Below are positions 1 to 64,000 of a DNA stretch of 64,000 nucleotides, one piece after another. The DNA lies in IMG/VR virus record IMGVR_UViG_3300032116_000057, positions 1 through 64,000 of that record. One strand, written 5' to 3'. The translations under genes and the position numbers were made by a program. Below the pieces are notes generated by a model. That model was not told the DNA's origin, did no database searches, and saw only the letters and a list, made by a program, of their open reading frames with translations. Within the stretch, counting starts at the first letter, position 1; every line of letters begins with the position of its first letter. The stretch is from a virus.

Positions 1-159
1 TGTTGGTCCTGTCGGCCCGACTGGTCCTGTAGGTCCTAAATCTCCTTGAACACCTTCTGAAATAAGAAGGCGCCAAACAGAGCCGTTCCAATACCAGGTC
101 GTCTCACCAACAGTGAACTGTTGATCGATAACTGGGGAGTCAGGAAAGTCTATGGCCAT
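1..159 (-). CDS. Collagen-like tail fibre, N-terminal fragment
   Basis: Only the first 53 codons lie in the window; the gene runs off the left edge. After an ATG at 157-159 it encodes a short tryptophan-rich module (residues 17-33, with WYWNGSVW) followed by the start of Gly-Pro-Thr triplets typical of phage collagen-like fibres. The same order, a WxW-type module then GPT repeats, recurs inside the 734-residue fibre at 7090-9294, so the two are probably related fibre parts. Virion surface location is inferred from the family. Confidence 0.75.
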   Translation of the reverse strand, partial: MAIDFPDSPVIDQQFTVGETTWYWNGSVWRLLISEGVQGDLGPTGPVGPTGPT

Positions 160-197
160 AGTAAGACAGTATAGGGTTATTTACGTAGTTTTTTACC

Positions 198-731
198 TTA
201 AGCGTGTGCCCACCAGTCCTCATAAGGTTTTCTAGGGTCATTTTTTAAACACACATCTTCTCTATATAGGAGATATCCATGGCTTAAAAATATTTCCTGA
301 GATTCTCGTTTAATGGCGTCATTTTCCTTCATAACGTATAGGTCATGTTCAAAGGTAACGGCTTTGAATATATAACCTGTTTTTAACAGCATTTTTAAAG
401 CTTGTAGAGTCTGCCAAGCAGGCTCTATATCTAAAGATAGGTAGTCTATTTCTTTTGGGAATCCCTCACTCTCTAAAAGGGCTAGATAGTCAAGAGTTAA
501 AGCATCTGATTTTATACATTTATTAGACCTGTTTGAATTAAACTCAAGCACTCTTTTTTCATATTTGTCTACCGATAGGCCTGTCCAGCCATAATCTTTT
601 TCTAAAACGTGTGTATTAGAGTTCGATTGAGAATGTCCTGCGCCTATCTCTAAGTAAGTACCCTCGGTTTTAAAGTTAGATATGTTTAAAGCAAATAAGT
701 CTTGTCCGGCATCACTGTAAAATCTACCCAT
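198..731 (-). CDS. FkbM-family methyltransferase-like protein
   Basis: About 177 residues. The pattern SDAGQDLFALN, then YLEIGAGH (SAM-binding loop), GWTGLSVD, and IDYLSLDIEP with a later TFEHD matches FkbM-type (Methyltransf_21) SAM-dependent methyltransferases, which methylate sugars or other small groups. A longer GTG start at 776 is open but has no ribosome binding site; the ATG at 729-731 follows AAAGGG and overlaps the upstream stop by 8 bases, so I prefer it. It follows a glycosyltransferase-like gene, suggesting the pair decorates phage fibres or a host glycan. The substrate is unknown. Confidence 0.7.
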   Translation of the reverse strand: MGRFYSDAGQDLFALNISNFKTEGTYLEIGAGHSQSNSNTHVLEKDYGWTGLSVDKYEKRVLEFNSNRSNKCIKSDALTLDYLALLESEGFPKEIDYLSLDIEPAWQTLQALKMLLKTGYIFKAVTFEHDLYVMKENDAIKRESQEIFLSHGYLLYREDVCLKNDPRKPYEDWWAHA

Positions 732-1395
732 GTTCTTTAAACCCTTTAGATACAAAATCTTTACGAAGATCTTCACCTATAAAAGTTTTTCTGGGAGTCC
801 ATACATGCTCAAACACTGCTACGTTTACGTTAATTTCTATGGGAATTTCAGCTTTTTCTACAGCCCTACAAAAGTTTATATCTTGAGTCATAGGGCCGTT
901 TTCATCGGCACTTGAATAAAAATATAAGGGAATCTGTTCAACTATGTCTTCTTTAACAAGATTTGCTTTTATAACAAAATCATAAATTCTAGTAAATACT
1001 TCTTTTTTAATTTTAATAAAATCTAAATCAATAATTTTTGCATTTACGGATCCCTCTAGATCCTCTTTGATTTCATTTAATATAACCTTATAGTATTGTT
1101 GCGGAGAGTATAGGTTTTTTGTTGGTACGCCTTCTATTAAGGAGTCATTTTTTAATATGGATATCAAGTCTTCGGCTACCCATTGAAGATGGGGTTTTAT
1201 AAACACTACGGAGTCACAATCGTTATTTATAGCTAGTTCTGCTGCTTCGTTACGAAAAGAAAATTCGTCTGGGGACCAAAGAAAAATAAATTCAATATCT
1301 TCTTTTGCTCCAGCGGCGTATGTTTCAGCCATACTTTTAGCAAAAAAACTAGATAGTTGGGGGGTTGGAGAAGAGGTTGCTAATAATACTTTCAT
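724..1395 (-). CDS. Glycosyltransferase-like protein
   Basis: About 223 residues. The start MKVLLATSS, the central CDSVVFIKPHLQW stretch and the late QDINFCRAVEKAEIPIEIN segment (like the ExDFCxRAxxAG region of family 2 enzymes) suggest a GT-A type glycosyltransferase fold. A longer start at 1425 lies inside a terminator hairpin; the ATG at 1393-1395 has GGAG 7 bases upstream, so I chose it. It overlaps the next methyltransferase gene by 8 bases, which implies translational coupling and a joint role in sugar modification. Classical DxD is not obvious, so the activity is tentative. Confidence 0.5.
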   Translation of the reverse strand: MKVLLATSSPTPQLSSFFAKSMAETYAAGAKEDIEFIFLWSPDEFSFRNEAAELAINNDCDSVVFIKPHLQWVAEDLISILKNDSLIEGVPTKNLYSPQQYYKVILNEIKEDLEGSVNAKIIDLDFIKIKKEVFTRIYDFVIKANLVKEDIVEQIPLYFYSSADENGPMTQDINFCRAVEKAEIPIEINVNVAVFEHVWTPRKTFIGEDLRKDFVSKGFKEHG

Positions 1396-1412
1396 TTTAT
1401 GCTCCAAATAAA

Positions 1413-1439
1413 ATAGGCGGGCCATATAGACCCGCCTAT
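1413..1439 (-). terminator. Rho-independent terminator
   Basis: On the minus strand a 9-bp stem (ATAGGCGGG paired with CCCGCCTAT, 9-base loop) is followed by TTTTATTT. It sits between the 89-residue gene and the glycosyltransferase-like gene and marks an operon boundary; its U tract runs straight into the next ribosome binding site. Confidence 0.8.
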
Positions 1440-1454
1440 CTTATCAGTATTTGT

Positions 1455-1724
1455 TTACTCTTCGGAAGGTTCCTCTAGAGCGGCAAGTGCTTCGGCTGCC
1501 TCTGCTTCAAATGCTGCCGTTTTAGCAGCCTCATCAGCAGCACGAGCAGCAATCTCTGCCTCATCAGCTGCAACCCATGCTTCTGCCCAAGCTTGGGCAT
1601 CAGCATTAGATGCAAACGGTGTGAATCCATCTTTGCTTGGGTCAAAGGACTGTGTCAAATAGACTCCGCCCTCTTCTGTTTTAATGGTTACAATTTTATT
1701 TGTAACATCAATAGTTTTAGCCAT
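1455..1724 (-). CDS. Small Ala/Glu-rich acidic protein
   Basis: 89 residues. The N-terminal 35 residues look like a small beta domain (TNKIVTIKTEEGGVYLTQSF); the rest is an alanine/glutamate-rich helix containing AWAEAWVAADEAEIAAR. It directly follows the 948-residue adhesin with a 3-base gap and ends at a terminator, so it is the last gene of the fibre operon. The position and helical tail would fit a fibre-associated or assembly protein, but no family is recognised. Confidence 0.6.
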   Translation of the reverse strand: MAKTIDVTNKIVTIKTEEGGVYLTQSFDPSKDGFTPFASNADAQAWAEAWVAADEAEIAARAADEAAKTAAFEAEAAEALAALEEPSEE

Positions 1725-1727
1725 TTA

Positions 1728-4574
1728 TTACACTTCCTTTGATCTGACAATATAGTATACGTTATTTCTCCAAGTACGTACGCCATCTGACTCAGAACCA
1801 CCGGCAATGATCTCTACTCCACCAAGACAAGCCTTGTTGTAGGAGAAGTTAGACCAGTTAGATCCGATTGTTCCTGAGTTTGCAGTTTGATACGCTGGGG
1901 TTGGACGAGCGTTAATAGGGATGTGAGATGAGATAATTTTTGGTTCTGCCCCAAGATTATCCATATCAAACACATAATATCCAGTTCCGTCTGGTTTTTC
2001 ACAGACTGCATAACGACCGTCATACCATACGTGAGGAGAACGAGTCATTGTTGTATCTTGTGACCAGTAAGGACTTGAAGTGGTGTGCAGACGACGCCAT
2101 CCTGTCTGAGCAGCTGTAAACGGTGCTACACCAGACTCTTGGCTGTACTGAAGTAGAGAACGTCCATCCCAGAAAATAGTACCTTCTGGAATACCTGTAC
2201 GACTAACTCGACCTGAACCAAACTTAACAACCTGAACATATGCATTGTTAATTGCGTCATGTCCAAAGGTATAAGTTTGTGGGTTAGATCCATTACCCTG
2301 CCACTGAGAGCTAACCCAGTTATAGCTTACGAAACGTTGAGCAAACCCATACTCCCAGTTAAATAAGTTCCAGATGTTATAAACCTCAAAATGGTTTGCA
2401 TCATATGGACGAATAAAGTGTAGACCTGGGCGATATGCTCTTCCTTGAGAATAAATTGTTAGTTCACCTGGGTTAGCAGATGAAGAAGTACCTGGCTGAC
2501 CTGCGTTCCAGCCTCTTGTTGCGGCTCCACCAATATCATCGCTAGTTTGATTGTAGTCCATATACCAGAATCGTCCGGTATCTTCTTCTACAATTGCCGA
2601 GACTTGACGCCAAGGGCTCTGGTTATAGGTTGAAAATTCGTAGTTACCGTCGTTCCATAAAAAGCCCAAACGAGATGGCATAAACCCAGTGAGGTAATAT
2701 CTACGCATCTGTGGATCATATACAGCTTGAATAATTGCCATTTCATGCAGCACTGGATAGACTTCACCAGCAGTAGTAATTAGCTCTGCACCCCATGTTT
2801 CAAAACCATGGCGGTTTCTGGCTGTGGTGTCTGTAGTAGATGATGTAGTTCTTCCTCCACGAATTTCAGCATCCCACTGTTGTTGGCCATAGCTTGCCCA
2901 AATAACAGGCTGTGCAAAAGGGTTTCTGTGGAAACCAAAAGCAAGAACGGTATTTAAACCTACAGACATTTCGCCACGTGCACGATAAGCGCCAATCATG
3001 TCTACTTTCTTTGGCTTTGTAACATCTACATAGTCGTGGTTATAACGAGCTAACGCAGAACCACCATAGTTGTTGCGGAAACGCCAGAAGCGACCGTTCC
3101 AAGAAGTACCTTTTGGTTGCCAAATAAAGGTTGATCCATAAGTATCATTTCCTGGGCGCATTGCTAGTGGGTAGAAGTCTTCCATTTCTGAAGATTTATC
3201 TAACCAGCGATCAAGAGATTGAGTAGCAGTGTCATAAATCCATAGACGACGACCCCAATAACGATCTCCATTTGAAGGTGTAGCGTTGTCAGTTGTATAA
3301 GTACGACGACCAATAACACCAAAAGAAGTGGCGTTATAACGGAAGATCTGTCCCCCACGGAACCAAGTTGATGCCTCATTTAGGCGTGATGGAGGAGTTA
3401 CCTTTGCCCATACGTTGTTAGTTGGATCATAAATCTGATAGTCAGTTGTACCACCATCAGTATTACCAATACCTTGGGTTGGGCTAGCAAGGAAGTAATT
3501 GTTTACATAAGAACCTTCGTTCCAAGTATCAGCAGCTGCGGTAATTGCTTCACGAACACCTGTTGAAACGTTGTAACGAATAAATCCATTACCGGAACGC
3601 TCAAACTGCCAGTTGTAGAAGTACTTAACTCCAGAAATTTCATGTACAAAACACATCTGTGGACCATCAACATATGACGCATAGCCGGCAGTACCTAGGT
3701 TCCAAGCACCTCGGAAAGTCCAAGTTGTTGCTGTCTTATCATAGGTATACAAATAAGTATCTGCGCTGGTATACGATACAGAGTTTATTGTTTGAGTTCT
3801 AGAGCTTGAGCAACGGAACCATACATACAGTTCATTACCTTCGTCCCACATTACTGCACGACGTAAACGCTGCTCTTCAAATGTTGTTCCATCTGTACCT
3901 GACATTGGTGGAAGAGGAACATCAGTTAGGCGAGTCCAAGTATTAGTTGTGTTACTTAAAGCCTTGTAGAAGAAGTTTCCAGCAATACCTGAGAAGGTTG
4001 TTGAAGAAGTTCCAATACCTTGACCTGCAGACGGGGTGTTACGGAAACGATATACGCCAGTTCCTTCTGAGTCATATGTCCAAGCAACCCAAGCTGCAGT
4101 ATTTGCAGTTCCATCAAGACGAGCAGTCATAGATGAGCGGCTTGTATTTTGTCCATAACCCTCATAAGCAAACCAGTCTGAGTGCTTTTCAGTATGTGCG
4201 TATACTTCGCCAAGACCATCAATTGCAGATCCAGTACGAGCTGGAATAGATGAGCTGTACTTAATAATTAAAAGAGTAGAACCAGTACCTGCGGTGTATC
4301 CACCACTAGTCGCATTTAGAATACGAATACGAGCAATAGTTCCATTGTGTGTAAACGCTTTTCCTTTTACAAGAGAAATTGTTTCAATAGGAGTAGTTAA
4401 GTTTCCTACCGCATAAATGGCAACTGTAATTGGCTCTTCTTGAGCACGAAATTCATAAATACTACTAGCATTAAGCTCTGTAGTGTTGTATTCGGCTCCA
4501 GGAACAGCAGCAAAGCTATAGGTTAACGCACCTACGCCTTGACCAGAAGTTGAAGGATATACTAGTGCACCCAT
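1728..4574 (-). CDS. Large adhesin / receptor-binding protein, propeller-like
   Basis: 948 residues, rich in Trp, Tyr, Ser, Thr and Asn. Repeated segments have the look of kelch or beta-propeller blades (NELYVWFR, DTYLYTYDKTATTWTF, GDRYWGRRLWIYDTAT, GTIFWDGRSLLQY). The N-terminal 110 residues look like a beta-sandwich attachment domain. It lies at the end of the fibre block, the usual place for receptor-binding proteins, so a role in binding a host surface glycan or protein is likely. No catalytic motif is visible. Fold assignment is from pattern only. Confidence 0.65.
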   Translation of the reverse strand: MGALVYPSTSGQGVGALTYSFAAVPGAEYNTTELNASSIYEFRAQEEPITVAIYAVGNLTTPIETISLVKGKAFTHNGTIARIRILNATSGGYTAGTGSTLLIIKYSSSIPARTGSAIDGLGEVYAHTEKHSDWFAYEGYGQNTSRSSMTARLDGTANTAAWVAWTYDSEGTGVYRFRNTPSAGQGIGTSSTTFSGIAGNFFYKALSNTTNTWTRLTDVPLPPMSGTDGTTFEEQRLRRAVMWDEGNELYVWFRCSSSRTQTINSVSYTSADTYLYTYDKTATTWTFRGAWNLGTAGYASYVDGPQMCFVHEISGVKYFYNWQFERSGNGFIRYNVSTGVREAITAAADTWNEGSYVNNYFLASPTQGIGNTDGGTTDYQIYDPTNNVWAKVTPPSRLNEASTWFRGGQIFRYNATSFGVIGRRTYTTDNATPSNGDRYWGRRLWIYDTATQSLDRWLDKSSEMEDFYPLAMRPGNDTYGSTFIWQPKGTSWNGRFWRFRNNYGGSALARYNHDYVDVTKPKKVDMIGAYRARGEMSVGLNTVLAFGFHRNPFAQPVIWASYGQQQWDAEIRGGRTTSSTTDTTARNRHGFETWGAELITTAGEVYPVLHEMAIIQAVYDPQMRRYYLTGFMPSRLGFLWNDGNYEFSTYNQSPWRQVSAIVEEDTGRFWYMDYNQTSDDIGGAATRGWNAGQPGTSSSANPGELTIYSQGRAYRPGLHFIRPYDANHFEVYNIWNLFNWEYGFAQRFVSYNWVSSQWQGNGSNPQTYTFGHDAINNAYVQVVKFGSGRVSRTGIPEGTIFWDGRSLLQYSQESGVAPFTAAQTGWRRLHTTSSPYWSQDTTMTRSPHVWYDGRYAVCEKPDGTGYYVFDMDNLGAEPKIISSHIPINARPTPAYQTANSGTIGSNWSNFSYNKACLGGVEIIAGGSESDGVRTWRNNVYYIVRSKEV

Positions 4575-4576
4575 GA

Positions 4577-4879
4577 TTAGTTAATCTCCATCCCTGAGAT
4601 GTGAAGCTTCAAACCAGCAGCTGATCCATCAGCATTTATAGTTTCTGATGCATCTAGAACTTGCTTAAGGTCTAGAGCAAAAATACCATTTGCAGGTACT
4701 GTTACTGCGGATAGCACTTCATGTGTTGCTAGCTTTACTGTACCAGTTAATACGTTAGCTGTTGTATTAGTTAGCACAATGTTAGTTACTACAGCAGTTG
4801 TTGCTGCAGGAACTGTGTATACGTCAGCTGCTGAGGTAGCTACGCTTCCTCGGAACAGCTTCTTTACTGTATTTGCCAT
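4577..4879 (-). CDS. Small beta-rich virion protein
   Basis: 100 residues, dominated by beta-strand-forming Val/Thr/Ala (TTAVVTNIVLTNTTANVL) and ending LKLHISGMEIN. Small proteins with this pattern occur in the structural regions of many aquatic phages, often near fibres. It lies 2 bases upstream of the large adhesin and is probably co-translated with it. A fibre accessory or surface decoration role is inferred from position. Confidence 0.6.
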   Translation of the reverse strand: MANTVKKLFRGSVATSAADVYTVPAATTAVVTNIVLTNTTANVLTGTVKLATHEVLSAVTVPANGIFALDLKQVLDASETINADGSAAGLKLHISGMEIN

Positions 4880-4923
4880 TTATTTGTTACCTCCTAAGTA
4901 ACTATTAGTTCTTACCCGGTGGG

Positions 4924-6300
4924 TTAGAAAATCCCCATAACTTGAGCTAGTTCGTTCTGAGAACGTTGAGTATCTACGTATAGTTTTGTTGTTGCATTAT
5001 CATTTGCAATTGGAGCAGAGACAAGCACTATTTGATCTAGCTTAAGCTTGTCATAGACAAGTCCAGCTTGAGAGTAGTTAATTGTTGTGCTTGGCTTTGT
5101 TGTGATATTTGATACTAGTGACCAAACTCCTGTGTCCGCATCCTTTGAGAATGCTGTCCACTTGTCTGATCCACCAACATTGTATTCACCAACAAAAGCA
5201 AAATCAAGAAGATTTGATGGGTTGTCCTGTGCGGTAAAGATCATAGGAGCAACGATAGAAATATTTTCAGTTTCAACAGTTGTGCCACCACCAGTAAAGG
5301 AGATAGTACCCGTAATATTTACGTCACCGCCAATATTTACGTCACCGGTAACGCCCATACCACCAGCTACTACAAGAGCTCCGGTGGTTGTAGATGTCGA
5401 TTGTGTTGCAATCTCAACATGTACTGTTTGATCTGGAATAATAACCATCTGTGTATTGTCAGACGCAAGACCGCCAGCAGCAAATATAATCTTATTTTCA
5501 GTACCGTTATCTGAAGTAGCAAATACAAGGTTACCCTTACCAGTTGTACCGGCCACTGCATTACCTGCAGGTGATACTCCTAAGAAGGTTACGTCACCAT
5601 TTGTTTTAGCATAAGTAAAACTAGTTGTTGTTGGAATAGATGCAATTGTGTAGGTTCCGTTAAAAATACCATCTACACCAGTAATAACTACAGGCATACC
5701 AACACGGAATCCGTGTGCGGTTGGAGTAGTAAGGGTTGCTACGTTATTTGTTAAAGATTTTCCGTTAACAGTCGATGTTAAAACTCTTGGAGCTTCGAAG
5801 AATATGTAACCGTCGTTTGGCCCAGTAATAGTAAAGTCTGGGTCTGCAAATGCTCCAGACGTAATACCCATGTCGATGTATCCGGAGTCATCAGTTCCGT
5901 TGTTAGCGTAGGCAATAAAGTCTGTAGATGAGTTTGCTGCTCCACCCTTATTTTGGAAAGCAATCTGTGCATAGTCTGGAGTATCAATACTTGCAATAAT
6001 TGCTGGATCTTGAAGACCGGCTGAAGTTTCAAAGCTTTGCGCTTCTGCACCAACGTACAACTTACCTACGTTAGCTGGAGCAGTTCCGTCTAAAATTGCT
6101 TCAAGTTGATCATTCAAAGCATCTTGAGCATCGGCTGAGGCAGCTACTAGGTCGTTAATGCCAAGTAGATTGCCAAGTGTCTCAAGCGTCTTGGCAATAT
6201 ATACCAAGTCTTGAGCAGTATAGGTGCTTGCAGCAAGAGAAGCAGTAATTTCGGACTTTACTGCATCTATTTGCGTATTAAGCGCTGAGTAGGATGGCAT
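4924..6300 (-). CDS. Tail fibre protein
   Basis: 458 residues. It begins with a helical trimerisation-like region (about residues 1-75), then beta domains including a HGFRVGMPVVITGVDG segment (about 195-210) of the type common in phage fibres, and a repeat-rich stretch around STSTTTGALVVAGGMGVTGD and NIGGDVNITG that resembles the beta-helical shafts of aquatic-phage structural proteins. The C-terminal IANDNATTKLYVD element is typical of fibre ends before a chaperone or tip. Start overlaps the stop of an 18-codon reading frame. Confidence 0.75.
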   Translation of the reverse strand: MPSYSALNTQIDAVKSEITASLAASTYTAQDLVYIAKTLETLGNLLGINDLVAASADAQDALNDQLEAILDGTAPANVGKLYVGAEAQSFETSAGLQDPAIIASIDTPDYAQIAFQNKGGAANSSTDFIAYANNGTDDSGYIDMGITSGAFADPDFTITGPNDGYIFFEAPRVLTSTVNGKSLTNNVATLTTPTAHGFRVGMPVVITGVDGIFNGTYTIASIPTTTSFTYAKTNGDVTFLGVSPAGNAVAGTTGKGNLVFATSDNGTENKIIFAAGGLASDNTQMVIIPDQTVHVEIATQSTSTTTGALVVAGGMGVTGDVNIGGDVNITGTISFTGGGTTVETENISIVAPMIFTAQDNPSNLLDFAFVGEYNVGGSDKWTAFSKDADTGVWSLVSNITTKPSTTINYSQAGLVYDKLKLDQIVLVSAPIANDNATTKLYVDTQRSQNELAQVMGIF

Positions 6301-6356
6301 TAGTTATCTCCTTCGAGGGCGGTACCCAGTAAGCTAGTATAGGTAGAATTCTTCAT
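6300..6356 (-). CDS. Putative 18-residue coupled mini-gene
   Basis: ATG at 6354-6356 follows AAGGATTTAAA (good spacing) and encodes MKNSTYTSLLGTALEGDN. Its TAA overlaps the ATG of the 458-residue fibre gene (TAATG), and its last codons contain the fibre gene's ribosome binding site GAAGGAG. It could be a leader peptide coupling fibre translation, or chance. Confidence 0.35.
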   Translation of the reverse strand: MKNSTYTSLLGTALEGDN

Positions 6357-6365
6357 TTTAAATCC

Positions 6366-7079
6366 TTAACTTCCTGAACTTGGCCCAAATATGTTTAGGC
6401 CAAGCCAACGGTCGTTTCTTAAGAAATTGATCTGGTTGGTTACGTCTCCAGAGGCGCTAACAGCGGCTACTGCAGCATCTCTTGCGGTATTAATAGCCGA
6501 AATTGAGGATGTCTGCTGGGTAGTTAGGGCTGTCAAGGCTGTGTCTCTGGTATCAGTAATATTGCCAATAGCGGAGGTTCCAGTAGTTGAGATGACAGTT
6601 ACTGCATCAGACTGAGCTTGAGTTATGGTAGAGGTGGCGTTATTAGCTGCGGTAGTGATTTGACCTAAAGAAGCGGTAACAAGATCGATAATATCTTGTG
6701 TATTGGTTTCTCCTAGATCAGCAAGCAGTTCATTGATAGTTGCAATGACGGGGGTCGCTACATCATTAAAGTCATCGATTGCATTTGTTGCTGCGGTGTT
6801 TAAGTTTGTTGTTGCTGTAGATACGATGTTGTTTAAGTTTGTTTGGGCGGTTGTTACACCAGCATTTAAAGTTGTAATGGCTGAGGTTGCACTGTTAGTT
6901 ACCTGACCTTGTTGGTAAGTACCCTCGGCAATAACCCTAGTCAATGCTAGGTTTGCTACTGCAGCTTCAAGAGCCTTCATCTGAATTAGAAGGTCTTTAT
7001 TATCAATGTTAGTAGCTACGGACTCTACTTTTGCTGTAATAATGGCTTCTAGAGCAGAGAAGTCGGGATTAATCGGCAC
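6366..7079 (-). CDS. Coiled-coil tail fibre protein
   Basis: 237 residues. From about residue 60 to 210 the sequence is a long Ala/Thr/Asn helix with hydrophobic residues in heptad-like spacing (TTAQTNLNNIVSTATTNLNT and similar), as in trimeric fibre shafts. It ends with a short, distinct tip, LRNDRWLGLNIFGPSSGS. It lies between the collagen-like fibre and the 458-residue fibre in one minus-strand transcription unit. Fibre shaft or connector role is inferred from composition and position. Confidence 0.65.
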   Translation of the reverse strand: MPINPDFSALEAIITAKVESVATNIDNKDLLIQMKALEAAVANLALTRVIAEGTYQQGQVTNSATSAITTLNAGVTTAQTNLNNIVSTATTNLNTAATNAIDDFNDVATPVIATINELLADLGETNTQDIIDLVTASLGQITTAANNATSTITQAQSDAVTVISTTGTSAIGNITDTRDTALTALTTQQTSSISAINTARDAAVAAVSASGDVTNQINFLRNDRWLGLNIFGPSSGS

Positions 7080-7089
7080 TATTGTCTCC

Positions 7090-9294
7090 TCACAAAGCCG
7101 CTAAGGCTACTGCTTCAATAAACGCAACATCGGAAATGATGCGTACTTCTTCTGATGCTTCATCATAGGTTACTGTAAGGCCTTGATGATTCGCATGGTC
7201 AAAGGCAGAAACAATAACTGGAATAATGTCTTGAATAGGACCCGCAGGTCCTGTAGGTCCGGTAGGTCCTAGAGGAGCCGCACCAACCTCAATCCAATAA
7301 TTATCATACCAGATATACGCAGAACCATCTGTAGGGTTAAACCAAGCATCTCCATTTGCTGCACCAACAGGCGGTGTTTCTGAAGTATATGCAAACTTAC
7401 CTGTTGGTCCGGTAGGACCTGAAACACCTTCTGGACCAGTTGGACCTGTAGGACCTGTTGGCCCCACTACTTGTCCTATGTCATCAAACTCTGTTCCATC
7501 CCATACCCAAAGATGTCCACCATCTTCTTGTACTACATAGGCGTCTCCTAAAATATTCCCTGTAGTAGGAAGATCTGCTATTAAACTTAAAGTCCCTCTT
7601 ACTACAAAAGACTTACCTTCAGGTCCTGTTGGTCCAGTTGGTCCAACTTCACCTTGAGGTCCCGTAGGTCCAAGATCTCCCTGTGGACCAGTAGGTCCAA
7701 TATCTCCAGTTAGACCGGTTGGTCCTGTTGGACCTGCATCTCCTTGCGGACCGGTTGCACCAGTCTCACCTTGTGCACCTGTTGCGCCTAAAAATAGTGA
7801 CCAATAAGGACTTCCTTCATATGGTGGATAGCCTGGGTTTGCTTCACCAATACGAATCCATAAAAATCCTGAATATGAAACAACCATGCCAGGGTAATAA
7901 TCAGCACCATTGTCATACGCACCAACATAGTTAAATGGCATTGGACCAGTAGGTCCGGTAGGTCCAGCCGCACCTTGTGGACCAGTTGGTCCGACTTCAC
8001 CTTGTGGACCTTGATCACCTTCAAGACCTGCTAAACCTTGCTCACCTTGTGGTCCAGTAGGACCAATAAGTCCAGTTTCACCTTGTGGTCCAGTAGGTCC
8101 TATATCACCTTGCGCTCCTGTTGGACCAGTAGCCCCTTCAATTCTTCCTACGTTTACCCAAGAAGAAGAGTTGCTACTCCAAACATATAAATCTCCAGAG
8201 ATAATGTACGCATCTCCTGGACTACCTGATGCAGGTAATTCACCAGAGTTGTTTAATGCACCTAAAACATTTAAGCCTTGACCAGTTGCACCGGTAGGTC
8301 CAGTAGGTCCGACCTCACCTTGTAAACCTTGTGGGCCAGTAGGACCGGTTTCTCCTTGAATACCTTGTTCACCTTGAAGTCCTTGAATACCCTGTACACC
8401 AGGTAAACCTGTTTCACCCGTAGCACCAGTAGGACCTGTAGGTCCAGGAACATTAGATGCGGCACCTGTTGGTCCTTGTGCTCCCGTAGGACCAGTTGCG
8501 CCTTGTGGACCAGTTGGTCCAAGCTCTCCAGTTAGACCCTGCTCACCTTGAGGACCTGTTGGTCCTGGAAGACCAGTTGCGCCTTGTGCACCTGTAGGTC
8601 CAGTAGGTCCTTGTGCGCCAGTTGCACCAGCTAAACCTTGAAAACCTTGAAGACCTTGTGGACCTGTTGCGCCCGTTGCTCCTTGTGGACCAGTAGGTCC
8701 TTGAATATTTCCAACATTTTCCCAGATGGTATTTGCATTATCCCAAACGTAAAGATCACCATCGATTAAATATGCATCTCCAGGCAAACCAACTTCTGGA
8801 AGTTCACTTTCATTGGGAAGTGTTCCCTGAATAGTAACTCCAGTACCGGCAGGACCAGTTGGTCCTTGAATACCTTGAGATCCGGTTGGACCTGTTGCAC
8901 CTCTAGAACCTGTCGGTCCAGTTGCCCCCATAGGTCCTTGAATACCTTGTGGGCCAGTAACTCCTTGTTCACCGGCAGGTCCTGTTGCACCAATTGGGCC
9001 AGTAGGTCCTTGTGGACCAGTAGATCCTTTAGGACCAGCAGGACCAGTAGCTCCTTGCGGACCAGTGGGACCCACAACTGTGCTTGCAGCACCTGTTGGT
9101 CCTGTTGCACCAGTAGCTCCCATAGGACCAGTTGCACCAGTTGCTCCAGTAGGTCCAGTTACAGTTGATGCTGCTCCTGTCGGTCCTGTTGGACCAGTAG
9201 GTCCCATAGCTCCTGCAGGACCAGCTGTATCAGGACCAAAGACTACAATTTCAGGGCTTTGCTCAATAATTTGTATGATCTCTGGATCTGTCAC
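7090..9294 (-). CDS. Collagen-like tail fibre with interspersed beta modules
   Basis: 734 residues. Long runs of Gly-X-Y triplets, mostly GPT, GPQ and GAT, would form collagen triple helices. They are interrupted by about five non-collagen modules of 40-50 residues (starting near residues 152, 340, 450, 570 and 640), several sharing [13 protein letters not shown]-like and W..VG cores. This modular architecture fits a flexible surface fibre with multiple glycan-binding or spacer domains. The DNA is correspondingly repetitive, so assembly collapse or recombination-driven length change is possible. The N-terminal 20 residues ([17 protein letters not shown]) are non-collagen and may anchor the fibre. 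Confidence 0.85.
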
Positions 9295-9296
9295 GA

Positions 9297-10373
9297 TTAC
9301 TCCGAAATCTGAGGCTTAGTAAACACTTTGCCTTCTAGATAGGTTTTAACAGCTCCAGTTGAATTATTTGTCAATTGAATGTCGTAATATGCGGTACGTG
9401 GAAGAGCATCTGTTTGGGCGCTAGTTAGGGATAGGGTCAGTGTATCTAGTGGACCACCGACAATGGAAGCACTTTTTACGATGGTAAAGGTAGCAAGAAT
9501 AATTGGCCCAACTTGATTGTTTGGATAAGTTGGGAATAAACGAATCTGTGAAAGCGGAGTGTAACCAGCAAGATCCACAGAGAATTTAAGCTGAATACTA
9601 AAGTTATCTCCAGAGTAAAGAGATAGATCTCTGTTTACTACGGGGCTTGCAGGAGTAATATCTCCGTAATCTGGCATAGCCAGATATACACGTTGTGGAA
9701 GTGATCCGTCATCTATTTCTTGTGGACGATAGATAGGTACGTAACGGTTTGTACGACGACTAATACGACGTAAATTAAACACGTCGATTTTATAAAGACC
9801 AGTTCCAAGCAACATAGAGAGTTCACGGTATTGTTCTTTGCGTTGCGCAATAATGTCTGAAAGCTGCCTAAAACGTTCTGAACGAGGGATAGAAACCCCA
9901 TCCGGAGAAATAATATCAATATCAAATGCTGAGTCAGTGGCTAAGGTATATAAAGCCATAGTTGACGCTAAAAGCACCACCGGATATTCATCAATACCTG
10001 CCATAGTAGCTATGGTTACTCTAGAACCGCTGCTATCTGTAGCACGAGCTGAATGCTCTACAAACGCGGTATTAACATAATATTGAATTTCAGCATCTGT
10101 AAAATATTTATGTGCAATTCCGGAAATAATCACGGATGCGTCTACTGGAGGTATTGATCCTAAAGTGACCATACCCATAACTTCTTCAACACTAGCTGCG
10201 TTTGATACTTCAACTCCATTTACTTTGATAGATAGGGAAGTAGCATTTACTGGAGCTTCGGTAAGCTGAAAACGCTTGTTAACCCCGTCTCCACGAAATT
10301 CTTCGACAAAGGTCCTGTTTATATCGCCTATCTCTACCCGTAGACGATCACTAAGTCCTGATAACGTCGCCAC
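9297..10373 (-). CDS. Head-tail adaptor fused to fibre-anchoring domain
   Basis: 358 residues. The N-terminal part (about 1-215) resembles phage head-tail connector/adaptor proteins: a helical start, an inserted small beta domain ([17 protein letters not shown]), and [19 protein letters not shown] followed by helices. The C-terminal part (about 250-358) is a beta domain starting [19 protein letters not shown], of the type found at the N-terminus of baseplate or fibre proteins. It lies between the head genes and the fibre block and overlaps neither, so a joint structural role is likely. The fusion reading is inference. Confidence 0.5.
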
Positions 10374-10449
10374 TTGTCCTCGTATCTATCCAATAAAACC
10401 GGCAACCTATAATCTCAAAGAGACCGAAAATATACAGGGTAAATAAAGA

Positions 10450-10488
10450 CCCACTCCGACTAGGAGGGCGTGTCTTCGTCGGAGTGGG
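10450..10488 (-). terminator. Terminator downstream of head genes
   Basis: An 11-bp perfect stem (CCCACTCCGAC with GTCGGAGTGGG) is followed on the minus strand by GTCTTTATTT. It lies between the 122-residue head gene and the adaptor gene and probably ends or attenuates the capsid transcript. Confidence 0.75.
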
Positions 10489-10503
10489 CACTCTTATATT
10501 AGA

Positions 10504-10872
10504 CTAGAGACGTTCGTACAAATAACCCTTTTCTTGAAGGTGTTGTGCCACATGCTTAGGCACTTTGTACTTTTGTCCAGCTTTAAAGGAATAGTGCTTT
10601 CCTACGCCGATAGTTACGTGCTCTAGATCTTCTGCCAAACGAACGATCTGCGTATCATCAGCCATGCTGACTCCTACAGATTCAATCTCATCAATTACTG
10701 TTGGTGTATCTGGGTTTTTACTTACATCTACCACTTCAGTCTCAAGACGAGCTGCTGCGGTAGCAGTTGCCATAGACATCTCATTAGCACGTTGTGCTAG
10801 TTCTTCTGCGTGAGCTTTTAGTTGCTCTTCGCGTTGACGTCCAGTGACGTCAGTTACTTTTGCTTTTGCCAC
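10504..10872 (-). CDS. Small head-associated protein
   Basis: 122 residues. An N-terminal charged helix (QREEQLKAHAEELAQRANEM) leads to a compact C-terminal domain with HYSFKAGQKYKVPKHVAQHLQEKGYL, a pattern seen in small proteins encoded right after the capsid gene in actinobacteriophages. A capsid-accessory or head-completion role is inferred from its place between the major capsid and adaptor genes. Confidence 0.6.
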   Translation of the reverse strand: MAKAKVTDVTGRQREEQLKAHAEELAQRANEMSMATATAAARLETEVVDVSKNPDTPTVIDEIESVGVSMADDTQIVRLAEDLEHVTIGVGKHYSFKAGQKYKVPKHVAQHLQEKGYLYERL

Positions 10873-10900
10873 GATTATTGTTCTCCTATAGGTTTTAAGT

Positions 10901-10922
10901 GGGGGCGGGTTTCCCCGCCCCC
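10901..10922 (-). terminator. GC-rich hairpin after major capsid gene
   Basis: A 9-bp stem of nearly all G-C pairs (GGGGGCGGG with CCCGCCCCC, 4-base loop) sits just downstream of the major capsid gene. There is no U tract on the minus strand, so it may partly terminate transcription or protect the abundant capsid mRNA 3' end. Confidence 0.55.
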
Positions 10923-10936
10923 ATGTGTTGCTTAAA

Positions 10937-12013
10937 TTAGTTGGTTTCTGCCAAGACTACAGACTGGTCAGTAATAAGACCAAGACCGTAGATAGCATAC
11001 CAAGCAAGAGCGTGCTCACGGCCGAAGTCAAGAATACCGCCATCGCGGAGTTCGACTGGAAGTGAGATCGCGTGACCAAATGCATTGTCACCGATGAAGA
11101 TAGCTGTATAGCGATCCTTGTTACCGTTACCAGTCTTTGTTACTGGAGATGTATAACCTCCACCAGTTGGGTAAACAATTGAGCCTGCAGCTACTGCAGT
11201 GTCGGTAGTGTAACCAGCACCAGCACCATTTGTGACCTTCTCAATCTGAGTGGTCTCAATGAATACTGTGTCATATAGACGGCCGATTTCACCGAGCATG
11301 AAGTTACCAGGAGCAGCGTACTTAGTTACCTCAATGAACTCTGGGAGGTCACGAAGCTTACGGCTCTGGTGTGGGTGAACGAATGCCACGTAGGTCTCGC
11401 CAAGCCGTGGAATGTTCTTGGTTGATAGTGTCTCGACAGCGTCCTTAACAACAGCGGTTGTAAGGTTGAAGTTACCGGTAAGAGAAGCACGTGAAGTACC
11501 TACTGTACCGTTTGTATACCAGTCGTTAACAGCAACGTTAGCAGAACGATCATAACCGTAAATAACGGAAGACGCTGCCATGAGGGTGTCACGAGCCTGG
11601 CCATCGAGATAAAGGGCCATGTTACGGCCAAGAAGACGTGAAGCAGAAGCCATCACGTCATCGAATGATGCATTGAGTAGAAGTTCAGAAACAGCAATTG
11701 CATAGCCATGCTCTGCGACTGTGATTGAGAACTGCTGTGCTGTCAATGCATTGGTCTGCATACGAACACCTTCAACAAGTGCTCCTGCAAAACCAAGGTT
11801 GTTATAACGCATAAAGTTGATCTGGAGACCAGGTGCAACGCCAAGCTCTGTCTTCTTAACAGCGAACTGTTCGAAGCGGAGGATTGGCATCGACTGGAAA
11901 AGAATTTCCTTAGACCAGATCGTCTGGATTGCTTGCGTTAGCTGGCTGTTAGAGCCAGAGTACGCTGTAGGTGCGGCAGCTAAATTGCCGGTACCTGTTA
12001 CGGCTGATGCCAT
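10937..12013 (-). CDS. Major capsid protein, N4-gp56 family
   Basis: 358 residues, forming the icosahedral shell. The family hallmark YVAFVHPHQSRKLRD (about residues 207-221) and the preceding helix-rich region (SRLLGRNMALYLDGQARDTLM) match the N4-gp56 type of HK97-fold capsid proteins. The length is typical. Its mRNA is preceded by the scaffold gene and followed by a GC-rich hairpin, consistent with high expression. A strong purine-rich ribosome binding site (AAGGAG) lies upstream of the ATG. Confidence 0.92.
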   Translation of the reverse strand: MASAVTGTGNLAAAPTAYSGSNSQLTQAIQTIWSKEILFQSMPILRFEQFAVKKTELGVAPGLQINFMRYNNLGFAGALVEGVRMQTNALTAQQFSITVAEHGYAIAVSELLLNASFDDVMASASRLLGRNMALYLDGQARDTLMAASSVIYGYDRSANVAVNDWYTNGTVGTSRASLTGNFNLTTAVVKDAVETLSTKNIPRLGETYVAFVHPHQSRKLRDLPEFIEVTKYAAPGNFMLGEIGRLYDTVFIETTQIEKVTNGAGAGYTTDTAVAAGSIVYPTGGGYTSPVTKTGNGNKDRYTAIFIGDNAFGHAISLPVELRDGGILDFGREHALAWYAIYGLGLITDQSVVLAETN

Positions 12014-12056
12014 AGTCGGTTTTCTCCTTAGTTATTAAGTTGTTATTGGGGATTTA

Positions 12057-12830
12057 CTATCCGAAGATTCCCTTATTTCGATCGTTAGCTGCTTTTCCAA
12101 GAAGCTTAGATCTGTGTTTTGCGTATTCGGTAACCGACATGGCAGAGATTTGTTCTGCCGTTAACTGATTTTGCTCCAAATTAGTGTCCATCGGTCCGGT
12201 AGGCGGCGCGGTTACCCGGCTGCCAGTCATTTCTTTGCGTGCAGTCTGCATAGCAGATTGCGCCGATTCCAGAATCCGTGAAGATCTTTCACGCAACCCT
12301 GTAATACTATTTTCAATCTCATCAGGAGTATTTCCTGAGATTAGGTCTACGAGCTCTGGGATGATGTTGTCCCGCTCTTCTTCGAGGCGGCGATTGCGAT
12401 ACTCAGTGAGTTCTGCATACTGACGCTCTCGTTGGAGTAGTGCAAATGTGCGTTCACGCTCTAGTTTTTCTTCTTCGAGCTTTTGCGCCCACTCTTTTTC
12501 CTTAGCTTCAAGAAGTTGGCGTACATCCATTTCTGACTCAGCTTTGCGCTTTGCTTCAGCCTCTGCTTCAGCCTTTGCACGTTCTGCTTCTGCCAATCGC
12601 TCTTCTCGTTCCTTCTTAAGCAAGGTGAGCTCTTCTTTAAGCGAATCAATTTGAGGGTAAAGCTTGGATTTCTCCTGCTCACGAACCTTCTTCAAATCTA
12701 CTTCGGTATATGTTTTTTCCGTAACTTGATCAATTACGGGTTCTGCTTTACTTTCCGTTGCTGCTGGAACGTCAGCCAAGAATGCTTCTTGAACTGCCGG
12801 GGCATCAACGATATTCGTTGTTTCTGCCAT
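12057..12830 (-). CDS. Capsid scaffolding protein
   Basis: 257 residues, highly charged. A long predicted coiled coil of Glu, Lys, Arg and Ala (about residues 45-165) is followed by a short C-terminal basic region (EYAKHRSKLLGKAANDRNKG), as in phage scaffolds where the C-terminus binds the capsid protein. It lies directly between portal and major capsid genes, the standard position. No protease domain is seen. Confidence 0.85.
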   Translation of the reverse strand: MAETTNIVDAPAVQEAFLADVPAATESKAEPVIDQVTEKTYTEVDLKKVREQEKSKLYPQIDSLKEELTLLKKEREERLAEAERAKAEAEAEAKRKAESEMDVRQLLEAKEKEWAQKLEEEKLERERTFALLQRERQYAELTEYRNRRLEEERDNIIPELVDLISGNTPDEIENSITGLRERSSRILESAQSAMQTARKEMTGSRVTAPPTGPMDTNLEQNQLTAEQISAMSVTEYAKHRSKLLGKAANDRNKGIFG

Positions 12831-12939
12831 GATTGTCCCTTAGGTTTTGGAGGTCGTTGTCCGATTTAGTGCCACGATGACCTGCGGATTTATTGGTGGT
12901 AGTAGGCTGGCAAATTTTTTATAGTTTGTCTGCCTAAAG

Positions 12940-14646
12940 CTACTCTGGCTTATCTGAATCAGGTGTACGACGCTGCGGCATCTTAGTGCCATAAGCTTCG
13001 GTTACTAATTCAGCTTGAACCTGAGCAAGCTCTTCTAACACAGCGCCTTCCATAGGGCTTATGACCCCCGGTTGACCGAATGGACCAGGTCCAACTCCGT
13101 CTCCTGGAGTAGCTCCTGGAGGAGCCTCCCCCCCTGGAAGTATGCCGGTTAATGAGGCAATTGAAGCTGCAATCTGGTTCTTCACCAATTGGATAGCTCC
13201 ATCTGCCTTTGCATCCGAAATAAGTTCGGATCTAATTTCTTCTAGCTTTTCGTCTGGGAATTCCTCACCAAGTTGACGCAAAGCACCTTCTCGACTTTCA
13301 AGTCCCATCTGCATCTTTTGTGCAATTTCACTCAAAACAATGAGCTTATCTAAAGGCAATGGTTGTGGGAAATGAACGGTTGATTCAAAAGTTACTGGGC
13401 TATTAAGATCTAATACAGGAAGTTGATAGTTTTTGATAGGTCCGTTTACTACAGGGTTGTACACAAATACTTCAGGTTCTTTAAACGCTAAAGTTTTAAG
13501 AACTAGGCTATTGATTTTTTGCAGACCCTCGCCGTATTGAATTAGCTTCTGGTGATAGCGATTCATCAATGGCTGGTATTGAATTGCAAGCGCAACACCA
13601 GAAGTATTAGAAATCGGCTGAACTTGACCAAGAGCTGTTTCTGGGACACCGACCATTTCATGCATAGCTCTTTTAACGGTCTCTAGATACTGTAATCCTC
13701 CCGCTAAGCCCTGTCCGCCACCTTCTAGATTAAATACCTGTGCATCCTTAGGAAGGCCGCCCCAAACCTTCTTAGGGCCCTTTTCTAAGGCGGAGGCTTT
13801 AGCACCAGTAATAACCGTAACTGGCGCAGCGTGGTAGTTAATGATATCCGCAATATCTGTAGCTACTTCATTGTAGTTTCTATTTAAAACGATAATATCG
13901 TGGCAATCTGCCAATCCCCAAGGGGATCCAGAAATACGTACGTTTGGAATATGTACGATAGGCACTACGCCAATAGGATTAGGACGAGAATCAATCATCT
14001 CATCGTTGATATATTCTTCAATACGATCGTCTGTAAGAATTTCTGTGTAGGTATATACCTGACGTGTTCCCTCTGCTGAAGTTCCCCAAAAACGATACTT
14101 CAATTTAAAACGAATAAGGCGGGAACGGTCGTGTGGGTGAAATTCTGGAAAACAAAATGATGAGTTTAAAGGAAGGATACGAACCTTGCCTGGATTAGGA
14201 CGACCAACAGGATCTACATATGCTTCTTCATATGCTACCTTAACAAAGCAATCCCCAGAAACTCCGCCTTGTTGTCCCATTTCCCAAAGGATAGAAGCCT
14301 TGTCATTATCTACTTCCCATACACGTTTTAATACGTCGGGGATAATTGCCTCAGTAGATGCTGGGCTTCTAAATTGCACGCCTCTGCCAAAAGTAAAATT
14401 AATAATGTAATCTGTAAATGCTCGGTAATAGTTATACACCATCTGAGCTTCGCCAATCTCACGACGATATGACCAGTGATGACCTAAATACATTGCCCAA
14501 TTAAGAGAGTAGCGATTTAGACGTGGGCCGTGAACTTCAAATTCTTCGTCTGCTAACTCCACTAATCCAAGTGGAGAAATAGAGATTGTTAAGTCAGAGG
14601 ATGCTGCTCTATAACTCGGGGGTGAAAAATCTATTCCGCCAGCCAT
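12940..14646 (-). CDS. Portal protein
   Basis: 568 residues, usual length for portals. It forms the dodecameric ring through which DNA enters the head. Features include the N-terminal YSLNWAMYLGHHWSYRREIG and YYRAFTDYIINFTFGRG segment, the wing region (IGVVPIVHIPN), the stem helices around YNEVATDIADIINYHAAPV, and a Pro/Gly-rich C-terminal tail. It is encoded between the terminase and the scaffold genes, matching the classical packaging order. Confidence 0.88.
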   Translation of the reverse strand: MAGGIDFSPPSYRAASSDLTISISPLGLVELADEEFEVHGPRLNRYSLNWAMYLGHHWSYRREIGEAQMVYNYYRAFTDYIINFTFGRGVQFRSPASTEAIIPDVLKRVWEVDNDKASILWEMGQQGGVSGDCFVKVAYEEAYVDPVGRPNPGKVRILPLNSSFCFPEFHPHDRSRLIRFKLKYRFWGTSAEGTRQVYTYTEILTDDRIEEYINDEMIDSRPNPIGVVPIVHIPNVRISGSPWGLADCHDIIVLNRNYNEVATDIADIINYHAAPVTVITGAKASALEKGPKKVWGGLPKDAQVFNLEGGGQGLAGGLQYLETVKRAMHEMVGVPETALGQVQPISNTSGVALAIQYQPLMNRYHQKLIQYGEGLQKINSLVLKTLAFKEPEVFVYNPVVNGPIKNYQLPVLDLNSPVTFESTVHFPQPLPLDKLIVLSEIAQKMQMGLESREGALRQLGEEFPDEKLEEIRSELISDAKADGAIQLVKNQIAASIASLTGILPGGEAPPGATPGDGVGPGPFGQPGVISPMEGAVLEELAQVQAELVTEAYGTKMPQRRTPDSDKPE

Positions 14647-14679
14647 TACCTCATCCTTATTTATTAAATATTAGTAGGG

Positions 14680-14713
14680 CCCCAGCCCCGGAGAAGGGAA
14701 TACGAGGCTGGGG
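14680..14713 (-). terminator. Hairpin between portal and upstream small gene
   Basis: CCCCAGCC pairs with GGCTGGGG across an 18-base loop. On the minus strand it precedes the portal gene. There is no clear U run, so it may be an attenuator or processing site rather than a full terminator. Confidence 0.45.
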
Positions 14714-14731
14714 TACCCGTAGTCTACTGTA

Positions 14732-15139
14732 TTAGTCAGCTACCTGTGCAGGGTTTACACGCTGATAGCGAGCACCTGAACGAATAGCTTCTTCAATTTC
14801 GACCTGAGAATGATCTCCATAGCCGCCTTGTGAAAATTCAGCGACATATACTGGAGCTTCTACCCATGCGGCTGAGCCGACGTGAGCACGTTGCTTCATT
14901 GTCTCCTCAGGATATTTTTCCATAACGTTCATGTTGTGGTTAGGACGTCCGGCTGGTACGTCGTAGCCTTGATCCAATCCTACTTGAAAGTCATTTGGGA
15001 TATCCGTGTCTGTTGCAACACCTTCTTCAAAGCGTAGCGGACCACGCATTCCTGGAGTTGCAGGAGACATTTTGCGCTCATAATTTGCGCCAACCTTCTC
15101 AGGGAACTGAGGGGCTGGTGCGATGTTATTCACTGCCAT
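14732..15139 (-). CDS. Hypothetical protein between terminase and portal
   Basis: 135 residues, rich in Pro, Gly, Asn and Met, without long hydrophobic stretches (for example PGMRGPLRFEEGVATDTDIP). The C-terminal half contains a possible short helix (SQVEIEEAIRSGARY). No family is recognised. Position between the terminase and portal genes suggests a packaging or minor virion role. Confidence 0.6.
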   Translation of the reverse strand: MAVNNIAPAPQFPEKVGANYERKMSPATPGMRGPLRFEEGVATDTDIPNDFQVGLDQGYDVPAGRPNHNMNVMEKYPEETMKQRAHVGSAAWVEAPVYVAEFSQGGYGDHSQVEIEEAIRSGARYQRVNPAQVAD

Positions 15140-15221
15140 ATTATTTCTCCTATAGGGTTTTGAGTTGAGGTTCCTCAGGTAAAAGTATCGACCTATTTAG
15201 GTCATTTAGGTATCTAAACCT

Positions 15222-16808
15222 TTAAAAAAACGGCGAAGAGCTAACCTCTACCGTAGGCATAACCATATCCTGTGTTAAAGAGCATGCAAGGGCTAAAGAA
15301 TCCACAAAATCATCGTGGGCATGGGCCTCATCAGGAGCTGCCACCGTGAAATTAGCCCCCTTATATTTCACCTCAGCGTCCGACATTTGCTGGTAAAACT
15401 TCTTCCATATTCTCAACCGTCGTGTTTTTGCATGGGACGGCCAAGAAACCATTTGACGTTGAATTAAAGCCTGTAGGTGCTTCCAGCGCCTAGACTGCTC
15501 GGTAGCGCTAGAAGAAATAGATATAACCTCAGCCCTAGGCATCAAGATCTTCATACGCTGTGCAACTGCATCTCCAACACCGTTGGCATCTACGCCAATA
15601 GCCAATACATCGTAATTTTCTAAAAAGTTTACTATCTGAAAATACTGTTCTTCCCAGTCGTCACCCTGTAGCTCTAACCAATTAAGAACACGATGATCAT
15701 AATAACCAAATTCATCAGGCCTATCCCAATCGACCCAGACAACAGTAACAACTGTAGAGTCCATCTTTCTTGCGGGGTCGATTCCGACCACCACCGGTGA
15801 ACGATGCCAGCTTTTAACCAATTCTTGGGACGTGTCACCAAGGTTGTCCATAATAGACGAGGTAACAAACATGCCCCTTTCCAAAAGCCATTTGCAATTG
15901 TACGATAGCTGGAACTCATCTGAGTCCTCCCCGATTCTTAGTATCTCTTTCTTAATGAACTTTTCATAGTTGGCGTTGAACTTTGCTACGTCTTTCCAAT
16001 CCCATTGAAAATGGTTTTGCTTAGCAGATCGGCTAGTTTGACGACGTTTGTTTAGCTGAATAGCTTTATAAAAGTTATTTTTACTAGTTGTTGGTGTTCC
16101 AGTCTTAACTAAAGTAGCGTTGTAGTATGCACCCATAGGTGCAATAGACTTAGATACTACAAAGTCATCTGCGTCTTGGCACTCATCAATAATAATTAGA
16201 TGAAAAGATTTAGATTCAATCTTTGCACGAGGGTTTGCTGTCATCATCATTAGGGTGGAGCCAGAATTCTTTAACTTTATGTTTTTAACAATACCTGGAG
16301 TCTTTGTAGGTATGTCATCAATTTCTGGGTCCCCCAAAACTTCTAGTGCACGTGGACTAGTCAATCTAGAAACAGTGCGGCCATAAAGGGTTTCAACCTG
16401 GGATTGAATGGGAGCAAACATACCTACCCAGATTCCATCACCAAACTTACCAAGTAGATCTGGGTACATCTTTGCAAGTCTAGGAAGAATAACCATCAAG
16501 GTTGCAACCGTATTTGCAATTGTTTCTGATTTACCTGACTGACGAGCTGCTAAGGCAGTAACTTCTTCACCATCGTTTATGATTACAGATTCGATTACCC
16601 TGCGAGCTAGTGGCATTTGGTATGGGTGTAAAGTATGTCCCACCAACATTTCCATAAATTGGATTATTTTTTCTATTAGGGCGTTTACAAACTCCCTAGA
16701 CAACTCATCTAGTTCTTCCTCTTCTTCAGGAAGATCGCCGCCATCTTCTTCGTCTTCAAACTCTTCTTCAAGCTCCTCAAAACGCTCATCATCTTCAAAA
16801 TTTTGCAT
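15222..16808 (-). CDS. Terminase large subunit
   Basis: 528 residues; the ATP-driven DNA-packaging motor and headful or site-specific nuclease. Walker A is AARQSGKSE (about residues 87-95) and Walker B is LIIIDECQDAD (204-214), with the coupling motif region KTGTPTTSKNNF. The RNase-H-like nuclease domain starts near VVGIDPARKMDSTVV (about 335-350), with later acidic residues in AIGVDANGVGD and AHAHDDFVDSLALA. The very acidic N-terminus (residues 1-40, mostly Glu/Asp) is unusual. A small terminase subunit is not recognised with confidence; one of the three small upstream genes could fill that role. Confidence 0.93.
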   Translation of the reverse strand: MQNFEDDERFEELEEEFEDEEDGGDLPEEEEELDELSREFVNALIEKIIQFMEMLVGHTLHPYQMPLARRVIESVIINDGEEVTALAARQSGKSETIANTVATLMVILPRLAKMYPDLLGKFGDGIWVGMFAPIQSQVETLYGRTVSRLTSPRALEVLGDPEIDDIPTKTPGIVKNIKLKNSGSTLMMMTANPRAKIESKSFHLIIIDECQDADDFVVSKSIAPMGAYYNATLVKTGTPTTSKNNFYKAIQLNKRRQTSRSAKQNHFQWDWKDVAKFNANYEKFIKKEILRIGEDSDEFQLSYNCKWLLERGMFVTSSIMDNLGDTSQELVKSWHRSPVVVGIDPARKMDSTVVTVVWVDWDRPDEFGYYDHRVLNWLELQGDDWEEQYFQIVNFLENYDVLAIGVDANGVGDAVAQRMKILMPRAEVISISSSATEQSRRWKHLQALIQRQMVSWPSHAKTRRLRIWKKFYQQMSDAEVKYKGANFTVAAPDEAHAHDDFVDSLALACSLTQDMVMPTVEVSSSPFF

Positions 16809-17043
16809 TTTGTCTCTTTGCTATTGTTTCTACTATTGTGTACACCACTTCAGCGTTCATTCTGGCTTCTTCTAAATAAACTTCTTCATTAGATTTTTGC
16901 CAAGATGATAAGTTTCTTCCAATTGGGTATAGAGCTTGTTCTGCCCATTGTAGAAGTTCAGATGTAGGTAAAGAGTCGACTCTTTTCTCTACTCTAGTCT
17001 TCTGACGTTCCTGTTTGATCTTTTTGCCCCCCAAACCGAACAT
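16795..17043 (-). CDS. Small helical protein upstream of terminase
   Basis: 82 residues. A basic N-terminus (GGKKIKQERQKTRVEKR) is followed by a helical region with SELLQWAEQALYPIGRNLSSW. It overlaps the terminase start by 14 bases and the upstream gene's end by 50 bases, so the three are translationally linked. A small-terminase or DNA-recognition role is possible from position only. Confidence 0.6.
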   Translation of the reverse strand: MFGLGGKKIKQERQKTRVEKRVDSLPTSELLQWAEQALYPIGRNLSSWQKSNEEVYLEEARMNAEVVYTIVETIAKRQNAKF

Positions 17044-17326
17044 AATCCCAATCCACCTCGTCTTCCATCATCATTCTGCCACGTATGGCATTAGTTAGTG
17101 CTTGACTTTCACTAAAACGTGATCGCCACTTTCCAACCACTAAAGCAACTCTAGTAAGCGGTAATCTTACCGCATATCCCTTTCCAAAGCGATACGGCTC
17201 TTCAATCTCCTGTGTTTCTGCAGGTTCCCACAATACTGGCGGCTTTATAGGATAGATAAGCGGGTGCCAGTATACAGATTTGATACTACGCGGTTTCGCC
17301 ATTATCAACCTGGCAGATGTGCTCAT
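16994..17326 (-). CDS. Hypothetical protein
   Basis: 110 residues from an ATG preceded by GGGAG; an internal ATG at 17300-17302 is an alternative. It contains IKSVYWHPLIYPIKPPVLWEP and a helical RLPLTRVALVVGKWRSRFSES segment. It overlaps both neighbours in the leading part of the packaging operon. No family is recognised; a small terminase or packaging accessory is possible. Confidence 0.55.
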   Translation of the reverse strand: MSTSARLIMAKPRSIKSVYWHPLIYPIKPPVLWEPAETQEIEEPYRFGKGYAVRLPLTRVALVVGKWRSRFSESQALTNAIRGRMMMEDEVDWDYVRFGGQKDQTGTSED

Positions 17327-17561
17327 GAGTCTCCCGTTCGGTCATTACTTCCTGACAATCTCTGCATTTAAAATATTTTAACGGAGTAAAATTATTTTGA
17401 ACGGTTCCGCCTACAGCTGTTTCGCTTCCACCATCATAGGGCTCATAATCTACTACAACTTCAGGTCTTTGAAATAGTTCCTGAGGAAAAGGTCCTTTAG
17501 CATAAGAAGCTGCTTCAGGAACCGGATGTCCCTGTTTTGTAGCAATACGTTCAATTCTCAT
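17286..17561 (-). CDS. Small zinc-finger-like protein, first gene of packaging operon
   Basis: 91 residues. The C-terminal part has CRDCQEVMTERETHEHIC, a C-x2-C-x10-H-x-H-x-C arrangement suggestive of zinc binding. It is the first gene after the divergent intergenic region at 17562-17792 and has only a weak ribosome binding site. A regulatory or DNA-binding role is possible but unproven. Confidence 0.6.
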   Translation of the reverse strand: MRIERIATKQGHPVPEAASYAKGPFPQELFQRPEVVVDYEPYDGGSETAVGGTVQNNFTPLKYFKCRDCQEVMTERETHEHICQVDNGETA

Positions 17562-17600
17562 TAATCATAGTCCATTTTCTATAACGATTCGATAAATAAT

Positions 17601-17606
17601 ATTATA
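17601..17606 (-). promoter_or_regulatory. Candidate -10 box for the packaging operon
   Basis: A perfect TATAAT on the minus strand about 40 bases before the first packaging gene. No good -35 match lies 16-18 bases upstream, so this is at best an extended -10-like or activator-dependent promoter. Confidence 0.35.
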
Positions 17607-17617
17607 TCGGGTTGCAG

Positions 17618-17648
17618 TTGACAGTACGTGTGTATTTACTGGTATGGT
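17618..17648 (+). promoter_or_regulatory. Candidate promoter for muralytic gene
   Basis: TTGACA (17618-17623) and TATGGT (17643-17648) are separated by 19 bases, longer than ideal. They lie just upstream of a structured leader for the gene at 17793. Confidence 0.35.
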
Positions 17649-17658
17649 AGTCCCTATG

Positions 17659-17776
17659 GCCAGAGAAATCTGGCCATCAGCACCTCCGTAACAAAAGGGT
17701 TGCAGACCGAACTTGGCAGAAAGAGGCCAAGTTGCTTAGTATAGGTGACAGGTATACGAAGTTAGGACTGGCTCTC
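17659..17776 (+). promoter_or_regulatory. Structured 5' leader with three hairpins
   Basis: Hairpin 1 (17659-17676) is GGCCAGA-GAAA-TCTGGCC with a GNRA tetraloop. Hairpin 2 (17710-17733) is AACTTGGC with GCCAAGTT. A smaller GGCT-CTCT-AGCC hairpin follows near the ribosome binding site at 17783-17787. Such a leader before a cell-wall hydrolase gene could be regulatory; I could not match it to a known riboswitch class. Confidence 0.5.
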
Positions 17777-17792
17777 TAGCCTAGGAGAACGA

Positions 17793-18326
17793 GTGCAGAA
17801 ACATGAAAAACACCGCTATATAGCACCTTGGATAGCAGCATTGCTGCTAGCAGGTATACCTGCAGCATTAGCAAACCAAACAGATGGGGCTACAGTGACA
17901 GTAGCTACTACTGTAGATCCACTAGATAAATACAGAAACGCTAAAGAGCTCTCAGACAAAGAGCTTGTTGAGGTATTGTCTTTAGTTGGGTTTGAGGGAA
18001 AAGCTCTTAAGATAGCTTGGGCCGTAGCTAAAAAAGAGTCTAATGGACGACCAAAGGCGCACAATGACAATATCTCTACGGGAGACGATTCTTATGGGAT
18101 ATTCCAGATTAATATGCTTGGTTCTTTGGGAGAAGACCGCAGAAAAAAATTCGGCATAAAAAAGAATACTGAGCTATTCGATCCAGTAGAAAACGCTAAA
18201 GCAGCCTTCTATATGACGGCTAAAGGCACTAACTGGGGTTCTTGGGGATATGGTCCCAACGCCTATGATGGCAGTTCTTCAGAACCTAAAATTGAACAAT
18301 GGCTGGATAAATTCCCGCAACAATAG
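17793..18326 (+). CDS. Secreted lysozyme / lytic transglycosylase-like enzyme
   Basis: 177 residues from GTG with AGGAG 5 bases upstream. A signal peptide (basic start, hydrophobic core about residues 9-26, cleavage likely after AALA) leads to a lysozyme-like domain. The catalytic glutamate is probably E82 in KKESNGRPKAHN, followed by DDSYGIFQINM, the typical SLT/lysozyme signature, and AKAAFYM and NWGSWG. It should cut peptidoglycan from outside the membrane, acting as an exported endolysin or a wall-penetration enzyme. It stands alone on the plus strand, divergent from packaging genes and ending at a strong terminator, far from the CHAP endolysin at 52900. Confidence 0.8.
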   Translation: MQKHEKHRYIAPWIAALLLAGIPAALANQTDGATVTVATTVDPLDKYRNAKELSDKELVEVLSLVGFEGKALKIAWAVAKKESNGRPKAHNDNISTGDDSYGIFQINMLGSLGEDRRKKFGIKKNTELFDPVENAKAAFYMTAKGTNWGSWGYGPNAYDGSSSEPKIEQWLDKFPQQ

Positions 18327-18331
18327 AAAAG

Positions 18332-18355
18332 GGCCCGGGTTACCGGGCCTTTTTT
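18332..18355. terminator. Bidirectional terminator
   Basis: GGCCCGG-GTTA-CCGGGCC followed by TTTTTT, lying between the converging lysozyme-like and HNH genes. The HNH stop codon is inside the loop. Confidence 0.9.
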
Positions 18356-18639
18356 CTTGCTCTACGTTTATTCTCTTTAGCAGTATTCTTGCCGTGTCTT
18401 AACGGCCTTAAATTTCCATCACGATCATCATCGTGGTTATTATTCTTGTGATCTACGTCAGTATCTCTAGAAAGTTTGCCGTGTTTCTTTTGGTACTTGT
18501 AGCGAGCAGCATTGTGGGAAGTAGTACGCCAATGACCTTTTGAATCTTTGTAGTGCTCTACGATAATCTTGCGACCACCGTTTTGTTTAGAGCCTTCGTA
18601 CTCTTTACCCTTAGCTACGACTTTTTTCTTAGTGGCCAT
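18340..18639 (-). CDS. HNH endonuclease-like protein
   Basis: 99 residues from the ATG at 18637-18639 (AGAGAG upstream); a longer TTG start is unlikely. The core is DVDHKNNNHDDDRDGNLRPL, the His-Asn-His pattern of HNH nucleases, followed by GKNTAKENKRR. The N-terminus is lysine-rich and probably binds DNA. It may be a homing-type nuclease or a packaging-associated HNH protein; it lies just beyond the packaging region. Confidence 0.8.
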   Translation of the reverse strand: MATKKKVVAKGKEYEGSKQNGGRKIIVEHYKDSKGHWRTTSHNAARYKYQKKHGKLSRDTDVDHKNNNHDDDRDGNLRPLRHGKNTAKENKRRARKKAR

Positions 18640-18769
18640 GTTTTTTCTCTCTAGGGTATTTTTCAAGCTTAGCGGCTATAGTGCCGTTTTTACGTAAGCG
18701 CACAACCCAGCCATCTTTAATTTGAGTTTTATTAAATGGATGCTTAGTTTTGTACTTGCCAGAACTCAT
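18629..18769 (-). CDS. Small basic protein
   Basis: 46 residues, MSSGKYKTKHPFNKTQ..., rich in Lys and Arg (VVRLRKNGTIAAKLEKY). It overlaps the HNH start by 11 bases and the upstream gene's stop by 4 bases, a tight operon arrangement. No family recognised. Confidence 0.6.
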   Translation of the reverse strand: MSSGKYKTKHPFNKTQIKDGWVVRLRKNGTIAAKLEKYPREKKHGH

Positions 18770-18918
18770 ATTGACCACCATCCTTGTAATTCCGCTTTAC
18801 CGCTTGCAATCCAATCTCTGTGAAGTTGATGCTGGTATTCCCAGTTTGTGCGATGAGTGTCTTTTCCGCACTTTGGGCAAATATCTGCACCCATATCTTT
18901 ATAGACGTGCTCGCACAT
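18766..18918 (-). CDS. Small zinc-ribbon protein
   Basis: 50 residues beginning MCEHVYKDMGADICPKCGKD, with CEH and CPKC as likely zinc ligands, then a helix (WEYQHQLHRDWIASGKAEL). Similar tiny zinc proteins are common in phages. It overlaps both neighbours by 1-4 bases. Confidence 0.7.
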   Translation of the reverse strand: MCEHVYKDMGADICPKCGKDTHRTNWEYQHQLHRDWIASGKAELQGWWSI

Positions 18919-19178
18919 TAGCAATCCCATTTACGTAAGGCCAATGCCTTACGAGTTGGTCGTCCTTTAGCATCTTTCATAGGACCAGGCATACCACCCA
19001 TACGAGCACAGAAAGATTTGCGGCGTGCCGCTGCTTTTTTAGACTTTTTTGCTTGCTTAGCTGATACCGGTGGTTTTAAATTATGTCCTTGTGCTTTAGC
19101 AGAAGCACGACCTTTAGCATTTAGGCCTCCTTCTGGGTTCTGACCTTCTTTACGTTGCCAAGCTGCTGTTTTAGCCAT
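18918..19178 (-). CDS. DUF6321-like basic protein
   Basis: 86 residues from the ATG at 19176-19178 (GGAG 7 bases upstream). The AWQRKEGQNPEGGLNAKGR start, KSFCARMGGM centre and KALALRKWDC end match a small conserved family widespread in aquatic phages. Highly basic; function unknown, possibly virion-internal or nucleic-acid-binding. Confidence 0.75.
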   Translation of the reverse strand: MAKTAAWQRKEGQNPEGGLNAKGRASAKAQGHNLKPPVSAKQAKKSKKAAARRKSFCARMGGMPGPMKDAKGRPTRKALALRKWDC

Positions 19179-19473
19179 TGTTTTCTCCACAAGTGCATAG
19201 GAATTTGTCTGACGGGTTTTTTGCGAACCCAACGAGTTTATCGCATGATCCGCAGGTATGTCTGTCTTTTGCTTCCAGATCTCCACGACCTTCAAGCATA
19301 TTTTCAAATCTAGCTACTTCTTTGTAACTTCCAAAAGAAACCCCATGAGTAATAGAGGCGTCTACTACACCTTTATGGTTCCAAGGTCTAGCTTCTTTAG
19401 AAGTTCTATCTACAATTACCTGCCGTAAAGCTCTAGTACCGTAATAAGTAGGTTTTCTTTTTCCACGTGGCAT
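19171..19473 (-). CDS. Zinc-ribbon hypothetical protein
   Basis: 100 residues. N-terminus is basic (PRGKRKPTYYGTRALRQ); the C-terminus has HTCGSCDKLVG and FLCTCGENNG, four cysteines forming a probable zinc ribbon. Overlaps neighbours at both ends. Confidence 0.65.
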   Translation of the reverse strand: MPRGKRKPTYYGTRALRQVIVDRTSKEARPWNHKGVVDASITHGVSFGSYKEVARFENMLEGRGDLEAKDRHTCGSCDKLVGFAKNPSDKFLCTCGENNG

Positions 19474-19652
19474 TAATTGCTCGATTCGCCATTCATGCCT
19501 CGGCCTGGAGTACGAACCTCAATATCTTTGTCGTATTTTGGGGTATAAGGAATACCGCTGATGTATTCAGCGGCTTCCCTAGCATTATTCCGTAAAGACT
19601 TAAAAACCGAGGGCTTCGAAGCTTTTTGTTTAAAGCTTGACTTTCTGCTCAT
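19473..19652 (-). CDS. Small hypothetical protein
   Basis: 59 residues, MSRKSSFKQKASKPSVFKSL..., basic at the start, then EAAEYISGIPYTPKYDKDIE. Its start overlaps the stop of the 937-residue gene and its stop overlaps the start of the next gene (both by 1-3 bases), so coupled translation is likely. Confidence 0.6.
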   Translation of the reverse strand: MSRKSSFKQKASKPSVFKSLRNNAREAAEYISGIPYTPKYDKDIEVRTPGRGMNGESSN

Positions 19653-22465
19653 CAGCTTCTCTTCTTGCCAGCATTTCTTTCGTTACGAACAGATTCTTTA
19701 GGCCCCTTAAGTCGTCGTACAGCGGTGTCTCCAGTTTTTTTATCACTACCTACAACTGCAATACCTTCTTGACCAGTTTCAACATCTCCACTACGAACCA
19801 GTCTTTCACCTTTATTAACCTGAGGTGCGGTACCAGAACTAGGTGGGGTTTGTTGAGTAGGACGATCTTTAATACCTCGTGGGTTCATACCACGAACGGT
19901 ATTCCAACCGCTCTGTTCAACAGAGGCTTCTGCATCTGTTAGAGGACGAATAGTTCCCCCAAGTAACTGACGACTAATCATAGCGCCAGGTTTTGCAGGA
20001 TCTTGGAAATTAAACATGTATTGTCCAGGAAGTGGAGCTCTTGACTCATCAGCTTTTGCTCTAGCTGCTTTGACAGCGGCGTCTGCCTCGTCTTCTCTTT
20101 GCTGTCTAGCAGTAATTTGCTTAAACTCTTTTTGACCGATAGCCCCAGTAGGAACTTTATTCTCTTCCTTTTCTCGCTCAGGTAATTCCGGCATGTAGGT
20201 TACTTTTCCATACGTTGGGTCTTGAACACTATTCCTAATAGTTGCACTCGTTGATTGTGGAATTGGTTCTGTAACCAATTCTTTTTTATCAGAATTTCCA
20301 ACATATTTTTCAAAATATCCGGTACCACCAGTAGCTGCCTGCTCCATATTGTATTGAACTCTACTAACAGGTCCCTCTACTATTTGTCTTACTATGTCTG
20401 GTGCGGTACGCTTTGATTCACCTAATGAAAGATTAGCAGTTCCAAAGTCAATAACCTCTTGTTTTGGTGGTGGACCCATAAACGCTCTTCCAGTAGGTGC
20501 TGGTGGTTGAACTAGTTGTCTAAACTGTTGACTTCTATTTCCCTTTAAAATTTCTTCAGCAACTTCATTTTGTCCAACAAGCACTTCTGCAGAAGATTCT
20601 GCAGCAGACCTCATAGAAGTTTGTAAACCTGTTTGTCTTACTAGCACAGCACGTCTTTGTGATCGCTTTCCAGTTTCTGGGTCAACGATTACGGTAGTGC
20701 CGCCACGACGTCCTGCACGAGGAGGTAGTGGTACTGGGTTATTGGCATCATCAAAGCCTGCAGGTATGCCTTCACCCTTTAGTCCAACAATTGCGCCTTT
20801 TTCTTTTTTCTTTCTAGGCTTCTTAAACTTTTCTTCTACGTATTCAGTTTCGTTAGTAAATCCTGGACCAGGCACGCTTGTAGAAGGAATATTAACCCCT
20901 TGAGCCTGCCCTCTTTTAGCAACACCTTCAGCATCTACTCTAAAACCTTCTGGAGAGGTATAGAACATGCCACCTACTGGACCTTCTTTAGGGGCTCCTC
21001 GTGTTACTGATCGGAATAAACGACGTTTTCTGCTGCGATCGCCTTCAGTTTCAATTTCATCATCGTTTTCTTTACTAATAGTTAATTCGCCACTAGACCT
21101 CTTTGGTTTTTCGGCAGTACCTAAATCAACAGAGCCTTTATATCCTTGACGAACTCGTTCTACAAGATTTATAACGTTTGGGGTAATGCCACTTCCAAGC
21201 ATTGTAATGTGATCAGATTTAATACCTTCAATAGAAGAATCTTCTCCCCAACCCGGAGGTGGAGCTTGGAATCTCCAAGTTTCTGCATTTCTTGGGCCTG
21301 ACTTAACGTGACCAAAACGGTTAATTACTGGAGAAGCAGTTCCAGAAGCAGCGGATCCGGTTACACCTTCAAAGTCTGCATTTCCACTGTGTCCGCCCCA
21401 TCCGGATGGATGCGTTAATTCTTTTACCATGTCCGGGTGCATGTCAGAAACTCGATAGGTTTTTTTGACATCTAATCCGTTTACTTTTACGGTTTCAGTT
21501 GGATGTTGCCAATATTGATTGTCTGCATCTGGAGTAGCTGTGAAAGAGCCATCATTGTTGCGTACAAGTCCCATCTCACGTGTTACGTCATGTTTTTGAC
21601 GAGAACGGTGGAACTGCATAACAGTTTCGTGAAGGGTACCCAAACGGGTTCTTCCTTCGCGTTCATTTTTACCCATGTAATTAAGAATGTCATCGTGAGA
21701 AAGACCTGTGTAAGCCATAACTCTTGCTTTTTGTTCGTGCGAGGTGTTGTTAACTAACTCTGAAGTAACATTCTCATCTGTAGGCTCAACACCGTTATCA
21801 ATTAGTGATCCTTTTGCAAGACGACGTGCAGTAGAGTTAATTACGTTAGTTTGACCTTCTCCTTGACTTACAGCTAGGGGAGGGTTTTGTAGATTAGCTC
21901 CGCGCCCTGCACGTGCAGTAAATTTTCCAATTAAACCAGGAGTTGCTGGCTTTTGTTCTGGTGGGGTTGCAGGTAAAAACCTGTAATCAATATTGCCTGT
22001 GCCCGTATTTCCACCACGTTGGCTTTCTTGAATGCGTTCTTGACCTGGGGTAGGTTCTGGAAAATCTCCTCGATTAGCTTGTGCTTCAACTCCAGCAACA
22101 GCTTCTTCAAGAGGAACTACTCTAGAGCTTTCAGCAGCTTTTTGTTGTCTACGTCGTCCCTGTACAAGTGCAGTAAGGGTTGGGTTTACTGTAGGTGGTT
22201 CTGCTTCAAGTTTTTTAACGGTTGCAACATCTGCAGCATCGGCGGCTACATCTCTAGGATCTAAACCGGTTTCTCCACGTTCAGTTTGTGGAACTAAAGT
22301 ATTCCCGTAACCTAAAGGTCTAGGATCGTTAAGTTTAGCTTCAAGACCAGTGTTGTCTCTTACTACTTCTGGTTTCTCAACTTTTGGTTTATTACTAAGA
22401 CTCTTTGCAACTCTTTTTTGTGCAGTAGCTGCAGCCTTCTTAGTTATTCTTTTCTTTTTTGCCAC
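19652..22465 (-). CDS. 937-residue mostly disordered protein, unknown
   Basis: Starts at GTG, overlapping the upstream TAG by one base. The sequence is rich in Pro, Gly, Arg, Lys, Glu and Gln with little hydrophobic core; a possible folded segment near residues 245-320 contains ARVMAYTGLSHDDILNYMGK and TLHETVMQFHRSRQKHD. It carries several proline-rich linkers. The N- and C-termini are strongly basic. It could be a virion-internal or ejected protein; nothing identifies an enzyme. It heads a run of small overlapping genes read leftwards. Confidence 0.65.
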   Translation of the reverse strand: MAKKKRITKKAAATAQKRVAKSLSNKPKVEKPEVVRDNTGLEAKLNDPRPLGYGNTLVPQTERGETGLDPRDVAADAADVATVKKLEAEPPTVNPTLTALVQGRRRQQKAAESSRVVPLEEAVAGVEAQANRGDFPEPTPGQERIQESQRGGNTGTGNIDYRFLPATPPEQKPATPGLIGKFTARAGRGANLQNPPLAVSQGEGQTNVINSTARRLAKGSLIDNGVEPTDENVTSELVNNTSHEQKARVMAYTGLSHDDILNYMGKNEREGRTRLGTLHETVMQFHRSRQKHDVTREMGLVRNNDGSFTATPDADNQYWQHPTETVKVNGLDVKKTYRVSDMHPDMVKELTHPSGWGGHSGNADFEGVTGSAASGTASPVINRFGHVKSGPRNAETWRFQAPPPGWGEDSSIEGIKSDHITMLGSGITPNVINLVERVRQGYKGSVDLGTAEKPKRSSGELTISKENDDEIETEGDRSRKRRLFRSVTRGAPKEGPVGGMFYTSPEGFRVDAEGVAKRGQAQGVNIPSTSVPGPGFTNETEYVEEKFKKPRKKKEKGAIVGLKGEGIPAGFDDANNPVPLPPRAGRRGGTTVIVDPETGKRSQRRAVLVRQTGLQTSMRSAAESSAEVLVGQNEVAEEILKGNRSQQFRQLVQPPAPTGRAFMGPPPKQEVIDFGTANLSLGESKRTAPDIVRQIVEGPVSRVQYNMEQAATGGTGYFEKYVGNSDKKELVTEPIPQSTSATIRNSVQDPTYGKVTYMPELPEREKEENKVPTGAIGQKEFKQITARQQREDEADAAVKAARAKADESRAPLPGQYMFNFQDPAKPGAMISRQLLGGTIRPLTDAEASVEQSGWNTVRGMNPRGIKDRPTQQTPPSSGTAPQVNKGERLVRSGDVETGQEGIAVVGSDKKTGDTAVRRLKGPKESVRNERNAGKKRS

Positions 22466-23091
22466 TATGCGCCCGCCTTAGGTGCTTTTGGTTTTTTAGC
22501 TTTTGGTGTTTTAGCTACAGGGTTTTGAAGATTAGGTTGATCTGCTTTTGCTGGATCATTAAAAGATGGGCCATCATTAAATGGGTCTAGTCCTGCATTG
22601 CGATTAGGTGGGGTTGTTGGAGTATTGTTAACTGTAGGTGGGGTAACACCAGTTGGAGGGTTTGTTGCTGCACCTCCGGCTCCACCAGCAGCACGGGCCA
22701 ATGCAGCTCGCTCACCTGCACGAGATCCCCAACGAGCGTTTAATGGATCTTCAGCAGGACCAAAATCAACAAGATCTGGATAGTTAAACTCACCTGTTTT
22801 TTTATTTTTAGATGTGCGCTTTCTTTCAAACGCAAACGCAGCATTTCTTTTATTTGCTAGCGACATTTTTTCACCAACGACTTTACCTGCGGCTTGAGCT
22901 GCAGCTCTATTGGTATCTCGTTTACCCATCTCTTCGGTAATAAGACCTTGCTGCCAAGCAAATCTATCTCGTGCTAACATTTCATAACTGCGGGCGTTGA
23001 CCATTCCAAATAGTTTACCAAGCCAACCGCCTCGACTACCACCACCCCCGGAGTTTGGGGTTACTGGCATATTGTTAACCGTGTTCTTCAT
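22465..23091 (-). CDS. Hypothetical protein with Gly/Pro/Ala-rich tail
   Basis: 208 residues. The first 90 residues hold a helical region (MVNARSYEMLARDRFAWQQG, then NRAAAQAAGKVVGEKMSLAN); residues 130-208 are low-complexity Pro/Thr/Asn/Lys. It is coupled to the 937-residue gene by a one-base overlap and shares its disordered, basic character, so the two likely work together, perhaps as minor virion proteins. Confidence 0.6.
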   Translation of the reverse strand: MKNTVNNMPVTPNSGGGGSRGGWLGKLFGMVNARSYEMLARDRFAWQQGLITEEMGKRDTNRAAAQAAGKVVGEKMSLANKRNAAFAFERKRTSKNKKTGEFNYPDLVDFGPAEDPLNARWGSRAGERAALARAAGGAGGAATNPPTGVTPPTVNNTPTTPPNRNAGLDPFNDGPSFNDPAKADQPNLQNPVAKTPKAKKPKAPKAGA

Positions 23092-23107
23092 AGTAAAAAC
23101 TCCGCTC

Positions 23108-23305
23108 TTAAAATGTACTCAGAAGTTTAGCAATACCGCCGCGATCTGTAAGCGCTTTAGAGTTCTTATTGTAATGGTGTAGGCAAAACCATAGGGTTCC
23201 AAAGGGTAAATCAACCCTAACCCCAGCCCTAGCGGAACATCCATCGCAAAGCTCTACCGCAGCAACCTCTACCAAAACCCCAGAAGTTTCTTCAATCGTT
23301 GTCAT
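23108..23305 (-). CDS. DUF7455-like zinc protein
   Basis: 65 residues from the ATG at 23303-23305, which has GGGAGG 8 bases upstream; the longer open frame upstream is a shadow of the PASTA gene. The pattern ELCDGCSARAGVRVDLPFG then FCLHH matches the DUF7455 family of actinobacteria, with two CxxC-type ligands and C..HH. Supports an actinobacterial host. Confidence 0.75.
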   Translation of the reverse strand: MTTIEETSGVLVEVAAVELCDGCSARAGVRVDLPFGTLWFCLHHYNKNSKALTDRGGIAKLLSTF

Positions 23306-23378
23306 AGGGATATCCTCCCACAAATGCCAAAGGCCGGGGAGATAAACTCCGCCGGCCTCTGCGCTATTAAGTTGTGGC

Positions 23379-23900
23379 TTACGGTGCGACGTAAGCGTAT
23401 TTGACAAGAGCAACAGACGCACCAAGGTTTGCAACTGTCGCAGCTGCTGGTGTCTGGGTCTTGACAAGTCCATCGTTTTCTGCAGTTGCTCCAGATGCAG
23501 TTGTAGTAACTGCGCCTTTAACAAAGCCAGCTGCAACAAGTGCAGAGTTAGCTGCGGATTCAGAAAGACCAACAACGTTTGGAAGCGCTGCCTGATCTGT
23601 AGTATCCAAGTATGGGGCTTCTGGAGTGTAATCTGGATAACCGTTCCAGTTGTTTAGAGCAACGCTGTGGTTGTTCCCAACTGAAGATGTTAATCCACCG
23701 CTAAGTGTTACATCGATAGCGGTCTTTGTAAGAGCAGGGCTTGCCTTCTTTGAGTAGCCGCTCCATTGCTTATTCTGCGTTGCATTGTTTGCAACGATTA
23801 CTGTTGCGTTTCCGTCTCCGGTACGCTCAGTATCAGGTTGCATCGGTAGGTTACCCCACACGAAGTCAACCTTGATGTTGCCTGATGTGTCTAGTGCCAT
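23379..23900 (-). CDS. PASTA-domain virion protein
   Basis: 173 residues. The N-terminal half (MALDTSGNIKVDFVWGNLPM onwards, to about residue 95) is beta-rich. The C-terminal part (about 105-170) is a PASTA domain: LPNVVGLSESAANSALVAAG, then VKTQTPAAATVANLGASVAL. PASTA domains of host kinases and PBPs bind peptidoglycan or muropeptides. On a phage head or tail protein it could help attach to the wall. Structural role is inferred from lack of a signal peptide and location. Confidence 0.7.
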   Translation of the reverse strand: MALDTSGNIKVDFVWGNLPMQPDTERTGDGNATVIVANNATQNKQWSGYSKKASPALTKTAIDVTLSGGLTSSVGNNHSVALNNWNGYPDYTPEAPYLDTTDQAALPNVVGLSESAANSALVAAGFVKGAVTTTASGATAENDGLVKTQTPAAATVANLGASVALVKYAYVAP

Positions 23901-23962
23901 TAAAGTTCCTTCACTTGATCAAGGTGATTGTTCGGGTTTGAACCCACATATGGTGACATATA

Positions 23963-24529
23963 TCAGGCCATCTGTATGTATGTATATATTTTTCCACCAG
24001 AATAGATATCGTGTTTGCAGGCAATCTCAATAGATTTCTTTAAAATCTTCTCAGCAGCCTCAGGAGTTTTCACAGTTGAGTAGTTTAGTGCCTCCATAGC
24101 CCCAAGAGCTACATCCCCACCACTGCCAGCATAGTAAACGCGGCGGGCCTCTCGATCCCAAGAGTAATCGTTAAATATCGGATATATCACTCCACGAACA
24201 ACAATAAGCAAGTTAGAGTCTTGCCAAGCAGAGTCGCCATCTTCTTTACCATCATAGCCAGCCTCAATAAAAGCTTTACGCATTGAAGGAATAAAACGGC
24301 GGGTGATGAAGTGATCTAAATTATCACTAGATCGGGGTTTGGGAGCTTTCCAACCAAGTTGCGCAATGTTGCCACCTCGGGATGCACCAGATACTGCAAT
24401 TAAAGTTCCATTGTTCTCTATGATCTTAGAGTTTGCTAATTCCATATAACGACCACCTTCATCAGATGCTCGTGAATCGCAACCTATTACGGCCCAACCG
24501 TCACCTTGTATTGCAGCAAGTGTTGTCAT
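23963..24529 (-). CDS. Proteasome beta-like Ntn hydrolase
   Basis: 188 residues. It begins MTTLAAIQGDGWAVIGCDSR. If Met is removed, Thr1 is the nucleophile and Asp17 falls at the canonical proteasome/HslV position; the lysine in NSKIIE is at 34, one beyond the usual 33. The later YAGSGGDVALGAMEAL resembles the G-S-G-x-D-x-A motif of beta subunits. It may be a self-assembling protease; a capsid-maturation or host-protein-degrading role is speculative. No alpha subunit or ATPase cap is encoded next to it. Confidence 0.75.
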   Translation of the reverse strand: MTTLAAIQGDGWAVIGCDSRASDEGGRYMELANSKIIENNGTLIAVSGASRGGNIAQLGWKAPKPRSSDNLDHFITRRFIPSMRKAFIEAGYDGKEDGDSAWQDSNLLIVVRGVIYPIFNDYSWDREARRVYYAGSGGDVALGAMEALNYSTVKTPEAAEKILKKSIEIACKHDIYSGGKIYTYIQMA

Positions 24530-24603
24530 TTAAGCCCTTCAGACTTTCGCGGGGGCCCGGGGTGGTGTAATACACCCTACAGGCTACGACAATCCTACCA
24601 GAG

Positions 24604-25074
24604 CTAGCGACCTTCTTCGCTACCGTACTGCATATTCTCAGCTGGCTTGCGGGGGAGCATGCCAGGTTGGTTAGTTACATCTTCCCAGGGGATATCATCA
24701 ATGCCGGAATACTTCAAGTATTTGCCTGTGGAGTCAGATACTCGTAGATCTTCCCACATATCGACTGGGATGGGCTCTGAGTACATGATCCACTTACCAT
24801 CCCTAAAGATGATTACTAAGGTCTCTGTGCTCCTGTTATAGCCCATTACACGGGCTCTAGGAAAGCTCATATTAGTCGTAGGAGCAACAACTACCTCATA
24901 CCCTGGTCCAAATGGGTTATAGCCTGCATTTCCCTGATCAAGCAGGTTTGTAGGGGCGCCCATGCGATCCGCGATAGCTTGTTGTATATTAAAAGTTCTC
25001 TGGCCTTGTTGCTCTTCCGCCTCTTGCCTACGACGAAAATAGCTTGAATCTGTATTCATATTACGTCTGGCCAT
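24604..25074 (-). CDS. KTSC-domain protein
   Basis: 156 residues. After a Gln/Arg-rich N-terminal region, residues 68-130 (FPRARVMGYNRSTETLVIIF, then SEPIPVDMWEDL) match the KTSC domain, a small fold found near lysyl-tRNA synthetase C-termini and in phages. It is the first gene transcribed leftwards from the divergent region at 25075-25369. Role unknown. Confidence 0.65.
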   Translation of the reverse strand: MARRNMNTDSSYFRRRQEAEEQQGQRTFNIQQAIADRMGAPTNLLDQGNAGYNPFGPGYEVVVAPTTNMSFPRARVMGYNRSTETLVIIFRDGKWIMYSEPIPVDMWEDLRVSDSTGKYLKYSGIDDIPWEDVTNQPGMLPRKPAENMQYGSEEGR

Positions 25075-25284
25075 GAAAAATATGATACTCCCCCGGCTAC
25101 TGCCTGAAATGCTAAGACCCTGGAGTTATCCGGCCACTGCCTTGTGTTTTAGGTCGTAGCAGTTTGTTTTACCTGCCCGAAAGGTGGGAAGTTGGGGCGC
25201 TAAGGGTGGGGGGTGGCAAATCGATTTCTAAGGGGGTCGGTTCAGCAAACGCCAAAAGTTCAGGTTAGGTAGCCCTACTGCGTG

Positions 25285-25348
25285 GAGCACCTCGACAGCA
25301 TTTGTAGCATTGGTCGGGGTGCTCACTAGCCTATACACCTCGTATAGG
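25285..25348 (+). promoter_or_regulatory. Structured leader upstream of 25370 gene
   Basis: The 295-base divergent gap at 25075-25369 holds no gene. Near its right end a 12-bp stem with one G-T pair (25285-25296 with 25313-25324) is followed by a second hairpin CCTATAC-ACCTC-GTATAGG (25330-25348), then AGAAAGGA before the ATG. Promoters for both directions are expected here but I could not pick convincing boxes. Confidence 0.5.
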
Positions 25349-25369
25349 TGAAGACAGAAAGGATTTGAG

Positions 25370-25876
25370 ATGAAATCTCAAATAGAACTACTTCGCGACA
25401 TGGTTGCTGGCTCTACTACTCTCGTTATTGAGAATGTAGCCTCCGCCTTTACAAGCGAACTCGTTACCCACCCCAACTACCTTCTCCCTGAGAAGCCAAA
25501 CGCTTCCCAGCGTGGTCGTGCGTGGGCGGGTTATTACAACTCATTAGGCGTTAGTGCTGAGTTCCTAAAGACCAACATTACGCTTATCGGTCGTTATTTC
25601 GAGCGCATTGATGTTAGTGACCCAACTACTATCCTTGCTCAACTCGACGCTTTCCGTAAGGAAGACCTCGCTTCTAAGTTATTGAAGCAGAAGCAAAAGG
25701 AAGCCGACGGGTCAGCACTTACCTCCCGTTTGGAGAACTTGTCCGAAGTAATCAAAGAAATCGAGGAAAACCTCATTTCGCCAACTACCACGCAAAAGCA
25801 AGCGTATGCCGAAGCGTTGGATAGATTGACGGCACTACAAGAGTCATTCATGGCGAAAGAGTTAGCAGTAGCGTAA
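25370..25876 (+). CDS. Hypothetical helical protein
   Basis: 168 residues, soluble, mostly helical. It begins MKSQIELLRDMVAGSTTLVI; the C-terminal half (LENLSEVIKEIEENLISP, then EALDRLTALQESFMAKEL) has coiled-coil character. Its codon use looks more GC-rich than its neighbours. It opens the plus-strand accessory cluster, following a structured leader and followed by a long structured gene-free stretch. No family recognised. Confidence 0.65.
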   Translation: MKSQIELLRDMVAGSTTLVIENVASAFTSELVTHPNYLLPEKPNASQRGRAWAGYYNSLGVSAEFLKTNITLIGRYFERIDVSDPTTILAQLDAFRKEDLASKLLKQKQKEADGSALTSRLENLSEVIKEIEENLISPTTTQKQAYAEALDRLTALQESFMAKELAVA

Positions 25877-25881
25877 TAATC

Positions 25882-26366
25882 GTGATGTAAATCACATGGC
25901 AGGGGGAGTCTAGGCTCTCCCTGCCCCTATCTATGCTCATAGTTAGCATTTGGCTACTGCTTCTAGCGAACTCTCATCATTGAGAGTAAGAGCAGGTCTA
26001 GAGATTACCGCTTTCGCTATTAGCAGATAGTTCGCCTACTCCGATAGTCGGCGGATAACTATGGGTATAGATAGGGAGTGACCTAAACAATGCGAATTGC
26101 CTTTATTGGTAAGAGTAGCCTTGTCGGTCTGCTTTTCTCCCTTCGTATGTAGGCTACCTAAACCTTATCTTGTGTCTTCTGTCTAAGTAGAGAGCACGCC
26201 CCCGCCGACCCCTTTCATTTGTCGGTTGGGGCGTGTATCTCTATACCTTATGGCTTAGAGCATACATAGGAAGAACCCCCTTTCCTGTCGGCTATAACAC
26301 TTGGGTTTACACCTTTCTACCCTTGTTGGAACAACGCCTATTCCTGTGTATGCTCTTGGCTATAAG
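25882..26366 (+). ncRNA. Candidate structured RNA (interval A)
   Basis: A gene-free interval of about 500 bases packed with hairpins: GTGAT-GTAA-ATCAC (25882-25895, GNRA loop); GGCAGGG/CCCTGCC (25898-25925); ACTCTCA/TGAGAGT (25970-25987); a two-step stem ATAGTT/AACTAT with inner GCC-ACT/AGT-GGC (26027-26062); GTAGCCT/AGGCTAC (26115-26157); a long TAGAGA + CACGCCCC + GCCGAC hairpin (26188-26243); and a 16-bp long-range stem (26257-26272 with 26341-26356) with a single G-U wobble, capped outside by CTTAT/ATAAG right before the AAAGGAGG of the next gene. It may be an independent RNA or a regulatory leader. Confidence 0.55.
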
Positions 26367-26379
26367 AAAGGAGGTCGTT

Positions 26380-26589
26380 ATGCCAAAAGGCACGACTAAT
26401 AGCCAACGCAAGAATGGTAAAGCGTTCAAGAAGAACCCTGGACCAGCCCAACCCCCAAAGACTAACTTCACCCATGTAAATGGGCGTAGCCCTGAGGCTC
26501 ATGCTAAGCGTGAGGCTTGGAAAGCCATTGGCGGTAGAGCAGATAGTAATCACATTCCCCATTGGAAGACAGGAGTAGTCAATGCTTGA
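26380..26589 (+). CDS. Small basic protein
   Basis: 69 residues from the ATG at 26380, which has a very strong AAAGGAGG; the open frame upstream is part of the structured RNA interval. The protein is Lys/Asn/Pro-rich (SQRKNGKAFKKNPGPAQPPK) and ends in an AHAKREAWKAIGGRADSNHI segment. Its ribosome binding site abuts a long RNA stem, so translation may be controlled by RNA folding. No family recognised. Confidence 0.65.
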   Translation: MPKGTTNSQRKNGKAFKKNPGPAQPPKTNFTHVNGRSPEAHAKREAWKAIGGRADSNHIPHWKTGVVNA

Positions 26590-26716
26590 GTTTGTTTTAT
26601 TTGGCGGTGCTGTATGTATCGCCTATCTTACAATCCTCAATCTTATTCGCCTTCGTCGGTATAACCGAGAGCGCATTGAGAGAGTTGAACCGGGTCTTTA
26701 TGACCTAACTGACTAA
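26582..26716 (+). CDS. Small single-pass membrane protein
   Basis: 44 residues: MLEFVLFGGAVCIAYLTILN is a transmembrane helix, followed by a basic, charged tail (LIRLRRYNRERIERVEPG). It overlaps the previous gene by 8 bases and is followed by a strong terminator. Function unknown; too short and solitary to call a holin. Confidence 0.6.
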   Translation: MLEFVLFGGAVCIAYLTILNLIRLRRYNRERIERVEPGLYDLTD

Positions 26717-26766
26717 TGTAATGACCAACAAGGTCCCCGCGAAGTTTTTGCTGCGCAATGGGGAAG

Positions 26767-26821
26767 AGCCCCTTCAATTTATAGTTGCTCGACTATAAGT
26801 TGAAGGGGCTTATTTTTTTTT
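26767..26821 (+). terminator. Rho-independent terminator
   Basis: AGCCCCTTCAA pairs with TTGAAGGGGCT (11 bp), with inner pairing of TTATAGT and ACTATAA, followed by TATTTTTTTTT. One of the strongest terminators in the window. Confidence 0.92.
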
Positions 26822-26874
26822 GTTTTTCCCCGACTTTCCCCATAAGATGAAGAACTAACAGAAAGGAGAACACA

Positions 26875-27141
26875 ATGGAGGATTCAAATCCTGTCGTATC
26901 TGTTATTAGATGCGGAACCATTTTACAAGGTAAGGGTGTATCTGAAGGAGCGACAGTCTTGTTATTCAAGCCTGTTCAAAACGATCCAATGAACACAATT
27001 ATCTTGTGCCATGCACCTATGTCTACACATCACCCCTATGTTGTATGGACATACAACGAAATTACAGGCTCTTGTTCAACAGGAGATTATTTCGACAACC
27101 AAGTTGAAGCAGCAGAAAGATTTGCTGGGAGGACTTGGTAA
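26875..27141 (+). CDS. Hypothetical protein
   Basis: 88 residues after AGAAAGGAGAA. Beta-rich start (NPVVSVIRCGTILQGKG) and a later HHPYVVWTYNEITGS segment. Stop TAA overlaps the next ATG by one base. No family recognised. Confidence 0.6.
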   Translation: MEDSNPVVSVIRCGTILQGKGVSEGATVLLFKPVQNDPMNTIILCHAPMSTHHPYVVWTYNEITGSCSTGDYFDNQVEAAERFAGRTW

Positions 27142-27353
27142 TGAAAACACAACTAGAAATAAAAGCCTCTGTTGAAGGTGAGATTAGCCTTCAGCAGCTG
27201 GCTTTTATACATTCTAAGTTAGAAGCGGAGATACACCGCTTTCTTGTATCAATAATAACAAATAAGCAAATCAAGGGAGAACCATGCTCTGTGACTCATG
27301 TGGTGAGCCAGTTGCCCCAGAAAGATGGGACCTTGGCTACACCTATTGCATGA
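27141..27353 (+). CDS. Hypothetical protein
   Basis: 70 residues from the ATG at 27141, preceded by GGGAGGAC. It starts MKTQLEIKASVEGEISLQQL with a helix to about residue 42. Its last 70 bases overlap the next gene, which is the better supported of the two at the protein level. Confidence 0.5.
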   Translation: MKTQLEIKASVEGEISLQQLAFIHSKLEAEIHRFLVSIITNKQIKGEPCSVTHVVSQLPQKDGTLATPIA

Positions 27354-27490
27354 AGAAACAATGCTTCAATAATCGCCCATCAGAACTAACCGAACGCATG
27401 TGTTTGATACTAGTTCCTAAACAGGGCTACACAATAGTAAATAAAACAGACCCTTTTGTTTACACAGGGGGTAGGTCAAGTGGAAGATAG
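27284..27490 (+). CDS. Small zinc-binding protein
   Basis: 68 residues starting MLCDSCGEPVAPERWDLGYT, then CMKKQC; CxxC and CxxxxC are probable zinc ligands. Good AAGGGAGAA upstream. Similar CDSCG mini-proteins occur in actinobacteriophages. Overlaps the previous gene by 70 bases in another frame. Confidence 0.6.
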   Translation: MLCDSCGEPVAPERWDLGYTYCMKKQCFNNRPSELTERMCLILVPKQGYTIVNKTDPFVYTGGRSSGR

Positions 27491-27567
27491 TTGGACAGGG
27501 CATCACAGGCTTTCCTGTGTTGCTCTGTCTGTCTGTGTTTCATAACACAGGCAGAAGAAAGGCAAAC

Positions 27568-28314
27568 ATGGAAGTTGAAAATGAAAACAAACTTCCTACG
27601 TTAGCAGAGGTAGAACGTGAGTTCTTGAATGGTCGTTCGTATGGTTGGTCTCGTAGATCAATTAGTGAATACCATAAAGTTTCTGCAACAAGCGAATGGT
27701 ATAAATACCGAAACTATCTTCTAGAGTATCCCGGAACGTTGAAGGATGAAGATGTTAATTGGTGTATTAAAACTATTGGTTGCGGCAAACGTCATAGATC
27801 AGACACCTTGTTGCTTTATCGTATTGTTCCTTTAGATTACGTAAGAGAAAAGAGTTACAACTTTTCTTGGACTTCTCGTTTTGCGAGAGATGAAGAAAAC
27901 GATTGCTTCTACGAAATAAGTAGAATAGAAGCACGTTTTTTTATTGAAGAAGGAGCGTCTACGTATGACAAGCACTTTGCTGCGTGGCATAGAGACAGCA
28001 TGATGAAAGCCCATGGACTAGTAAAAGAAAGGAAGGTGACAGAAGAAATGTGTCCAAAAGGATGTCGCCCATCGTATTGCTATTGCAAACGTGAATGCGA
28101 CGATAAAAACCTCAAATATGAAATAAATGAGCATAGTATGGAAGTCGAAGTAACGGTCGGGTTCCGCACTATTTCATTGACTCTTGATGAGGCAGCAGAA
28201 TTAGCCTCATTCTTGGCAACAGCCAAAGAAGAAATCAAGAAGAAGAAAATTGCTGCGTTAGAGGCACAGCAAGACGAACTCAAGAAGCAACTTGAATCAG
28301 TAAAAGGTATGTAA
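27568..28314 (+). CDS. Hypothetical protein with central cysteine cluster
   Basis: 248 residues from the ATG at 27568 (AGAAAGG upstream); the longer frame to 27517 is unlikely. The N-terminal 150 residues are rich in Tyr, Arg and Glu (WSRRSISEYHKVSATSEWYK). A cluster MCPKGCRPSYCYCKREC (about residues 160-178) looks like a zinc knuckle. The C-terminus is a charged coiled coil (KEEIKKKKIAALEAQQDELK). The middle EVEVTVGFRTISLTLDEAAE resembles a short beta-helix module. Function unknown. Confidence 0.6.
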   Translation: MEVENENKLPTLAEVEREFLNGRSYGWSRRSISEYHKVSATSEWYKYRNYLLEYPGTLKDEDVNWCIKTIGCGKRHRSDTLLLYRIVPLDYVREKSYNFSWTSRFARDEENDCFYEISRIEARFFIEEGASTYDKHFAAWHRDSMMKAHGLVKERKVTEEMCPKGCRPSYCYCKRECDDKNLKYEINEHSMEVEVTVGFRTISLTLDEAAELASFLATAKEEIKKKKIAALEAQQDELKKQLESVKGM

Positions 28315-28459
28315 ATCTTCCGCACACACGAATAGGCTATCCATGAGAGGTAGATGTGTGGTTGGTCTTTTTAGTCGGTTACCTGAGGTAATAACGCGAC
28401 TCGTCACCTAAGCATGTGAAGGGATAAACTGCTTATCAACTACAAAAGAAAGGACACAA

Positions 28460-28825
28460 ATGCACGAAGGTAGAACAATCATGGATTATCCCGATGTGGA
28501 TAGTTTCTTTGATGATGTTGAACAAAACATGAAAGATAATGCTATTCCTGGGTTCAAGTTTTATCGTCTTTATGACCCATACAACGGCCGAGGTTTTGCG
28601 TTTCACTTTACAACCAAGGCTAAATATGATTATGGTTTTGAAATCATGCTTGGATTTACAGACAGTTTATTCAAGTTAGATTTGGATTTATCAACTCCAT
28701 TTGATGCTCGTTCATGGAATACAAAAGGTAACGAAGAGTCTGACCATTTGTATCCATTGCATCAAATTGGATTCAAAATCGCTGCATTCTTTACGCAGTT
28801 TTCTGTTGCTTTCAACAGACAGTAA
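28460..28825 (+). CDS. Hypothetical protein
   Basis: 121 residues after AGAAAGGACAC; an internal ATG (residue 8) is an alternative start. Aromatic-rich alpha/beta look (GFKFYRLYDPYNGRGFAFHF). It is followed by the 620-base structured gene-free interval B. No family recognised. Confidence 0.6.
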   Translation: MHEGRTIMDYPDVDSFFDDVEQNMKDNAIPGFKFYRLYDPYNGRGFAFHFTTKAKYDYGFEIMLGFTDSLFKLDLDLSTPFDARSWNTKGNEESDHLYPLHQIGFKIAAFFTQFSVAFNRQ

Positions 28826-29445
28826 TTCCGCCTAGTAGATGCATGCATCGAAAGGAAGGGAGTCGTAACCAACGACTATAAATAAGGGGTAAACGGGAAT
28901 GGGAATTGCCCGGCTACCAATAAGTGCGTTACATTCCTATTACAGACAGTAATAGATGTTATTGCATGGGGCGAATGCCTGAGTCCTGAGCATGACTCAC
29001 TAAAAACTGCTTATAGATTCTTGGAGACACATTGAATAGGCTGTTGATTATCACCGAGAGCTGAGTATGTATTCGGGAGACTATGTCTGAATACAAAGGG
29101 GGCGAAGAAGCATAAGGGTACGAACTATGGGGTCAGAGGCACCCAGTGGGTCACGTTAGTCCTCCCATAATGAGCGTAGATGCATAGTAAGAGACGCGAC
29201 CGAGACTATGTATGTAATTCTACAACGCAACAGAGGCCACGTTGTGAGTCTCACGATAATACCTTCAGTAATTCAATGTGTTTCCAAGTTCAAGTTGGAT
29301 GGCAGCACGAACACTGCGTGTTCACGATTGTCCATACCCAATAACTGGGCTAGCAGTCTAATCTAGTCCGCCAATGTAGATGTCAAAGTTTACATTGGCA
29401 CGCTCGTGTTATCCATAGTGGGTAGCACGTGGCAGAAAGGCACAC
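28826..29445 (+). ncRNA. Candidate structured RNA (interval B)
   Basis: A 620-base gap with no supportable gene on either strand. Hairpins: AGTCGT/ACGACT (28861-28877); GAGTC/GACTC (28981-28998); GTATTC-AGAC/GTCT-GAATAC with a GGG bulge (29069-29094); ATGCATAGT/ACTATGTAT with one G-U (29180-29213); TCCAA/TTGGA (29283-29299); GAACAC-TGC-GTGTTC (29309-29323); GCCAATGTA/TACATTGGC (29370-29399); CGTGTTATCC/GGGTAGCACG with two G-U pairs (29405-29429). The wobbles work only in plus-strand RNA. Size and phage context recall GOLLD- or ROOL-like giant RNAs, but no match was tested. Confidence 0.55.
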
Positions 29446-29739
29446 ATGATACTGAGAAAGAAGAAAGTTCTCAAACTGATTGAAGACATGATGCTTCGTT
29501 CTGAGATAGATGCTCAGGACTTAGACGACATGCACAGTCGTGCCTACCACTCTGGAGTCATTGACGGAATGGGAGACATTCTCTATGCTCTATCACCAAA
29601 TAGAGCAAGAAGGTTCCCCATTTCTATTCATTGGTTCGAAGAAGACGAGCAAGTATCCAAAAAAGAACTTGCCCGCATTCGAGAAGCAGAGAGGGAACGC
29701 ACGTTCGAGTATCTCAATCGTGAGAAAGAGGTAATCTAA
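29446..29739 (+). CDS. Hypothetical helical protein
   Basis: 97 residues, charged and helical (KVLKLIEDMMLRSEIDAQDL; KKELARIREAERERTFEYLN). AGAAAGG lies upstream. Its stop overlaps the next start by one base (TAATG), so it is coupled to the zinc-ribbon gene. Confidence 0.6.
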   Translation: MILRKKKVLKLIEDMMLRSEIDAQDLDDMHSRAYHSGVIDGMGDILYALSPNRARRFPISIHWFEEDEQVSKKELARIREAERERTFEYLNREKEVI

Positions 29740-30452
29740 TGATTATCAATACCTATCAAGAAGCGGTCGACTGGTTAGCAGGCGGTCGCAAAAAGTGGGA
29801 ACGCCCACTTTACACTCGTGGACTACGGCTTCGCAAAACCCAAGCAAATCCAAAAGACATCGAAGTCTTTTATCCTTGGACTAATCAAGCAGTTGTCGTA
29901 TTCCATCCAGATGACACAATAACAATACAGGCTGGACTTGGACGAACAAGGTGGGGTGGGTATTACAACCCCCTCTATTCTTGGAGTGTTCGAGAAGTAA
30001 TTCGAATGTATTCAGGAATTACTAGTTTGTATCAAAGAAACAATAAGTTTCACATTGTGTTAGCTGATGCAACAAGAAAACCACCAAAGATACAAAAGTG
30101 CAGGCGCTGTCATGGCGCTGGACTTGTCGATGGCTATTGCACTATTCCGTATTGTCATTCGCTGGGCTCTGAAGAGTGCGATAAAACAACTCTCATGCCC
30201 GCTACAATTTCAAAACTGAATGGCGGATGGCACAGACACAAGTGTGTTCATGGTTTAAGTACAAACCATTACACAACAAAAACAGAGAAGTGCTTTGGTT
30301 GTAACGGTTATGGTAAGAAAGACTATGGCAGTCAGTTAGTAACTATGCTATGGGACGGAACACCTTTGCGATTACAACACGGCACTCTTGTTAATAACAA
30401 ACCAAGCGAACTAGAGAAAGCGATAGCAGCATATGTCCCAAACATCAGTTGA
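29739..30452 (+). CDS. Protein with DnaJ-like zinc ribbons
   Basis: 237 residues. The N-terminal 110 residues are alpha/beta. Then come CRRCHGAGLVDGYC and, about 55 residues later, CFGCNGYGKKD, both CxxCxGxG-type motifs as in DnaJ zinc domains, with additional Cys and His between. It may bind RNA, DNA or a protein partner. Similar CxGxG ribbons occur in the 33-residue gene at 37789, suggesting a shared regulatory theme. It overlaps the next gene by 20 bases. Confidence 0.6.
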   Translation: MIINTYQEAVDWLAGGRKKWERPLYTRGLRLRKTQANPKDIEVFYPWTNQAVVVFHPDDTITIQAGLGRTRWGGYYNPLYSWSVREVIRMYSGITSLYQRNNKFHIVLADATRKPPKIQKCRRCHGAGLVDGYCTIPYCHSLGSEECDKTTLMPATISKLNGGWHRHKCVHGLSTNHYTTKTEKCFGCNGYGKKDYGSQLVTMLWDGTPLRLQHGTLVNNKPSELEKAIAAYVPNIS

Positions 30453-30996
30453 GTTTGATCCGATAACTTCTGGAGTTCAAATCTATGAATTACCTTTGAA
30501 CAATCCAGAAACATCATCAGCTCAAGAACTTGTAACGGAATGCACTAACATCATTGTCTACAGCAATACTATGCCTAAAGGTTTTGTAGCATTGTCTGAA
30601 GCAAGCAAGTCATTTCGTGAAGCAGTAACAGCAGAAATCATTACAGAAGTATTGGAGTCAGTAAATAATGGCAACGATACCGCTATTGATGATTTGTTTT
30701 ACACTTTTGCCGCATGGTTAAGAAGCACACCAGATGGAAGCAGCACGCTCAAAACTCTTACAGAGTATGCAGCGTCAATTGCTTTTGCTTTGGAACGCAA
30801 AGACTTTGCAGTAAAAGTAATCAAACGCTCTAAACCAGCGGAAGTAGGCGCAACCATTTGGACTATTGTTGATGCGATAAAGAAAGGCATGCCTGGAGTT
30901 ATCTATCAACAATTAGTTTTAAACAACAAATTGGTAGCAATGCACACGCTGAATGCAGCAAAAGAAAATGGACAACTCAGTCTATTTCTAAAGTAG
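30433..30996 (+). CDS. Hypothetical helical protein
   Basis: 187 residues, mostly helical with small hydrophobic residues (LKTLTEYAASIAFALERKDF; GATIWTIVDAIKKGMPGVIY). No transmembrane helix. It starts inside the previous gene. No family recognised. Confidence 0.55.
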   Translation: MSQTSVEFDPITSGVQIYELPLNNPETSSAQELVTECTNIIVYSNTMPKGFVALSEASKSFREAVTAEIITEVLESVNNGNDTAIDDLFYTFAAWLRSTPDGSSTLKTLTEYAASIAFALERKDFAVKVIKRSKPAEVGATIWTIVDAIKKGMPGVIYQQLVLNNKLVAMHTLNAAKENGQLSLFLK

Positions 30997-31008
30997 AAAG
31001 GTAGAACC

Positions 31009-31305
31009 ATGTCATACTTTGATAAGTTCAACATGGACGACTTCATCAATAACAATAAAGATGAAGGAAATTGTGAACACGATGACTGCAGTTCATTGGT
31101 GGACACAGCCAGAATAGTAATGTCTCATTTACGAGATAATTACGGCGATAGAGAGCACAAGGAAATGATTCCCGCCTGTGTTATCTGCGTTACGTTCCAC
31201 ATTGCCAACATGATGGGTATAACGATAGCCCTTCGTCACCCAGAAGAGTTGCCCCTTGAACTGAGACGATCAGTTCTTGCGGAAGAATTCCCCGACCCAT
31301 TCTAA
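31009..31305 (+). CDS. Hypothetical protein
   Basis: 98 residues, MSYFDKFNMDDFINNNKDEG..., with an acidic start, GNCEHDDC, and later CVICVTFHIANMMG; the Cys/His residues might bind metal. AGAAAGGTAG lies upstream. It precedes structured interval C. Confidence 0.55.
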   Translation: MSYFDKFNMDDFINNNKDEGNCEHDDCSSLVDTARIVMSHLRDNYGDREHKEMIPACVICVTFHIANMMGITIALRHPEELPLELRRSVLAEEFPDPF

Positions 31306-31856
31306 ATAGGGTTATGTATGACGAGAAGCACTCGAGGTTACTGAGACCCTTGCCCCAACAGCTAAAATCAACCTAATCTATAGATGAACGGACCAGAGGT
31401 GAACCCAAGACCTTGTTTCGATACACCACGTGGAACTATCCAAATGACTCCCTAAAGGAGAGTGTGCTAACGAACATGCAGTTGTCTTGTCCAAAAGTCG
31501 CAGAGGTTGTGATGCTAAGTAGCGCTCAAGTCTCCCCCTCCTTCGTGCGTAACTCATACAAAACAACAGGTGGTTAGCATATGCACCCACCTTACACAGG
31601 AGACAGAGGCGAGCGTGGGTTCCCTGATACATGGGGAAATCCGACTAAAATTATCGCAGCCAGTCCTTTCCGCATTGAAGGTTAATGCGAAGGCGCACGG
31701 TTCTTCATCACCGATGAAGCTAAGTTGATAGGCCTATCGGCATGTATTTATACCCCACGCCCTCTGTTCTCTTGCACATAGATTTCCGGCACGGTGCCGG
31801 AGACTGTAAGCAAATTGCTTACAGCAACGAATCCACATACCGAGAAGGGGTAGGAA
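31306..31856 (+). ncRNA. Candidate structured RNA (interval C)
   Basis: A 551-base gap with many perfect hairpins: TTCCC/GGGAA (31620-31638); CGCATT/AATGCG (31671-31689); CTTCATC-ACC-GATGAAG (31703-31719); palindrome GATAGGCCTATC (31727-31738); CCGGC-ACGGT-GCCGG (31786-31800); CTGTAAGCA-AAT-TGCTTACAG (31804-31824), the last two just before the AAA+ gene. Minus-strand open frames here lack ribosome binding sites and known motifs. It may be a leader for the AAA+/VWA operon or a third structured RNA. Confidence 0.5.
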
Positions 31857-33263
31857 ATGGATATCGCTATATTCACAGAATCCTACGAGCCAATAATGGG
31901 AACGAAACGCCGTCAAGTTCTTGTTACGCCACATGGCGAGCTCGTACGAATCTATACACGGGTCACTGATGGGACTAAGGGTCCTCACAATAAATGGGAG
32001 GAAACTGAATACGACACACTCGTGGGACAGATCGGCACAGCCGAGCAACTTACACGAACTCCAGTCGGCGTATATGTTACGCCTGCTGATGAGCGTGCTA
32101 TGACTGACAAGGGTTATTCCCCTGTCTTGGGCACTAAAGCGTGTCAGGCTCATACCAAAGCAACACTATCTACAGATACTTTGAGTAATATCCTTCCGGA
32201 TATTTACTCACAAGTAAGCGAGCGCGATGATTCACTCGATGACTATGTTCTCGATAATCGTCGTCAAGCTGGCTCTGTAGTTCCGGTGGCAATGGGGGCT
32301 GTGCCAACACAAACAATCGCCACGCCAATCGAATCAACACCTGTGGTAACACCGACACCAGCGTATGTTGCGCTAGCAGTCGTGCCACCAATGGAGTTGG
32401 CTAAAAAGTATGTGCATAGGCAGGTATTTGGCAAAGAAGACTTTGCTATCTACGACTATGCCCGTTCTAACAACATCAACGTGCTTCTATACGGTCCAAC
32501 AGGTCCCGGCAAGACAACATCTGTCGAAGCTTGGGCTGCTGAACGTATGCTCAGACTTGCGTTGGTATCTGGCAATGCATCATTGGAGCCAAGCCAAATG
32601 TTTGGCAAAATGACTCAGATTGATGGCAAGTGGGTTTGGATTGATGGTCCAGTCACCGATGTTATTCGCAACGGTGGTGTGTTGCTCCTCGACGAGGTCA
32701 ACTTCATCAACCCTAAAATCTACACAACTCTATACACATTGTTGGCAGGACAGCGTTCGATATCACTACTAGATCACATGGGTGAAGTAATCAAGGCTCA
32801 TAAAGACTTGACTATCTTTGCAACAATGAATCCAGATTATATCGGCACTACACCGCTCAACTTCGCGTTTCGTAATCGCTTTGATATCCAAATTCCTTGG
32901 GATTACGATGACAAGGTCGAGTCTAAATTGGTTAGTTCCAAGTCTCTGTTGAATCTTGCTAAGCAACTTCGCGTTGAAGCTGCTAAAGGTCAATACGAAA
33001 CCCCAATCTCAACCAATATGTTGATTGAGTTCGTTCAGTTCGTGGGTGACTTGAGTTATGAGTTTGCAGTTGAAAACTTCATCGCTCACTTTTCCCCAGA
33101 AGAAGCAGCGTCAGTTCGCCTTATCTTCCAAACTCACGAACACAACATTAAGACTGACTTCGGTATAGAAGTGCCTGTCACTGTTACACAGCCTGAAGAA
33201 TCGTTAACTCCTGAACAAGAACTTGAACAGTGGGTTAATGGTTTTGTCCCAACTTCTGTTTAG
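31857..33263 (+). CDS. MoxR/CobS-like AAA+ ATPase
   Basis: 468 residues. Walker A GPTGPGKTT (213-221), Walker B GGVLLLDEVNF (D279, E280), then FATMNPDYIGTTPLNFAFRNRF covering sensor 1 and the arginine-finger region, as in MoxR, CobS and RavA type ATPases. The first 190 residues are an extra N-terminal region with a Thr/Pro/Val linker (ATPIESTPVVTPTPAYV). The neighbouring VWA gene begins 12 bases later. MoxR-VWA pairs work as chaperones or metal chelatases. Aquatic phages are known to carry cobS-like genes. Exact substrate unknown. Confidence 0.85.
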   Translation: MDIAIFTESYEPIMGTKRRQVLVTPHGELVRIYTRVTDGTKGPHNKWEETEYDTLVGQIGTAEQLTRTPVGVYVTPADERAMTDKGYSPVLGTKACQAHTKATLSTDTLSNILPDIYSQVSERDDSLDDYVLDNRRQAGSVVPVAMGAVPTQTIATPIESTPVVTPTPAYVALAVVPPMELAKKYVHRQVFGKEDFAIYDYARSNNINVLLYGPTGPGKTTSVEAWAAERMLRLALVSGNASLEPSQMFGKMTQIDGKWVWIDGPVTDVIRNGGVLLLDEVNFINPKIYTTLYTLLAGQRSISLLDHMGEVIKAHKDLTIFATMNPDYIGTTPLNFAFRNRFDIQIPWDYDDKVESKLVSSKSLLNLAKQLRVEAAKGQYETPISTNMLIEFVQFVGDLSYEFAVENFIAHFSPEEAASVRLIFQTHEHNIKTDFGIEVPVTVTQPEESLTPEQELEQWVNGFVPTSV

Positions 33264-33274
33264 AAAGGATAAAC

Positions 33275-35239
33275 ATGCCATTGATTGATGGACTGAGAGA
33301 TGAAGAAAACTCTTGGTATATCAAGGAGGCTAGGGATGAAGATTTGCAGGAACGTGCACTACAACTAGGAACTCTATGTCGTGTGTATGAACAAGCAGAT
33401 CGTGTTCTAACTGGCGATCCGATTGTTGTGAATGTTGTAAATCAAGGCCCGGCTCCAGCCTGGTCTGACGGTGCAACAATCACATTTAATGCTTCCGAGA
33501 TTCAAGACATGGACTTGGAAACATTGACACAAGTTACCGGCCTCAACTACCATGAGCTTTGTCATCAACTGTATACGCCTCGCAAAGGCACAGAAATGGT
33601 GAAATGGGTTATAGAAAATCAACTTATGGAGAGCATGAATATTCTCGAGGATCAACGAATCGAGACCCTATTTACTGCTCGCTACCCATCTGTTATTCCA
33701 TACCTATCATCTACCTGTGCTCGCTGGCTTTCAGAAGATGAATCAGATGTCTCTGGAACCTATTTGGCGATACGTGGTCGCAGATACTTGCCGGTAGAAG
33801 TTCGAGAAGCATATCGAGATGAGTTTGCTTTTCCAGAACTAATACCTACATTGGCTAGAATCATTGATGAGTATCGGCTGTTAGTATTTCCTCGAGATTA
33901 TGAACGAGCCAAAGAATTGATTCAACAATTCAATGACTATGTTCTACAACCAACAGGAATACTGGACCAAATTAGAGCACAAGTTAGTGCATACAACTAC
34001 AATCCAGAAGATGGTGGATGCACTCTCGGTGGTCCTACAGGCTGTGGGGGTCGTGCTCCCATGGCTAAAGGAAGACCAGAACCTGGCAAAGCACAGGAAC
34101 GTGATGCTGCTCGAGCTAAAGGTCAAGGCGTAGGAGAATCTCCTTACACCTACAAACCAAAAGTAAAAGGAGCCGGTAATCAAAAGCCTAGTGGTAAGCA
34201 AGATAAACCACAAGACGATGATGGAGGTAGTGGTGGTGGAAAAAACATTACAAACCACCGCACTCAAGATGAAGCACTAGATATACGCGAGAGTAATCTA
34301 GATACACCACCAGACATTGGTGTTGGTCATACTCCCAGCGTAGGTGGTGTTCCTAATCACATTGGAAACATGCTAGATGATATTGTCTTTGATACTTTGA
34401 ACAACAAAGATGTTATATCTGACATCAAAGCCAAACAAAAAGTAATTGTTGGTGGCGATGGTAGGTATGAAGATCAAAGTAAACGAGGCAAGTTTGATAG
34501 GACTCAGATTCCTGCAGAAGCAATAGTAAGTTATCGCAAGTTTGCGAAAGAACTACAACGCTTGCGTGATGAATCCGAACCATCATGGATTAGAGAAACT
34601 CCCTCTGGCAAATTAAACTTCAAACGAGTTATGGCTGGGTGTGAACCCGACGTAGCGTTTGATAGATGGGATGAAGGCGATGATGGATGTGACATCGAGG
34701 CTGTTATCTGTGTTGACAGGTCAGGCTCTATGTCATTCCAAAGCAATGATAGAAAGGCATCTATAGCGTGTTGGACTATTAAGCGAGCGTTAGAACACAT
34801 AGGCGCACCAGTTACTGTGTATGCCTTTGATGATCAAAACGAAGTTGCCTACAACAGAGCGGAGAAAGCCGATCGTCTCCAGTATAAGTTTATATACGGT
34901 GACGGCGGAACTAATCCCTATACCGCATTGCTTGAGGCAGAACAATTACTCATGTCCTCACGCAAGAAGAATAAGATGCTGTTCATAATTACTGACGGTG
35001 AGTTTAACCACGACCCTAATGATGATTTGATTGAACGCATCTCTAAGCGAGGTATTCTTACTTCGCTTGTCCTAATCATGGACGCTAAATCATTTGATAA
35101 TCACTACAGCAACAAGGATATGAAGAAGGTAGCCCACAGAACAGAAATCTTTGGTCGTATCTCTCATGCTGGCGAGTTACTATCGTTTGCCAAAGCGGTG
35201 GTAGTTGGTGCTATCAAAAAGCGTTCTCGTAGACGGTAG
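33275..35239 (+). CDS. VWA protein with N-terminal HExxH motif (CobT/DUF2201-like)
   Basis: 654 residues. Near the N-terminus LNYHELCHQLYTPRKG contains HELCH (H93-H97), an HExxH zinc-metallopeptidase signature, followed by MNILEDQRIE as a possible third ligand region. A disordered Gly/Lys/Asp-rich linker (about 255-350) precedes the VWA domain with MIDAS residues DRSGSMS (D480, S482, S484), GGTNPYTAL and FIITDGEF (T573-D574). The combination matches putative metallopeptidase + VWA partners of MoxR ATPases and the VWA part of CobT. Likely complexes with the upstream ATPase. Confidence 0.8.
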   Translation: MPLIDGLRDEENSWYIKEARDEDLQERALQLGTLCRVYEQADRVLTGDPIVVNVVNQGPAPAWSDGATITFNASEIQDMDLETLTQVTGLNYHELCHQLYTPRKGTEMVKWVIENQLMESMNILEDQRIETLFTARYPSVIPYLSSTCARWLSEDESDVSGTYLAIRGRRYLPVEVREAYRDEFAFPELIPTLARIIDEYRLLVFPRDYERAKELIQQFNDYVLQPTGILDQIRAQVSAYNYNPEDGGCTLGGPTGCGGRAPMAKGRPEPGKAQERDAARAKGQGVGESPYTYKPKVKGAGNQKPSGKQDKPQDDDGGSGGGKNITNHRTQDEALDIRESNLDTPPDIGVGHTPSVGGVPNHIGNMLDDIVFDTLNNKDVISDIKAKQKVIVGGDGRYEDQSKRGKFDRTQIPAEAIVSYRKFAKELQRLRDESEPSWIRETPSGKLNFKRVMAGCEPDVAFDRWDEGDDGCDIEAVICVDRSGSMSFQSNDRKASIACWTIKRALEHIGAPVTVYAFDDQNEVAYNRAEKADRLQYKFIYGDGGTNPYTALLEAEQLLMSSRKKNKMLFIITDGEFNHDPNDDLIERISKRGILTSLVLIMDAKSFDNHYSNKDMKKVAHRTEIFGRISHAGELLSFAKAVVVGAIKKRSRRR

Positions 35240-35251
35240 AAAGGAGTAACT

Positions 35252-35476
35252 ATGTGCGCAGAAACTATGTGCGTAGTTTGGGATGCTGTGACAGAGACCA
35301 TAATCGGTCCCTTCAATTCACACGATGATGCCCAAATGTTCGTGCTACATGCATCAGACATACTGATTGATGGCAATGTTTCCGAACTAACCATCGAACC
35401 TGTGTCAGACCCACAAGACTGGGCTCTTGACAACGCCTATGACGGTTCGCTATTTTCTACCCAGGAGGCTAACTAA
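35252..35476 (+). CDS. Small acidic protein
   Basis: 74 residues after AGAAAGGAG, MCAETMCVVWDAVTETIIGP..., alpha/beta in character and acidic. Its TAA overlaps the next ATG by one base (TAATG). No family recognised. Confidence 0.6.
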   Translation: MCAETMCVVWDAVTETIIGPFNSHDDAQMFVLHASDILIDGNVSELTIEPVSDPQDWALDNAYDGSLFSTQEAN

Positions 35477-35637
35477 TGGCTATACCAAAGCAGGAACTAT
35501 ACATGACAGCATACCGGTTCAAAGAACAGGAGGATGCACGTTATGAAGAGGATAAAAAAACAGTTGTTAAACTCTTCATCAAACATAAACAAGAAGACCT
35601 ACTACCAATGTTAGGGTTGGAGGTGAATAATGATTAA
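35476..35637 (+). CDS. Small charged protein
   Basis: 53 residues, MAIPKQELYMTAYRFKEQED..., a charged helix ending LLPMLGLEVNND. AGGAGG lies just upstream inside the previous gene; coupled on both sides. Confidence 0.55.
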   Translation: MAIPKQELYMTAYRFKEQEDARYEEDKKTVVKLFIKHKQEDLLPMLGLEVNND

Positions 35638-35800
35638 CCTTGCAAATATGGAAGAAGTCCAAGCTATTATTAATGATAAGAGTTTAGACTTCGTAGGTGT
35701 AAAGAAAAAGATTGAAACTTTACATCCTGATTACATTGTGTTTAGAACTCCAACAGGAGTATCTGTCCAGCATAAGGATGAGGTGAGTATCGATTGGTAA
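35630..35800 (+). CDS. Small hypothetical protein
   Basis: 56 residues, MINLANMEEVQAIINDKSLD..., with a helix then strands (YIVFRTPTGVSVQ). GGAGGTG lies upstream. It overlaps the previous gene by 8 and the next by 7 bases. Confidence 0.55.
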   Translation: MINLANMEEVQAIINDKSLDFVGVKKKIETLHPDYIVFRTPTGVSVQHKDEVSIDW

Positions 35801-36252
35801 ACACATTCTTACCTTGGCCTGACATGGAAAGATCAGCTAAGGCTCTAGACAACAAACGATTAGGTAAGCAACGAGTTGAAGCACTGCAGATACTCAGAGC
35901 AAACTTAGGACTAACTAAAGGCTGGAGAAATCATCCGGCTGCGGTTATGTGGCGAGGTCACGAAGGTTATCTATATCTATACACAAATGCTATGTGCATG
36001 GAATGGAGACAACGGGGCTTCGTCGATAATGTTCAAGGTCAGCTTCAAGATATATATGCAAAGTTTGACCTAGAAGGGTGGGAGCCACCGTGGTGGTGGA
36101 ACAACAATGAGTTCCATAAATCTCACCGATCTAATCTCAAACGTAAAGATCCGATTTGGTATCGGTTTCGAGTGCGAGATAACCTGCCGTATAAATGGCC
36201 CAAGCCAGATGGAACTCTGGCAATAACACAAAAGAAGGGAAAAGGTAAATGA
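35794..36252 (+). CDS. Pyrimidine-dimer DNA glycosylase-like protein
   Basis: 152 residues from a TTG start. The pattern MVNTFLPWPDMERSAKALDN, KRLGKQRVEALQIL, GWRNHPAAVMWRGHEGYLYL and FHKSHRSNLKRKDP with a late YKWP matches the Pyr_excise-type family annotated as pyrimidine-dimer DNA glycosylases. It would remove UV-damaged bases, a plausible benefit for a sunlit-water phage. Catalytic residues were not verified. Confidence 0.7.
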   Translation: MVNTFLPWPDMERSAKALDNKRLGKQRVEALQILRANLGLTKGWRNHPAAVMWRGHEGYLYLYTNAMCMEWRQRGFVDNVQGQLQDIYAKFDLEGWEPPWWWNNNEFHKSHRSNLKRKDPIWYRFRVRDNLPYKWPKPDGTLAITQKKGKGK

Positions 36253-36286
36253 AACCAATATCAAGAAGAAAAGAAAGAGGAGATTG

Positions 36287-36937
36287 ATGCCTAATTGGTG
36301 CAGTAATACTGTCATCATTCAGGGCGAGCCTGGAGAGGTCCAACAACTTCTAGATTCAGTAGAGGATAGCGGGACCGCATTCAGTCTTGATAAGGTCATA
36401 GCAATGCCAAATGCATTGCGTGGTCAGTCAGCGCCTGAACGTGATGAAGATGCCGCATCTACTAACATGAAACTCTACGGAGCTAAAGACTGGTATGACT
36501 GGTCTAATCTCAATTGGGGGACTAAATGGAATGTAGATGCAAATATTGTCTACGATAACGGCAAGAACAATCCGTTATTAAATCAGAATAGAACTGTTCG
36601 TATTCAGTTTGAATCTGCGTGGGCTCCACCCTTGCCGGTGTATGAAGTGTTGGCTGCAAGGTGGCCCAACACAAACATTTACGTCGCCTATGATGAACCC
36701 GGTTCAGATTTTGCCGGATACGTCATGTATACCAAAGGGCGAGCAGTTAAGGAGGGAAACTTCTCATCTCCAAGTGGCCAAATGAACTATGTAGATCCTC
36801 CAAGTGAGGAGGACGTGTTCACGTGGTTTCCAGATGAAGAAAATTATGAGGAGGTGGGAAGTTATGTAGAAGCGGCCAAAATTCAACACCATGCTATGAA
36901 AGCAAGGCTAGAAGCAATGGCTAGTAAGTTAAGATAA
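36287..36937 (+). CDS. Api92-like ferredoxin-fold protein
   Basis: 216 residues from the ATG at 36287 (a TTG one codon earlier is also open; GAGGAG lies upstream). MPNWCSNTVIIQGEPGEVQQ, WSNLNWGTKWNVDAN, QFESAWAPPLPVYEVLAARW and EPGSDFAGYVMY match the DUF1281/Api92-like family found in phages and plasmids. Biochemical role unknown. Confidence 0.75.
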   Translation: MPNWCSNTVIIQGEPGEVQQLLDSVEDSGTAFSLDKVIAMPNALRGQSAPERDEDAASTNMKLYGAKDWYDWSNLNWGTKWNVDANIVYDNGKNNPLLNQNRTVRIQFESAWAPPLPVYEVLAARWPNTNIYVAYDEPGSDFAGYVMYTKGRAVKEGNFSSPSGQMNYVDPPSEEDVFTWFPDEENYEEVGSYVEAAKIQHHAMKARLEAMASKLR

Positions 36938-36955
36938 CAACAGAAAGGGGTAGCC

Positions 36956-37207
36956 ATGGATAAAGAAATGTACTACAACATAGTTGTATCATTTCATATG
37001 CAAGTTGCAAAATGGCGCGTTGATGACCCCACCAACAAAGATAACTGGGAGTATTCCCTTGAGATCTATGATCGTAATCAAGGTAGGTGGATAAACATCA
37101 ATGACCTTAAAAGACCGGGCGAGTTTAGCTACGTATATGACGTTAAACTCAATCCGGTACAAGAAGTAAAACCTCCGGGAGCACCGGAGGTTCTAGACGG
37201 AGAGTAG
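36956..37207 (+). CDS. Small hypothetical protein
   Basis: 83 residues after AGAAAGGGG, MDKEMYYNIVVSFHMQVAKW..., aromatic-rich with a strand-helix look. The 3' end encodes a Pro/Gly tail overlapping a CCTCCGG/CCGGAGG hairpin (37172-37190) that lacks a U tract. Confidence 0.55.
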   Translation: MDKEMYYNIVVSFHMQVAKWRVDDPTNKDNWEYSLEIYDRNQGRWININDLKRPGEFSYVYDVKLNPVQEVKPPGAPEVLDGE

Positions 37208-37259
37208 CCTATTAGAGCTTACTCCGCTAGTATACAGCAGTATGAAGGGAGATAGGAAC

Positions 37260-37490
37260 ATGCTGTATATGCAAGTTAGAGACAAGCATATCCAAAAGCT
37301 AGTTAAAGCTCTTGAAGATGCGGGTCTCGAGGTATCCAGAACCAAAGGTAAGCAGCACGTTAGAGTGCGTAATCCAAAGACGGGTAAAATTGTCTTCTTT
37401 GGCGCTGCTTCACTTGGTGATTGGAGAGCCTCAAAAAACATCCTACGTGACCTAAAGCATGTAGGATATAACAGTAATAAACTCGGATAA
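37260..37490 (+). CDS. HicA-like small protein
   Basis: 76 residues from the ATG at 37260 (an earlier ATG at 37242 is possible). KLVKALEDAGLEVSRTKGKQ, then HVRVRNPKTGKIVFFG and ILRDLKHVGY follow the helix-strand-strand-helix order of HicA/YcfA mRNA-interferase toxins, with the histidine in KQHVRV at the expected place. A standard HicB partner is not clear; the next gene could be a divergent one. Could instead be a dsRNA-binding-like protein without toxicity. Confidence 0.4.
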   Translation: MLYMQVRDKHIQKLVKALEDAGLEVSRTKGKQHVRVRNPKTGKIVFFGAASLGDWRASKNILRDLKHVGYNSNKLG

Positions 37491-37504
37491 GAATAGGAAA
37501 CACA

Positions 37505-37786
37505 ATGCCACGAAAAGTAAAACAACGTGTCAAAGTAAACCTACGCCAAAATCTTGAAAAAGGTGGCGCATGGTTATGTGAAATCCTGTTTCTAGATGAA
37601 ACAGATACCACAGTCTCAGTAAATATGACAGCATGGAAAAATGCGTCTGCTGCTAAACGCCATATCAAATCTATCATCTCTACATCTACACCTAGAAAGA
37701 GCATCAAGCTTTTAGGAAGTGTTGTAGACGAGAAAGGTAAGCCTACGTATTTCGCAGGTGATATGACTTACTCAGTGGCGGCATAA
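37505..37786 (+). CDS. Small basic hypothetical protein
   Basis: 93 residues, MPRKVKQRVKVNLRQNLEKG..., with GGAWLCEILFLDET strands and a KNASAAKRHIKSIIST helix. A very weak resemblance to the HicB fold is possible given the HicA-like neighbour. No firm family. Confidence 0.5.
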   Translation: MPRKVKQRVKVNLRQNLEKGGAWLCEILFLDETDTTVSVNMTAWKNASAAKRHIKSIISTSTPRKSIKLLGSVVDEKGKPTYFAGDMTYSVAA

Positions 37787-37788
37787 CC

Positions 37789-37890
37789 ATGACTAAAACA
37801 GAATGCACACTGTGCTACGGGAAAGGCTACACTGGTTGGACATCCCCCGATGGAGATTACTCTATTGAAACCTGTGAATGCCAAAACTAA
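37789..37890 (+). CDS. 33-residue zinc-ribbon peptide
   Basis: MTKTECTLCYGKGYTGWTSP..., CxxCxGxGxTG then CEC near the end; a minimal DnaJ-type zinc ribbon. Starts 2 bases after the previous stop; last gene of the plus-strand cluster before a terminator. Confidence 0.55.
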   Translation: MTKTECTLCYGKGYTGWTSPDGDYSIETCECQN

Positions 37891-37923
37891 AATCTTCTCC
37901 TGATAGCCCTGTCTAAATAATTA

Positions 37924-37948
37924 AGCCCCCGCCTTTATGGCGGGGGCT
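37924..37948. terminator. Convergent hairpin terminator
   Basis: AGCCCCCGCC-TTTAT-GGCGGGGGCT, a perfect 10-bp stem between converging gene runs. Flanking T tracts are weak on both sides. Confidence 0.75.
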
Positions 37949-37972
37949 AATGTTTGTGTTGGCGATTTTTGC

Positions 37973-38110
37973 CTAGTCTTTATGGAACTCTTCAAACTCG
38001 TCTTCTAAGTCTTCCAAATCTTCTAAATCTTCAATATCCCCTAATTCATCAGGCCATTCATCTTCAAATTCATCTTCAAATAGATCTGGATCTAGGTTAT
38101 CTTCTTGCAT
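37973..38110 (-). CDS. Small highly acidic protein
   Basis: 45 residues, MQEDNLDPDLFEDEFEDEWP... with a DLEDLEDLED repeat. GGAGAGAG lies upstream, 12 bases after the reductase stop. Such acidic mini-proteins can mimic DNA or act as assembly factors, but nothing specific is recognised. Confidence 0.55.
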   Translation of the reverse strand: MQEDNLDPDLFEDEFEDEWPDELGDIEDLEDLEDLEDEFEEFHKD

Positions 38111-38121
38111 GTGCTCTCTCC

Positions 38122-40155
38122 TTATTTTGTATTATCTTTGATTAGTTTTACTTCGCAAGCATCTGTGGTGCAGTATGCTTCACCAACGGCGTCTGCCGCC
38201 ATGCCAGCATATACTCCCGCAAAGTCTATAGGAAATAATGTCATAGTTGCTTCATCATACTCTTCTTTTGTAATTTGAGTATAAGGCATCTGTGGGTATA
38301 CAGAATTACCTGACGGGAGGAACGAGACTGTCTTCAGCTGGCCATCGTACATATGCAATACTGTGCCTATGTGATTACTTTCAGTTTCGGGGTCAAAGCT
38401 GATAGTTACAGATACCGAGTTATCAGACCAATGCCTTTGGGCTGTAGCCGCTAATCCAATTTTCTCATAGATAGAGACTTCTTTCTCTGACCTGACTGCA
38501 TTTGACTCAATTGGGAAGAATACAACGGACGTTGTGTCTGGTGATTCTGATGCGGGCTCAACCCTATACATTGCCATCTTAAATAGTGGGAGCATAGGGT
38601 CTGAGTTGGCAAATCTTATGGCTCTTAAGAAGTACTTTCCACCTACTGGCCAGTGAACTCCCGGAGATTCTCCTGCTAAAATACTGACTGTTCCTGACGG
38701 CTTAACCGTGGTCATTTTAATTGACTCTCGGATACCTAACCATTCTGAATATGATTGATCATAGTTCTTAATTACTTCATATCCCGCATCCATCCAGGAT
38801 CTGAGCTCCGGTAAACCTTTATTGTCCGCAAAGTTGGCGACTCCACTTATAGATGTTCCAATACGACGATTGCGCTGCATAATTGCATTTGTCTCTTCCC
38901 AGTGAGTAGGGAGTAGAGTTACGGTCTTAGCATAGAGATACGCAAACTTAAGGGTTCTCTTAAAGTCTTCTAAACTCTCGTGACGATTTAGGTACGTTTC
39001 TACCAATGTACAGCATTCAAAAGATTCTAAAGACTGTTCGGCACAAGGGTTATAGCCTGCTGCTCTCCAGTCTTTATTGTTGATTGGGTCTGATAAACGA
39101 CCATATTGTCTAGTTACGTCCATCCAGACTACACCTGGCTCACCGTTACGAGCAATACCATCAATGATGGGAGATAAGTCTTGTCCTACAGAGACTTCCA
39201 CAGAGTTATTAGACATCCATGCCCAACCCGGTTTAGCCGGATCATAGCTATTACGTTCTGGATAAACTTCTGCATTCTTTAAGTTGAGAAAATCAGGGTC
39301 GTCAATACGACCAATAAGAAGTTCAGCGCTACGACGTACGTTACCGCTAACGACGCAAACGCCAATTAGATTACCAATATCAGCAATATCTTTGCGAGTG
39401 AGTTTTTCACCGGCTCTTCCATTAAATATACTGTGGATATAGTTATGTAGTTTTTCTAACGGTTCGTGTCCCGCCGCTGTTCCGCCAAAAGTCTTAATTG
39501 GCGTTCCCGCTGGGCGAATCTCTTTGTAATCAAATACTGGAGCCGACGAATCTGGTCTGAGGTAGGAATTGATAAGGAGGCTGACTGACTCAACCCATCC
39601 TTCTCTGGTGTCTGATACGACATATTGTTCTCCTTGCTTAGGGGCGTAGATTGTAAAGTCCTTATCCGCTCCTTTGTCGTCAAACCCCACACCAACTCCA
39701 AGCATTGATGCTTCCATTAAAAATGCAAATGGTCTAGATGGATCGACTTTCGTCATAGATAGGGTAGACACGAATGCGCAGTTCTGAAGCGCGGCAGAGT
39801 TTCGGTATTGATTTACTATGGGTGTTCCCATTACCCATAGTCCACGTCCCGGTGGAGTCCACTTTAAGTTCCACAAACGGTCAAATGCTTCTTTAGCCGA
39901 TGCTTGAGCCTTAGCGTCATTCCACGGAAGACGATTAGTTTTGGCATGCTCTTTCTGGAGAGAATACATACCGTTGATGACTCGCTCACAAACGTCTACC
40001 CATGTTTCTTTGGTTCCGTCTGTTTTTAATCTTGAGTATGTTCTTAAAAAGGTTATCTCTCCCACCGAGTTACCTGCGGCATCTTTATAGCCCCAAGGTA
40101 CTGACTTTCCTCTATATCCATTAACAAAGTCTTCGGTTAACTTAAATGAAAACAA
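38122..40155 (-). CDS. nrdJ: Adenosylcobalamin-dependent ribonucleotide reductase (class II)
   Basis: 677 residues, resembling the monomeric Lactobacillus-type ribonucleoside-triphosphate reductase. It converts ribonucleotides to deoxyribonucleotides using a B12-generated thiyl radical. Catalytic core NPCAEQSLESFECC includes the thiyl cysteine C371, E373 and partner C382; C126 in LQNCAF is the other disulfide cysteine. The C-terminus has CTTDAC, the relay cysteine pair. Specificity and barrel motifs GVGVGFD and KPSGTVSILAGESPG are present. Being class II, it needs no oxygen or small subunit but requires host cobalamin. No nrdH or thioredoxin is adjacent. Confidence 0.93.
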   Translation of the reverse strand: MFSFKLTEDFVNGYRGKSVPWGYKDAAGNSVGEITFLRTYSRLKTDGTKETWVDVCERVINGMYSLQKEHAKTNRLPWNDAKAQASAKEAFDRLWNLKWTPPGRGLWVMGTPIVNQYRNSAALQNCAFVSTLSMTKVDPSRPFAFLMEASMLGVGVGFDDKGADKDFTIYAPKQGEQYVVSDTREGWVESVSLLINSYLRPDSSAPVFDYKEIRPAGTPIKTFGGTAAGHEPLEKLHNYIHSIFNGRAGEKLTRKDIADIGNLIGVCVVSGNVRRSAELLIGRIDDPDFLNLKNAEVYPERNSYDPAKPGWAWMSNNSVEVSVGQDLSPIIDGIARNGEPGVVWMDVTRQYGRLSDPINNKDWRAAGYNPCAEQSLESFECCTLVETYLNRHESLEDFKRTLKFAYLYAKTVTLLPTHWEETNAIMQRNRRIGTSISGVANFADNKGLPELRSWMDAGYEVIKNYDQSYSEWLGIRESIKMTTVKPSGTVSILAGESPGVHWPVGGKYFLRAIRFANSDPMLPLFKMAMYRVEPASESPDTTSVVFFPIESNAVRSEKEVSIYEKIGLAATAQRHWSDNSVSVTISFDPETESNHIGTVLHMYDGQLKTVSFLPSGNSVYPQMPYTQITKEEYDEATMTLFPIDFAGVYAGMAADAVGEAYCTTDACEVKLIKDNTK

Positions 40156-40167
40156 TTTACGTCCCTT

Positions 40168-41661
40168 CTAATCTTCGATATGGTCTGAGATAATCTTACT
40201 AGTTTCTGACTCGGATAGCCCATCGCCAGGCAGTTGTCTGAGGGTGTTGGCTCTGTCTCCAAATAGGGCAGACATAACACCTCCAGAGGTCTGTCTTTCG
40301 ACGGTCATCCGGACAAACTCTCGATTGTCCTCCAGTTCTTTCAGTTGCTTTACGATCTTAAATAGTCGATCAATTTCCTGCCCAGTATTGGGATCTGGAT
40401 ACCCGCCGTTTAATTCTTCGGCGTAACGAGAGAAGGCAACTCTAGCACCTTGCATCTCGATGATGGCATTGAGCAATCCCTTCAATTGGTCTTTAGTCTT
40501 AACCTCTACTGGAAGGTTGAATGCACAAGCATTATTTTCCTTAAATGCGGGGCAATTTGCTGCAACAAAACATGTATTACATTGACGCAATGAAGACTGG
40601 TTAGTTCCGAGCACATTTACGTCTCTTATCAGGTCCCTTCCATCTTCATCTTTATCTATAACTCTCTTCGTAGATACTGAAAATACGGGTAAATTCATAG
40701 TTTCTGATGGGTCTCTAGGAACTATTTTCATAGTTGCTGGGGTGTTTTCTTTCCGCATATCTAAGTCCTTGTTATCAGGTTCCAACCCTAGTGTTTCCGC
40801 AGAACCGGGAGTATCTATGTCATCACTGTTATCAGATAACAATCTTAAATGTGGTGGTTTTTTCTTGTCCAAAGATTCCTCCAGCTGCAGGTAGCTCCAA
40901 ATAGCGAGGCGAGTTACCTCGTTACTATCATCATTAATAATCTTATCGAAATCCAAACCTGCCCGTTCAATAACAGCTTTATAACGTGGCCGTGCCTGGT
41001 CTTTTTGTTTCTTTTGGTATCGTACTAGTTTAGTTCCATCCCAGACAATAGTTTCTCCTCGCATCATGGGGGATAGCCACGAGAGGGTGCTGGCGGTGGA
41101 TAGAGGCACTTGTCTTAGATTGTCTGGCTTGGCACAACCCAAACCATGGAAGTTAGTACCAAACTGCCCTTGTAGGGCCCTGGTTCTTCCGGATAACGTA
41201 GCGTCGTCTTCTATAGTATCTCCCAGAATAGCTATGTTAGCCCACTGCTCTGCTAAAGCCATTAAAGTTGGGTGCCCATGTTGTGAGTGCCATACTGGCC
41301 AGTATTTATCCCCAAGTTCAAATCCAAGAGTTTTTCGTTGCTGGGCAATCCAGTCATGACCAAGGGCAGGGGCATCAAACTCTACAACACCAGATATACG
41401 ATCATAGTTAATTGCAACCCAATCCTCGAAGTTAGCCGCATGTTCTTCTAGCTCAGCCTTACTTAGGTTGGGATTAGATCCGGCACCGGCTACATAAATC
41501 TTTACATCATCAGGATATTTCTCTGATAATAGATAGTCTTTAGTTTTAGGTAAACCGCGTTTAGCTAGGCCCCAGTAACTAACGCCTATATGTTTTACTC
41601 CACTATCAATCAAAAGAAGTCTATGAGAGGGGACTTCTCCCCCAAGAAATACTATATTCAT
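40168..41661 (-). CDS. TGT/DpdA-like TIM-barrel protein with Cys cluster
   Basis: 497 residues. The first ~220 residues (MNIVFLGGEVPSHR, VKIYVAGAGS, VEFDAPALGHDWI, KYWPVWHSQHGHP, FHGLGCAKPDN, STASTLSWLSPMM) look like the TIM barrel of tRNA-guanine transglycosylase relatives, including phage DpdA proteins that insert 7-deazaguanines into DNA. Around residue 360-380, CNTCFVAANCPAFKENNAC could bind zinc or an iron-sulfur cluster. No queuosine-precursor biosynthesis genes are in the window. A different barrel enzyme remains possible. Confidence 0.45.
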   Translation of the reverse strand: MNIVFLGGEVPSHRLLLIDSGVKHIGVSYWGLAKRGLPKTKDYLLSEKYPDDVKIYVAGAGSNPNLSKAELEEHAANFEDWVAINYDRISGVVEFDAPALGHDWIAQQRKTLGFELGDKYWPVWHSQHGHPTLMALAEQWANIAILGDTIEDDATLSGRTRALQGQFGTNFHGLGCAKPDNLRQVPLSTASTLSWLSPMMRGETIVWDGTKLVRYQKKQKDQARPRYKAVIERAGLDFDKIINDDSNEVTRLAIWSYLQLEESLDKKKPPHLRLLSDNSDDIDTPGSAETLGLEPDNKDLDMRKENTPATMKIVPRDPSETMNLPVFSVSTKRVIDKDEDGRDLIRDVNVLGTNQSSLRQCNTCFVAANCPAFKENNACAFNLPVEVKTKDQLKGLLNAIIEMQGARVAFSRYAEELNGGYPDPNTGQEIDRLFKIVKQLKELEDNREFVRMTVERQTSGGVMSALFGDRANTLRQLPGDGLSESETSKIISDHIED

Positions 41662-42122
41662 TCAAATCTCTTTACCTTGCTGCCCAAATCAGCATCTAAC
41701 AGAGCCAATCGTTGACGCTCTACTTCTGCAGATAATTCTTTCCAGGGCCTTACCGGACGGGTAGTTCTAACAAACTTTGGTGCAGAAAATAACAATGTAG
41801 GTACATTGTTGGCGAGCGCATAGGCACATCTATCTACATCTGGATCTATAAAAAGCTCTACTCTGCCTTGAGATCTGGCAACATCTAGCTGACGCATGCG
41901 TAGATCTTTACCCTCAAAAGCACATCTATCATCATAGATTTGGGCATAACCAACTATGAGATTAGATTTAAGCCAATGTTCTGTAAGTTCTGGGTTTTGA
42001 TCTGACCCAATAGTCATGCGGTAGTTTTGTGCTAGTACTCTATATAGTTTAATACCGTCTGGGATTGGATCCCCAACTTCGGTACACAGCACGCCTTCTA
42101 ACGATATTAACGCTGTATTCAT
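41658..42122 (-). CDS. HAD-like protein with altered nucleophile
   Basis: 154 residues. TALISLEGVLC sits where HAD phosphatases have DxDGT; here Glu/Gly replace the Asp pair. MTIGSDQN fits motif II, and FIDPDVDRCAYALANNVPT resembles motif IV followed by a typical strand. The lost nucleophile suggests an inactive or binding-only HAD fold. It overlaps the barrel gene by 4 bases, and its stop abuts it in an apparent three-gene operon. Confidence 0.5.
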   Translation of the reverse strand: MNTALISLEGVLCTEVGDPIPDGIKLYRVLAQNYRMTIGSDQNPELTEHWLKSNLIVGYAQIYDDRCAFEGKDLRMRQLDVARSQGRVELFIDPDVDRCAYALANNVPTLLFSAPKFVRTTRPVRPWKELSAEVERQRLALLDADLGSKVKRFE

Positions 42123-43049
42123 CTATGGCCTTAGAGCTCTTCTGACCATAACACTTGCATCAGGGAGCTCTACGCCATACTGCTCTAGTTGACTTGCTTC
42201 TTCTGCTGCCTTTTTGTGGTCCTTAATTGTTCTTAGTGCTTGTATTACCCCAGTTCGTTTTCCAGCTTGCCATCTATAGTTATTAAAATCAGAATAGCCT
42301 TCGCCAATACGACTAAAGGCAACTTTTCTTCCAGAATGTATTTCATCAAAGAAAGCTTCAGCTTGCTCTGCAGCAAGTTTTAGTTTAGATTCGGCATTAA
42401 CTCTGTGTGCGGGGTTTTGTGCACTTCTAACCTCATTGAGCGCAGAAGAATACCTGTCTACAAGTTCTGAACCTTGTTGATAATCTCTATTAGCTTTCAA
42501 ATCCCATTCTGCATTGCGTGGCGGTGTTTCATACTTAGGCTCAACAGTCCAGTCATCTAGAATTAAATCATAGGCGGCATATGGGTTAATATTTCTAATA
42601 TCGGACTGCTCATTTACATAAAAAGTTAATTCAAATCCGTGCCAGTTTTTTGTTTTTGGAGCCAAAGCGTTATAAAACCCTTCATTTATTTCTTTGGCAA
42701 TCTCTGCGTCTGAGAATCCTATATAGTTTTTATTAGACTCTCTAAAGCTAACGTAATCTACCCCCACCAAACAATCTAAATCTCCGGGAAGCCGTGCCGC
42801 CTCCCATTGATAGGAAACCCCAGATCCGGCTAACCATGCCCTAGTCCAACTATGAGCATTGTTAAACCTTCCATCAAGGAAAGTCATTAGTAGCGTTAGA
42901 ACACCTGTTCGAATAAACGGGTGAAGCTTTTCGCCCACATCAAATAGCTTTGGGTCCAACATAGGGGATGGTGCGCTGAAATAAGAGGTAGATGCCGGTG
43001 AAATCGCGGGAATAGGTCCGCTCTTGGCTATAGCATCAATGTAACTCAT
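42123..43049 (-). CDS. Nucleotidyltransferase-like protein
   Basis: 308 residues. LAGSGVSYQW...LPGDLDCLVGVDY contains G75-S76 followed by D90-x-D92, the hG[GS]x9-13Dh[DE]h signature of the DNA polymerase-beta nucleotidyltransferase superfamily. HGFELTFYVNEQ may carry the third carboxylate. The C-terminal half is helical. It directly precedes the HAD-like gene with no gap. It could nucleotidylate a small molecule, RNA or protein; the substrate is unknown. Confidence 0.6.
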   Translation of the reverse strand: MSYIDAIAKSGPIPAISPASTSYFSAPSPMLDPKLFDVGEKLHPFIRTGVLTLLMTFLDGRFNNAHSWTRAWLAGSGVSYQWEAARLPGDLDCLVGVDYVSFRESNKNYIGFSDAEIAKEINEGFYNALAPKTKNWHGFELTFYVNEQSDIRNINPYAAYDLILDDWTVEPKYETPPRNAEWDLKANRDYQQGSELVDRYSSALNEVRSAQNPAHRVNAESKLKLAAEQAEAFFDEIHSGRKVAFSRIGEGYSDFNNYRWQAGKRTGVIQALRTIKDHKKAAEEASQLEQYGVELPDASVMVRRALRP

Positions 43050-43088
43050 AGCCCTATTCTTTCACTGAGTGTGCAGGTACGTCTTGGT

Positions 43089-43334
43089 TTATTCTGCTTC
43101 AGCAGACTTTTCTAGCTGTTTAATACGGAGCACAGTATATTCAGCAGCGGCCTGTGCCTGAAGATCGCTGACGATCTCCGAGCAGAACCGGCGTACCTCC
43201 ACAAGGGAAGCTTCTCTATCTAAGTCAATAGAGAAAATCTCTGGGTTTCGTTCAACAAACATATCGCCGTTTTCATTCACTAATACGGCAAATCCGGTCT
43301 TCATCTTTGGCTTGTTTTGTGTTTCTTCAGTCAT
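43089..43334 (-). CDS. Hypothetical protein
   Basis: 81 residues: strands (TGFAVLVNENGDMFVERN) then a long helix (AQAAAEYTVLRIKQLEKSAE). No family recognised; lies 8 bases after a cysteine-rich gene. Confidence 0.6.
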   Translation of the reverse strand: MTEETQNKPKMKTGFAVLVNENGDMFVERNPEIFSIDLDREASLVEVRRFCSEIVSDLQAQAAAEYTVLRIKQLEKSAEAE

Positions 43335-43342
43335 GATGCTCC

Positions 43343-43927
43343 TTATTTGTATAGGCCTTTGTCTTCACGTTGTCTTGTTACATAATATGTCTTTACTGGG
43401 CAGAAATCACAAAGATATACGTTGGTACTAGCAGACTGTGCTGCGGACTGTAAACCAACTTCTTTGCGAAGTTCTGCAGTGCTTTTAGGAATTAGACGCT
43501 TTTTGCTGTCTCTCCAATCCCCACAAGCTCCTACGGGACGCATATGTAAGTTGTAACACTTCATTGCGTCATCATAGAAAGTTGCTTTAGTTGTGTAGTA
43601 GTCTGGATCTAGATCCGCTAAACCCCCACCAACTCTAGTTCTTAAATTCTTTATGATCTCTTTTTTAAACTTTTCTTGAGACCATATTTTTACTCCGATC
43701 TTAGATAGAAAACCTGTGTGGGGAACGCCAGCGGACTGATGTTTTTCAACTAACAGCTCTAGCAGCGTATCATCTTCTGGACGACCTTCAAAGTCTGGCA
43801 ACTCTTCTATGGTCTTACAGTTAAAGCAATAGAGTAGACGAATCTTTGGACCGTCATCACGAACCTCGGTGTATGTTCCTTGGTCGGCAGGCGTGTTTCC
43901 ACTACCTAAAATAGGAATATCAGACAT
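43343..43927 (-). CDS. Cysteine-rich hypothetical protein
   Basis: 194 residues. CFNCKT near residue 33 and CDFCPVK near residue 172, plus CGDW, suggest a metal site formed by distant CxxC pairs. Central region is helical (KFKKEIIKNLRTRVGGG). The two-CxxC layout resembles proteins that stabilise or recruit through zinc, but no family is recognised. Confidence 0.6.
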   Translation of the reverse strand: MSDIPILGSGNTPADQGTYTEVRDDGPKIRLLYCFNCKTIEELPDFEGRPEDDTLLELLVEKHQSAGVPHTGFLSKIGVKIWSQEKFKKEIIKNLRTRVGGGLADLDPDYYTTKATFYDDAMKCYNLHMRPVGACGDWRDSKKRLIPKSTAELRKEVGLQSAAQSASTNVYLCDFCPVKTYYVTRQREDKGLYK

Positions 43928-43948
43928 GGGCCTATCCTAGCAGGTAAT

Positions 43949-45130
43949 TTACTCGCCCCTGGTATTCCTGCGTGGTTTGCTCTGTACGGGGGCTGGAATA
44001 GCTGGTGTTGCAAGCTGAGATGTCTCGGTAAGCATCCTTTGCTCATCTGTTTCTCTATCAGAAATGGGAGTTAATCCGGCAGAAGCGGCTAGCTCGTTAA
44101 CTCTTGCCGGTCCAAAGAACTCTTCTTCAGCCACTTTTCTAAACTGAGTAGTTGGTGGAGCAGGTGGAACAAAAGAATCTGTTTTATGGACGCGTTTATG
44201 GTGGGCAATTGCTGGAACTATTAAAGATCTTGCTTCAGTACCCTCTAACCCTAAATTTTTGGCGTGATAATAGTAGGCTTCAGCACTGGGCTGCACGCTC
44301 CCATCATCTGCGGTAGACAATGATCTTAAAAGAGCTTGGTGAGCTAAATGTAGGCGGGATTTGCCGCCAGTAGCTCTAGATATAACATCAGGAATTGCAG
44401 GCAATGTGGCTTTCCACCCCGCATCAACTAAATCTTTAAAGTCTTTTTCTGAAAGCACGTCTTGAGCTTTAGGTTTTGGAGCTCTTCCTGGACCATGAGT
44501 AAGTTTTTTTCTACCCGTCCAAGGTTGAGCACCGGCTTGTTGTGCAAAACTTTCGTCTCTAAATTCACCTAATTTTTTATGTCTAGCTCTATGCACTCGA
44601 AATGCAAGTCTGTCGTCCTTTGTGATCGGATAGCTAGCAAACTCTTCTCCGCCCATATACTCAGACGCGGGAGTTGGTTCCATAGAAACTGCTGTTTCAT
44701 CCCTACTTAGTTTTAGAGCTTTTAGATGCCTATCACATACGGGCATGTGCATTTCTTGACCCGGAACTTTTATAAAGTGTCTGGCATAACCCGCATGTCT
44801 AGAACCTGGAGCATCACATTGCAATGGTTTGTGTGCTTCCGGTCTATTTCTAAATAATTTTTCTAAATAGTCAAAAGTAGGTTCATCTAATTCGCCTGTA
44901 TACGCATCTACCTGAGTTTCTTCAGGTATGCCAATTACTCTACGACGATATCCGCCAGGATGAAACTCTTCACTGAGGCCAACCTCAACGTGACCCCCAG
45001 ATTTTTCAATATCTGTTTTACCTGGTTTAATGGTATCTGGAAGCGCCTCAAACTTATCGGGAGATATGTCTGGGCCTTGTCGTTTGGCCGGTACATTACC
45101 ACCAGAACCTGGGACAACATCGTTAGCCAT
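43949..45130 (-). CDS. Hypothetical protein with Cys/His mini-domain
   Basis: 393 residues, largely polar. CDAPGSRHAGYARHF...MPVCDRHLKALK (about residues 103-140) forms a compact Cys/His site. A later segment, SRLHLAHQALLRSLSTADDG and KNLGLEGTEARSLIVPAIAH, is helical. Basic, Pro-rich tails at both ends. Overlaps the next upstream gene by 8 bases. Possibly a minor virion protein given the neighbourhood of basic small proteins. Confidence 0.55.
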   Translation of the reverse strand: MANDVVPGSGGNVPAKRQGPDISPDKFEALPDTIKPGKTDIEKSGGHVEVGLSEEFHPGGYRRRVIGIPEETQVDAYTGELDEPTFDYLEKLFRNRPEAHKPLQCDAPGSRHAGYARHFIKVPGQEMHMPVCDRHLKALKLSRDETAVSMEPTPASEYMGGEEFASYPITKDDRLAFRVHRARHKKLGEFRDESFAQQAGAQPWTGRKKLTHGPGRAPKPKAQDVLSEKDFKDLVDAGWKATLPAIPDVISRATGGKSRLHLAHQALLRSLSTADDGSVQPSAEAYYYHAKNLGLEGTEARSLIVPAIAHHKRVHKTDSFVPPAPPTTQFRKVAEEEFFGPARVNELAASAGLTPISDRETDEQRMLTETSQLATPAIPAPVQSKPRRNTRGE

Positions 45131-45359
45131 TTTTCTTTCGCTTCTTGCCTTTGGTAAGTGCGGTAGCGTTATCTCTTAATTCTCTGTTATCACGAATTCC
45201 CATAGTTCCGGTAAACTCATTATCATCAATTGCATAGTCTGGATGATCTTTTGGTAGGGCAGCACGACGAGCAATATCTGCATTTATTTCTGCTATTAAA
45301 TCTCTCTTTTTAGGAGCAAAACTAGGACGACTGTTGTCGCGACGTGGAACATTACTCAT
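45123..45359 (-). CDS. Basic protein with VPRRD N-terminus
   Basis: 78 residues: MSNVPRRDNSRPSFAPKKRD, then ALPKDHPDYAIDDNEFTGTM and a KGKKRKKNG tail. It shares its N-terminal motif with the gene at 46011, implying duplication. Overlaps both neighbours by 8 bases. Confidence 0.6.
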   Translation of the reverse strand: MSNVPRRDNSRPSFAPKKRDLIAEINADIARRAALPKDHPDYAIDDNEFTGTMGIRDNRELRDNATALTKGKKRKKNG

Positions 45360-45735
45360 CTTGTTTCGTCATCCTTTTCATATCACGTTCTTCTTTAAAT
45401 TTACCCATTGATATTACATTATTATTGGATTCGTCTGCACCAACCATTAGATTAGCTAAACGACCCTTCCCAGCTAAACCATTTAGTACATCTGCAGTAG
45501 TATTTGGTCCAGCCTTTTTAACTCCGAATCCCATGTCATTTGCTACTAAATGCGAAGTGTCTTCTGGTTCGTAGTCGTCATCATAACTAGATTCACCAGT
45601 TACTTCGTTAATGCCTTGTTCTTTACCTAGTATGTGCTCAAAAAACGCATTTTTTCCTAAACGAAAACGCGCTTGAATATCGCCAGGACCTCTTCTAATA
45701 GGTACGACGTTAGACGGAGTGTCCTTCTCGTCCAT
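45352..45735 (-). CDS. Hypothetical protein
   Basis: 127 residues. Starts MDEKDTPSNVVPIRRG; polar with an acidic patch (SSYDDDYEPEDTSH) and a Lys/Arg-rich end (KFKEERDMKRMTKQDE). Unknown; member of the small-protein array. Confidence 0.6.
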   Translation of the reverse strand: MDEKDTPSNVVPIRRGPGDIQARFRLGKNAFFEHILGKEQGINEVTGESSYDDDYEPEDTSHLVANDMGFGVKKAGPNTTADVLNGLAGKGRLANLMVGADESNNNVISMGKFKEERDMKRMTKQDE

Positions 45736-45738
45736 GGA

Positions 45739-46011
45739 CTAGTAGGTTGGCCCCATAGTATCTTCATAAGAGTTAGAAACTCTTTGAGAAGACGATGCAG
45801 CTTTTGTAGCTAATGGGTTTACCTTAGTGGAATCTTCTTGATCAATATAATCATAGTTCCAATAAGGATGTAAGTCTTGACGGTTAGCTCTTACTAGTTC
45901 GTCGCCCTTGCCTGCAGCTACAGTTGTATTCGGACGTACCTTACGATACTTTCCATCAGTAGCGCCTTCGTTTAGGCTTTGGTTTAGTGAGCGTGATTCG
46001 TTAGTTGCCAT
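45739..46011 (-). CDS. Hypothetical protein
   Basis: 90 residues, Asn/Ser/Arg-rich, low hydrophobicity (SLNEGATDGKYRKVRPNTTV, LHPYWNYDYIDQEDS). Its ATG overlaps the upstream stop by one base. Confidence 0.6.
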   Translation of the reverse strand: MATNESRSLNQSLNEGATDGKYRKVRPNTTVAAGKGDELVRANRQDLHPYWNYDYIDQEDSTKVNPLATKAASSSQRVSNSYEDTMGPTY

Positions 46012-46223
46012 TAGTTATCCTTTTTCTTAGGTGCGGTTACTTGTACAGAAGGCATTGGTTCACGATATGGCTCGTTCTTTTTTGCGCCACCACTTGTCCA
46101 AGGATCTGCTGCACGGGCATCGTTATCCTTTTTAGCAGCGCTAGTAACGCTAGCTAAAAGAGCAAGTCCATTAGGTGATTTAAATCCCTTACGTATTTTA
46201 TCTCTACGAGGTACAAAACTCAT
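46011..46223 (-). CDS. Basic protein with VPRRD N-terminus
   Basis: 70 residues: MSFVPRRDKIRKGFKSPNGL, then ALLASVTSAAKKDNDARAAD. N-terminus parallels the 45123 gene. Ends Lys-rich. Overlaps the 53-residue gene at the ATGA junction. Confidence 0.6.
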   Translation of the reverse strand: MSFVPRRDKIRKGFKSPNGLALLASVTSAAKKDNDARAADPWTSGGAKKNEPYREPMPSVQVTAPKKKDN

Positions 46224-46381
46224 TTTTTGCCCGCTTTCTTTTTCTTTTTGGCCTGTTTTTCCCGCTCTTTATCCGACATAGTCTTTACCTTTAAAGGTAC
46301 GATCTTTGTTTTTTTAAGTGGGCTATCCACGTCTATAGTATTACGTGTAAATACCCTTTTATCTCGTCTAACGCCCGCCAT
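46220..46381 (-). CDS. Small very basic protein
   Basis: 53 residues: MAGVRRDKRVFTRNTIDVDS followed by a Lys-rich tail (EREKQAKKKKKAGKK). Related in style to the VPRRD proteins. Overlaps both neighbours (ATGA junctions). Confidence 0.6.
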   Translation of the reverse strand: MAGVRRDKRVFTRNTIDVDSPLKKTKIVPLKVKTMSDKEREKQAKKKKKAGKK

Positions 46382-46653
46382 TATGACTTCACATCCCGTC
46401 TGACTTGCTTTCTAACCCTAGGTCTGATTACTTTTCGGGTTCTAGACCTCTGTCCAGTAGCTCTATAAATACGGCGTTGTGCAGCGCTTTCTGAACCTGG
46501 GTTTAGTGTAGTAGATTGTTTACCTACCCAACGCCCAGAGGGTCTTTTCTCCCAACTATCGCCAACAGATTGGTATTTAACGCCGGTCTTAGTTTTAGGT
46601 TTGCGAGCTACGGCAGGTTTATAAGCTTTTACAGTCTTAGGTTTTTCAGCCAC
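46381..46653 (-). CDS. Small arginine-rich protein
   Basis: 90 residues from GTG, extremely basic (SAAQRRIYRATGQRSRTRKV, RPRVRKQVRRDVKS), suited to nucleic-acid condensation or binding. Overlaps the zinc-ribbon gene by 8 bases. Confidence 0.6.
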   Translation of the reverse strand: MAEKPKTVKAYKPAVARKPKTKTGVKYQSVGDSWEKRPSGRWVGKQSTTLNPGSESAAQRRIYRATGQRSRTRKVIRPRVRKQVRRDVKS

Positions 46654-46813
46654 CCATAGCCCCTTTCCTTGCAGATTCGTACTTTAAATTTCTACATGTT
46701 GGGCAAACCTTGCCGTCACCATACATGACAACTACCGGATCCATAACTTCCCTGCACTTACGACAAATTCTACTACCATCATAGATAGTAAGGGTACTGA
46801 TTTCTTCTACCAT
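46646..46813 (-). CDS. Small zinc-ribbon protein
   Basis: 55 residues. ICRKCREVMDPVVVMYGDGK then VCPTCRNLK is a clear C-x2-C...C-x2-C ribbon. It overlaps neighbours by 7-8 bases. A DNA- or RNA-binding or assembly role is plausible. Confidence 0.65.
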   Translation of the reverse strand: MVEEISTLTIYDGSRICRKCREVMDPVVVMYGDGKVCPTCRNLKYESARKGAMGG

Positions 46814-47154
46814 ACGGACTCAGTTACGTTTCTGGAAGTACCCTGGTAAGAAGTTGGAGACTGTGAGTAGTCAGTTCTAGTTGGCTGGTACTCAATATTG
46901 ACATCTACTATGTCCATAATAGTAAGCTCTTCAGTTCTATAGCCGAACTTAGGACGAAATAGCTGGATCTGAGGTAGGTTAGGACGCACAATATCTTGAA
47001 TCATAGCTGCCGGCAAAGTTACAGACATAATTGCACGACTAATTAAGGCATCCTGGGTATCTTCAAAAGGACCCATGTAGTCATAACGGATTTTAGGACC
47101 GTTATCTACAATTTCACGGGGCTTACTGTGATCGTATACGCCGTCTTGCATCAT
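46807..47154 (-). CDS. Hypothetical protein
   Basis: 115 residues, starting MMQDGVYDHSKPREIVDNGP; alpha/beta in appearance with ISRAIMSVTLPAAMIQDIVR and a strand-rich FRPKFGYRTEELTIMDIVDV. Unlike its neighbours it is not basic, so it is a plausible folded core component of whatever the array builds. Confidence 0.6.
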   Translation of the reverse strand: MMQDGVYDHSKPREIVDNGPKIRYDYMGPFEDTQDALISRAIMSVTLPAAMIQDIVRPNLPQIQLFRPKFGYRTEELTIMDIVDVNIEYQPTRTDYSQSPTSYQGTSRNVTESVW

Positions 47155-47828
47155 GGTTTTCTCTTTGGTAATCGACTCATCTTTTTACCTACACTTTTTG
47201 ATGAAGCCAAAGCATCAGTAATATTTGATGTTATAAGCGGCTCATCATCGTTACTTGTTGTGCCGCCAGAAGGGTTAACTTGACGACCTTGTGGAAACCA
47301 ACGAAGTCTGTCTCGTAAATATTCATGTCTTGGATGTGGATTATCAAAAGTATGTACAGTCTCTCCGGCAGCACGTTTAGCACGTACGCCTGATCTTTCT
47401 TCGTCTCTTCTTCTTTTTAGCGGTTTAGAAAGATCGCCAAAGGGGTCCTCTTCATCCATATATCTAATGACGTCTTCCATTCTATGCCAAGTTCTTGTAC
47501 CACGCTGTAAACGATCTTCACCGCTACTACCCATACCCTTACGCTCAACGTAATGTGGCATGTTTCTGGTGTGTGTCCATTTTTTGACGGTATCTGGATG
47601 AACGCCGTAAACTCTCGAAAGCTCTGAGTTACTTAAAAGAGATAAGCCCTCATTATCAACAGGAACTGGTGCTGCAGTTGAGGGGCGTGTATATTCCTTA
47701 GACATAACTTCATCAAAATGTTCTTTGCTTTGAATAGGCTGAGCCTTAGGCATATCGTCTCTGGGATCGGCCACTGCTTCAAACTTTTTGACCTGGGGGG
47801 TTTTTTTATTATTGTCTTTTTTTGCCAT
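47151..47828 (-). CDS. Protein with MerR-like helix-turn-helix
   Basis: 225 residues from the ATG at 47826-47828 (AGGTGG upstream). LSNSELSRVYGVHPDTVKKW (about residues 67-86) is a MerR/excisionase-type winged HTH, followed by THTRNMPHYVERKG. The flanks are basic and disordered. It may bind phage DNA as a regulator or a packaging/recombination accessory. Overlaps the upstream stop at TAATG. Confidence 0.65.
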   Translation of the reverse strand: MAKKDNNKKTPQVKKFEAVADPRDDMPKAQPIQSKEHFDEVMSKEYTRPSTAAPVPVDNEGLSLLSNSELSRVYGVHPDTVKKWTHTRNMPHYVERKGMGSSGEDRLQRGTRTWHRMEDVIRYMDEEDPFGDLSKPLKRRRDEERSGVRAKRAAGETVHTFDNPHPRHEYLRDRLRWFPQGRQVNPSGGTTSNDDEPLITSNITDALASSKSVGKKMSRLPKRKP

Positions 47829-48370
47829 TATTGCCACCTAGGTTTTAGGTGTTCAAAATGTCCAGCAAGCTTTGTATTAAACTCTAGAGGTACGTTGGCA
47901 GATATATTAGCCTTACCATCATTGATTAAACGTGGTGCTGGAGCTAAAGTAGACTTAGGGGCATTGCGTTTAACCATAAAAGCAACTCCCCCCTCATTAT
48001 CTATAAGCTTAGCTTGAGCTTTAATTCTACGGTCAGGCTCTAGTCCTTCTGGCCAAACATATTCACCAAGGTCTATGCGTTCGCCCTTATGAACACCGCG
48101 TTGGTATCCACGTTGATTCTGACGTGCCTTAAGGGAGTCAAGTACAACATCTGATACCGCGTAAGGCTTTCCTCTATCGTCACGGCGAGAACGAATAGTG
48201 CCTAAATAGCCGTCAGGGTATTCAGCAGACGGCGTTTTTCCTACACCAATACGCAATGAATCCATTACGCTGCGAGTAACTACAGGCGTACCTCCACCAC
48301 CAGTAGTGGTGTAAGCTCCAATATACCCGCTAGCGCCCAGGTATTGCCAGTTTTGATGTGAGGATGGCAC
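47828..48370 (-). CDS. Hypothetical protein
   Basis: 180 residues from GTG (GAGGAG upstream). Gly/Tyr-rich N-terminus (YLGASGYIGAYTTTGGGGTP), basic middle, later KAQAKLIDNEGGVAFMVKRN. Unknown; no TM helix. Confidence 0.55.
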   Translation of the reverse strand: MPSSHQNWQYLGASGYIGAYTTTGGGGTPVVTRSVMDSLRIGVGKTPSAEYPDGYLGTIRSRRDDRGKPYAVSDVVLDSLKARQNQRGYQRGVHKGERIDLGEYVWPEGLEPDRRIKAQAKLIDNEGGVAFMVKRNAPKSTLAPAPRLINDGKANISANVPLEFNTKLAGHFEHLKPRWQ

Positions 48371-48372
48371 GA

Positions 48373-48657
48373 TTATTTCTCCTCAGTAGTCTCTTTAACT
48401 TCTGCTTTCTTTTTTACTGCTGCTTTTGGTTCTTCAACCACTTTTGGTTCTTCAACCACTTTTGGTTCTTCAACTACAGGCTCTTCAACAACAGGCTTTG
48501 AAATAGCGGGGGTAGGTAAAGAAACTTCAAAGATCTTTACGTTTAGATCTCTACTTAGTTTTATAAACCATGGCAAGTGAGAAGCACAATAAAATTGAGA
48601 CGTTGGTTTTTGTCTCAGTTCGTATACAGCAACACTTGAACAGTTATCGCACTTCAT
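48373..48657 (-). CDS. Zinc-finger protein with VEEPK repeat tail
   Basis: 94 residues. CDNCSSVAVYELRQKPTSQF then YCASHL resembles the compact CxxC...CxxH fold of the DUF7455-like gene. The C-terminal half repeats VVEEPK, then Lys/Glu. Overlaps the holin start by one base. Confidence 0.6.
   Translation of the reverse strand: MKCDNCSSVAVYELRQKPTSQFYCASHLPWFIKLSRDLNVKIFEVSLPTPAISKPVVEEPVVEEPKVVEEPKVVEEPKAAVKKKAEVKETTEEK
48425..48478. repeat. Tandem 18-base repeat
   Basis: Three near-identical copies of an 18-base unit (ttttggttcttcaaccac) encode the VVEEPK repeats. The third copy differs by one or two bases. Confidence 0.8.
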
Positions 48658-48917
48658 TATTTTTTCTTTTTCTTCTTTGACTCTGCCACGATTGATTCAA
48701 GTTGTTTTTCAATCTCTGGAAGAACAGCTTTGACAATACCAAATGCTGGGTCTTTTGGATTAAATGCACGTGCTGCTACGGGTACAACAGCTGCAAGTCC
48801 TGCGGCAATAATTCCTTTTGGATCTGTAATTTCTCCAGTTTGCCATACGGCTAAAGCTGCTGCAATAAAAGAGCGACCGTATGAGGCTAACATAGCCTGT
48901 AGTTGTTTCTTGTCCAT
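48657..48917 (-). CDS. Holin, two transmembrane helices
   Basis: 86 residues. LASYGRSFIAAALAVWQTGE and IIAAGLAAVVPVAARAF form two membrane segments around a TDPK turn, then NPKDPAFG and a helical, Lys-rich tail. This layout matches small holins of aquatic phages. It would open the membrane for an endolysin. It faces away from the plus-strand lysis genes, and another holin-like gene lies at 52490. Confidence 0.7.
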   Translation of the reverse strand: MDKKQLQAMLASYGRSFIAAALAVWQTGEITDPKGIIAAGLAAVVPVAARAFNPKDPAFGIVKAVLPEIEKQLESIVAESKKKKKK

Positions 48918-48981
48918 ATTTATCCTTTCTAGGGAGGGTCCTAGACTACCAATAGTGCCCTAAAAGGGGTGTAACGTCAGG

Positions 48982-49230
48982 CTAATCCCGGCCTTCTTTG
49001 AGGTGCTGATCTAATCTGCCCTTCATTTCAGCCACATCAGCCCGGATCTCGGACAACAAGGGGAGGATCTCCAACTTAACTTTGTCAGAAAGACTTGATC
49101 CACCGTTAGGTTTTAATTCACTTAAGTATTCTTTAACAAGATATTGATTAAACTTTTTAATTCCAATTCCGAGTGATGAAAGAATTGCAATTAGTCCTGT
49201 AATTACTCCAACCCAATCAAGTACTGACAT
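48982..49230 (-). CDS. Membrane-anchored coiled-coil protein
   Basis: 82 residues: one N-terminal TM helix (WVGVITGLIAILSSLGIGI), then a helical domain (LEILPLLSEIRADVAEMKGR). Could be a holin accessory, antiholin or other membrane factor. First gene on the minus strand from the divergent gap at 49231-49326; no clear promoter boxes found. Confidence 0.55.
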   Translation of the reverse strand: MSVLDWVGVITGLIAILSSLGIGIKKFNQYLVKEYLSELKPNGGSSLSDKVKLEILPLLSEIRADVAEMKGRLDQHLKEGRD

Positions 49231-49326
49231 TTAAACTCCCAAGCGATATTAAGTTGTAAGTGCAAACTATGATACATGTAACACAATCTGTCATGGTAAA
49301 GTACGCTTACAAGATAGGAGATTACC

Positions 49327-52137
49327 GTAAATACACTGCGTATATTCGCAGCACTAATTGGTCTCTATAAAAGAATAACATTTGCCCTAGGAGTAGGGTT
49401 TTTTTTCGTATTGCTAACTATTTCTTCTGCCTACGCTGAAGGGGAAGGGTCAACAACCACAGGAGAAACAACCCAACAGCCCACACAAAGTCCAGAACCA
49501 TCTCCTAGTCCTTCCACAACGTCTTCGAGCGAAGCGACTCCAACTCCGACTCCAACTCCAGAACCCTCGCCTGCAACTTCGGACCCTCAAACTTCCAGTA
49601 CGACATATTCCACTGAGGCGCCTCCATCCCAGACGAGTGGGACTGCGTCAACTTCTGGTTCATCCGAGCCAAGTCCGACTCCTGCGCCTTCACCTTCGCC
49701 TGAGCCCAGCGCAACTCCTCTTCCAACATCAGAACCCGCTCCATCTTCTGAACCGAGTCCAACTCCAACACCGACTCCAGAGACTTCACCTTCCGTAACA
49801 ACGGCTCCTTCGTCTGAACCCAGCCCACAACCCAGCCCGCAAGAAACGACAACAACGGTAGCCACAACTCCAGAAACATCAACGGTTACCTCCGTTCAAA
49901 ATAAAATTGAGAGCGCAACTGTAACATTAAACACGGCTGTTCAAGCCGCTAGTTCAGAACAACAATCTGCTGCCGCTACTCCGGTTGCAGAAGCTCAGAC
50001 AGCTATTGCAGCCGCCGAATCTGCCACCGTAATAGCTGTAGCAGCGCAAACTGCCGTTGATTCTCAAACTGTTGTGGTGTCTACGGCAGCAAGTAACGTG
50101 TCTACTGCTCAAGAGCAATTGGCTACTCTTCAGGGTGCCCCAGAAAACACAAAAGTTTTTACAACAGATGGGTATGTAGCTCCGGTAGCTCCTGAAAGCC
50201 CTACGGTAACTACTACTACTCTTCCTATTATGTATGATGCTGCAACTAAGATTCAAACACCATTTGACATTAAAATGGGTGATACCGTCTATAACGGTCA
50301 AGGAACAGCTAGCCAGATCTATGTAACTTCTAAAGCAACTATTACCTTTGGTACTGGCGACTTTAACTGGTGGGATTTTCCTAATGGTCCAAGCATCTCA
50401 GTGTTTGCAAGTGACTACCAGAATGCTGGTCCTGGGGCATCGACTGTAGTCACTACTACAGAAACTACTCTGGAAGTTGATTGGACCCTCCATAAGTTTG
50501 CAGATCCAAATGGACCGTTAACAAATGTTAATTGGAAGATGACGGTAAACCCTGAAACTGGGGAATGGACAGGAATCGGTAAGATTTCTGGAAACACTAC
50601 TGGCTTGTGGAATGGGCCTAGAACAGGAGTAAGAGAAGCTGTAGGAGAACCAGTTAAACCAATGACTGCCGTAACTTCTGAGACCATTGCTGCAGCTGAA
50701 ATTGTTGTAACAACAGCTCAAACTACTTTATCAACTGAGCAAACAACCCTAACTACACTAACTGAAACAGCTACTGCAACTATTGCTGCTGCGGATCAGT
50801 TGGCAACTGTTGCTGTTGAGAAGGTTGCGACTGCAGTAACTGCGCTCTCAGCACCTGTAACTTCGCCAGAGACTCAACAGCCGTCTGTGTCGCCAAGCGA
50901 ACCGACTCCTGAACCTGCTCCCTCTCCAACTCCTCCTGCTCAAGAATCTTCTCAATCAACAAATCCTCAGAGCCCTCAGCCATCCACTCCTCAACAATCT
51001 GACGCGCCTTCGCAATCTCAAGATTCCACAACAACTCAAACTGATGCTGGTCCATCTACTTCTCCTTCTGACACTGGCAATTCTGGCACTGACACGGCTC
51101 CAGAACCTCAACCCGAGACTCAACCTCAACCAACTTCTCCTGAGCCTCAGCCTGAGCCAACCTCTCCATCAGAACCTGAGTCTGAGGATCCTCCAGTAAC
51201 TCCTGAATCGCCGTCTGAACCTCAGGACGAACCTGTAGAACCAGAGCCAACTCCTCAAGAGCCTGAACAAGAACCTTCTGAAGAGGAAACACAAAATCCG
51301 GAAGAGGTTGATCCGGTTGATACTCCAGATGACAATCCTTCAGACACTCCAGACGATTCAGAGAATCCTCAAGAAGATTCTGAAGCTTCCAATGATCAGT
51401 CCACAGAAACGGATTCATCTACTGAGTCGCCCACAGAAGAACAATCAGAGCCCACAGAATCCCCAACAGATACGGAAGATACTTCATCGGAATCCGAAGA
51501 AACTTCGGAGCCTCCATTGGAAGATGGCGCAGCTGAGGAAGAAGAATCACAACAGCAGTCACAAGAGCAAGAGCAAGAAAATCAGTCCACAGAATCATCC
51601 TCTAATACTACACCTTCTGTAGAAGAAGCTGTCACAGAGGCGCTAGCAGATGGAAAACTAACGGAAGCTGAGAAAGAGGTTGTTGCTGAAGCTTTAATTG
51701 AGGCTGCTAATGGCGGTCCAGTATCTGCTGAAGCCATAAAAGAAGCAGGTATTGAATATAAAGATCTTCCTGCCGAGACTCCAGTTGAGGTTAGGAAGGA
51801 TGAAAACGGTAACGAAGTTATAATTACAGCAGACGTTGCTGCGGCTCTCGTTTTATTAGAGAACCCATCTGAATTAGTTGGCGCAATATTTAGCGACCCC
51901 GGGGAAGCACTACAAGCACTTGGAAGTATCGGTGCTGATATGTCCCCTGAAGAAAGAGAAGAAGCAGAAAAAATGGTAGTTGCTGCCGTCATTGCAGGCA
52001 ATGCTGCAATCAATGCTGTAGCAGTTGCTGGCGCTGCTGGAGGAACCACCACCGGTGGTAGCTCTAGTGGTGGAGGAAGTTCTGGAGGCGGAGGAGCCTC
52101 TGGAGAATCAAAAGGATATAGGAGACGCAAACCTTGA
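49327..52137 (+). CDS. Giant secreted Pro/Ser/Thr-rich protein
   Basis: About 936 residues if translation starts at a GTA codon at 49327, 6 bases after GGAG. The in-frame sequence VNTLRIFAALIGLYKRITFA plus LGVGFFFVLLTISSAYA is a signal peptide cleaved after AYA. The first usual start (TTG, 49411) would destroy it. Mature protein: Ser/Pro/Thr linker, Ala-rich helices (about 170-250), a beta domain (about 280-400), more helices, a long Pro/Glu/Ser/Gln linker, an alpha-helical C-terminal domain, a hydrophobic stretch AVIAGNAAINAVAVAGAAGG and a Gly-rich KGYRRRKP tail. It probably crosses or coats the cell wall; role in lysis or superinfection control is speculative. Confidence 0.7.
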   Translation, partial: VNTLRIFAALIGLYKRITFALGVGFFFVLLTISSAYAEGEGSTTTGETTQQPTQSPEPSPSPSTTSSSEATPTPTPTPEPSPATSDPQTSSTTYSTEAPPSQTSGTASTSGSSEPSPTPAPSPSPEPSATPLPTSEPAPSSEPSPTPTPTPETSPSVTTAPSSEPSPQPSPQETTTTVATTPETSTVTSVQNKIESATVTLNTAVQAASSEQQSAAATPVAEAQTAIAAAESATVIAVAAQTAVDSQTVVVSTAASNVSTAQEQLATLQGAPENTKVFTTDGYVAPVAPESPTVTTTTLPIMYDAATKIQTPFDIKMGDTVYNGQGTASQIYVTSKATITFGTGDFNWWDFPNGPSISVFASDYQNAGPGASTVVTTTETTLEVDWTLHKFADPNGPLTNVNWKMTVNPETGEWTGIGKISGNTTGLWNGPRTGVREAVGEPVKPMTAVTSETIAAAEIVVTTAQTTLSTEQTTLTTLTETATATIAAADQLATVAVEKVATAVTALSAPVTSPETQQPSVSPSEPTPEPAPSPTPPAQESSQSTNPQSPQPSTPQQSDAPSQSQDSTTTQTDAGPSTSPSDTGNSGTDTAPEPQPETQPQPTSPEPQPEPTSPSEPESEDPPVTPESPSEPQDEPVEPEPTPQEPEQEPSEEETQNPEEVDPVDTPDDNPSDTPDDSENPQEDSEASNDQSTETDSSTESPTEEQSEPTESPTDTEDTSSESEETSEPPLEDGAAEEEESQQQSQEQEQENQSTESSSNTTPSVEEAVTEALADGKLTEAEKEVVAEALIEAANGGPVSAEAIKEAGIEYKDLPAETPVEVRKDENGNEVIITADVAAALVLLENPSELVGAIFSDPGEALQALGSIGADMSPEEREEAEKMVVAAVIAGNAAINAVAVAGAAGGTTTGGSSSGGGSSGGGGASGESKGYRRRKP

Positions 52138-52304
52138 AGCTACTTAGAGACATGATAGATCAGCTTTGGACACTATTAGGCATGTTTATTGCCTGGGTTG
52201 TCCTAGACGGTAGTGCTAAGACTGTTGTAGGCTACGCAATAGTAGGCACCTTGCTGGCGTGGGCAATCACATACCCCTTGAGGAACCCAAAGGATGAAGA
52301 ATAA
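52134..52304 (+). CDS. Small membrane protein
   Basis: 56 residues from a TTG overlapping the previous stop (AGGAG 9 bases upstream); ATG at 52152 would give 50. Two hydrophobic segments, LWTLLGMFIAWVVLD and VVGYAIVGTLLAWAITY, joined by a short GSAK turn. Fits a holin or lysis accessory by size and position between the secreted giant and lipoprotein genes. Confidence 0.6.
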   Translation: MKLLRDMIDQLWTLLGMFIAWVVLDGSAKTVVGYAIVGTLLAWAITYPLRNPKDEE

Positions 52305-52497
52305 GAGTAAGCTATTCCTTGCAGGAATGTCCCTGGTCTTTTTAACAGGCTGCGGATATGATGGACATTTTAGATATCCGTGTCAAGATCCAGCAAACTG
52401 GGAAGCAGCAGAATGCAAGCCACCAATTTGCACAGCTAGTGGAACTTGTCCAGAAGACTTAGGCAAACCAGAACAAGAAGGAACACAAAATGGCTAA
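52294..52497 (+). CDS. Small lipoprotein
   Basis: 67 residues. Signal peptide with lipobox LTGC (Cys20), then YDGHFRYPCQDPANWEAAEC and PPICTASGTC: a Cys-rich short domain also seen in small lipoproteins of aquatic phages. Anchored outside the cytoplasmic membrane; a lysis or superinfection role is inferred from its place in the lysis module. Confidence 0.7.
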   Translation: MKNKSKLFLAGMSLVFLTGCGYDGHFRYPCQDPANWEAAECKPPICTASGTCPEDLGKPEQEGTQNG

Positions 52498-52900
52498 AGA
52501 AAGACTTACCCCCCAAGAACTAGATGCTCGCCTTAAGTTTATTTTAGGCATAACACTAGGCTCTATTTTATTTTTTACCGCTATAGGTATTCTCTATGGC
52601 CTTTTATTTGTTACTCAACCTATTGGGGCTCAGTCTGAAAATGACAAGATGTTCTTTAACGTTCTTGGAAGCGTAGCAACATTTATCACCGGAACCCTTG
52701 CTGGCCTTCTTATCGGTCAATCAGGCGCTAAAGATATTATGGCAGCACAGCTTGCTAATAAAGAGATGGATGCTAAGAACACTCAAGCCGACAAGAAGCT
52801 TGAAGCGGAGATTGATGATGCTAAAGCCCGTAGATTGGCAAAACCAGACGGCGCTATGCCAGAACCACAACCAGTAGATGAGGAATGGGATAAAGACTAA
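52490..52900 (+). CDS. Holin-like membrane protein
   Basis: 136 residues. Two TM helices (FILGITLGSILFFTAIGILY and FFNVLGSVATFITGTLAGLL) are followed by a charged helical C-terminus (KEMDAKNTQADKKLEAEIDD). Immediately upstream of the CHAP endolysin with a one-base overlap, so a holin or holin regulator is likely. It overlaps the lipoprotein gene by 8 bases. Confidence 0.6.
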   Translation: MAKERLTPQELDARLKFILGITLGSILFFTAIGILYGLLFVTQPIGAQSENDKMFFNVLGSVATFITGTLAGLLIGQSGAKDIMAAQLANKEMDAKNTQADKKLEAEIDDAKARRLAKPDGAMPEPQPVDEEWDKD

Positions 52901-53472
52901 TGGCTGAAATGGGAACAGCAGCAAAGCTCATTGAAGTAGCTACTGCGGAGATTGGAACCGTAGAAGGTCCTAAAGATAACGAAACTAAGTATGGTGCTTT
53001 TACCAAGGCTAACTTTCAGCCATGGTGTGGCTCATTCGTTATGTGGTGCGCTGATCAAGCTGGAGTAAAAGTACCTAATACTGTTTACACTCCAGGTGGA
53101 GCACAAGCATTTAAGAAGAAGAACTCTTGGATTGATGGAGACCTAGCTGATCCAGAACCAGGCGATATTGCGTATTTTGATTTCCCATCCGATGGAGTAG
53201 ACCGTATTTCGCACGTCGGCATTGTTGTTAAGGACAATGAAGACGGCACCGTATGGTGCATAGAAGGAAATACCTCTGGAGATTCCAAAGGTAGTCAACG
53301 TAACGGAGGAGAGGTCTGCAAAAAACTACGTGCATACAAGAAAAATAAAAAGAATGTACAAATCTCTATCGTTGGATTTGGTCGCCCAAAGTTTAAAGGG
53401 GCAGCTAAATCATCTCCGTCTCCAGCTGCTGAAACTCAGGAGACATGCCATTGTTGTGGTAAACCTAAATAA
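52900..53472 (+). CDS. CHAP-domain endolysin
   Basis: 190 residues. CHAP cysteine amidase/endopeptidase: C43 in PWCGSFVMWC, H105 in SHVGIVV and E122/N124 in WCIEGNT form the catalytic set. No signal peptide, so it depends on a holin. The C-terminal 25 residues (SSPSPAAETQETCHCCGKPK) end in CHCC, possibly a metal-binding or wall-binding tail. Final gene of the plus-strand lysis operon, followed by a strong terminator. It should cleave peptidoglycan peptide bonds. Confidence 0.85.
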   Translation: MAEMGTAAKLIEVATAEIGTVEGPKDNETKYGAFTKANFQPWCGSFVMWCADQAGVKVPNTVYTPGGAQAFKKKNSWIDGDLADPEPGDIAYFDFPSDGVDRISHVGIVVKDNEDGTVWCIEGNTSGDSKGSQRNGGEVCKKLRAYKKNKKNVQISIVGFGRPKFKGAAKSSPSPAAETQETCHCCGKPK

Positions 53473-53495
53473 TTAGGATGTGATCCTTATCTAGG

Positions 53496-53527
53496 ACGGG
53501 GAGCCGAAAGGCTCCCCGTTCTTATTT
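53496..53527 (+). terminator. Rho-independent terminator after endolysin
   Basis: ACGGGGAGCC-GAAA-GGCTCCCCGT (10-bp stem, GNRA tetraloop) followed by TCTTATTT, ending the lysis operon. Minus-strand gene ends just beyond. Confidence 0.9.
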
Positions 53528-54692
53528 ATAAGACTACTAGCTCCCTGCGTGGATCTATACCATCCCCTACGACTAAAGAAACAAGACCTGGGGCGCTTTC
53601 AAGACCGGACTTATTTCTAAACCAAGCGGAGCCATTATCCATTGCAGGGTTCTGTATAAATAACCTAGGGCCTACGCTTTGAACATGGTAGTGATGAAAG
53701 TGACCAACATTTAGAATGTCAGCTTGAGCGACGGAGCAACGTCCCATAGCTTGTCCCATCCACCACTTAATAAGATCCCTAGCTTGATGGCCATGAGCCA
53801 TGCCATATAGGGTTCCACTTAAATCTACTGCAATAGTTGAATCGTCTGCAGCAGGATACCTAAACTCAACTCGATCACGAAGGAAATCATTTTCTTTACA
53901 GATATCTTCTACTGAAGCAACAATATCAATCTGCCAAGAATCTTCCGGCCTACCTACAAGAAACCTTTGTACCTCATCATGATTACCAGGAACTACAGGA
54001 ATAATAATTTTAGATGTTAGTTGAGACATGGCTTTAATCTGTGAAATAAGCATGCGTCGTCCTACACGAACTTGTTCTGATACTCCTATATCATGACGTC
54101 CCATGACTTTACCTTTTTGGCTAGTCATGCCTTCGATGCAATCGCCTAACTGTGGTAATGCGATCTGACCAATAGAATATTTTTTAGTTAGTTCTTGATG
54201 GCGTTCTACTGATGCATCAAAACCTTTTAACACTCTATCAATAATAGCTGGGGTATCGTCTTTACCGTATTGTGTGTCGCCAATGCTATATACGGCTGTT
54301 AAATCTCCAGTTGTATCTACAGACTTGTTTGGTGTCCACTTGCTTATACCCTCCAACAACTGCTCTAAGTCATAATCTTTTTTAACCGAATCAGTAACTG
54401 GAACTACGTTAACTCTAAACGACTCTAACCAATCACCGTTGTATGTTTGCCAACGAGATCTACGATGGGATACGACTGCCCACTCTTCTGGGTTTAGATT
54501 TGCTTCACGCAGAATATCTTCTGCACCTGGCGTATTACCATCTGGTCTAGGTGTTGAAACAACAAATCCACCATCAGTGCCAATCTCTGATCTAGGACGC
54601 CAAGCATCCGGAATACTTTTATTTAACTTATCTGATCCTTGATTACCGGCTTGAATTATTGCATCGTAATCATCTGCTAAGGACATCCGCAT
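53526..54692 (-). CDS. Metallophosphoesterase
   Basis: 388 residues. Calcineurin-like motifs: YSIGDTQYGKDD, LPQLGDCIEG, VPGNHDE and a final GHFHHYH. The first ~100 residues are an extra domain (WAVVSHRRSRWQTYNGDWLE). Members of this superfamily include Mre11/SbcD nucleases; here a DNA-processing role is suggested by the replication neighbourhood, but the substrate is not defined. It overlaps the next upstream gene by 16 bases. Confidence 0.8.
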   Translation of the reverse strand: MRMSLADDYDAIIQAGNQGSDKLNKSIPDAWRPRSEIGTDGGFVVSTPRPDGNTPGAEDILREANLNPEEWAVVSHRRSRWQTYNGDWLESFRVNVVPVTDSVKKDYDLEQLLEGISKWTPNKSVDTTGDLTAVYSIGDTQYGKDDTPAIIDRVLKGFDASVERHQELTKKYSIGQIALPQLGDCIEGMTSQKGKVMGRHDIGVSEQVRVGRRMLISQIKAMSQLTSKIIIPVVPGNHDEVQRFLVGRPEDSWQIDIVASVEDICKENDFLRDRVEFRYPAADDSTIAVDLSGTLYGMAHGHQARDLIKWWMGQAMGRCSVAQADILNVGHFHHYHVQSVGPRLFIQNPAMDNGSAWFRNKSGLESAPGLVSLVVGDGIDPRRELVVL

Positions 54693-54910
54693 GCTCCATT
54701 TCTATGGGTGAGCAGGGATGACAAACCAAATGTTGCTCCTGCTTTTTGGTATAAACGAAAAAGACTTCTCGTTGAGAAGTCTGCGTCATTAATCGAAGTA
54801 TCAAATGCAGCTCTATCATTTTCTGCAAGAGAAGCTGCCCATTGTCCTACAACACAATAGTTGAGGATCTTGTTATTTTCTTTAGCCTCTTCGTAGAGGT
54901 TTTGTAACAT
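54677..54910 (-). CDS. Hypothetical protein
   Basis: 77 residues: helical (YEEAKENNKILNYCVVGQWA, then STRSLFRLYQKAGATFG) ending in HRNGACGCP. The final Cys pair may bind metal. Same family-like ending occurs in small actinophage proteins, but function unknown. Confidence 0.6.
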   Translation of the reverse strand: MLQNLYEEAKENNKILNYCVVGQWAASLAENDRAAFDTSINDADFSTRSLFRLYQKAGATFGLSSLLTHRNGACGCP

Positions 54911-54979
54911 GTGTTTGCTCCGTATGTTGGTCCGTATTGCCTAGCCCCAATTCTGAGGCTAGGCATATACTACACGAAA

Positions 54980-55330
54980 TTAGTACGAAGCGGAAGTTCC
55001 GCCGTCAAAGTTAATTCGAGTACGCTTTGTAGCTGTACGAATAATGACGCCGTTACGTTGGGTCTCACCTGAAGCTGGGTCTACCTGCTTTGTATATCTA
55101 GCGGTAGTAGGTGAATAAGCTGCGCCATTTCGCTCAGCTGCTGAAGGCAACGCGTTCTTACGATTTGCTTTAGTACCGTAAGCGCTTGGGTCTCCAGACT
55201 GTGCACCCTGCTTCTTAACTAACTTACCAGCTTTTGGTGTAGCCGTAGAAAACTTAGTGCCTTCACGTCCCATAGGGGTGCGGCCTTGCTTTGCCATTCC
55301 GGCTAAAGCTTCTGATGTTGCATCTGCCAT
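54980..55330 (-). CDS. Basic hypothetical protein
   Basis: 116 residues, Gly/Ala/Thr/Lys-rich and probably disordered (STATPKAGKLVKKQGAQSGD). The end TRINFDGGTSASY may be a short strand. No family recognised. Confidence 0.55.
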   Translation of the reverse strand: MADATSEALAGMAKQGRTPMGREGTKFSTATPKAGKLVKKQGAQSGDPSAYGTKANRKNALPSAAERNGAAYSPTTARYTKQVDPASGETQRNGVIIRTATKRTRINFDGGTSASY

Positions 55331-55373
55331 TTTAATCCTAACCCTTGTTAGATCTCTTAATGATAAGAATACC

Positions 55374-55652
55374 CTAAGAGACTTGTATAGTAAAGACTAT
55401 CGCAGAGATTTGTCCATCTCTTGAATCTACCGTAGTAAATCCAGGTCTGCAAGTAAGATCAAGCCCTCTTGGGGCAACATATCCACGAGCTATTGCAATA
55501 GCTTTGACAGCCTGGTTGACAGCGGATGCGCCTACGGCTCTTAATTTAACTTGAGGAGCCTCATAGAGAGCGTGGGCGATAGCCGAACCAACCGACTGTG
55601 CATTAGATCCAGCGCTTACACGCAGGAATTTATCTTCAGTTTCTTCTGCCAC
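55374..55652 (-). CDS. SpoVS-like (stage V sporulation S family) protein
   Basis: 92 residues. LRVSAGSNAQSVGSAIAHAL then AVNQAVKAIAIARGYVAPRG and a final TIQVS match the SpoVS/Alba-like fold closely, including the NQAVKAIAIARGY core. Host SpoVS proteins act in sporulation or cell-division timing and may bind nucleic acids. In a non-sporulating actinobacterial context, a phage copy next to recombination genes is notable. Start is well placed; no overlap. Confidence 0.85.
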   Translation of the reverse strand: MAEETEDKFLRVSAGSNAQSVGSAIAHALYEAPQVKLRAVGASAVNQAVKAIAIARGYVAPRGLDLTCRPGFTTVDSRDGQISAIVFTIQVS

Positions 55653-55711
55653 GTTTAGTAGTCCTTCGGTTTCGAATAGTGGAAGCCCTCCGAAGGTAAA
55701 CGGTACGATAT

Positions 55712-56062
55712 TTATGGGGTTAAGTCAGCGTATCCTGCCGCCTTTAATAGCTTAATTAGGTCGTCTAACCTAAGAACTGCTGGCCAGTCTCCCACGGTAG
55801 CTGGTCCCTGGCCATTCAGTCGGAGGACGGCTACAGGCAACAGGTCGTCCGCACTTCTTTCCTTTAGCTGCTTTATAGCTGCACTTGGATTAAAATCTTT
55901 GCGAGCTTTTACTTCCCAATCTATGCCGATAGTTCCTGTAACGTCAGTACCTGATCTACCCGCACCAGTAGACTTTGCATAAGGCCAGCCTTCAGACACT
56001 AACTTGTTGGCAAGAATGTCCTGGGATTTGTACCCGCGATGCTTTCTAGATTGCGATGGCAT
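55712..56062 (-). CDS. Holliday-junction resolvase-like PD-(D/E)XK nuclease
   Basis: 116 residues. STGAGRSGTDVTG then GIDWEVKARKDF supply D40, E50 and K52 of a PD-(D/E)XK site in an Hjc-like fold. Likely resolves branched DNA before packaging. It overlaps the dNMP kinase by 17 bases. Confidence 0.65.
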   Translation of the reverse strand: MPSQSRKHRGYKSQDILANKLVSEGWPYAKSTGAGRSGTDVTGTIGIDWEVKARKDFNPSAAIKQLKERSADDLLPVAVLRLNGQGPATVGDWPAVLRLDDLIKLLKAAGYADLTP

Positions 56063-56645
56063 CGTTCATCCTAATTTTAATTAGGAGTTCTAAGTCTTCT
56101 AAAGTTCCCCCATTGACAATGGTATGGTCTGGAGTAAATCCGTCCAACTCAGTCTCTGATATGTGAGAATTTACTGCTTCTACTCCAGGGCGTACAACTC
56201 TCCAGAGCTGCCCCTCAAACCGCTCAATATAATTTGCTTCGTTGGTAAAACGAACATCAGTAACAACGATTCTTTCTGATGGGTGCATGTCAGATAAGGC
56301 GGCTTGAATCCAAAAGTCTTCATTAAAAACTTTACGGGCAGATACTCCCAAGTCTTGTAATAAACGCCTTACTTGATTCTCCTGCTTAGCTTTATCCCAA
56401 CCAACAAGATCTACTAAGTCTTTTAGATAACCTGTTGGGCTGCAAGCAACCAGGGGATTTACGTCGTACAAAAACTCTCTGATCTTATCTGCAAAAGCGA
56501 CACGTCTATATCCATACTTCTCTACAAGAATGTTTGCTACAGTATCTTTACCCGACTGAGCATAACCTGTTAGTCCAATTAACTTATAGGATCTTCTAAT
56601 ACCAAGCTCTTCATCAGTAAATAAAGCCATTTGTTCCCAAGTCAT
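56046..56645 (-). CDS. Deoxynucleoside monophosphate kinase
   Basis: 199 residues. P-loop GYAQSGKDT (27-35), then YRRVAFADKIREFLYDVNPL, VRRLLQDLGVSARKV and RIVVTDVRFTNEANYI, the pattern of phage dNMP kinases (T4 gp1 family). It phosphorylates dNMPs toward dNDPs for DNA synthesis, complementing the ribonucleotide reductase. GGAGG lies upstream. Confidence 0.85.
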   Translation of the reverse strand: MTWEQMALFTDEELGIRRSYKLIGLTGYAQSGKDTVANILVEKYGYRRVAFADKIREFLYDVNPLVACSPTGYLKDLVDLVGWDKAKQENQVRRLLQDLGVSARKVFNEDFWIQAALSDMHPSERIVVTDVRFTNEANYIERFEGQLWRVVRPGVEAVNSHISETELDGFTPDHTIVNGGTLEDLELLIKIRMNDAIAI

Positions 56646-56653
56646 GTGTCCTC

Positions 56654-57151
56654 CTAAGGTAATAGCCAGGTACTTCTACCTGCAGCTTTGTTTATATTAA
56701 CTCTACGAGTAATCTCTCTATTGATTAGAGCAATATCTTTTGATAAGCGGTCAGAGATAATCTTTATAAGGCCGCAATAATTTGATAGTTCTTGCAAAGC
56801 ATCCGCTTTGTTTCGGTACTCCTCATCCAACTCAATCTCTGCGTCAATCATGGCCACTGCCTTGCCAGAACCCTTGAGGGATAATTTTTTTTCAGCCCTA
56901 ACTATGCTAAGAACTTTTTCGCCTTCTGCTTTATCTACTTCTGCACACCAAAGCTGTAGGTTTATAAACTCTAAATAAGCAACATACTTTGTGTATAAAT
57001 CCATAACTTCTTCTTCCATCATACCTGTGATGTCTGATGGTAATGCTGGAGCGTCATAACCAAAACGTTCGTTAACTAATAAGCCTTGATTCTTTAACGC
57101 CTGAATAGTTCTACTACTGGCCTCAGCTACCTTTAATTCAATAGGGCTCAT
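56654..57151 (-). CDS. Hypothetical protein, recombination-module associated
   Basis: 165 residues, fully helical (EEEVMDLYTKYVAYLEFINL, EIELDEEYRNKADALQELSN, RLSKDIALINREITRR). It overlaps the Cas4-like gene by 4 bases, suggesting a functional partner such as an accessory to the nuclease or RecA. Confidence 0.55.
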   Translation of the reverse strand: MSPIELKVAEASSRTIQALKNQGLLVNERFGYDAPALPSDITGMMEEEVMDLYTKYVAYLEFINLQLWCAEVDKAEGEKVLSIVRAEKKLSLKGSGKAVAMIDAEIELDEEYRNKADALQELSNYCGLIKIISDRLSKDIALINREITRRVNINKAAGRSTWLLP

Positions 57152-58029
57152 GCTTCTCCTCCTCTAAAAGGTGCACATCTCTTACACCCAACTACTGGGT
57201 TAATACTACACACTGGTGGTCGGTTGTTGTCAACTGCCCAGGAAACATCCATAGCCTTATCAAAAATATCTTTGGTGTACTCGGGGTTATATTGAACTGT
57301 AAATTCTTTATAGTCTTGACTTGATTTAAGTTCATAGATAAATACAATCTCTGTTGGCGCAGAATCTAAAAGACCTTCTGCAACCATTAAATGACATAAA
57401 TGTAGGTATACCTGCCCCTGCAACTGGTGGCTTCTAAATGGAGACTTGATATTCTTCCAGGCTTTTTCTACATCTCCGTCGGCCTCTGCTAGTAAATACG
57501 GGGCTTCAAAACGAAGAGTCCCAGGACCTATTGATTTAATCTCAATAAGAAAATCGGGCCCTAATCCCTTAACCCAACCATCTGCTTTTCCAGAAATCTT
57601 ATGCTTAGCGCTGTGTAGAGGAACTTCTGCATAGTCAACACTTGGGTGAATATCTTTTGATAAAGCCCAACTTGTTCCAGTTTTATCTTTCCACGTACCG
57701 TACAAGTTTCCCATTTCGGCAATCCATGTTTGCCATTTAGTGTGAATGTAGTTACCTTCAGCAAAAATAGATGCCTGTCTAAGAGTTAACTTATCCCGCA
57801 CTTCTACATAATTTCCACGTAGTGCGTGATAAGCAGCTAAGGCACACCACTCTATCTTTACTAGATCAGATGGGTGAAGTACGTCATGATTACGTTCATC
57901 AAAAGGCTTTGCAAGTATGTGGCGCTCTAAAGCACCTACAAGCTTTGTTTCTCGCTTCTTTGTATTAAGGAAGCTTTTTAGCTCCTTGTTTTGTATCGCC
58001 TTTTTTACCACGTTTGTCCTCCGAATCAA
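57148..58029 (-). CDS. Cas4/RecB-like exonuclease with Fe-S cluster
   Basis: 293 residues. HPSDLVKIEWCALAAYHALR begins the domain with C62; the nuclease core has GKADGWV, DFLIEIKSIG (D..ExK) and SHQLQGQVYLHLCH; the C-terminus holds C274, C282 and C285. Four cysteines suggest a 4Fe-4S cluster as in Cas4 and AddB nucleases. It probably resects DNA ends for recombination. Overlaps WhiB at its start. Confidence 0.8.
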   Translation of the reverse strand: MIRRTNVVKKAIQNKELKSFLNTKKRETKLVGALERHILAKPFDERNHDVLHPSDLVKIEWCALAAYHALRGNYVEVRDKLTLRQASIFAEGNYIHTKWQTWIAEMGNLYGTWKDKTGTSWALSKDIHPSVDYAEVPLHSAKHKISGKADGWVKGLGPDFLIEIKSIGPGTLRFEAPYLLAEADGDVEKAWKNIKSPFRSHQLQGQVYLHLCHLMVAEGLLDSAPTEIVFIYELKSSQDYKEFTVQYNPEYTKDIFDKAMDVSWAVDNNRPPVCSINPVVGCKRCAPFRGGEA

Positions 58030-58330
58030 GCCACTGGTCTAAGCTTAAACCCTTGGCGGTATACCGACGCTTAGCTGCATTTCTTTCTCTATGAGACATG
58101 CCGCCAAAAATTCCATGTAGTTCATCATTAATGATAGCTTCCTTTAAACATTCTCTACGTACAGGGCACGGAGGTCTCCCATCTTTGCCCCAGCAAATAG
58201 CCTTAGCTTTGTCTGCTATCTCTTTATATAAAGTTTTGTCTCGTGGCGGAAAAAATATTTCCGTATCTTCTCCTCGGCACTTAGCCTCATATCTCCACGC
58301 CCAAGACACTCTGTCCTGGTATTCGTCCAT
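57965..58330 (-). CDS. WhiB-like transcriptional regulator
   Basis: 121 residues. WRYEAKCRGEDTEIFFPPRD (C18), KAKAICWGKDGRPPCPVRRE (C46, C55, C61), LHGIFGGMSHRERNAAKRR are the WhiB signature: four cysteines for a 4Fe-4S cluster, a G[IF]xGG turn and a basic DNA-binding tail. C46-x8-C55 replaces the usual C-x2-C. WhiB proteins occur only in actinobacteria and their phages, so this fixes the host. It overlaps the Cas4-like gene by 65 bases. Confidence 0.9.
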   Translation of the reverse strand: MDEYQDRVSWAWRYEAKCRGEDTEIFFPPRDKTLYKEIADKAKAICWGKDGRPPCPVRRECLKEAIINDELHGIFGGMSHRERNAAKRRYTAKGLSLDQWLDSEDKRGKKGDTKQGAKKLP

Positions 58331-58647
58331 CAGTCTCCCACTATTAAGTTGTGCAGCTCAAAAAAATCCTCCTCTAATAGGACTACATAATTCTCACCGT
58401 CTAGGTGTAATCCTAGCACTGGTTTACGACTATCCAGGATCGCCTCTTTGGTGATCTTCTTGAGCACTTCAGACTTAATGGTGACCTGTTTTTTTCCAGT
58501 CCACTTATGCTCTATGAGGAGGCTGTCGTTTCTTACATCCCCTTTACGAGACCAAAACGCCCCCGAAGCAGCACTGCGTTGCCCGCCTATTTTTTTGGCT
58601 AGCCTCTTCTCGTGCTTTAGGGACTCTTTTTTACCCCTACTCTCCAT
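58330..58647 (-). CDS. PD-(D/E)XK resolvase-like nuclease
   Basis: 105 residues. GGQRSAASGAFWSRKGDVRN, DSLLIEHKWTGKK hold a D..EHK catalytic pattern (D37 or D41, E46, K48), resembling small phage Holliday-junction resolvases. Second such enzyme in the module after 55712. Overlaps RecA and WhiB genes. Confidence 0.65.
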   Translation of the reverse strand: MESRGKKESLKHEKRLAKKIGGQRSAASGAFWSRKGDVRNDSLLIEHKWTGKKQVTIKSEVLKKITKEAILDSRKPVLGLHLDGENYVVLLEEDFFELHNLIVGD

Positions 58648-59692
58648 CGAGCATCAAGATTGGCTTGGTCTTAAGAGTATCCATAACAGCCCGGCTAATC
58701 TCCTGCTGTAGGTCAACTTCTTCTCGCAGAGAGTCTAGGAGGGCTTGGGTACCCTGCCACTTACGCTCTCCGTAATACATCCAACCTCCACGGCGGTCTA
58801 CGATCCCATTTAGAATCGATAAAGCAACAATCTCTTTAGCAGAATCATAATGACCTGCATCGATTGCCCCACCGTCCGAAAAATAAAAGTCTAGGTACGC
58901 CGTTTGTTGCGGTGGAAAGGTTTTGTTTTTGATGGTCCGAACGCGAATAGTTTGTCCAACACGTCGCTTATCTTGTCCAGTACCGACTTCGAGCCACTCG
59001 TCTCGTTTGACTTCACAACGAATCGAGTATGCGTAGTCTTTGCCGAGTCCTCCCGGCGTTGTACGCGGGTCACCGTGCATCACTCCGATCTTCATTCTAT
59101 ATTGGTTGATCATAATTCCTAAGATTGGGCGTTCGTCTTCGACGAGATCGCGCTTTGTAGCAGCTGCAACCTTACGGAAGAACTTATTTGTAAGCATAGC
59201 TCCGCGTCCGACCGTAAACTCCTCCATAGTTTTCTCATCCTCAGCCGAGGGTACAAGAGCAGGTAAAGAGTCGATGACAACCATGTCAACAGACTTAGAC
59301 TCACAAAACTGAATAACAGCGTCAAATGCATCCTCCATACTATTTGTTTCTACAATCAGTACCCTAGAGGTATCGACTCCGCACATCTGTGCGTATTCTG
59401 CGTCAAAGTTTTCAGCAGCTACCCATACAGCAGTAAAGTCTGCATTTGCTTTTTGATTAGCTGCAATAGTTTTCAGCGCAATAGCTGTCTTGCCGTGAGA
59501 TGCCTCACCAACTACTTCAACCCAATGATTCATAGGCCAGCCCCCACCTAGAACTACGTCAAGTGTAAGAGAACCGGTAGTAATTCTTTTAGGTAATCTC
59601 ATTTCTGAGGCAGTAACTACGGTGTTGTTTCCTAGTTTTTTGTTAATAGATGCCGCAATTTTTAGTGCATCTGAATTAATTGTCATGGTCAT
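58637..59692 (-). CDS. recA: RecA-like recombinase
   Basis: 351 residues. Walker A GEASHGKT (62-69), Walker B VDMVVIDSLPAL, loop regions LVEDERPILGIMINQYRMKI and TTPGGLGKDYAYSIR. The N-terminal polymerisation motif is shortened. It promotes strand pairing in repair and recombination-dependent replication, alongside PolA and nucleases. Overlaps neighbours by 1-11 bases. Confidence 0.9.
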   Translation of the reverse strand: MTMTINSDALKIAASINKKLGNNTVVTASEMRLPKRITTGSLTLDVVLGGGWPMNHWVEVVGEASHGKTAIALKTIAANQKANADFTAVWVAAENFDAEYAQMCGVDTSRVLIVETNSMEDAFDAVIQFCESKSVDMVVIDSLPALVPSAEDEKTMEEFTVGRGAMLTNKFFRKVAAATKRDLVEDERPILGIMINQYRMKIGVMHGDPRTTPGGLGKDYAYSIRCEVKRDEWLEVGTGQDKRRVGQTIRVRTIKNKTFPPQQTAYLDFYFSDGGAIDAGHYDSAKEIVALSILNGIVDRRGGWMYYGERKWQGTQALLDSLREEVDLQQEISRAVMDTLKTKPILMLDGE

Positions 59693-60078
59693 TACCCGAT
59701 CCTATCTACGATTACAGTGGGGTTGAATCCGCTTCCTTGTGCTGGTTGTTTTGCTGGAGTTACTGGACCTTCGGACCCGGTACCACCAACACCGCTACCA
59801 GCTTGAACTAATGGGTAGCCGCAATCATAGCAGCGTTTACGTTGAGTGCCTTGAGGCGCCATGTAATTTCCTGATGTACAGTTTGGACAACGTTCAGTAT
59901 CTCTTGCGCTAGCAGCTCTAGTAACTAGCTGATCTTGGTTTGGATCGTAAGAAACTTGAACGTTAGGTTGCTGGGTAGTGGGGCGGTATACATTGCCCGG
60001 CAATGGACTTGTTGGAGGTGTAGTAGGTACGGCGTTTGGATTACCTAATTTTTTGTTCCACCAATTTGCATTACTCAT
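59692..60078 (-). CDS. Zinc-ribbon protein
   Basis: 128 residues from the ATG at 60076-60078 (GAGGAAG upstream); a longer start at 60090 is possible. Disordered Pro/Thr/Gln-rich N-terminus, then CPNCTSGNYMAPQGTQRKRC and CYDCG, a zinc ribbon. Located between PolA and RecA; role in replication or transcription unknown. Confidence 0.65.
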   Translation of the reverse strand: MSNANWWNKKLGNPNAVPTTPPTSPLPGNVYRPTTQQPNVQVSYDPNQDQLVTRAASARDTERCPNCTSGNYMAPQGTQRKRCYDCGYPLVQAGSGVGGTGSEGPVTPAKQPAQGSGFNPTVIVDRIG

Positions 60079-60520
60079 AGTCTTCCTCATCTACTAATAG
60101 CTTTGAGTCAATTAATCCTAATGAAAATAGAGTTGATACGCAAGAGACCGCAGCCGATAGAGATACCAGTCTAAATAATTCGTGAAGTTGGGCTGCATCC
60201 TTTTCGCTCAAAGCGTCAGGATCTCCTGAGGAATCATCCAACATATACGCTGCAGTAGTTATCTTTGCACATAAATCTGCATGAGAATCAATTAGGGGCA
60301 GTAGTGCTCCCATCCTAGAAAGTCTAGCTTGACTATCTTGTTCTTCCATTTCTGAGACTTCGTCGGAGATGGGAGGTAGGCCCATTGCATCAGCTATACC
60401 TTCAGGAGGAGTAAGCATAGTGTCGTAAATAACTTGTCGCATAAGCACTGGAAGAGGAACCTGCGTTACTGTAATCCTTTTCTTCTTACGTCTAAATAGC
60501 CTCACTTTGCCTCTCCCCAT
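60071..60520 (-). CDS. Hypothetical protein
   Basis: 149 residues. Basic start (GRGKVRLFRRKKKRITV), then helical with hydrophobic segments (LHELFRLVSLSAAVSCVSTL), which might associate with membrane or a partner. Overlaps PolA by 19 bases and the zinc-ribbon gene by 8. Confidence 0.55.
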   Translation of the reverse strand: MGRGKVRLFRRKKKRITVTQVPLPVLMRQVIYDTMLTPPEGIADAMGLPPISDEVSEMEEQDSQARLSRMGALLPLIDSHADLCAKITTAAYMLDDSSGDPDALSEKDAAQLHELFRLVSLSAAVSCVSTLFSLGLIDSKLLVDEEDYE

Positions 60521-62478
60521 CTATTTACTACCTTTACATCTGCTAACAAAGGTATGTTCAATGCTTTGATGCCTTCCATAGCTTGACGAATTGCTTCAGC
60601 TGTTTGCTCAGCAACATCTGCTGGCGTTACTGTAACTAACTCATCGTGTACCGTAAGAATAAGGCCTGCCCCTTCCGGGATCATTTTGTTAGCCCTAATC
60701 ATAGCAAGTTTAATTAGGTCAGCTGCCGACCCCTGTATAACCGTGTTAAAAGCTTGACGTTCAGCACGAGAACGCTTCCAAATTTCTGAGGATCTAAGAT
60801 CAGGCAAATACCTGCGCCTCTTTAAAAGAGTGCTGGCGTAAGGTATGGGAGACTGACGCTTGCTTTCAGCTATAACTAGTCGTTTATACCTAGAAACAGA
60901 GGGAAACTTTCTGGAAAACTCATCAAGTAATTCTTTTGCTTCCGATAAAGAACACCCAATCGATGTAGAGATTTTATCTGGGCCAACACCGTAAGCTAGG
61001 GATAAGACAAGAACCTTTCCAGCTTTTCTATCTACACCCATAGTATCTCCGATAGTGGTATAGATATCCTCCCCGTTAAGATATGCCTCGCACATAATAC
61101 GGTCCCCACTAAAGGATGCAATAACTCTAGGCTCAATCTGACTATAGTCAGCAACAACTAGCTGATGACCTTCTGGCGCTACAAACAGATTTCTAATAGC
61201 TTTTCCATTGGCGGTGTGTGGTGCTGGCACATTTTGTAGGTTTGGATTTCTACTAGAAAATCGACCTGTCTCTGCCCCATACTGAACAAAGTCTGTATGA
61301 ATTCGGCCTTTATTAAGCAAAGCCTTCTTAGCAACAATCTTTGATTTGCCGCCTAAAGTTCTAGTTATATCCCCACCAAGGTAGGGAATCACATAGGTAG
61401 TCAACAACTTATTTAAATCAGAGTACTGAATAAGGCTATCTACTAACTCATCCTTACCAGCAAAAGCCTGTAGAGCCGGCTCAGCAACTGAGTAGTCGGC
61501 AACTGTTGGTGTAAGACCCTGATCGATTCTCTTCTGTCCTGCCGGAGTTAATACCTTTGGCTTTAGTCCTCGTCCCCCAACTGTTTTGGGAGAATACAAA
61601 AGCTTTTGTTTTTCTGGAACACTGTTGATATTAAAAGCTTTGCCGGCATTTTTATATATATCTGCCTTAGTTTGTTCTAGCTGCTCTTCTAAGTTAATCT
61701 TAAGAGAAGAAAGCTCACTAACATCGATGTCTGCTCCCCGCAGCTCCATGTTGCAAATAACCTCTAGTACGTCCATCTCTAAAGCAAAAATACCTTGTAA
61801 TCCATCAATTTTTAAACGATCTGAGTAGTTTAAGTAAAGCTTCCAGGTCCACTCGGCATCCAAGGCTGAGTATTTAGCAACCTCATCAAAGCTGTGAGAC
61901 TCTACGTGAGCTCCGACTCCCTTAACCATATTGTATTTAAACTCACGCTCAAGGCAATCGTCAAGACCTAAACTGTTGCGAACTTGGTTATCTAATATAA
62001 ACGCTGCATTAAGGGTACAAGCGTAAGGCTGTGCAGGTAACTGCCCCAAATACTTTGTAATGCTTTGTAGATCAAACTTTAAGTTATGACCGACTTTAAT
62101 CTTGTCACTTAAAAATAATGGTTTCAATGCTGAAAAGACTTCAGCTGGAGTTAATTGCTTGGGTGGCTCACTAAAGATGCGCTTAGCCTTACGTTCATCT
62201 TTACTGTAATCGATAGGACGAAGCTCTAGTCCTTTAAGCACTCGTGCGTGTGCGGAAGGCAGTAGTGGATATTCAACACGCAAAAAATCTCCGTTGGGAT
62301 GTCCCATAGGTATGACATCTACTCTGTCATGTGTTGCTAAAGATATCCATACAACAACGTTTTGTCGTGGATCTCCTCTGTGATCGCCCATGCTCTCGAC
62401 GTCAAATGCAAAAGCATCTACTTGTTCATAGGCTGAAACTAATTCTTGTAACTGTTTAGTGGTCGTAATAATATTCAT
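60502..62478 (-). CDS. polA: DNA polymerase I (family A) with 3'-5' exonuclease
   Basis: 658 residues. Exonuclease motifs FAFDVESM (D26, E28), GHNLKFD and YSALDAEW; polymerase motif A VVADYSQIEP (D444), motif B RKAGKVLVLSLAYG (484-497), motif C TVHDE (611-613). The position equivalent to E. coli F762 is Leu492, a choice reported in aquatic phages with slower or temperate-like replication. No 5'-3' nuclease domain. It replicates the phage genome. Confidence 0.95.
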   Translation of the reverse strand: MNIITTTKQLQELVSAYEQVDAFAFDVESMGDHRGDPRQNVVVWISLATHDRVDVIPMGHPNGDFLRVEYPLLPSAHARVLKGLELRPIDYSKDERKAKRIFSEPPKQLTPAEVFSALKPLFLSDKIKVGHNLKFDLQSITKYLGQLPAQPYACTLNAAFILDNQVRNSLGLDDCLEREFKYNMVKGVGAHVESHSFDEVAKYSALDAEWTWKLYLNYSDRLKIDGLQGIFALEMDVLEVICNMELRGADIDVSELSSLKINLEEQLEQTKADIYKNAGKAFNINSVPEKQKLLYSPKTVGGRGLKPKVLTPAGQKRIDQGLTPTVADYSVAEPALQAFAGKDELVDSLIQYSDLNKLLTTYVIPYLGGDITRTLGGKSKIVAKKALLNKGRIHTDFVQYGAETGRFSSRNPNLQNVPAPHTANGKAIRNLFVAPEGHQLVVADYSQIEPRVIASFSGDRIMCEAYLNGEDIYTTIGDTMGVDRKAGKVLVLSLAYGVGPDKISTSIGCSLSEAKELLDEFSRKFPSVSRYKRLVIAESKRQSPIPYASTLLKRRRYLPDLRSSEIWKRSRAERQAFNTVIQGSAADLIKLAMIRANKMIPEGAGLILTVHDELVTVTPADVAEQTAEAIRQAMEGIKALNIPLLADVKVVNRWGEAK

Positions 62479-62495
62479 GGGTCTCCTGTTTAAGT

Positions 62496-62545
62496 GTTAG
62501 GAGCCGGGGAAGAGAAAGGAGGTTAAACAAAACCCGGCTCCTAAC
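62496..62545 (-). terminator. Strong hairpin upstream of polA
   Basis: GTTAGGAGCCGGG pairs with CCCGGCTCCTAAC, a perfect 13-bp stem. It lies between the SSB-like gene and polA; without a following U run it may attenuate or process the transcript rather than end it. Confidence 0.6.
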
Positions 62546-62557
62546 AACGATGATTGG

Positions 62558-63268
62558 TTATGCCTGTCCAGCTAGTTCTCGAGCTACCTCTTCCAACTCG
62601 GACTTACTCGGGATGTAGAGGGCATCCGGGCCAAGTGGCTTGAGGGGTTTAATTAGCTCTGCAGCTGCGACAGGGTCGATGTCCCAGTCATCAGCAAGAT
62701 CGCGCTCTTTAACAGGAGTAATAGAGTACGCGGTCTTGGTTCCAGTACCAGACTTGCTCACTGCCCAGTAAAGATCTGAGCGGTCAAGTGGTCCAGTCTT
62801 TTTATCCATGTGCAACTTCTCAAGTTGTCCACATAGACGAACGCCAACAATCATCAACTGAAGTTGTGGTTCTTCTTCAGATAGATTTAGAACAGTAAAA
62901 GCAAACTTCTGTGAAGGTACGCTTCCTACTGCGATTAATGGATCTCCTTCTCCAATACTAATGAATGATTTTTTTCCTTGACGATTTACCCAATGCTGCA
63001 TAAAAGTCATTGGCTCTCCAGAAATAAATTTGATTAGCTTAACGTCTTCTTCAAATCTAAAATCAGTAGCGTACTTCTGATTAGATTTAGCTACTGCTTT
63101 CTTTGCAGCAGCCCAACCACTTTGGATTGAAGAAGAGCGATTAGTTGTATCGTTTTCATCTTCTTGGGTAAAAATTTCCTCCAGCTCAGATGCTGAAGGT
63201 GTGTGAGGTTGTGCGTCAACATAACTGTCTAAGTTAGGTGTTTCTGTCTTTTCAATTCGAATACCCAT
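62558..63268 (-). CDS. Putative single-stranded DNA-binding protein
   Basis: 236 residues. After an acidic, disordered N-terminus, the core VKLIKFISGEPMTFMQHWVN, SFISIGE, KFAFTVLNLSEEEPQLQLMI resembles the OB-fold of phage SSBs, but no zinc ligands are seen. Adjacent to PolA, where such proteins are usually encoded. Acidic C-terminus is not obvious. The assignment is tentative. Confidence 0.5.
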   Translation of the reverse strand: MGIRIEKTETPNLDSYVDAQPHTPSASELEEIFTQEDENDTTNRSSSIQSGWAAAKKAVAKSNQKYATDFRFEEDVKLIKFISGEPMTFMQHWVNRQGKKSFISIGEGDPLIAVGSVPSQKFAFTVLNLSEEEPQLQLMIVGVRLCGQLEKLHMDKKTGPLDRSDLYWAVSKSGTGTKTAYSITPVKERDLADDWDIDPVAAAELIKPLKPLGPDALYIPSKSELEEVARELAGQA

Positions 63269-63319
63269 TCTGGGGTACTCCTTTCATAGGATCATAGGAT
63301 CATTGGTCATAGGTCAAAT

Positions 63320-63790
63320 TCAAGAAACGGCTGTTTCTTGAGAGTGAATCTTACTCCATTTTTCCATCAACTCAATTGATAGATCTGGATATCGATTCCA
63401 ATCAACCCGAGGGGCTCCTAAGAGCTCTCTAGATTGAAAGCTTTCAATGGTGGTTTCAATAATTGCTCTGCTGTACATCCGCCATCCTGGCTTCTTTACA
63501 CCATCTACAATCACTGACTTAAGTCTATAGGGTGCACGAGGTATGTACCCCTTACGTTCCCACAACCTAAGCGTAACCAGCGGTCTGTTTAGCGCCAGGG
63601 ACAGAGCCCCGGCACTGAACAATTCTATACTCTTTCCGTTAGGAAGAGTCTTCAGTTGGGGCTCTGAATCCCAGGCAGTAGACAGCTGTTTTACAGGTTT
63701 AGCGTTAGGGTTTGGTTCCCGACGCTTACGTTTTGATCCCGGATAGTAATCGTCCAGGTCACTAAACAGTTTGTCTACTTCGTCGCTCAT
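63320..63790 (-). CDS. MerR-like DNA-binding protein
   Basis: 156 residues. IELFSAGALSLALNRPLVTL then RLWERKGYIPRAPYR is a MerR-type helix-turn-helix with wing. N-terminus is charged and disordered. It probably regulates early genes or recognises DNA. Overlaps the next upstream gene by 4 bases. Confidence 0.65.
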   Translation of the reverse strand: MSDEVDKLFSDLDDYYPGSKRKRREPNPNAKPVKQLSTAWDSEPQLKTLPNGKSIELFSAGALSLALNRPLVTLRLWERKGYIPRAPYRLKSVIVDGVKKPGWRMYSRAIIETTIESFQSRELLGAPRVDWNRYPDLSIELMEKWSKIHSQETAVS

Positions 63791-64000
63791 GATTTACTTG
63801 TAATAAACGCCCACGTAATTTTCTTTGGAAACATAGCGTCCACATCTTCCTCTGTGAGTTTTCCCTCATAGAGTGCAGCCATAACCTCATCCTCAGCAAC
63901 TGTTGGGATAGGCTTGATACAGCGATCTGCTAATCCTTTTTGAGTAAGAATTAGAATTGCTGCATCCATATCAAGACTTTGTGAAACTCTGCGTTCCCGC
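63787..64000 (-). CDS. Hypothetical protein, probably incomplete
   Basis: The frame stays open past an internal ATG (63967-63969) to the window edge, and that ATG has no good ribosome binding site, so the N-terminus likely lies outside. C-terminal 60 residues read MDAAILILTQKGLADRCIKP then EDEVMAALYEGKLTEEDVDA. Function unknown. Confidence 0.5.
   Translation of the reverse strand, partial: RERRVSQSLDMDAAILILTQKGLADRCIKPIPTVAEDEVMAALYEGKLTEEDVDAMFPKKITWAFITSKS

Follow-up and report, generated by a model that had tools for sequence, protein, structure and literature searches.

A covarying pseudoknotted RNA and a recurrent small pseudoknot in an intergenic region of environmental phages

Structure of the intergenic region

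The virus record IMGVR_UViG_3300032116_000057 from IMG/VR contains a gap of 620 bases without any usable gene, and the question is what this gap encodes. All coordinates refer to the window, that is, the analyzed stretch of 64,000 nucleotides (positions 1 to 64,000 of this 104 kb record). The limits of the gap are exact, as a stop codon ends the upstream gene at 28825 and the start codon of the following gene is at 29446; the longest ORFs with ATG, GTG or TTG starts inside it encode 54 and 52 amino acids. Many hairpins are present, in agreement with the first-pass annotation. The 620 bases are not a single RNA: the elements are conserved separately, and the large conserved RNA occupies only about 270 nt. 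Thus the gap is a composite of plus-strand structured RNA elements in which a core RNA is dominant:

28460-28825, plus strand: upstream gene, ORF of 121 aa without known domain
28829-28888, plus strand: double-hairpin element of 60 bases (same linkers, changed stems in relatives)
28889-28979, plus strand: additional hairpins that separate the double hairpin from the small pseudoknot (profile search)
28980-29013, plus strand: small H-type pseudoknot of 34 bases (motif scan)
29014-29299, plus strand: core structured RNA, a conserved module of about 270 nt (covariance models; covariation in 13 sequences)
29370-29399, plus strand: leader hairpin of the next gene, GCCAAUGUAGA-UGUCAAAG-UUUACAUUGGC (covarying copies)
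29446-29739, plus strand: downstream gene, ORF of 97 aa without known domain

The predicted folding energy of the gap is -203.8 kcal/mol on the plus strand (z -5.2, none of 20 shuffles as good) and -186.8 kcal/mol on the minus strand (z -3.1, also better than all 20 shuffles). Windows of 240 nt along the gap have z-scores of -2.6, +1.0 and -4.4, compared with the plus-strand mean of -1.05; at this window size other intergenic regions of the window have lower z-scores than the gap. The core alone folds with moderate energy (z -2.2). Folding energy alone is not decisive, and the proof comes from conservation and covariation.

Homologs and fold of the core RNA

The core is present in about 16 other IMG/VR contigs, several of them near-identical; two are near-identical to the window. 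A profile of the AAA ATPase from the same gene block retrieved 45 related loci (loci are denoted by L and a number). Among the nhmmer matches, L012 and L013 cover almost the whole interval (blastn identity 66%), and L014, L015 and L018 match its middle part. Further members, retrieved with two DNA patterns and with a profile of the 237-aa protein encoded downstream, were L057, L064, L065, L067, L071, L074, L078, L096/L110 and L104. Since L014/L015/L078, L064/L074 and L057/L067/L071 form near-identical sets, independent lineages number about ten at most. A covariance model built from 11 sequences then identified two remote homologs, L019 (94 bits, E 9e-25) and L016 (78 bits, E 5e-20). The part of the window shared by all homologs is 29014-29299.

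An alignment of 13 sequences, fitted to the model, shows pairing in 97.8% of cells and double-sided changes in 34 of the 50 base pairs (shuffled mean 13.8; none of 500 shuffles reached the observed value). When the structures were slid by 1-3 columns, just 1-6 pairs with double changes remained. A sequence-only MAFFT alignment of 11 sequences, with the internal pseudoknot included, gave double changes in 26 of 58 pairs, compared with 3-8 in slid controls. Thus the two sides of the core helices covary beyond the controls. The family contains 46 G-U cells and 7 A-C cells, and therefore the plus-strand RNA is the conserved one. In the window itself there are three G-U pairs (29026-29282, 29040-29269, 29182-29211) against one C-A, so the plus-strand-specific wobble pairs reported earlier are real. 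All six frames of the core contain stop codons in all 13 aligned homologs. With the strong covariation and no small-ORF explanation left, the earlier proposal of a noncoding, plus-strand, phage-borne structured RNA holds.

The elements of the fold are the following:

29020-29037, plus strand: closing helix P1, 5' arm (pairs with 29271-29288; compensatory changes)
29068-29095, plus strand: hairpin P3, whose loop carries the 5' strand of the internal pseudoknot (29079-29086)
29124-29171, plus strand: helix P4, 29124-29131 with 29164-29171 (double changes in 6 of 8 pairs)
29142-29150, plus strand: 3-bp hairpin P5 inside P4, 29142-29144 with 29148-29150 (double changes in 2 of 3 pairs)
29153-29161, plus strand: internal pseudoknot, 3' strand (pairs with 29079-29086 with one bulge; read from sequence)
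29182-29211, plus strand: hairpin P6, 29182-29188 with 29205-29211 (double changes in 6 of 7 pairs)
29271-29288, plus strand: closing helix P1, 3' arm (inverted repeat, compensatory changes)

The arms of P1 form an inverted repeat with 94% complementarity, that is, a helix of about 17 pairs. It is followed by a short unpaired step, helix P2, hairpin P3 (double changes in five of six pairs), P4 surrounding P5, and hairpin P6. P5 alternates among CCC/GGG, CAG/CUG and CGG/CCG across homologs. The loop of P3 pairs with a strand located between P5 and the 3' side of P4, and five of the seven pairs of this pseudoknot helix are doubly changed in the sequence-only alignment. As read from the sequences, its strands are UAACUAU/AUAGUUA in most homologs, UAACUGC/GUAGUUA in L012, GGCUAA/UUAGUCC in L018, ACUAAU/AUUAGU in L019 and GACUA..UGU/ACG..UAGUC in the window; in L016 the pseudoknot is not clear.

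Each record contains one convincing match to the core model; two extra matches in G003 score at most 7 bits. Minus-strand matches in L064 and L074 (27 bits) reflect the closing helix, which is nearly a palindrome and is matched there in its reverse complement. A candidate match of 29.7 bits at L111:3916-4199, with a score near these, keeps the closing helix and has a different interior. No convincing match was found in 29 other related viral records, and none in the named relatives Cantare, GMA6, DalanDe and ScarletRaider. The DNA pattern of the core is absent from the bacterial and archaeal genomes searched, and a blastn search with the 620 nt gave no match among named phages. Every homolog belongs to a single group of metagenomic phages. 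Judged by the ATPase, the closest named relatives are phages of Brevibacterium and Gordonia, and thus an actinobacterial host is plausible on the basis of sequence kinship.

Gene context

The ATPase and VWA genes lie downstream of the core, which belongs to a block of co-directional genes, is on the sense strand in every locus compared, and always directly precedes a gene. Its immediate neighbours vary: the downstream genes belong to several unrelated families, and the neighbouring proteins have no informative domain except the ATPase and VWA pair. Thus the core occurs regardless of the identity of the neighbouring gene, and no conserved association with one gene or pathway was found.

Candidate intrinsic terminators occur at most about 70 nt past the core in L014/L015/L078, L074 and L096, with a gene soon after. 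In most homologs there is no terminator just downstream. In several core-bearing phages a start codon lies within about 30 nt after the core (L071, L104) or immediately after the terminator. As this leaves no obvious room for a promoter, the RNA would have to share a transcript with the next gene. A scan for sigma-70 promoters gave no excess over shuffles and identified no promoter.

A segment UAAUACACC..CCCCGCGAA lies between the upstream stop codon and the core in L014, L015, L057, L065, L071, L074, L078, L096 and L104. L016 and L018 have similar segments at other intergenic sites, and CCCCGCGAA is also found at window position 26735.

Comparison with known RNA families

The first-pass annotation had likened the interval to the giant phage RNAs GOLLD and ROOL by length and setting. 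Rfam covariance models do not support this identity: neither the window nor the loci of 14 relatives have a match to GOLLD, ROOL or another large RNA. The window matches no Rfam family at gathering score, and in 28200-29600 a search up to E 10 gave only three chance-level snoRNA matches. In the relatives' loci the only matches are tRNAs and a single hammerhead type II ribozyme, which scores above the gathering threshold and lies at L024:304-365 in a related phage contig. The similarity in length is also lost, as the conserved large RNA has about 270 nt and not 620. No tRNA was found in the window, in another 40 kb of the record scanned outside it, or in any core-bearing locus tested, whereas most of the coreless relatives tested carry tRNAs; the window also contains no tmRNA.

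GOLLD forms a homo-multimeric cage and ROOL a homo-octameric one. To our knowledge, neither has a settled function, and few large structured phage RNAs are known. Both were described as large ornate phage RNAs (PMC12286853). Like GOLLD, the core is a phage-borne ornate noncoding RNA of unknown function; however, many GOLLD members exceed 800 nt, and the core has neither an Rfam match nor a tRNA island nearby. It shares with ROOL the phage location and an ornate fold with pseudoknots, but is smaller, differs in the same two respects, and has a different fold as far as the models tell. No earlier description of these RNAs was found in the literature searched, most subscription journals being outside it. 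By Rfam and this literature, the core appears to be a new pseudoknotted RNA unrelated to the catalogued families.

Possible function of the core

The core is probably functional as RNA, and seems to work independently of the adjoining gene. The best explanation, which we put forward tentatively, is that it may be a trans-acting noncoding RNA that is set free from an early polycistronic transcript. The core would be transcribed within the early, co-directional phage gene block, fold autonomously with its ends joined by the closing helix, and be released or protected as a discrete noncoding RNA; the intrinsic terminator just past it could set the 3' end in at least three lineages. This is suggested by the double changes in 34 of 50 pairs, the support for the pseudoknot, the remote homologs and the G-U bias, as well as by the single match per record, the varying neighbours on a constant strand in a constant block, and the terminators after the core. 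On the other hand, the lack of promoter room and the transcript shared with the next gene count against a trans-acting RNA and fit an element acting in cis as well.

The latter is the main rival, possible though rather less likely. The core may be a gene-independent element acting on the polymerase or ribosome, that is, an antiterminator, attenuator or insulator, so that whichever gene follows is read through or controlled. The constant sense-strand position in a co-directional block agrees with this, as do the terminators placed between the core and the next gene with almost no promoter room in three lineages. However, most homologs have no such terminator, and the core is large for a simple antiterminator. 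The put RNA of phage HK022, a phage operon antiterminator that could act in cis whatever the gene, is much smaller and simpler.

A riboswitch or leader specific to one gene or pathway would explain the location directly before a gene at every locus and the compact pseudoknotted fold. But the neighbours change while the core stays, the downstream genes being of unrelated families, and there is no Rfam match; thus this explanation is unlikely. About equally improbable is a new RNA-only particle, a multimeric cage of the GOLLD/ROOL type, suggested by analogy: large ornate phage RNAs with a pseudoknot and no gene partner are known from these families (PMC12286853), but the core is half their size or less and lacks both the tRNA island and an Rfam match. 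Finally, a conserved small ORF or chance folding, to which only the 52-54-aa ORFs in the gap and the moderate folding of the core alone could point, is extremely improbable, as the stops in every frame of all homologs, the compensatory changes and the G-U bias speak against both and rule out the ORF.

The small pseudoknot and other leader elements

The sequence of 28980-29013 is UGAGUC-C-UGAGCA-U-GACUCA-CUAAAAAC-UGCUUA, and the general form of this pseudoknot is NNNC-C-UGAGCA-U-GNNN-nUAAAC-UGCUCA. A pattern that fixed only the second stem and the loop ends, leaving the first stem free, matched at least 120 viral stretches in IMG/VR (L157-L276). Even so, the first stem covaries strongly: of 111 distinct loci among the matches listed, 109 form its pairs 2 and 3, whereas shuffling gave means of 50 and 55 and maxima of 65 and 69. 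An ORF starts within 150 nt downstream in 71 of 79 loci, at a median distance of 26 nt. The distance to the start is 15-60 nt in 68% of cases, compared with 20% at random positions; as this control was not restricted to intergenic DNA, a part of the signal is expected for any intergenic position. By inspection, the genes that follow are diverse; one of the proteins has distant relatives in Streptomyces phages. The small pseudoknot is absent from the Rfam results.

The translational operator of T4 gene 32 is a pseudoknot of about 30 nt just 5' of an unstructured stretch and the ribosome-binding site (PMC535899). The small pseudoknot, compared with it by description only, is alike in size and in its position shortly before the ribosome-binding site and start. 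However, the T4 operator serves one gene, that of a single-strand binding protein, whereas the small pseudoknot precedes many unrelated genes and was not found to control a gene of this kind. The STAXI motif, in which two or three pseudoknots are arranged in tandem near DNA-handling genes and frequently carry UUCG loops (PMC2864571), is likewise a recurrent small pseudoknot near mobile or phage-type genes, but the element described here is mostly single and precedes diverse genes.

A second copy is found in the window at 28404-28435. It belongs to a second composite leader, 28312-28452, formed by a hairpin with the loop CCUGAGGUAA and the small pseudoknot, and conserved in L014-L016, L018, L021-L023, L065, L071 and L078.

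The double hairpin has the layout CGCCUAGUA, GAUGC/GCAUC hairpin, GAAAGGAAGG, AGUCGU/ACGACU hairpin, AUAAAUAAGGG. Its pattern matched eleven viral stretches; copies with changed stems occur in L012, L025, L029 and L277-L282, and the linkers around CGCCUAGUA and AUAAAUAA are invariant. In L278-L282 it leads almost directly into the small pseudoknot. The profile of 28889-28979 matches just the window and L012 among the loci read. Covarying copies of the leader hairpin precede gene starts in L014, L015, L057, L071 and L078. This hairpin and the small pseudoknot are elements separate from the core, probably serving the translation of the next cistron or mRNA stability.

It is conceivable, though doubtful, that the core represents a new class of autonomous phage noncoding RNAs and that the small pseudoknot serves, between phage genes, as a general expression signal not described before. 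Candidates for the core's own activity in such a class are a multimeric RNA particle, an RNA acting on the host polymerase or ribosome, and a ribozyme. With its compact, covariation-backed fold, clear boundaries and variable gene context, the core family is tractable for in vitro folding, cryo-EM and expression tests. That the small pseudoknot recurs before the start codons of unrelated genes suggests that environmental phages have a post-transcriptional signal of a general kind, which can be tested directly with reporters.

Other RNA-like regions

The intergenic region 25860-26390 has folding z-scores of -5.4 to -6.8, among the lowest in the window, and is conserved in L012 and partly elsewhere. 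The gap between divergent genes at 25070-25372, conserved in eight relatives, is a candidate for a further RNA or a control region. A further large RNA-like repeat, with the small pseudoknot at its end and no Rfam match, was found at L024:3405-3620, L025:6338-6600 and L029:7504-8132; in L029 it is in tandem.
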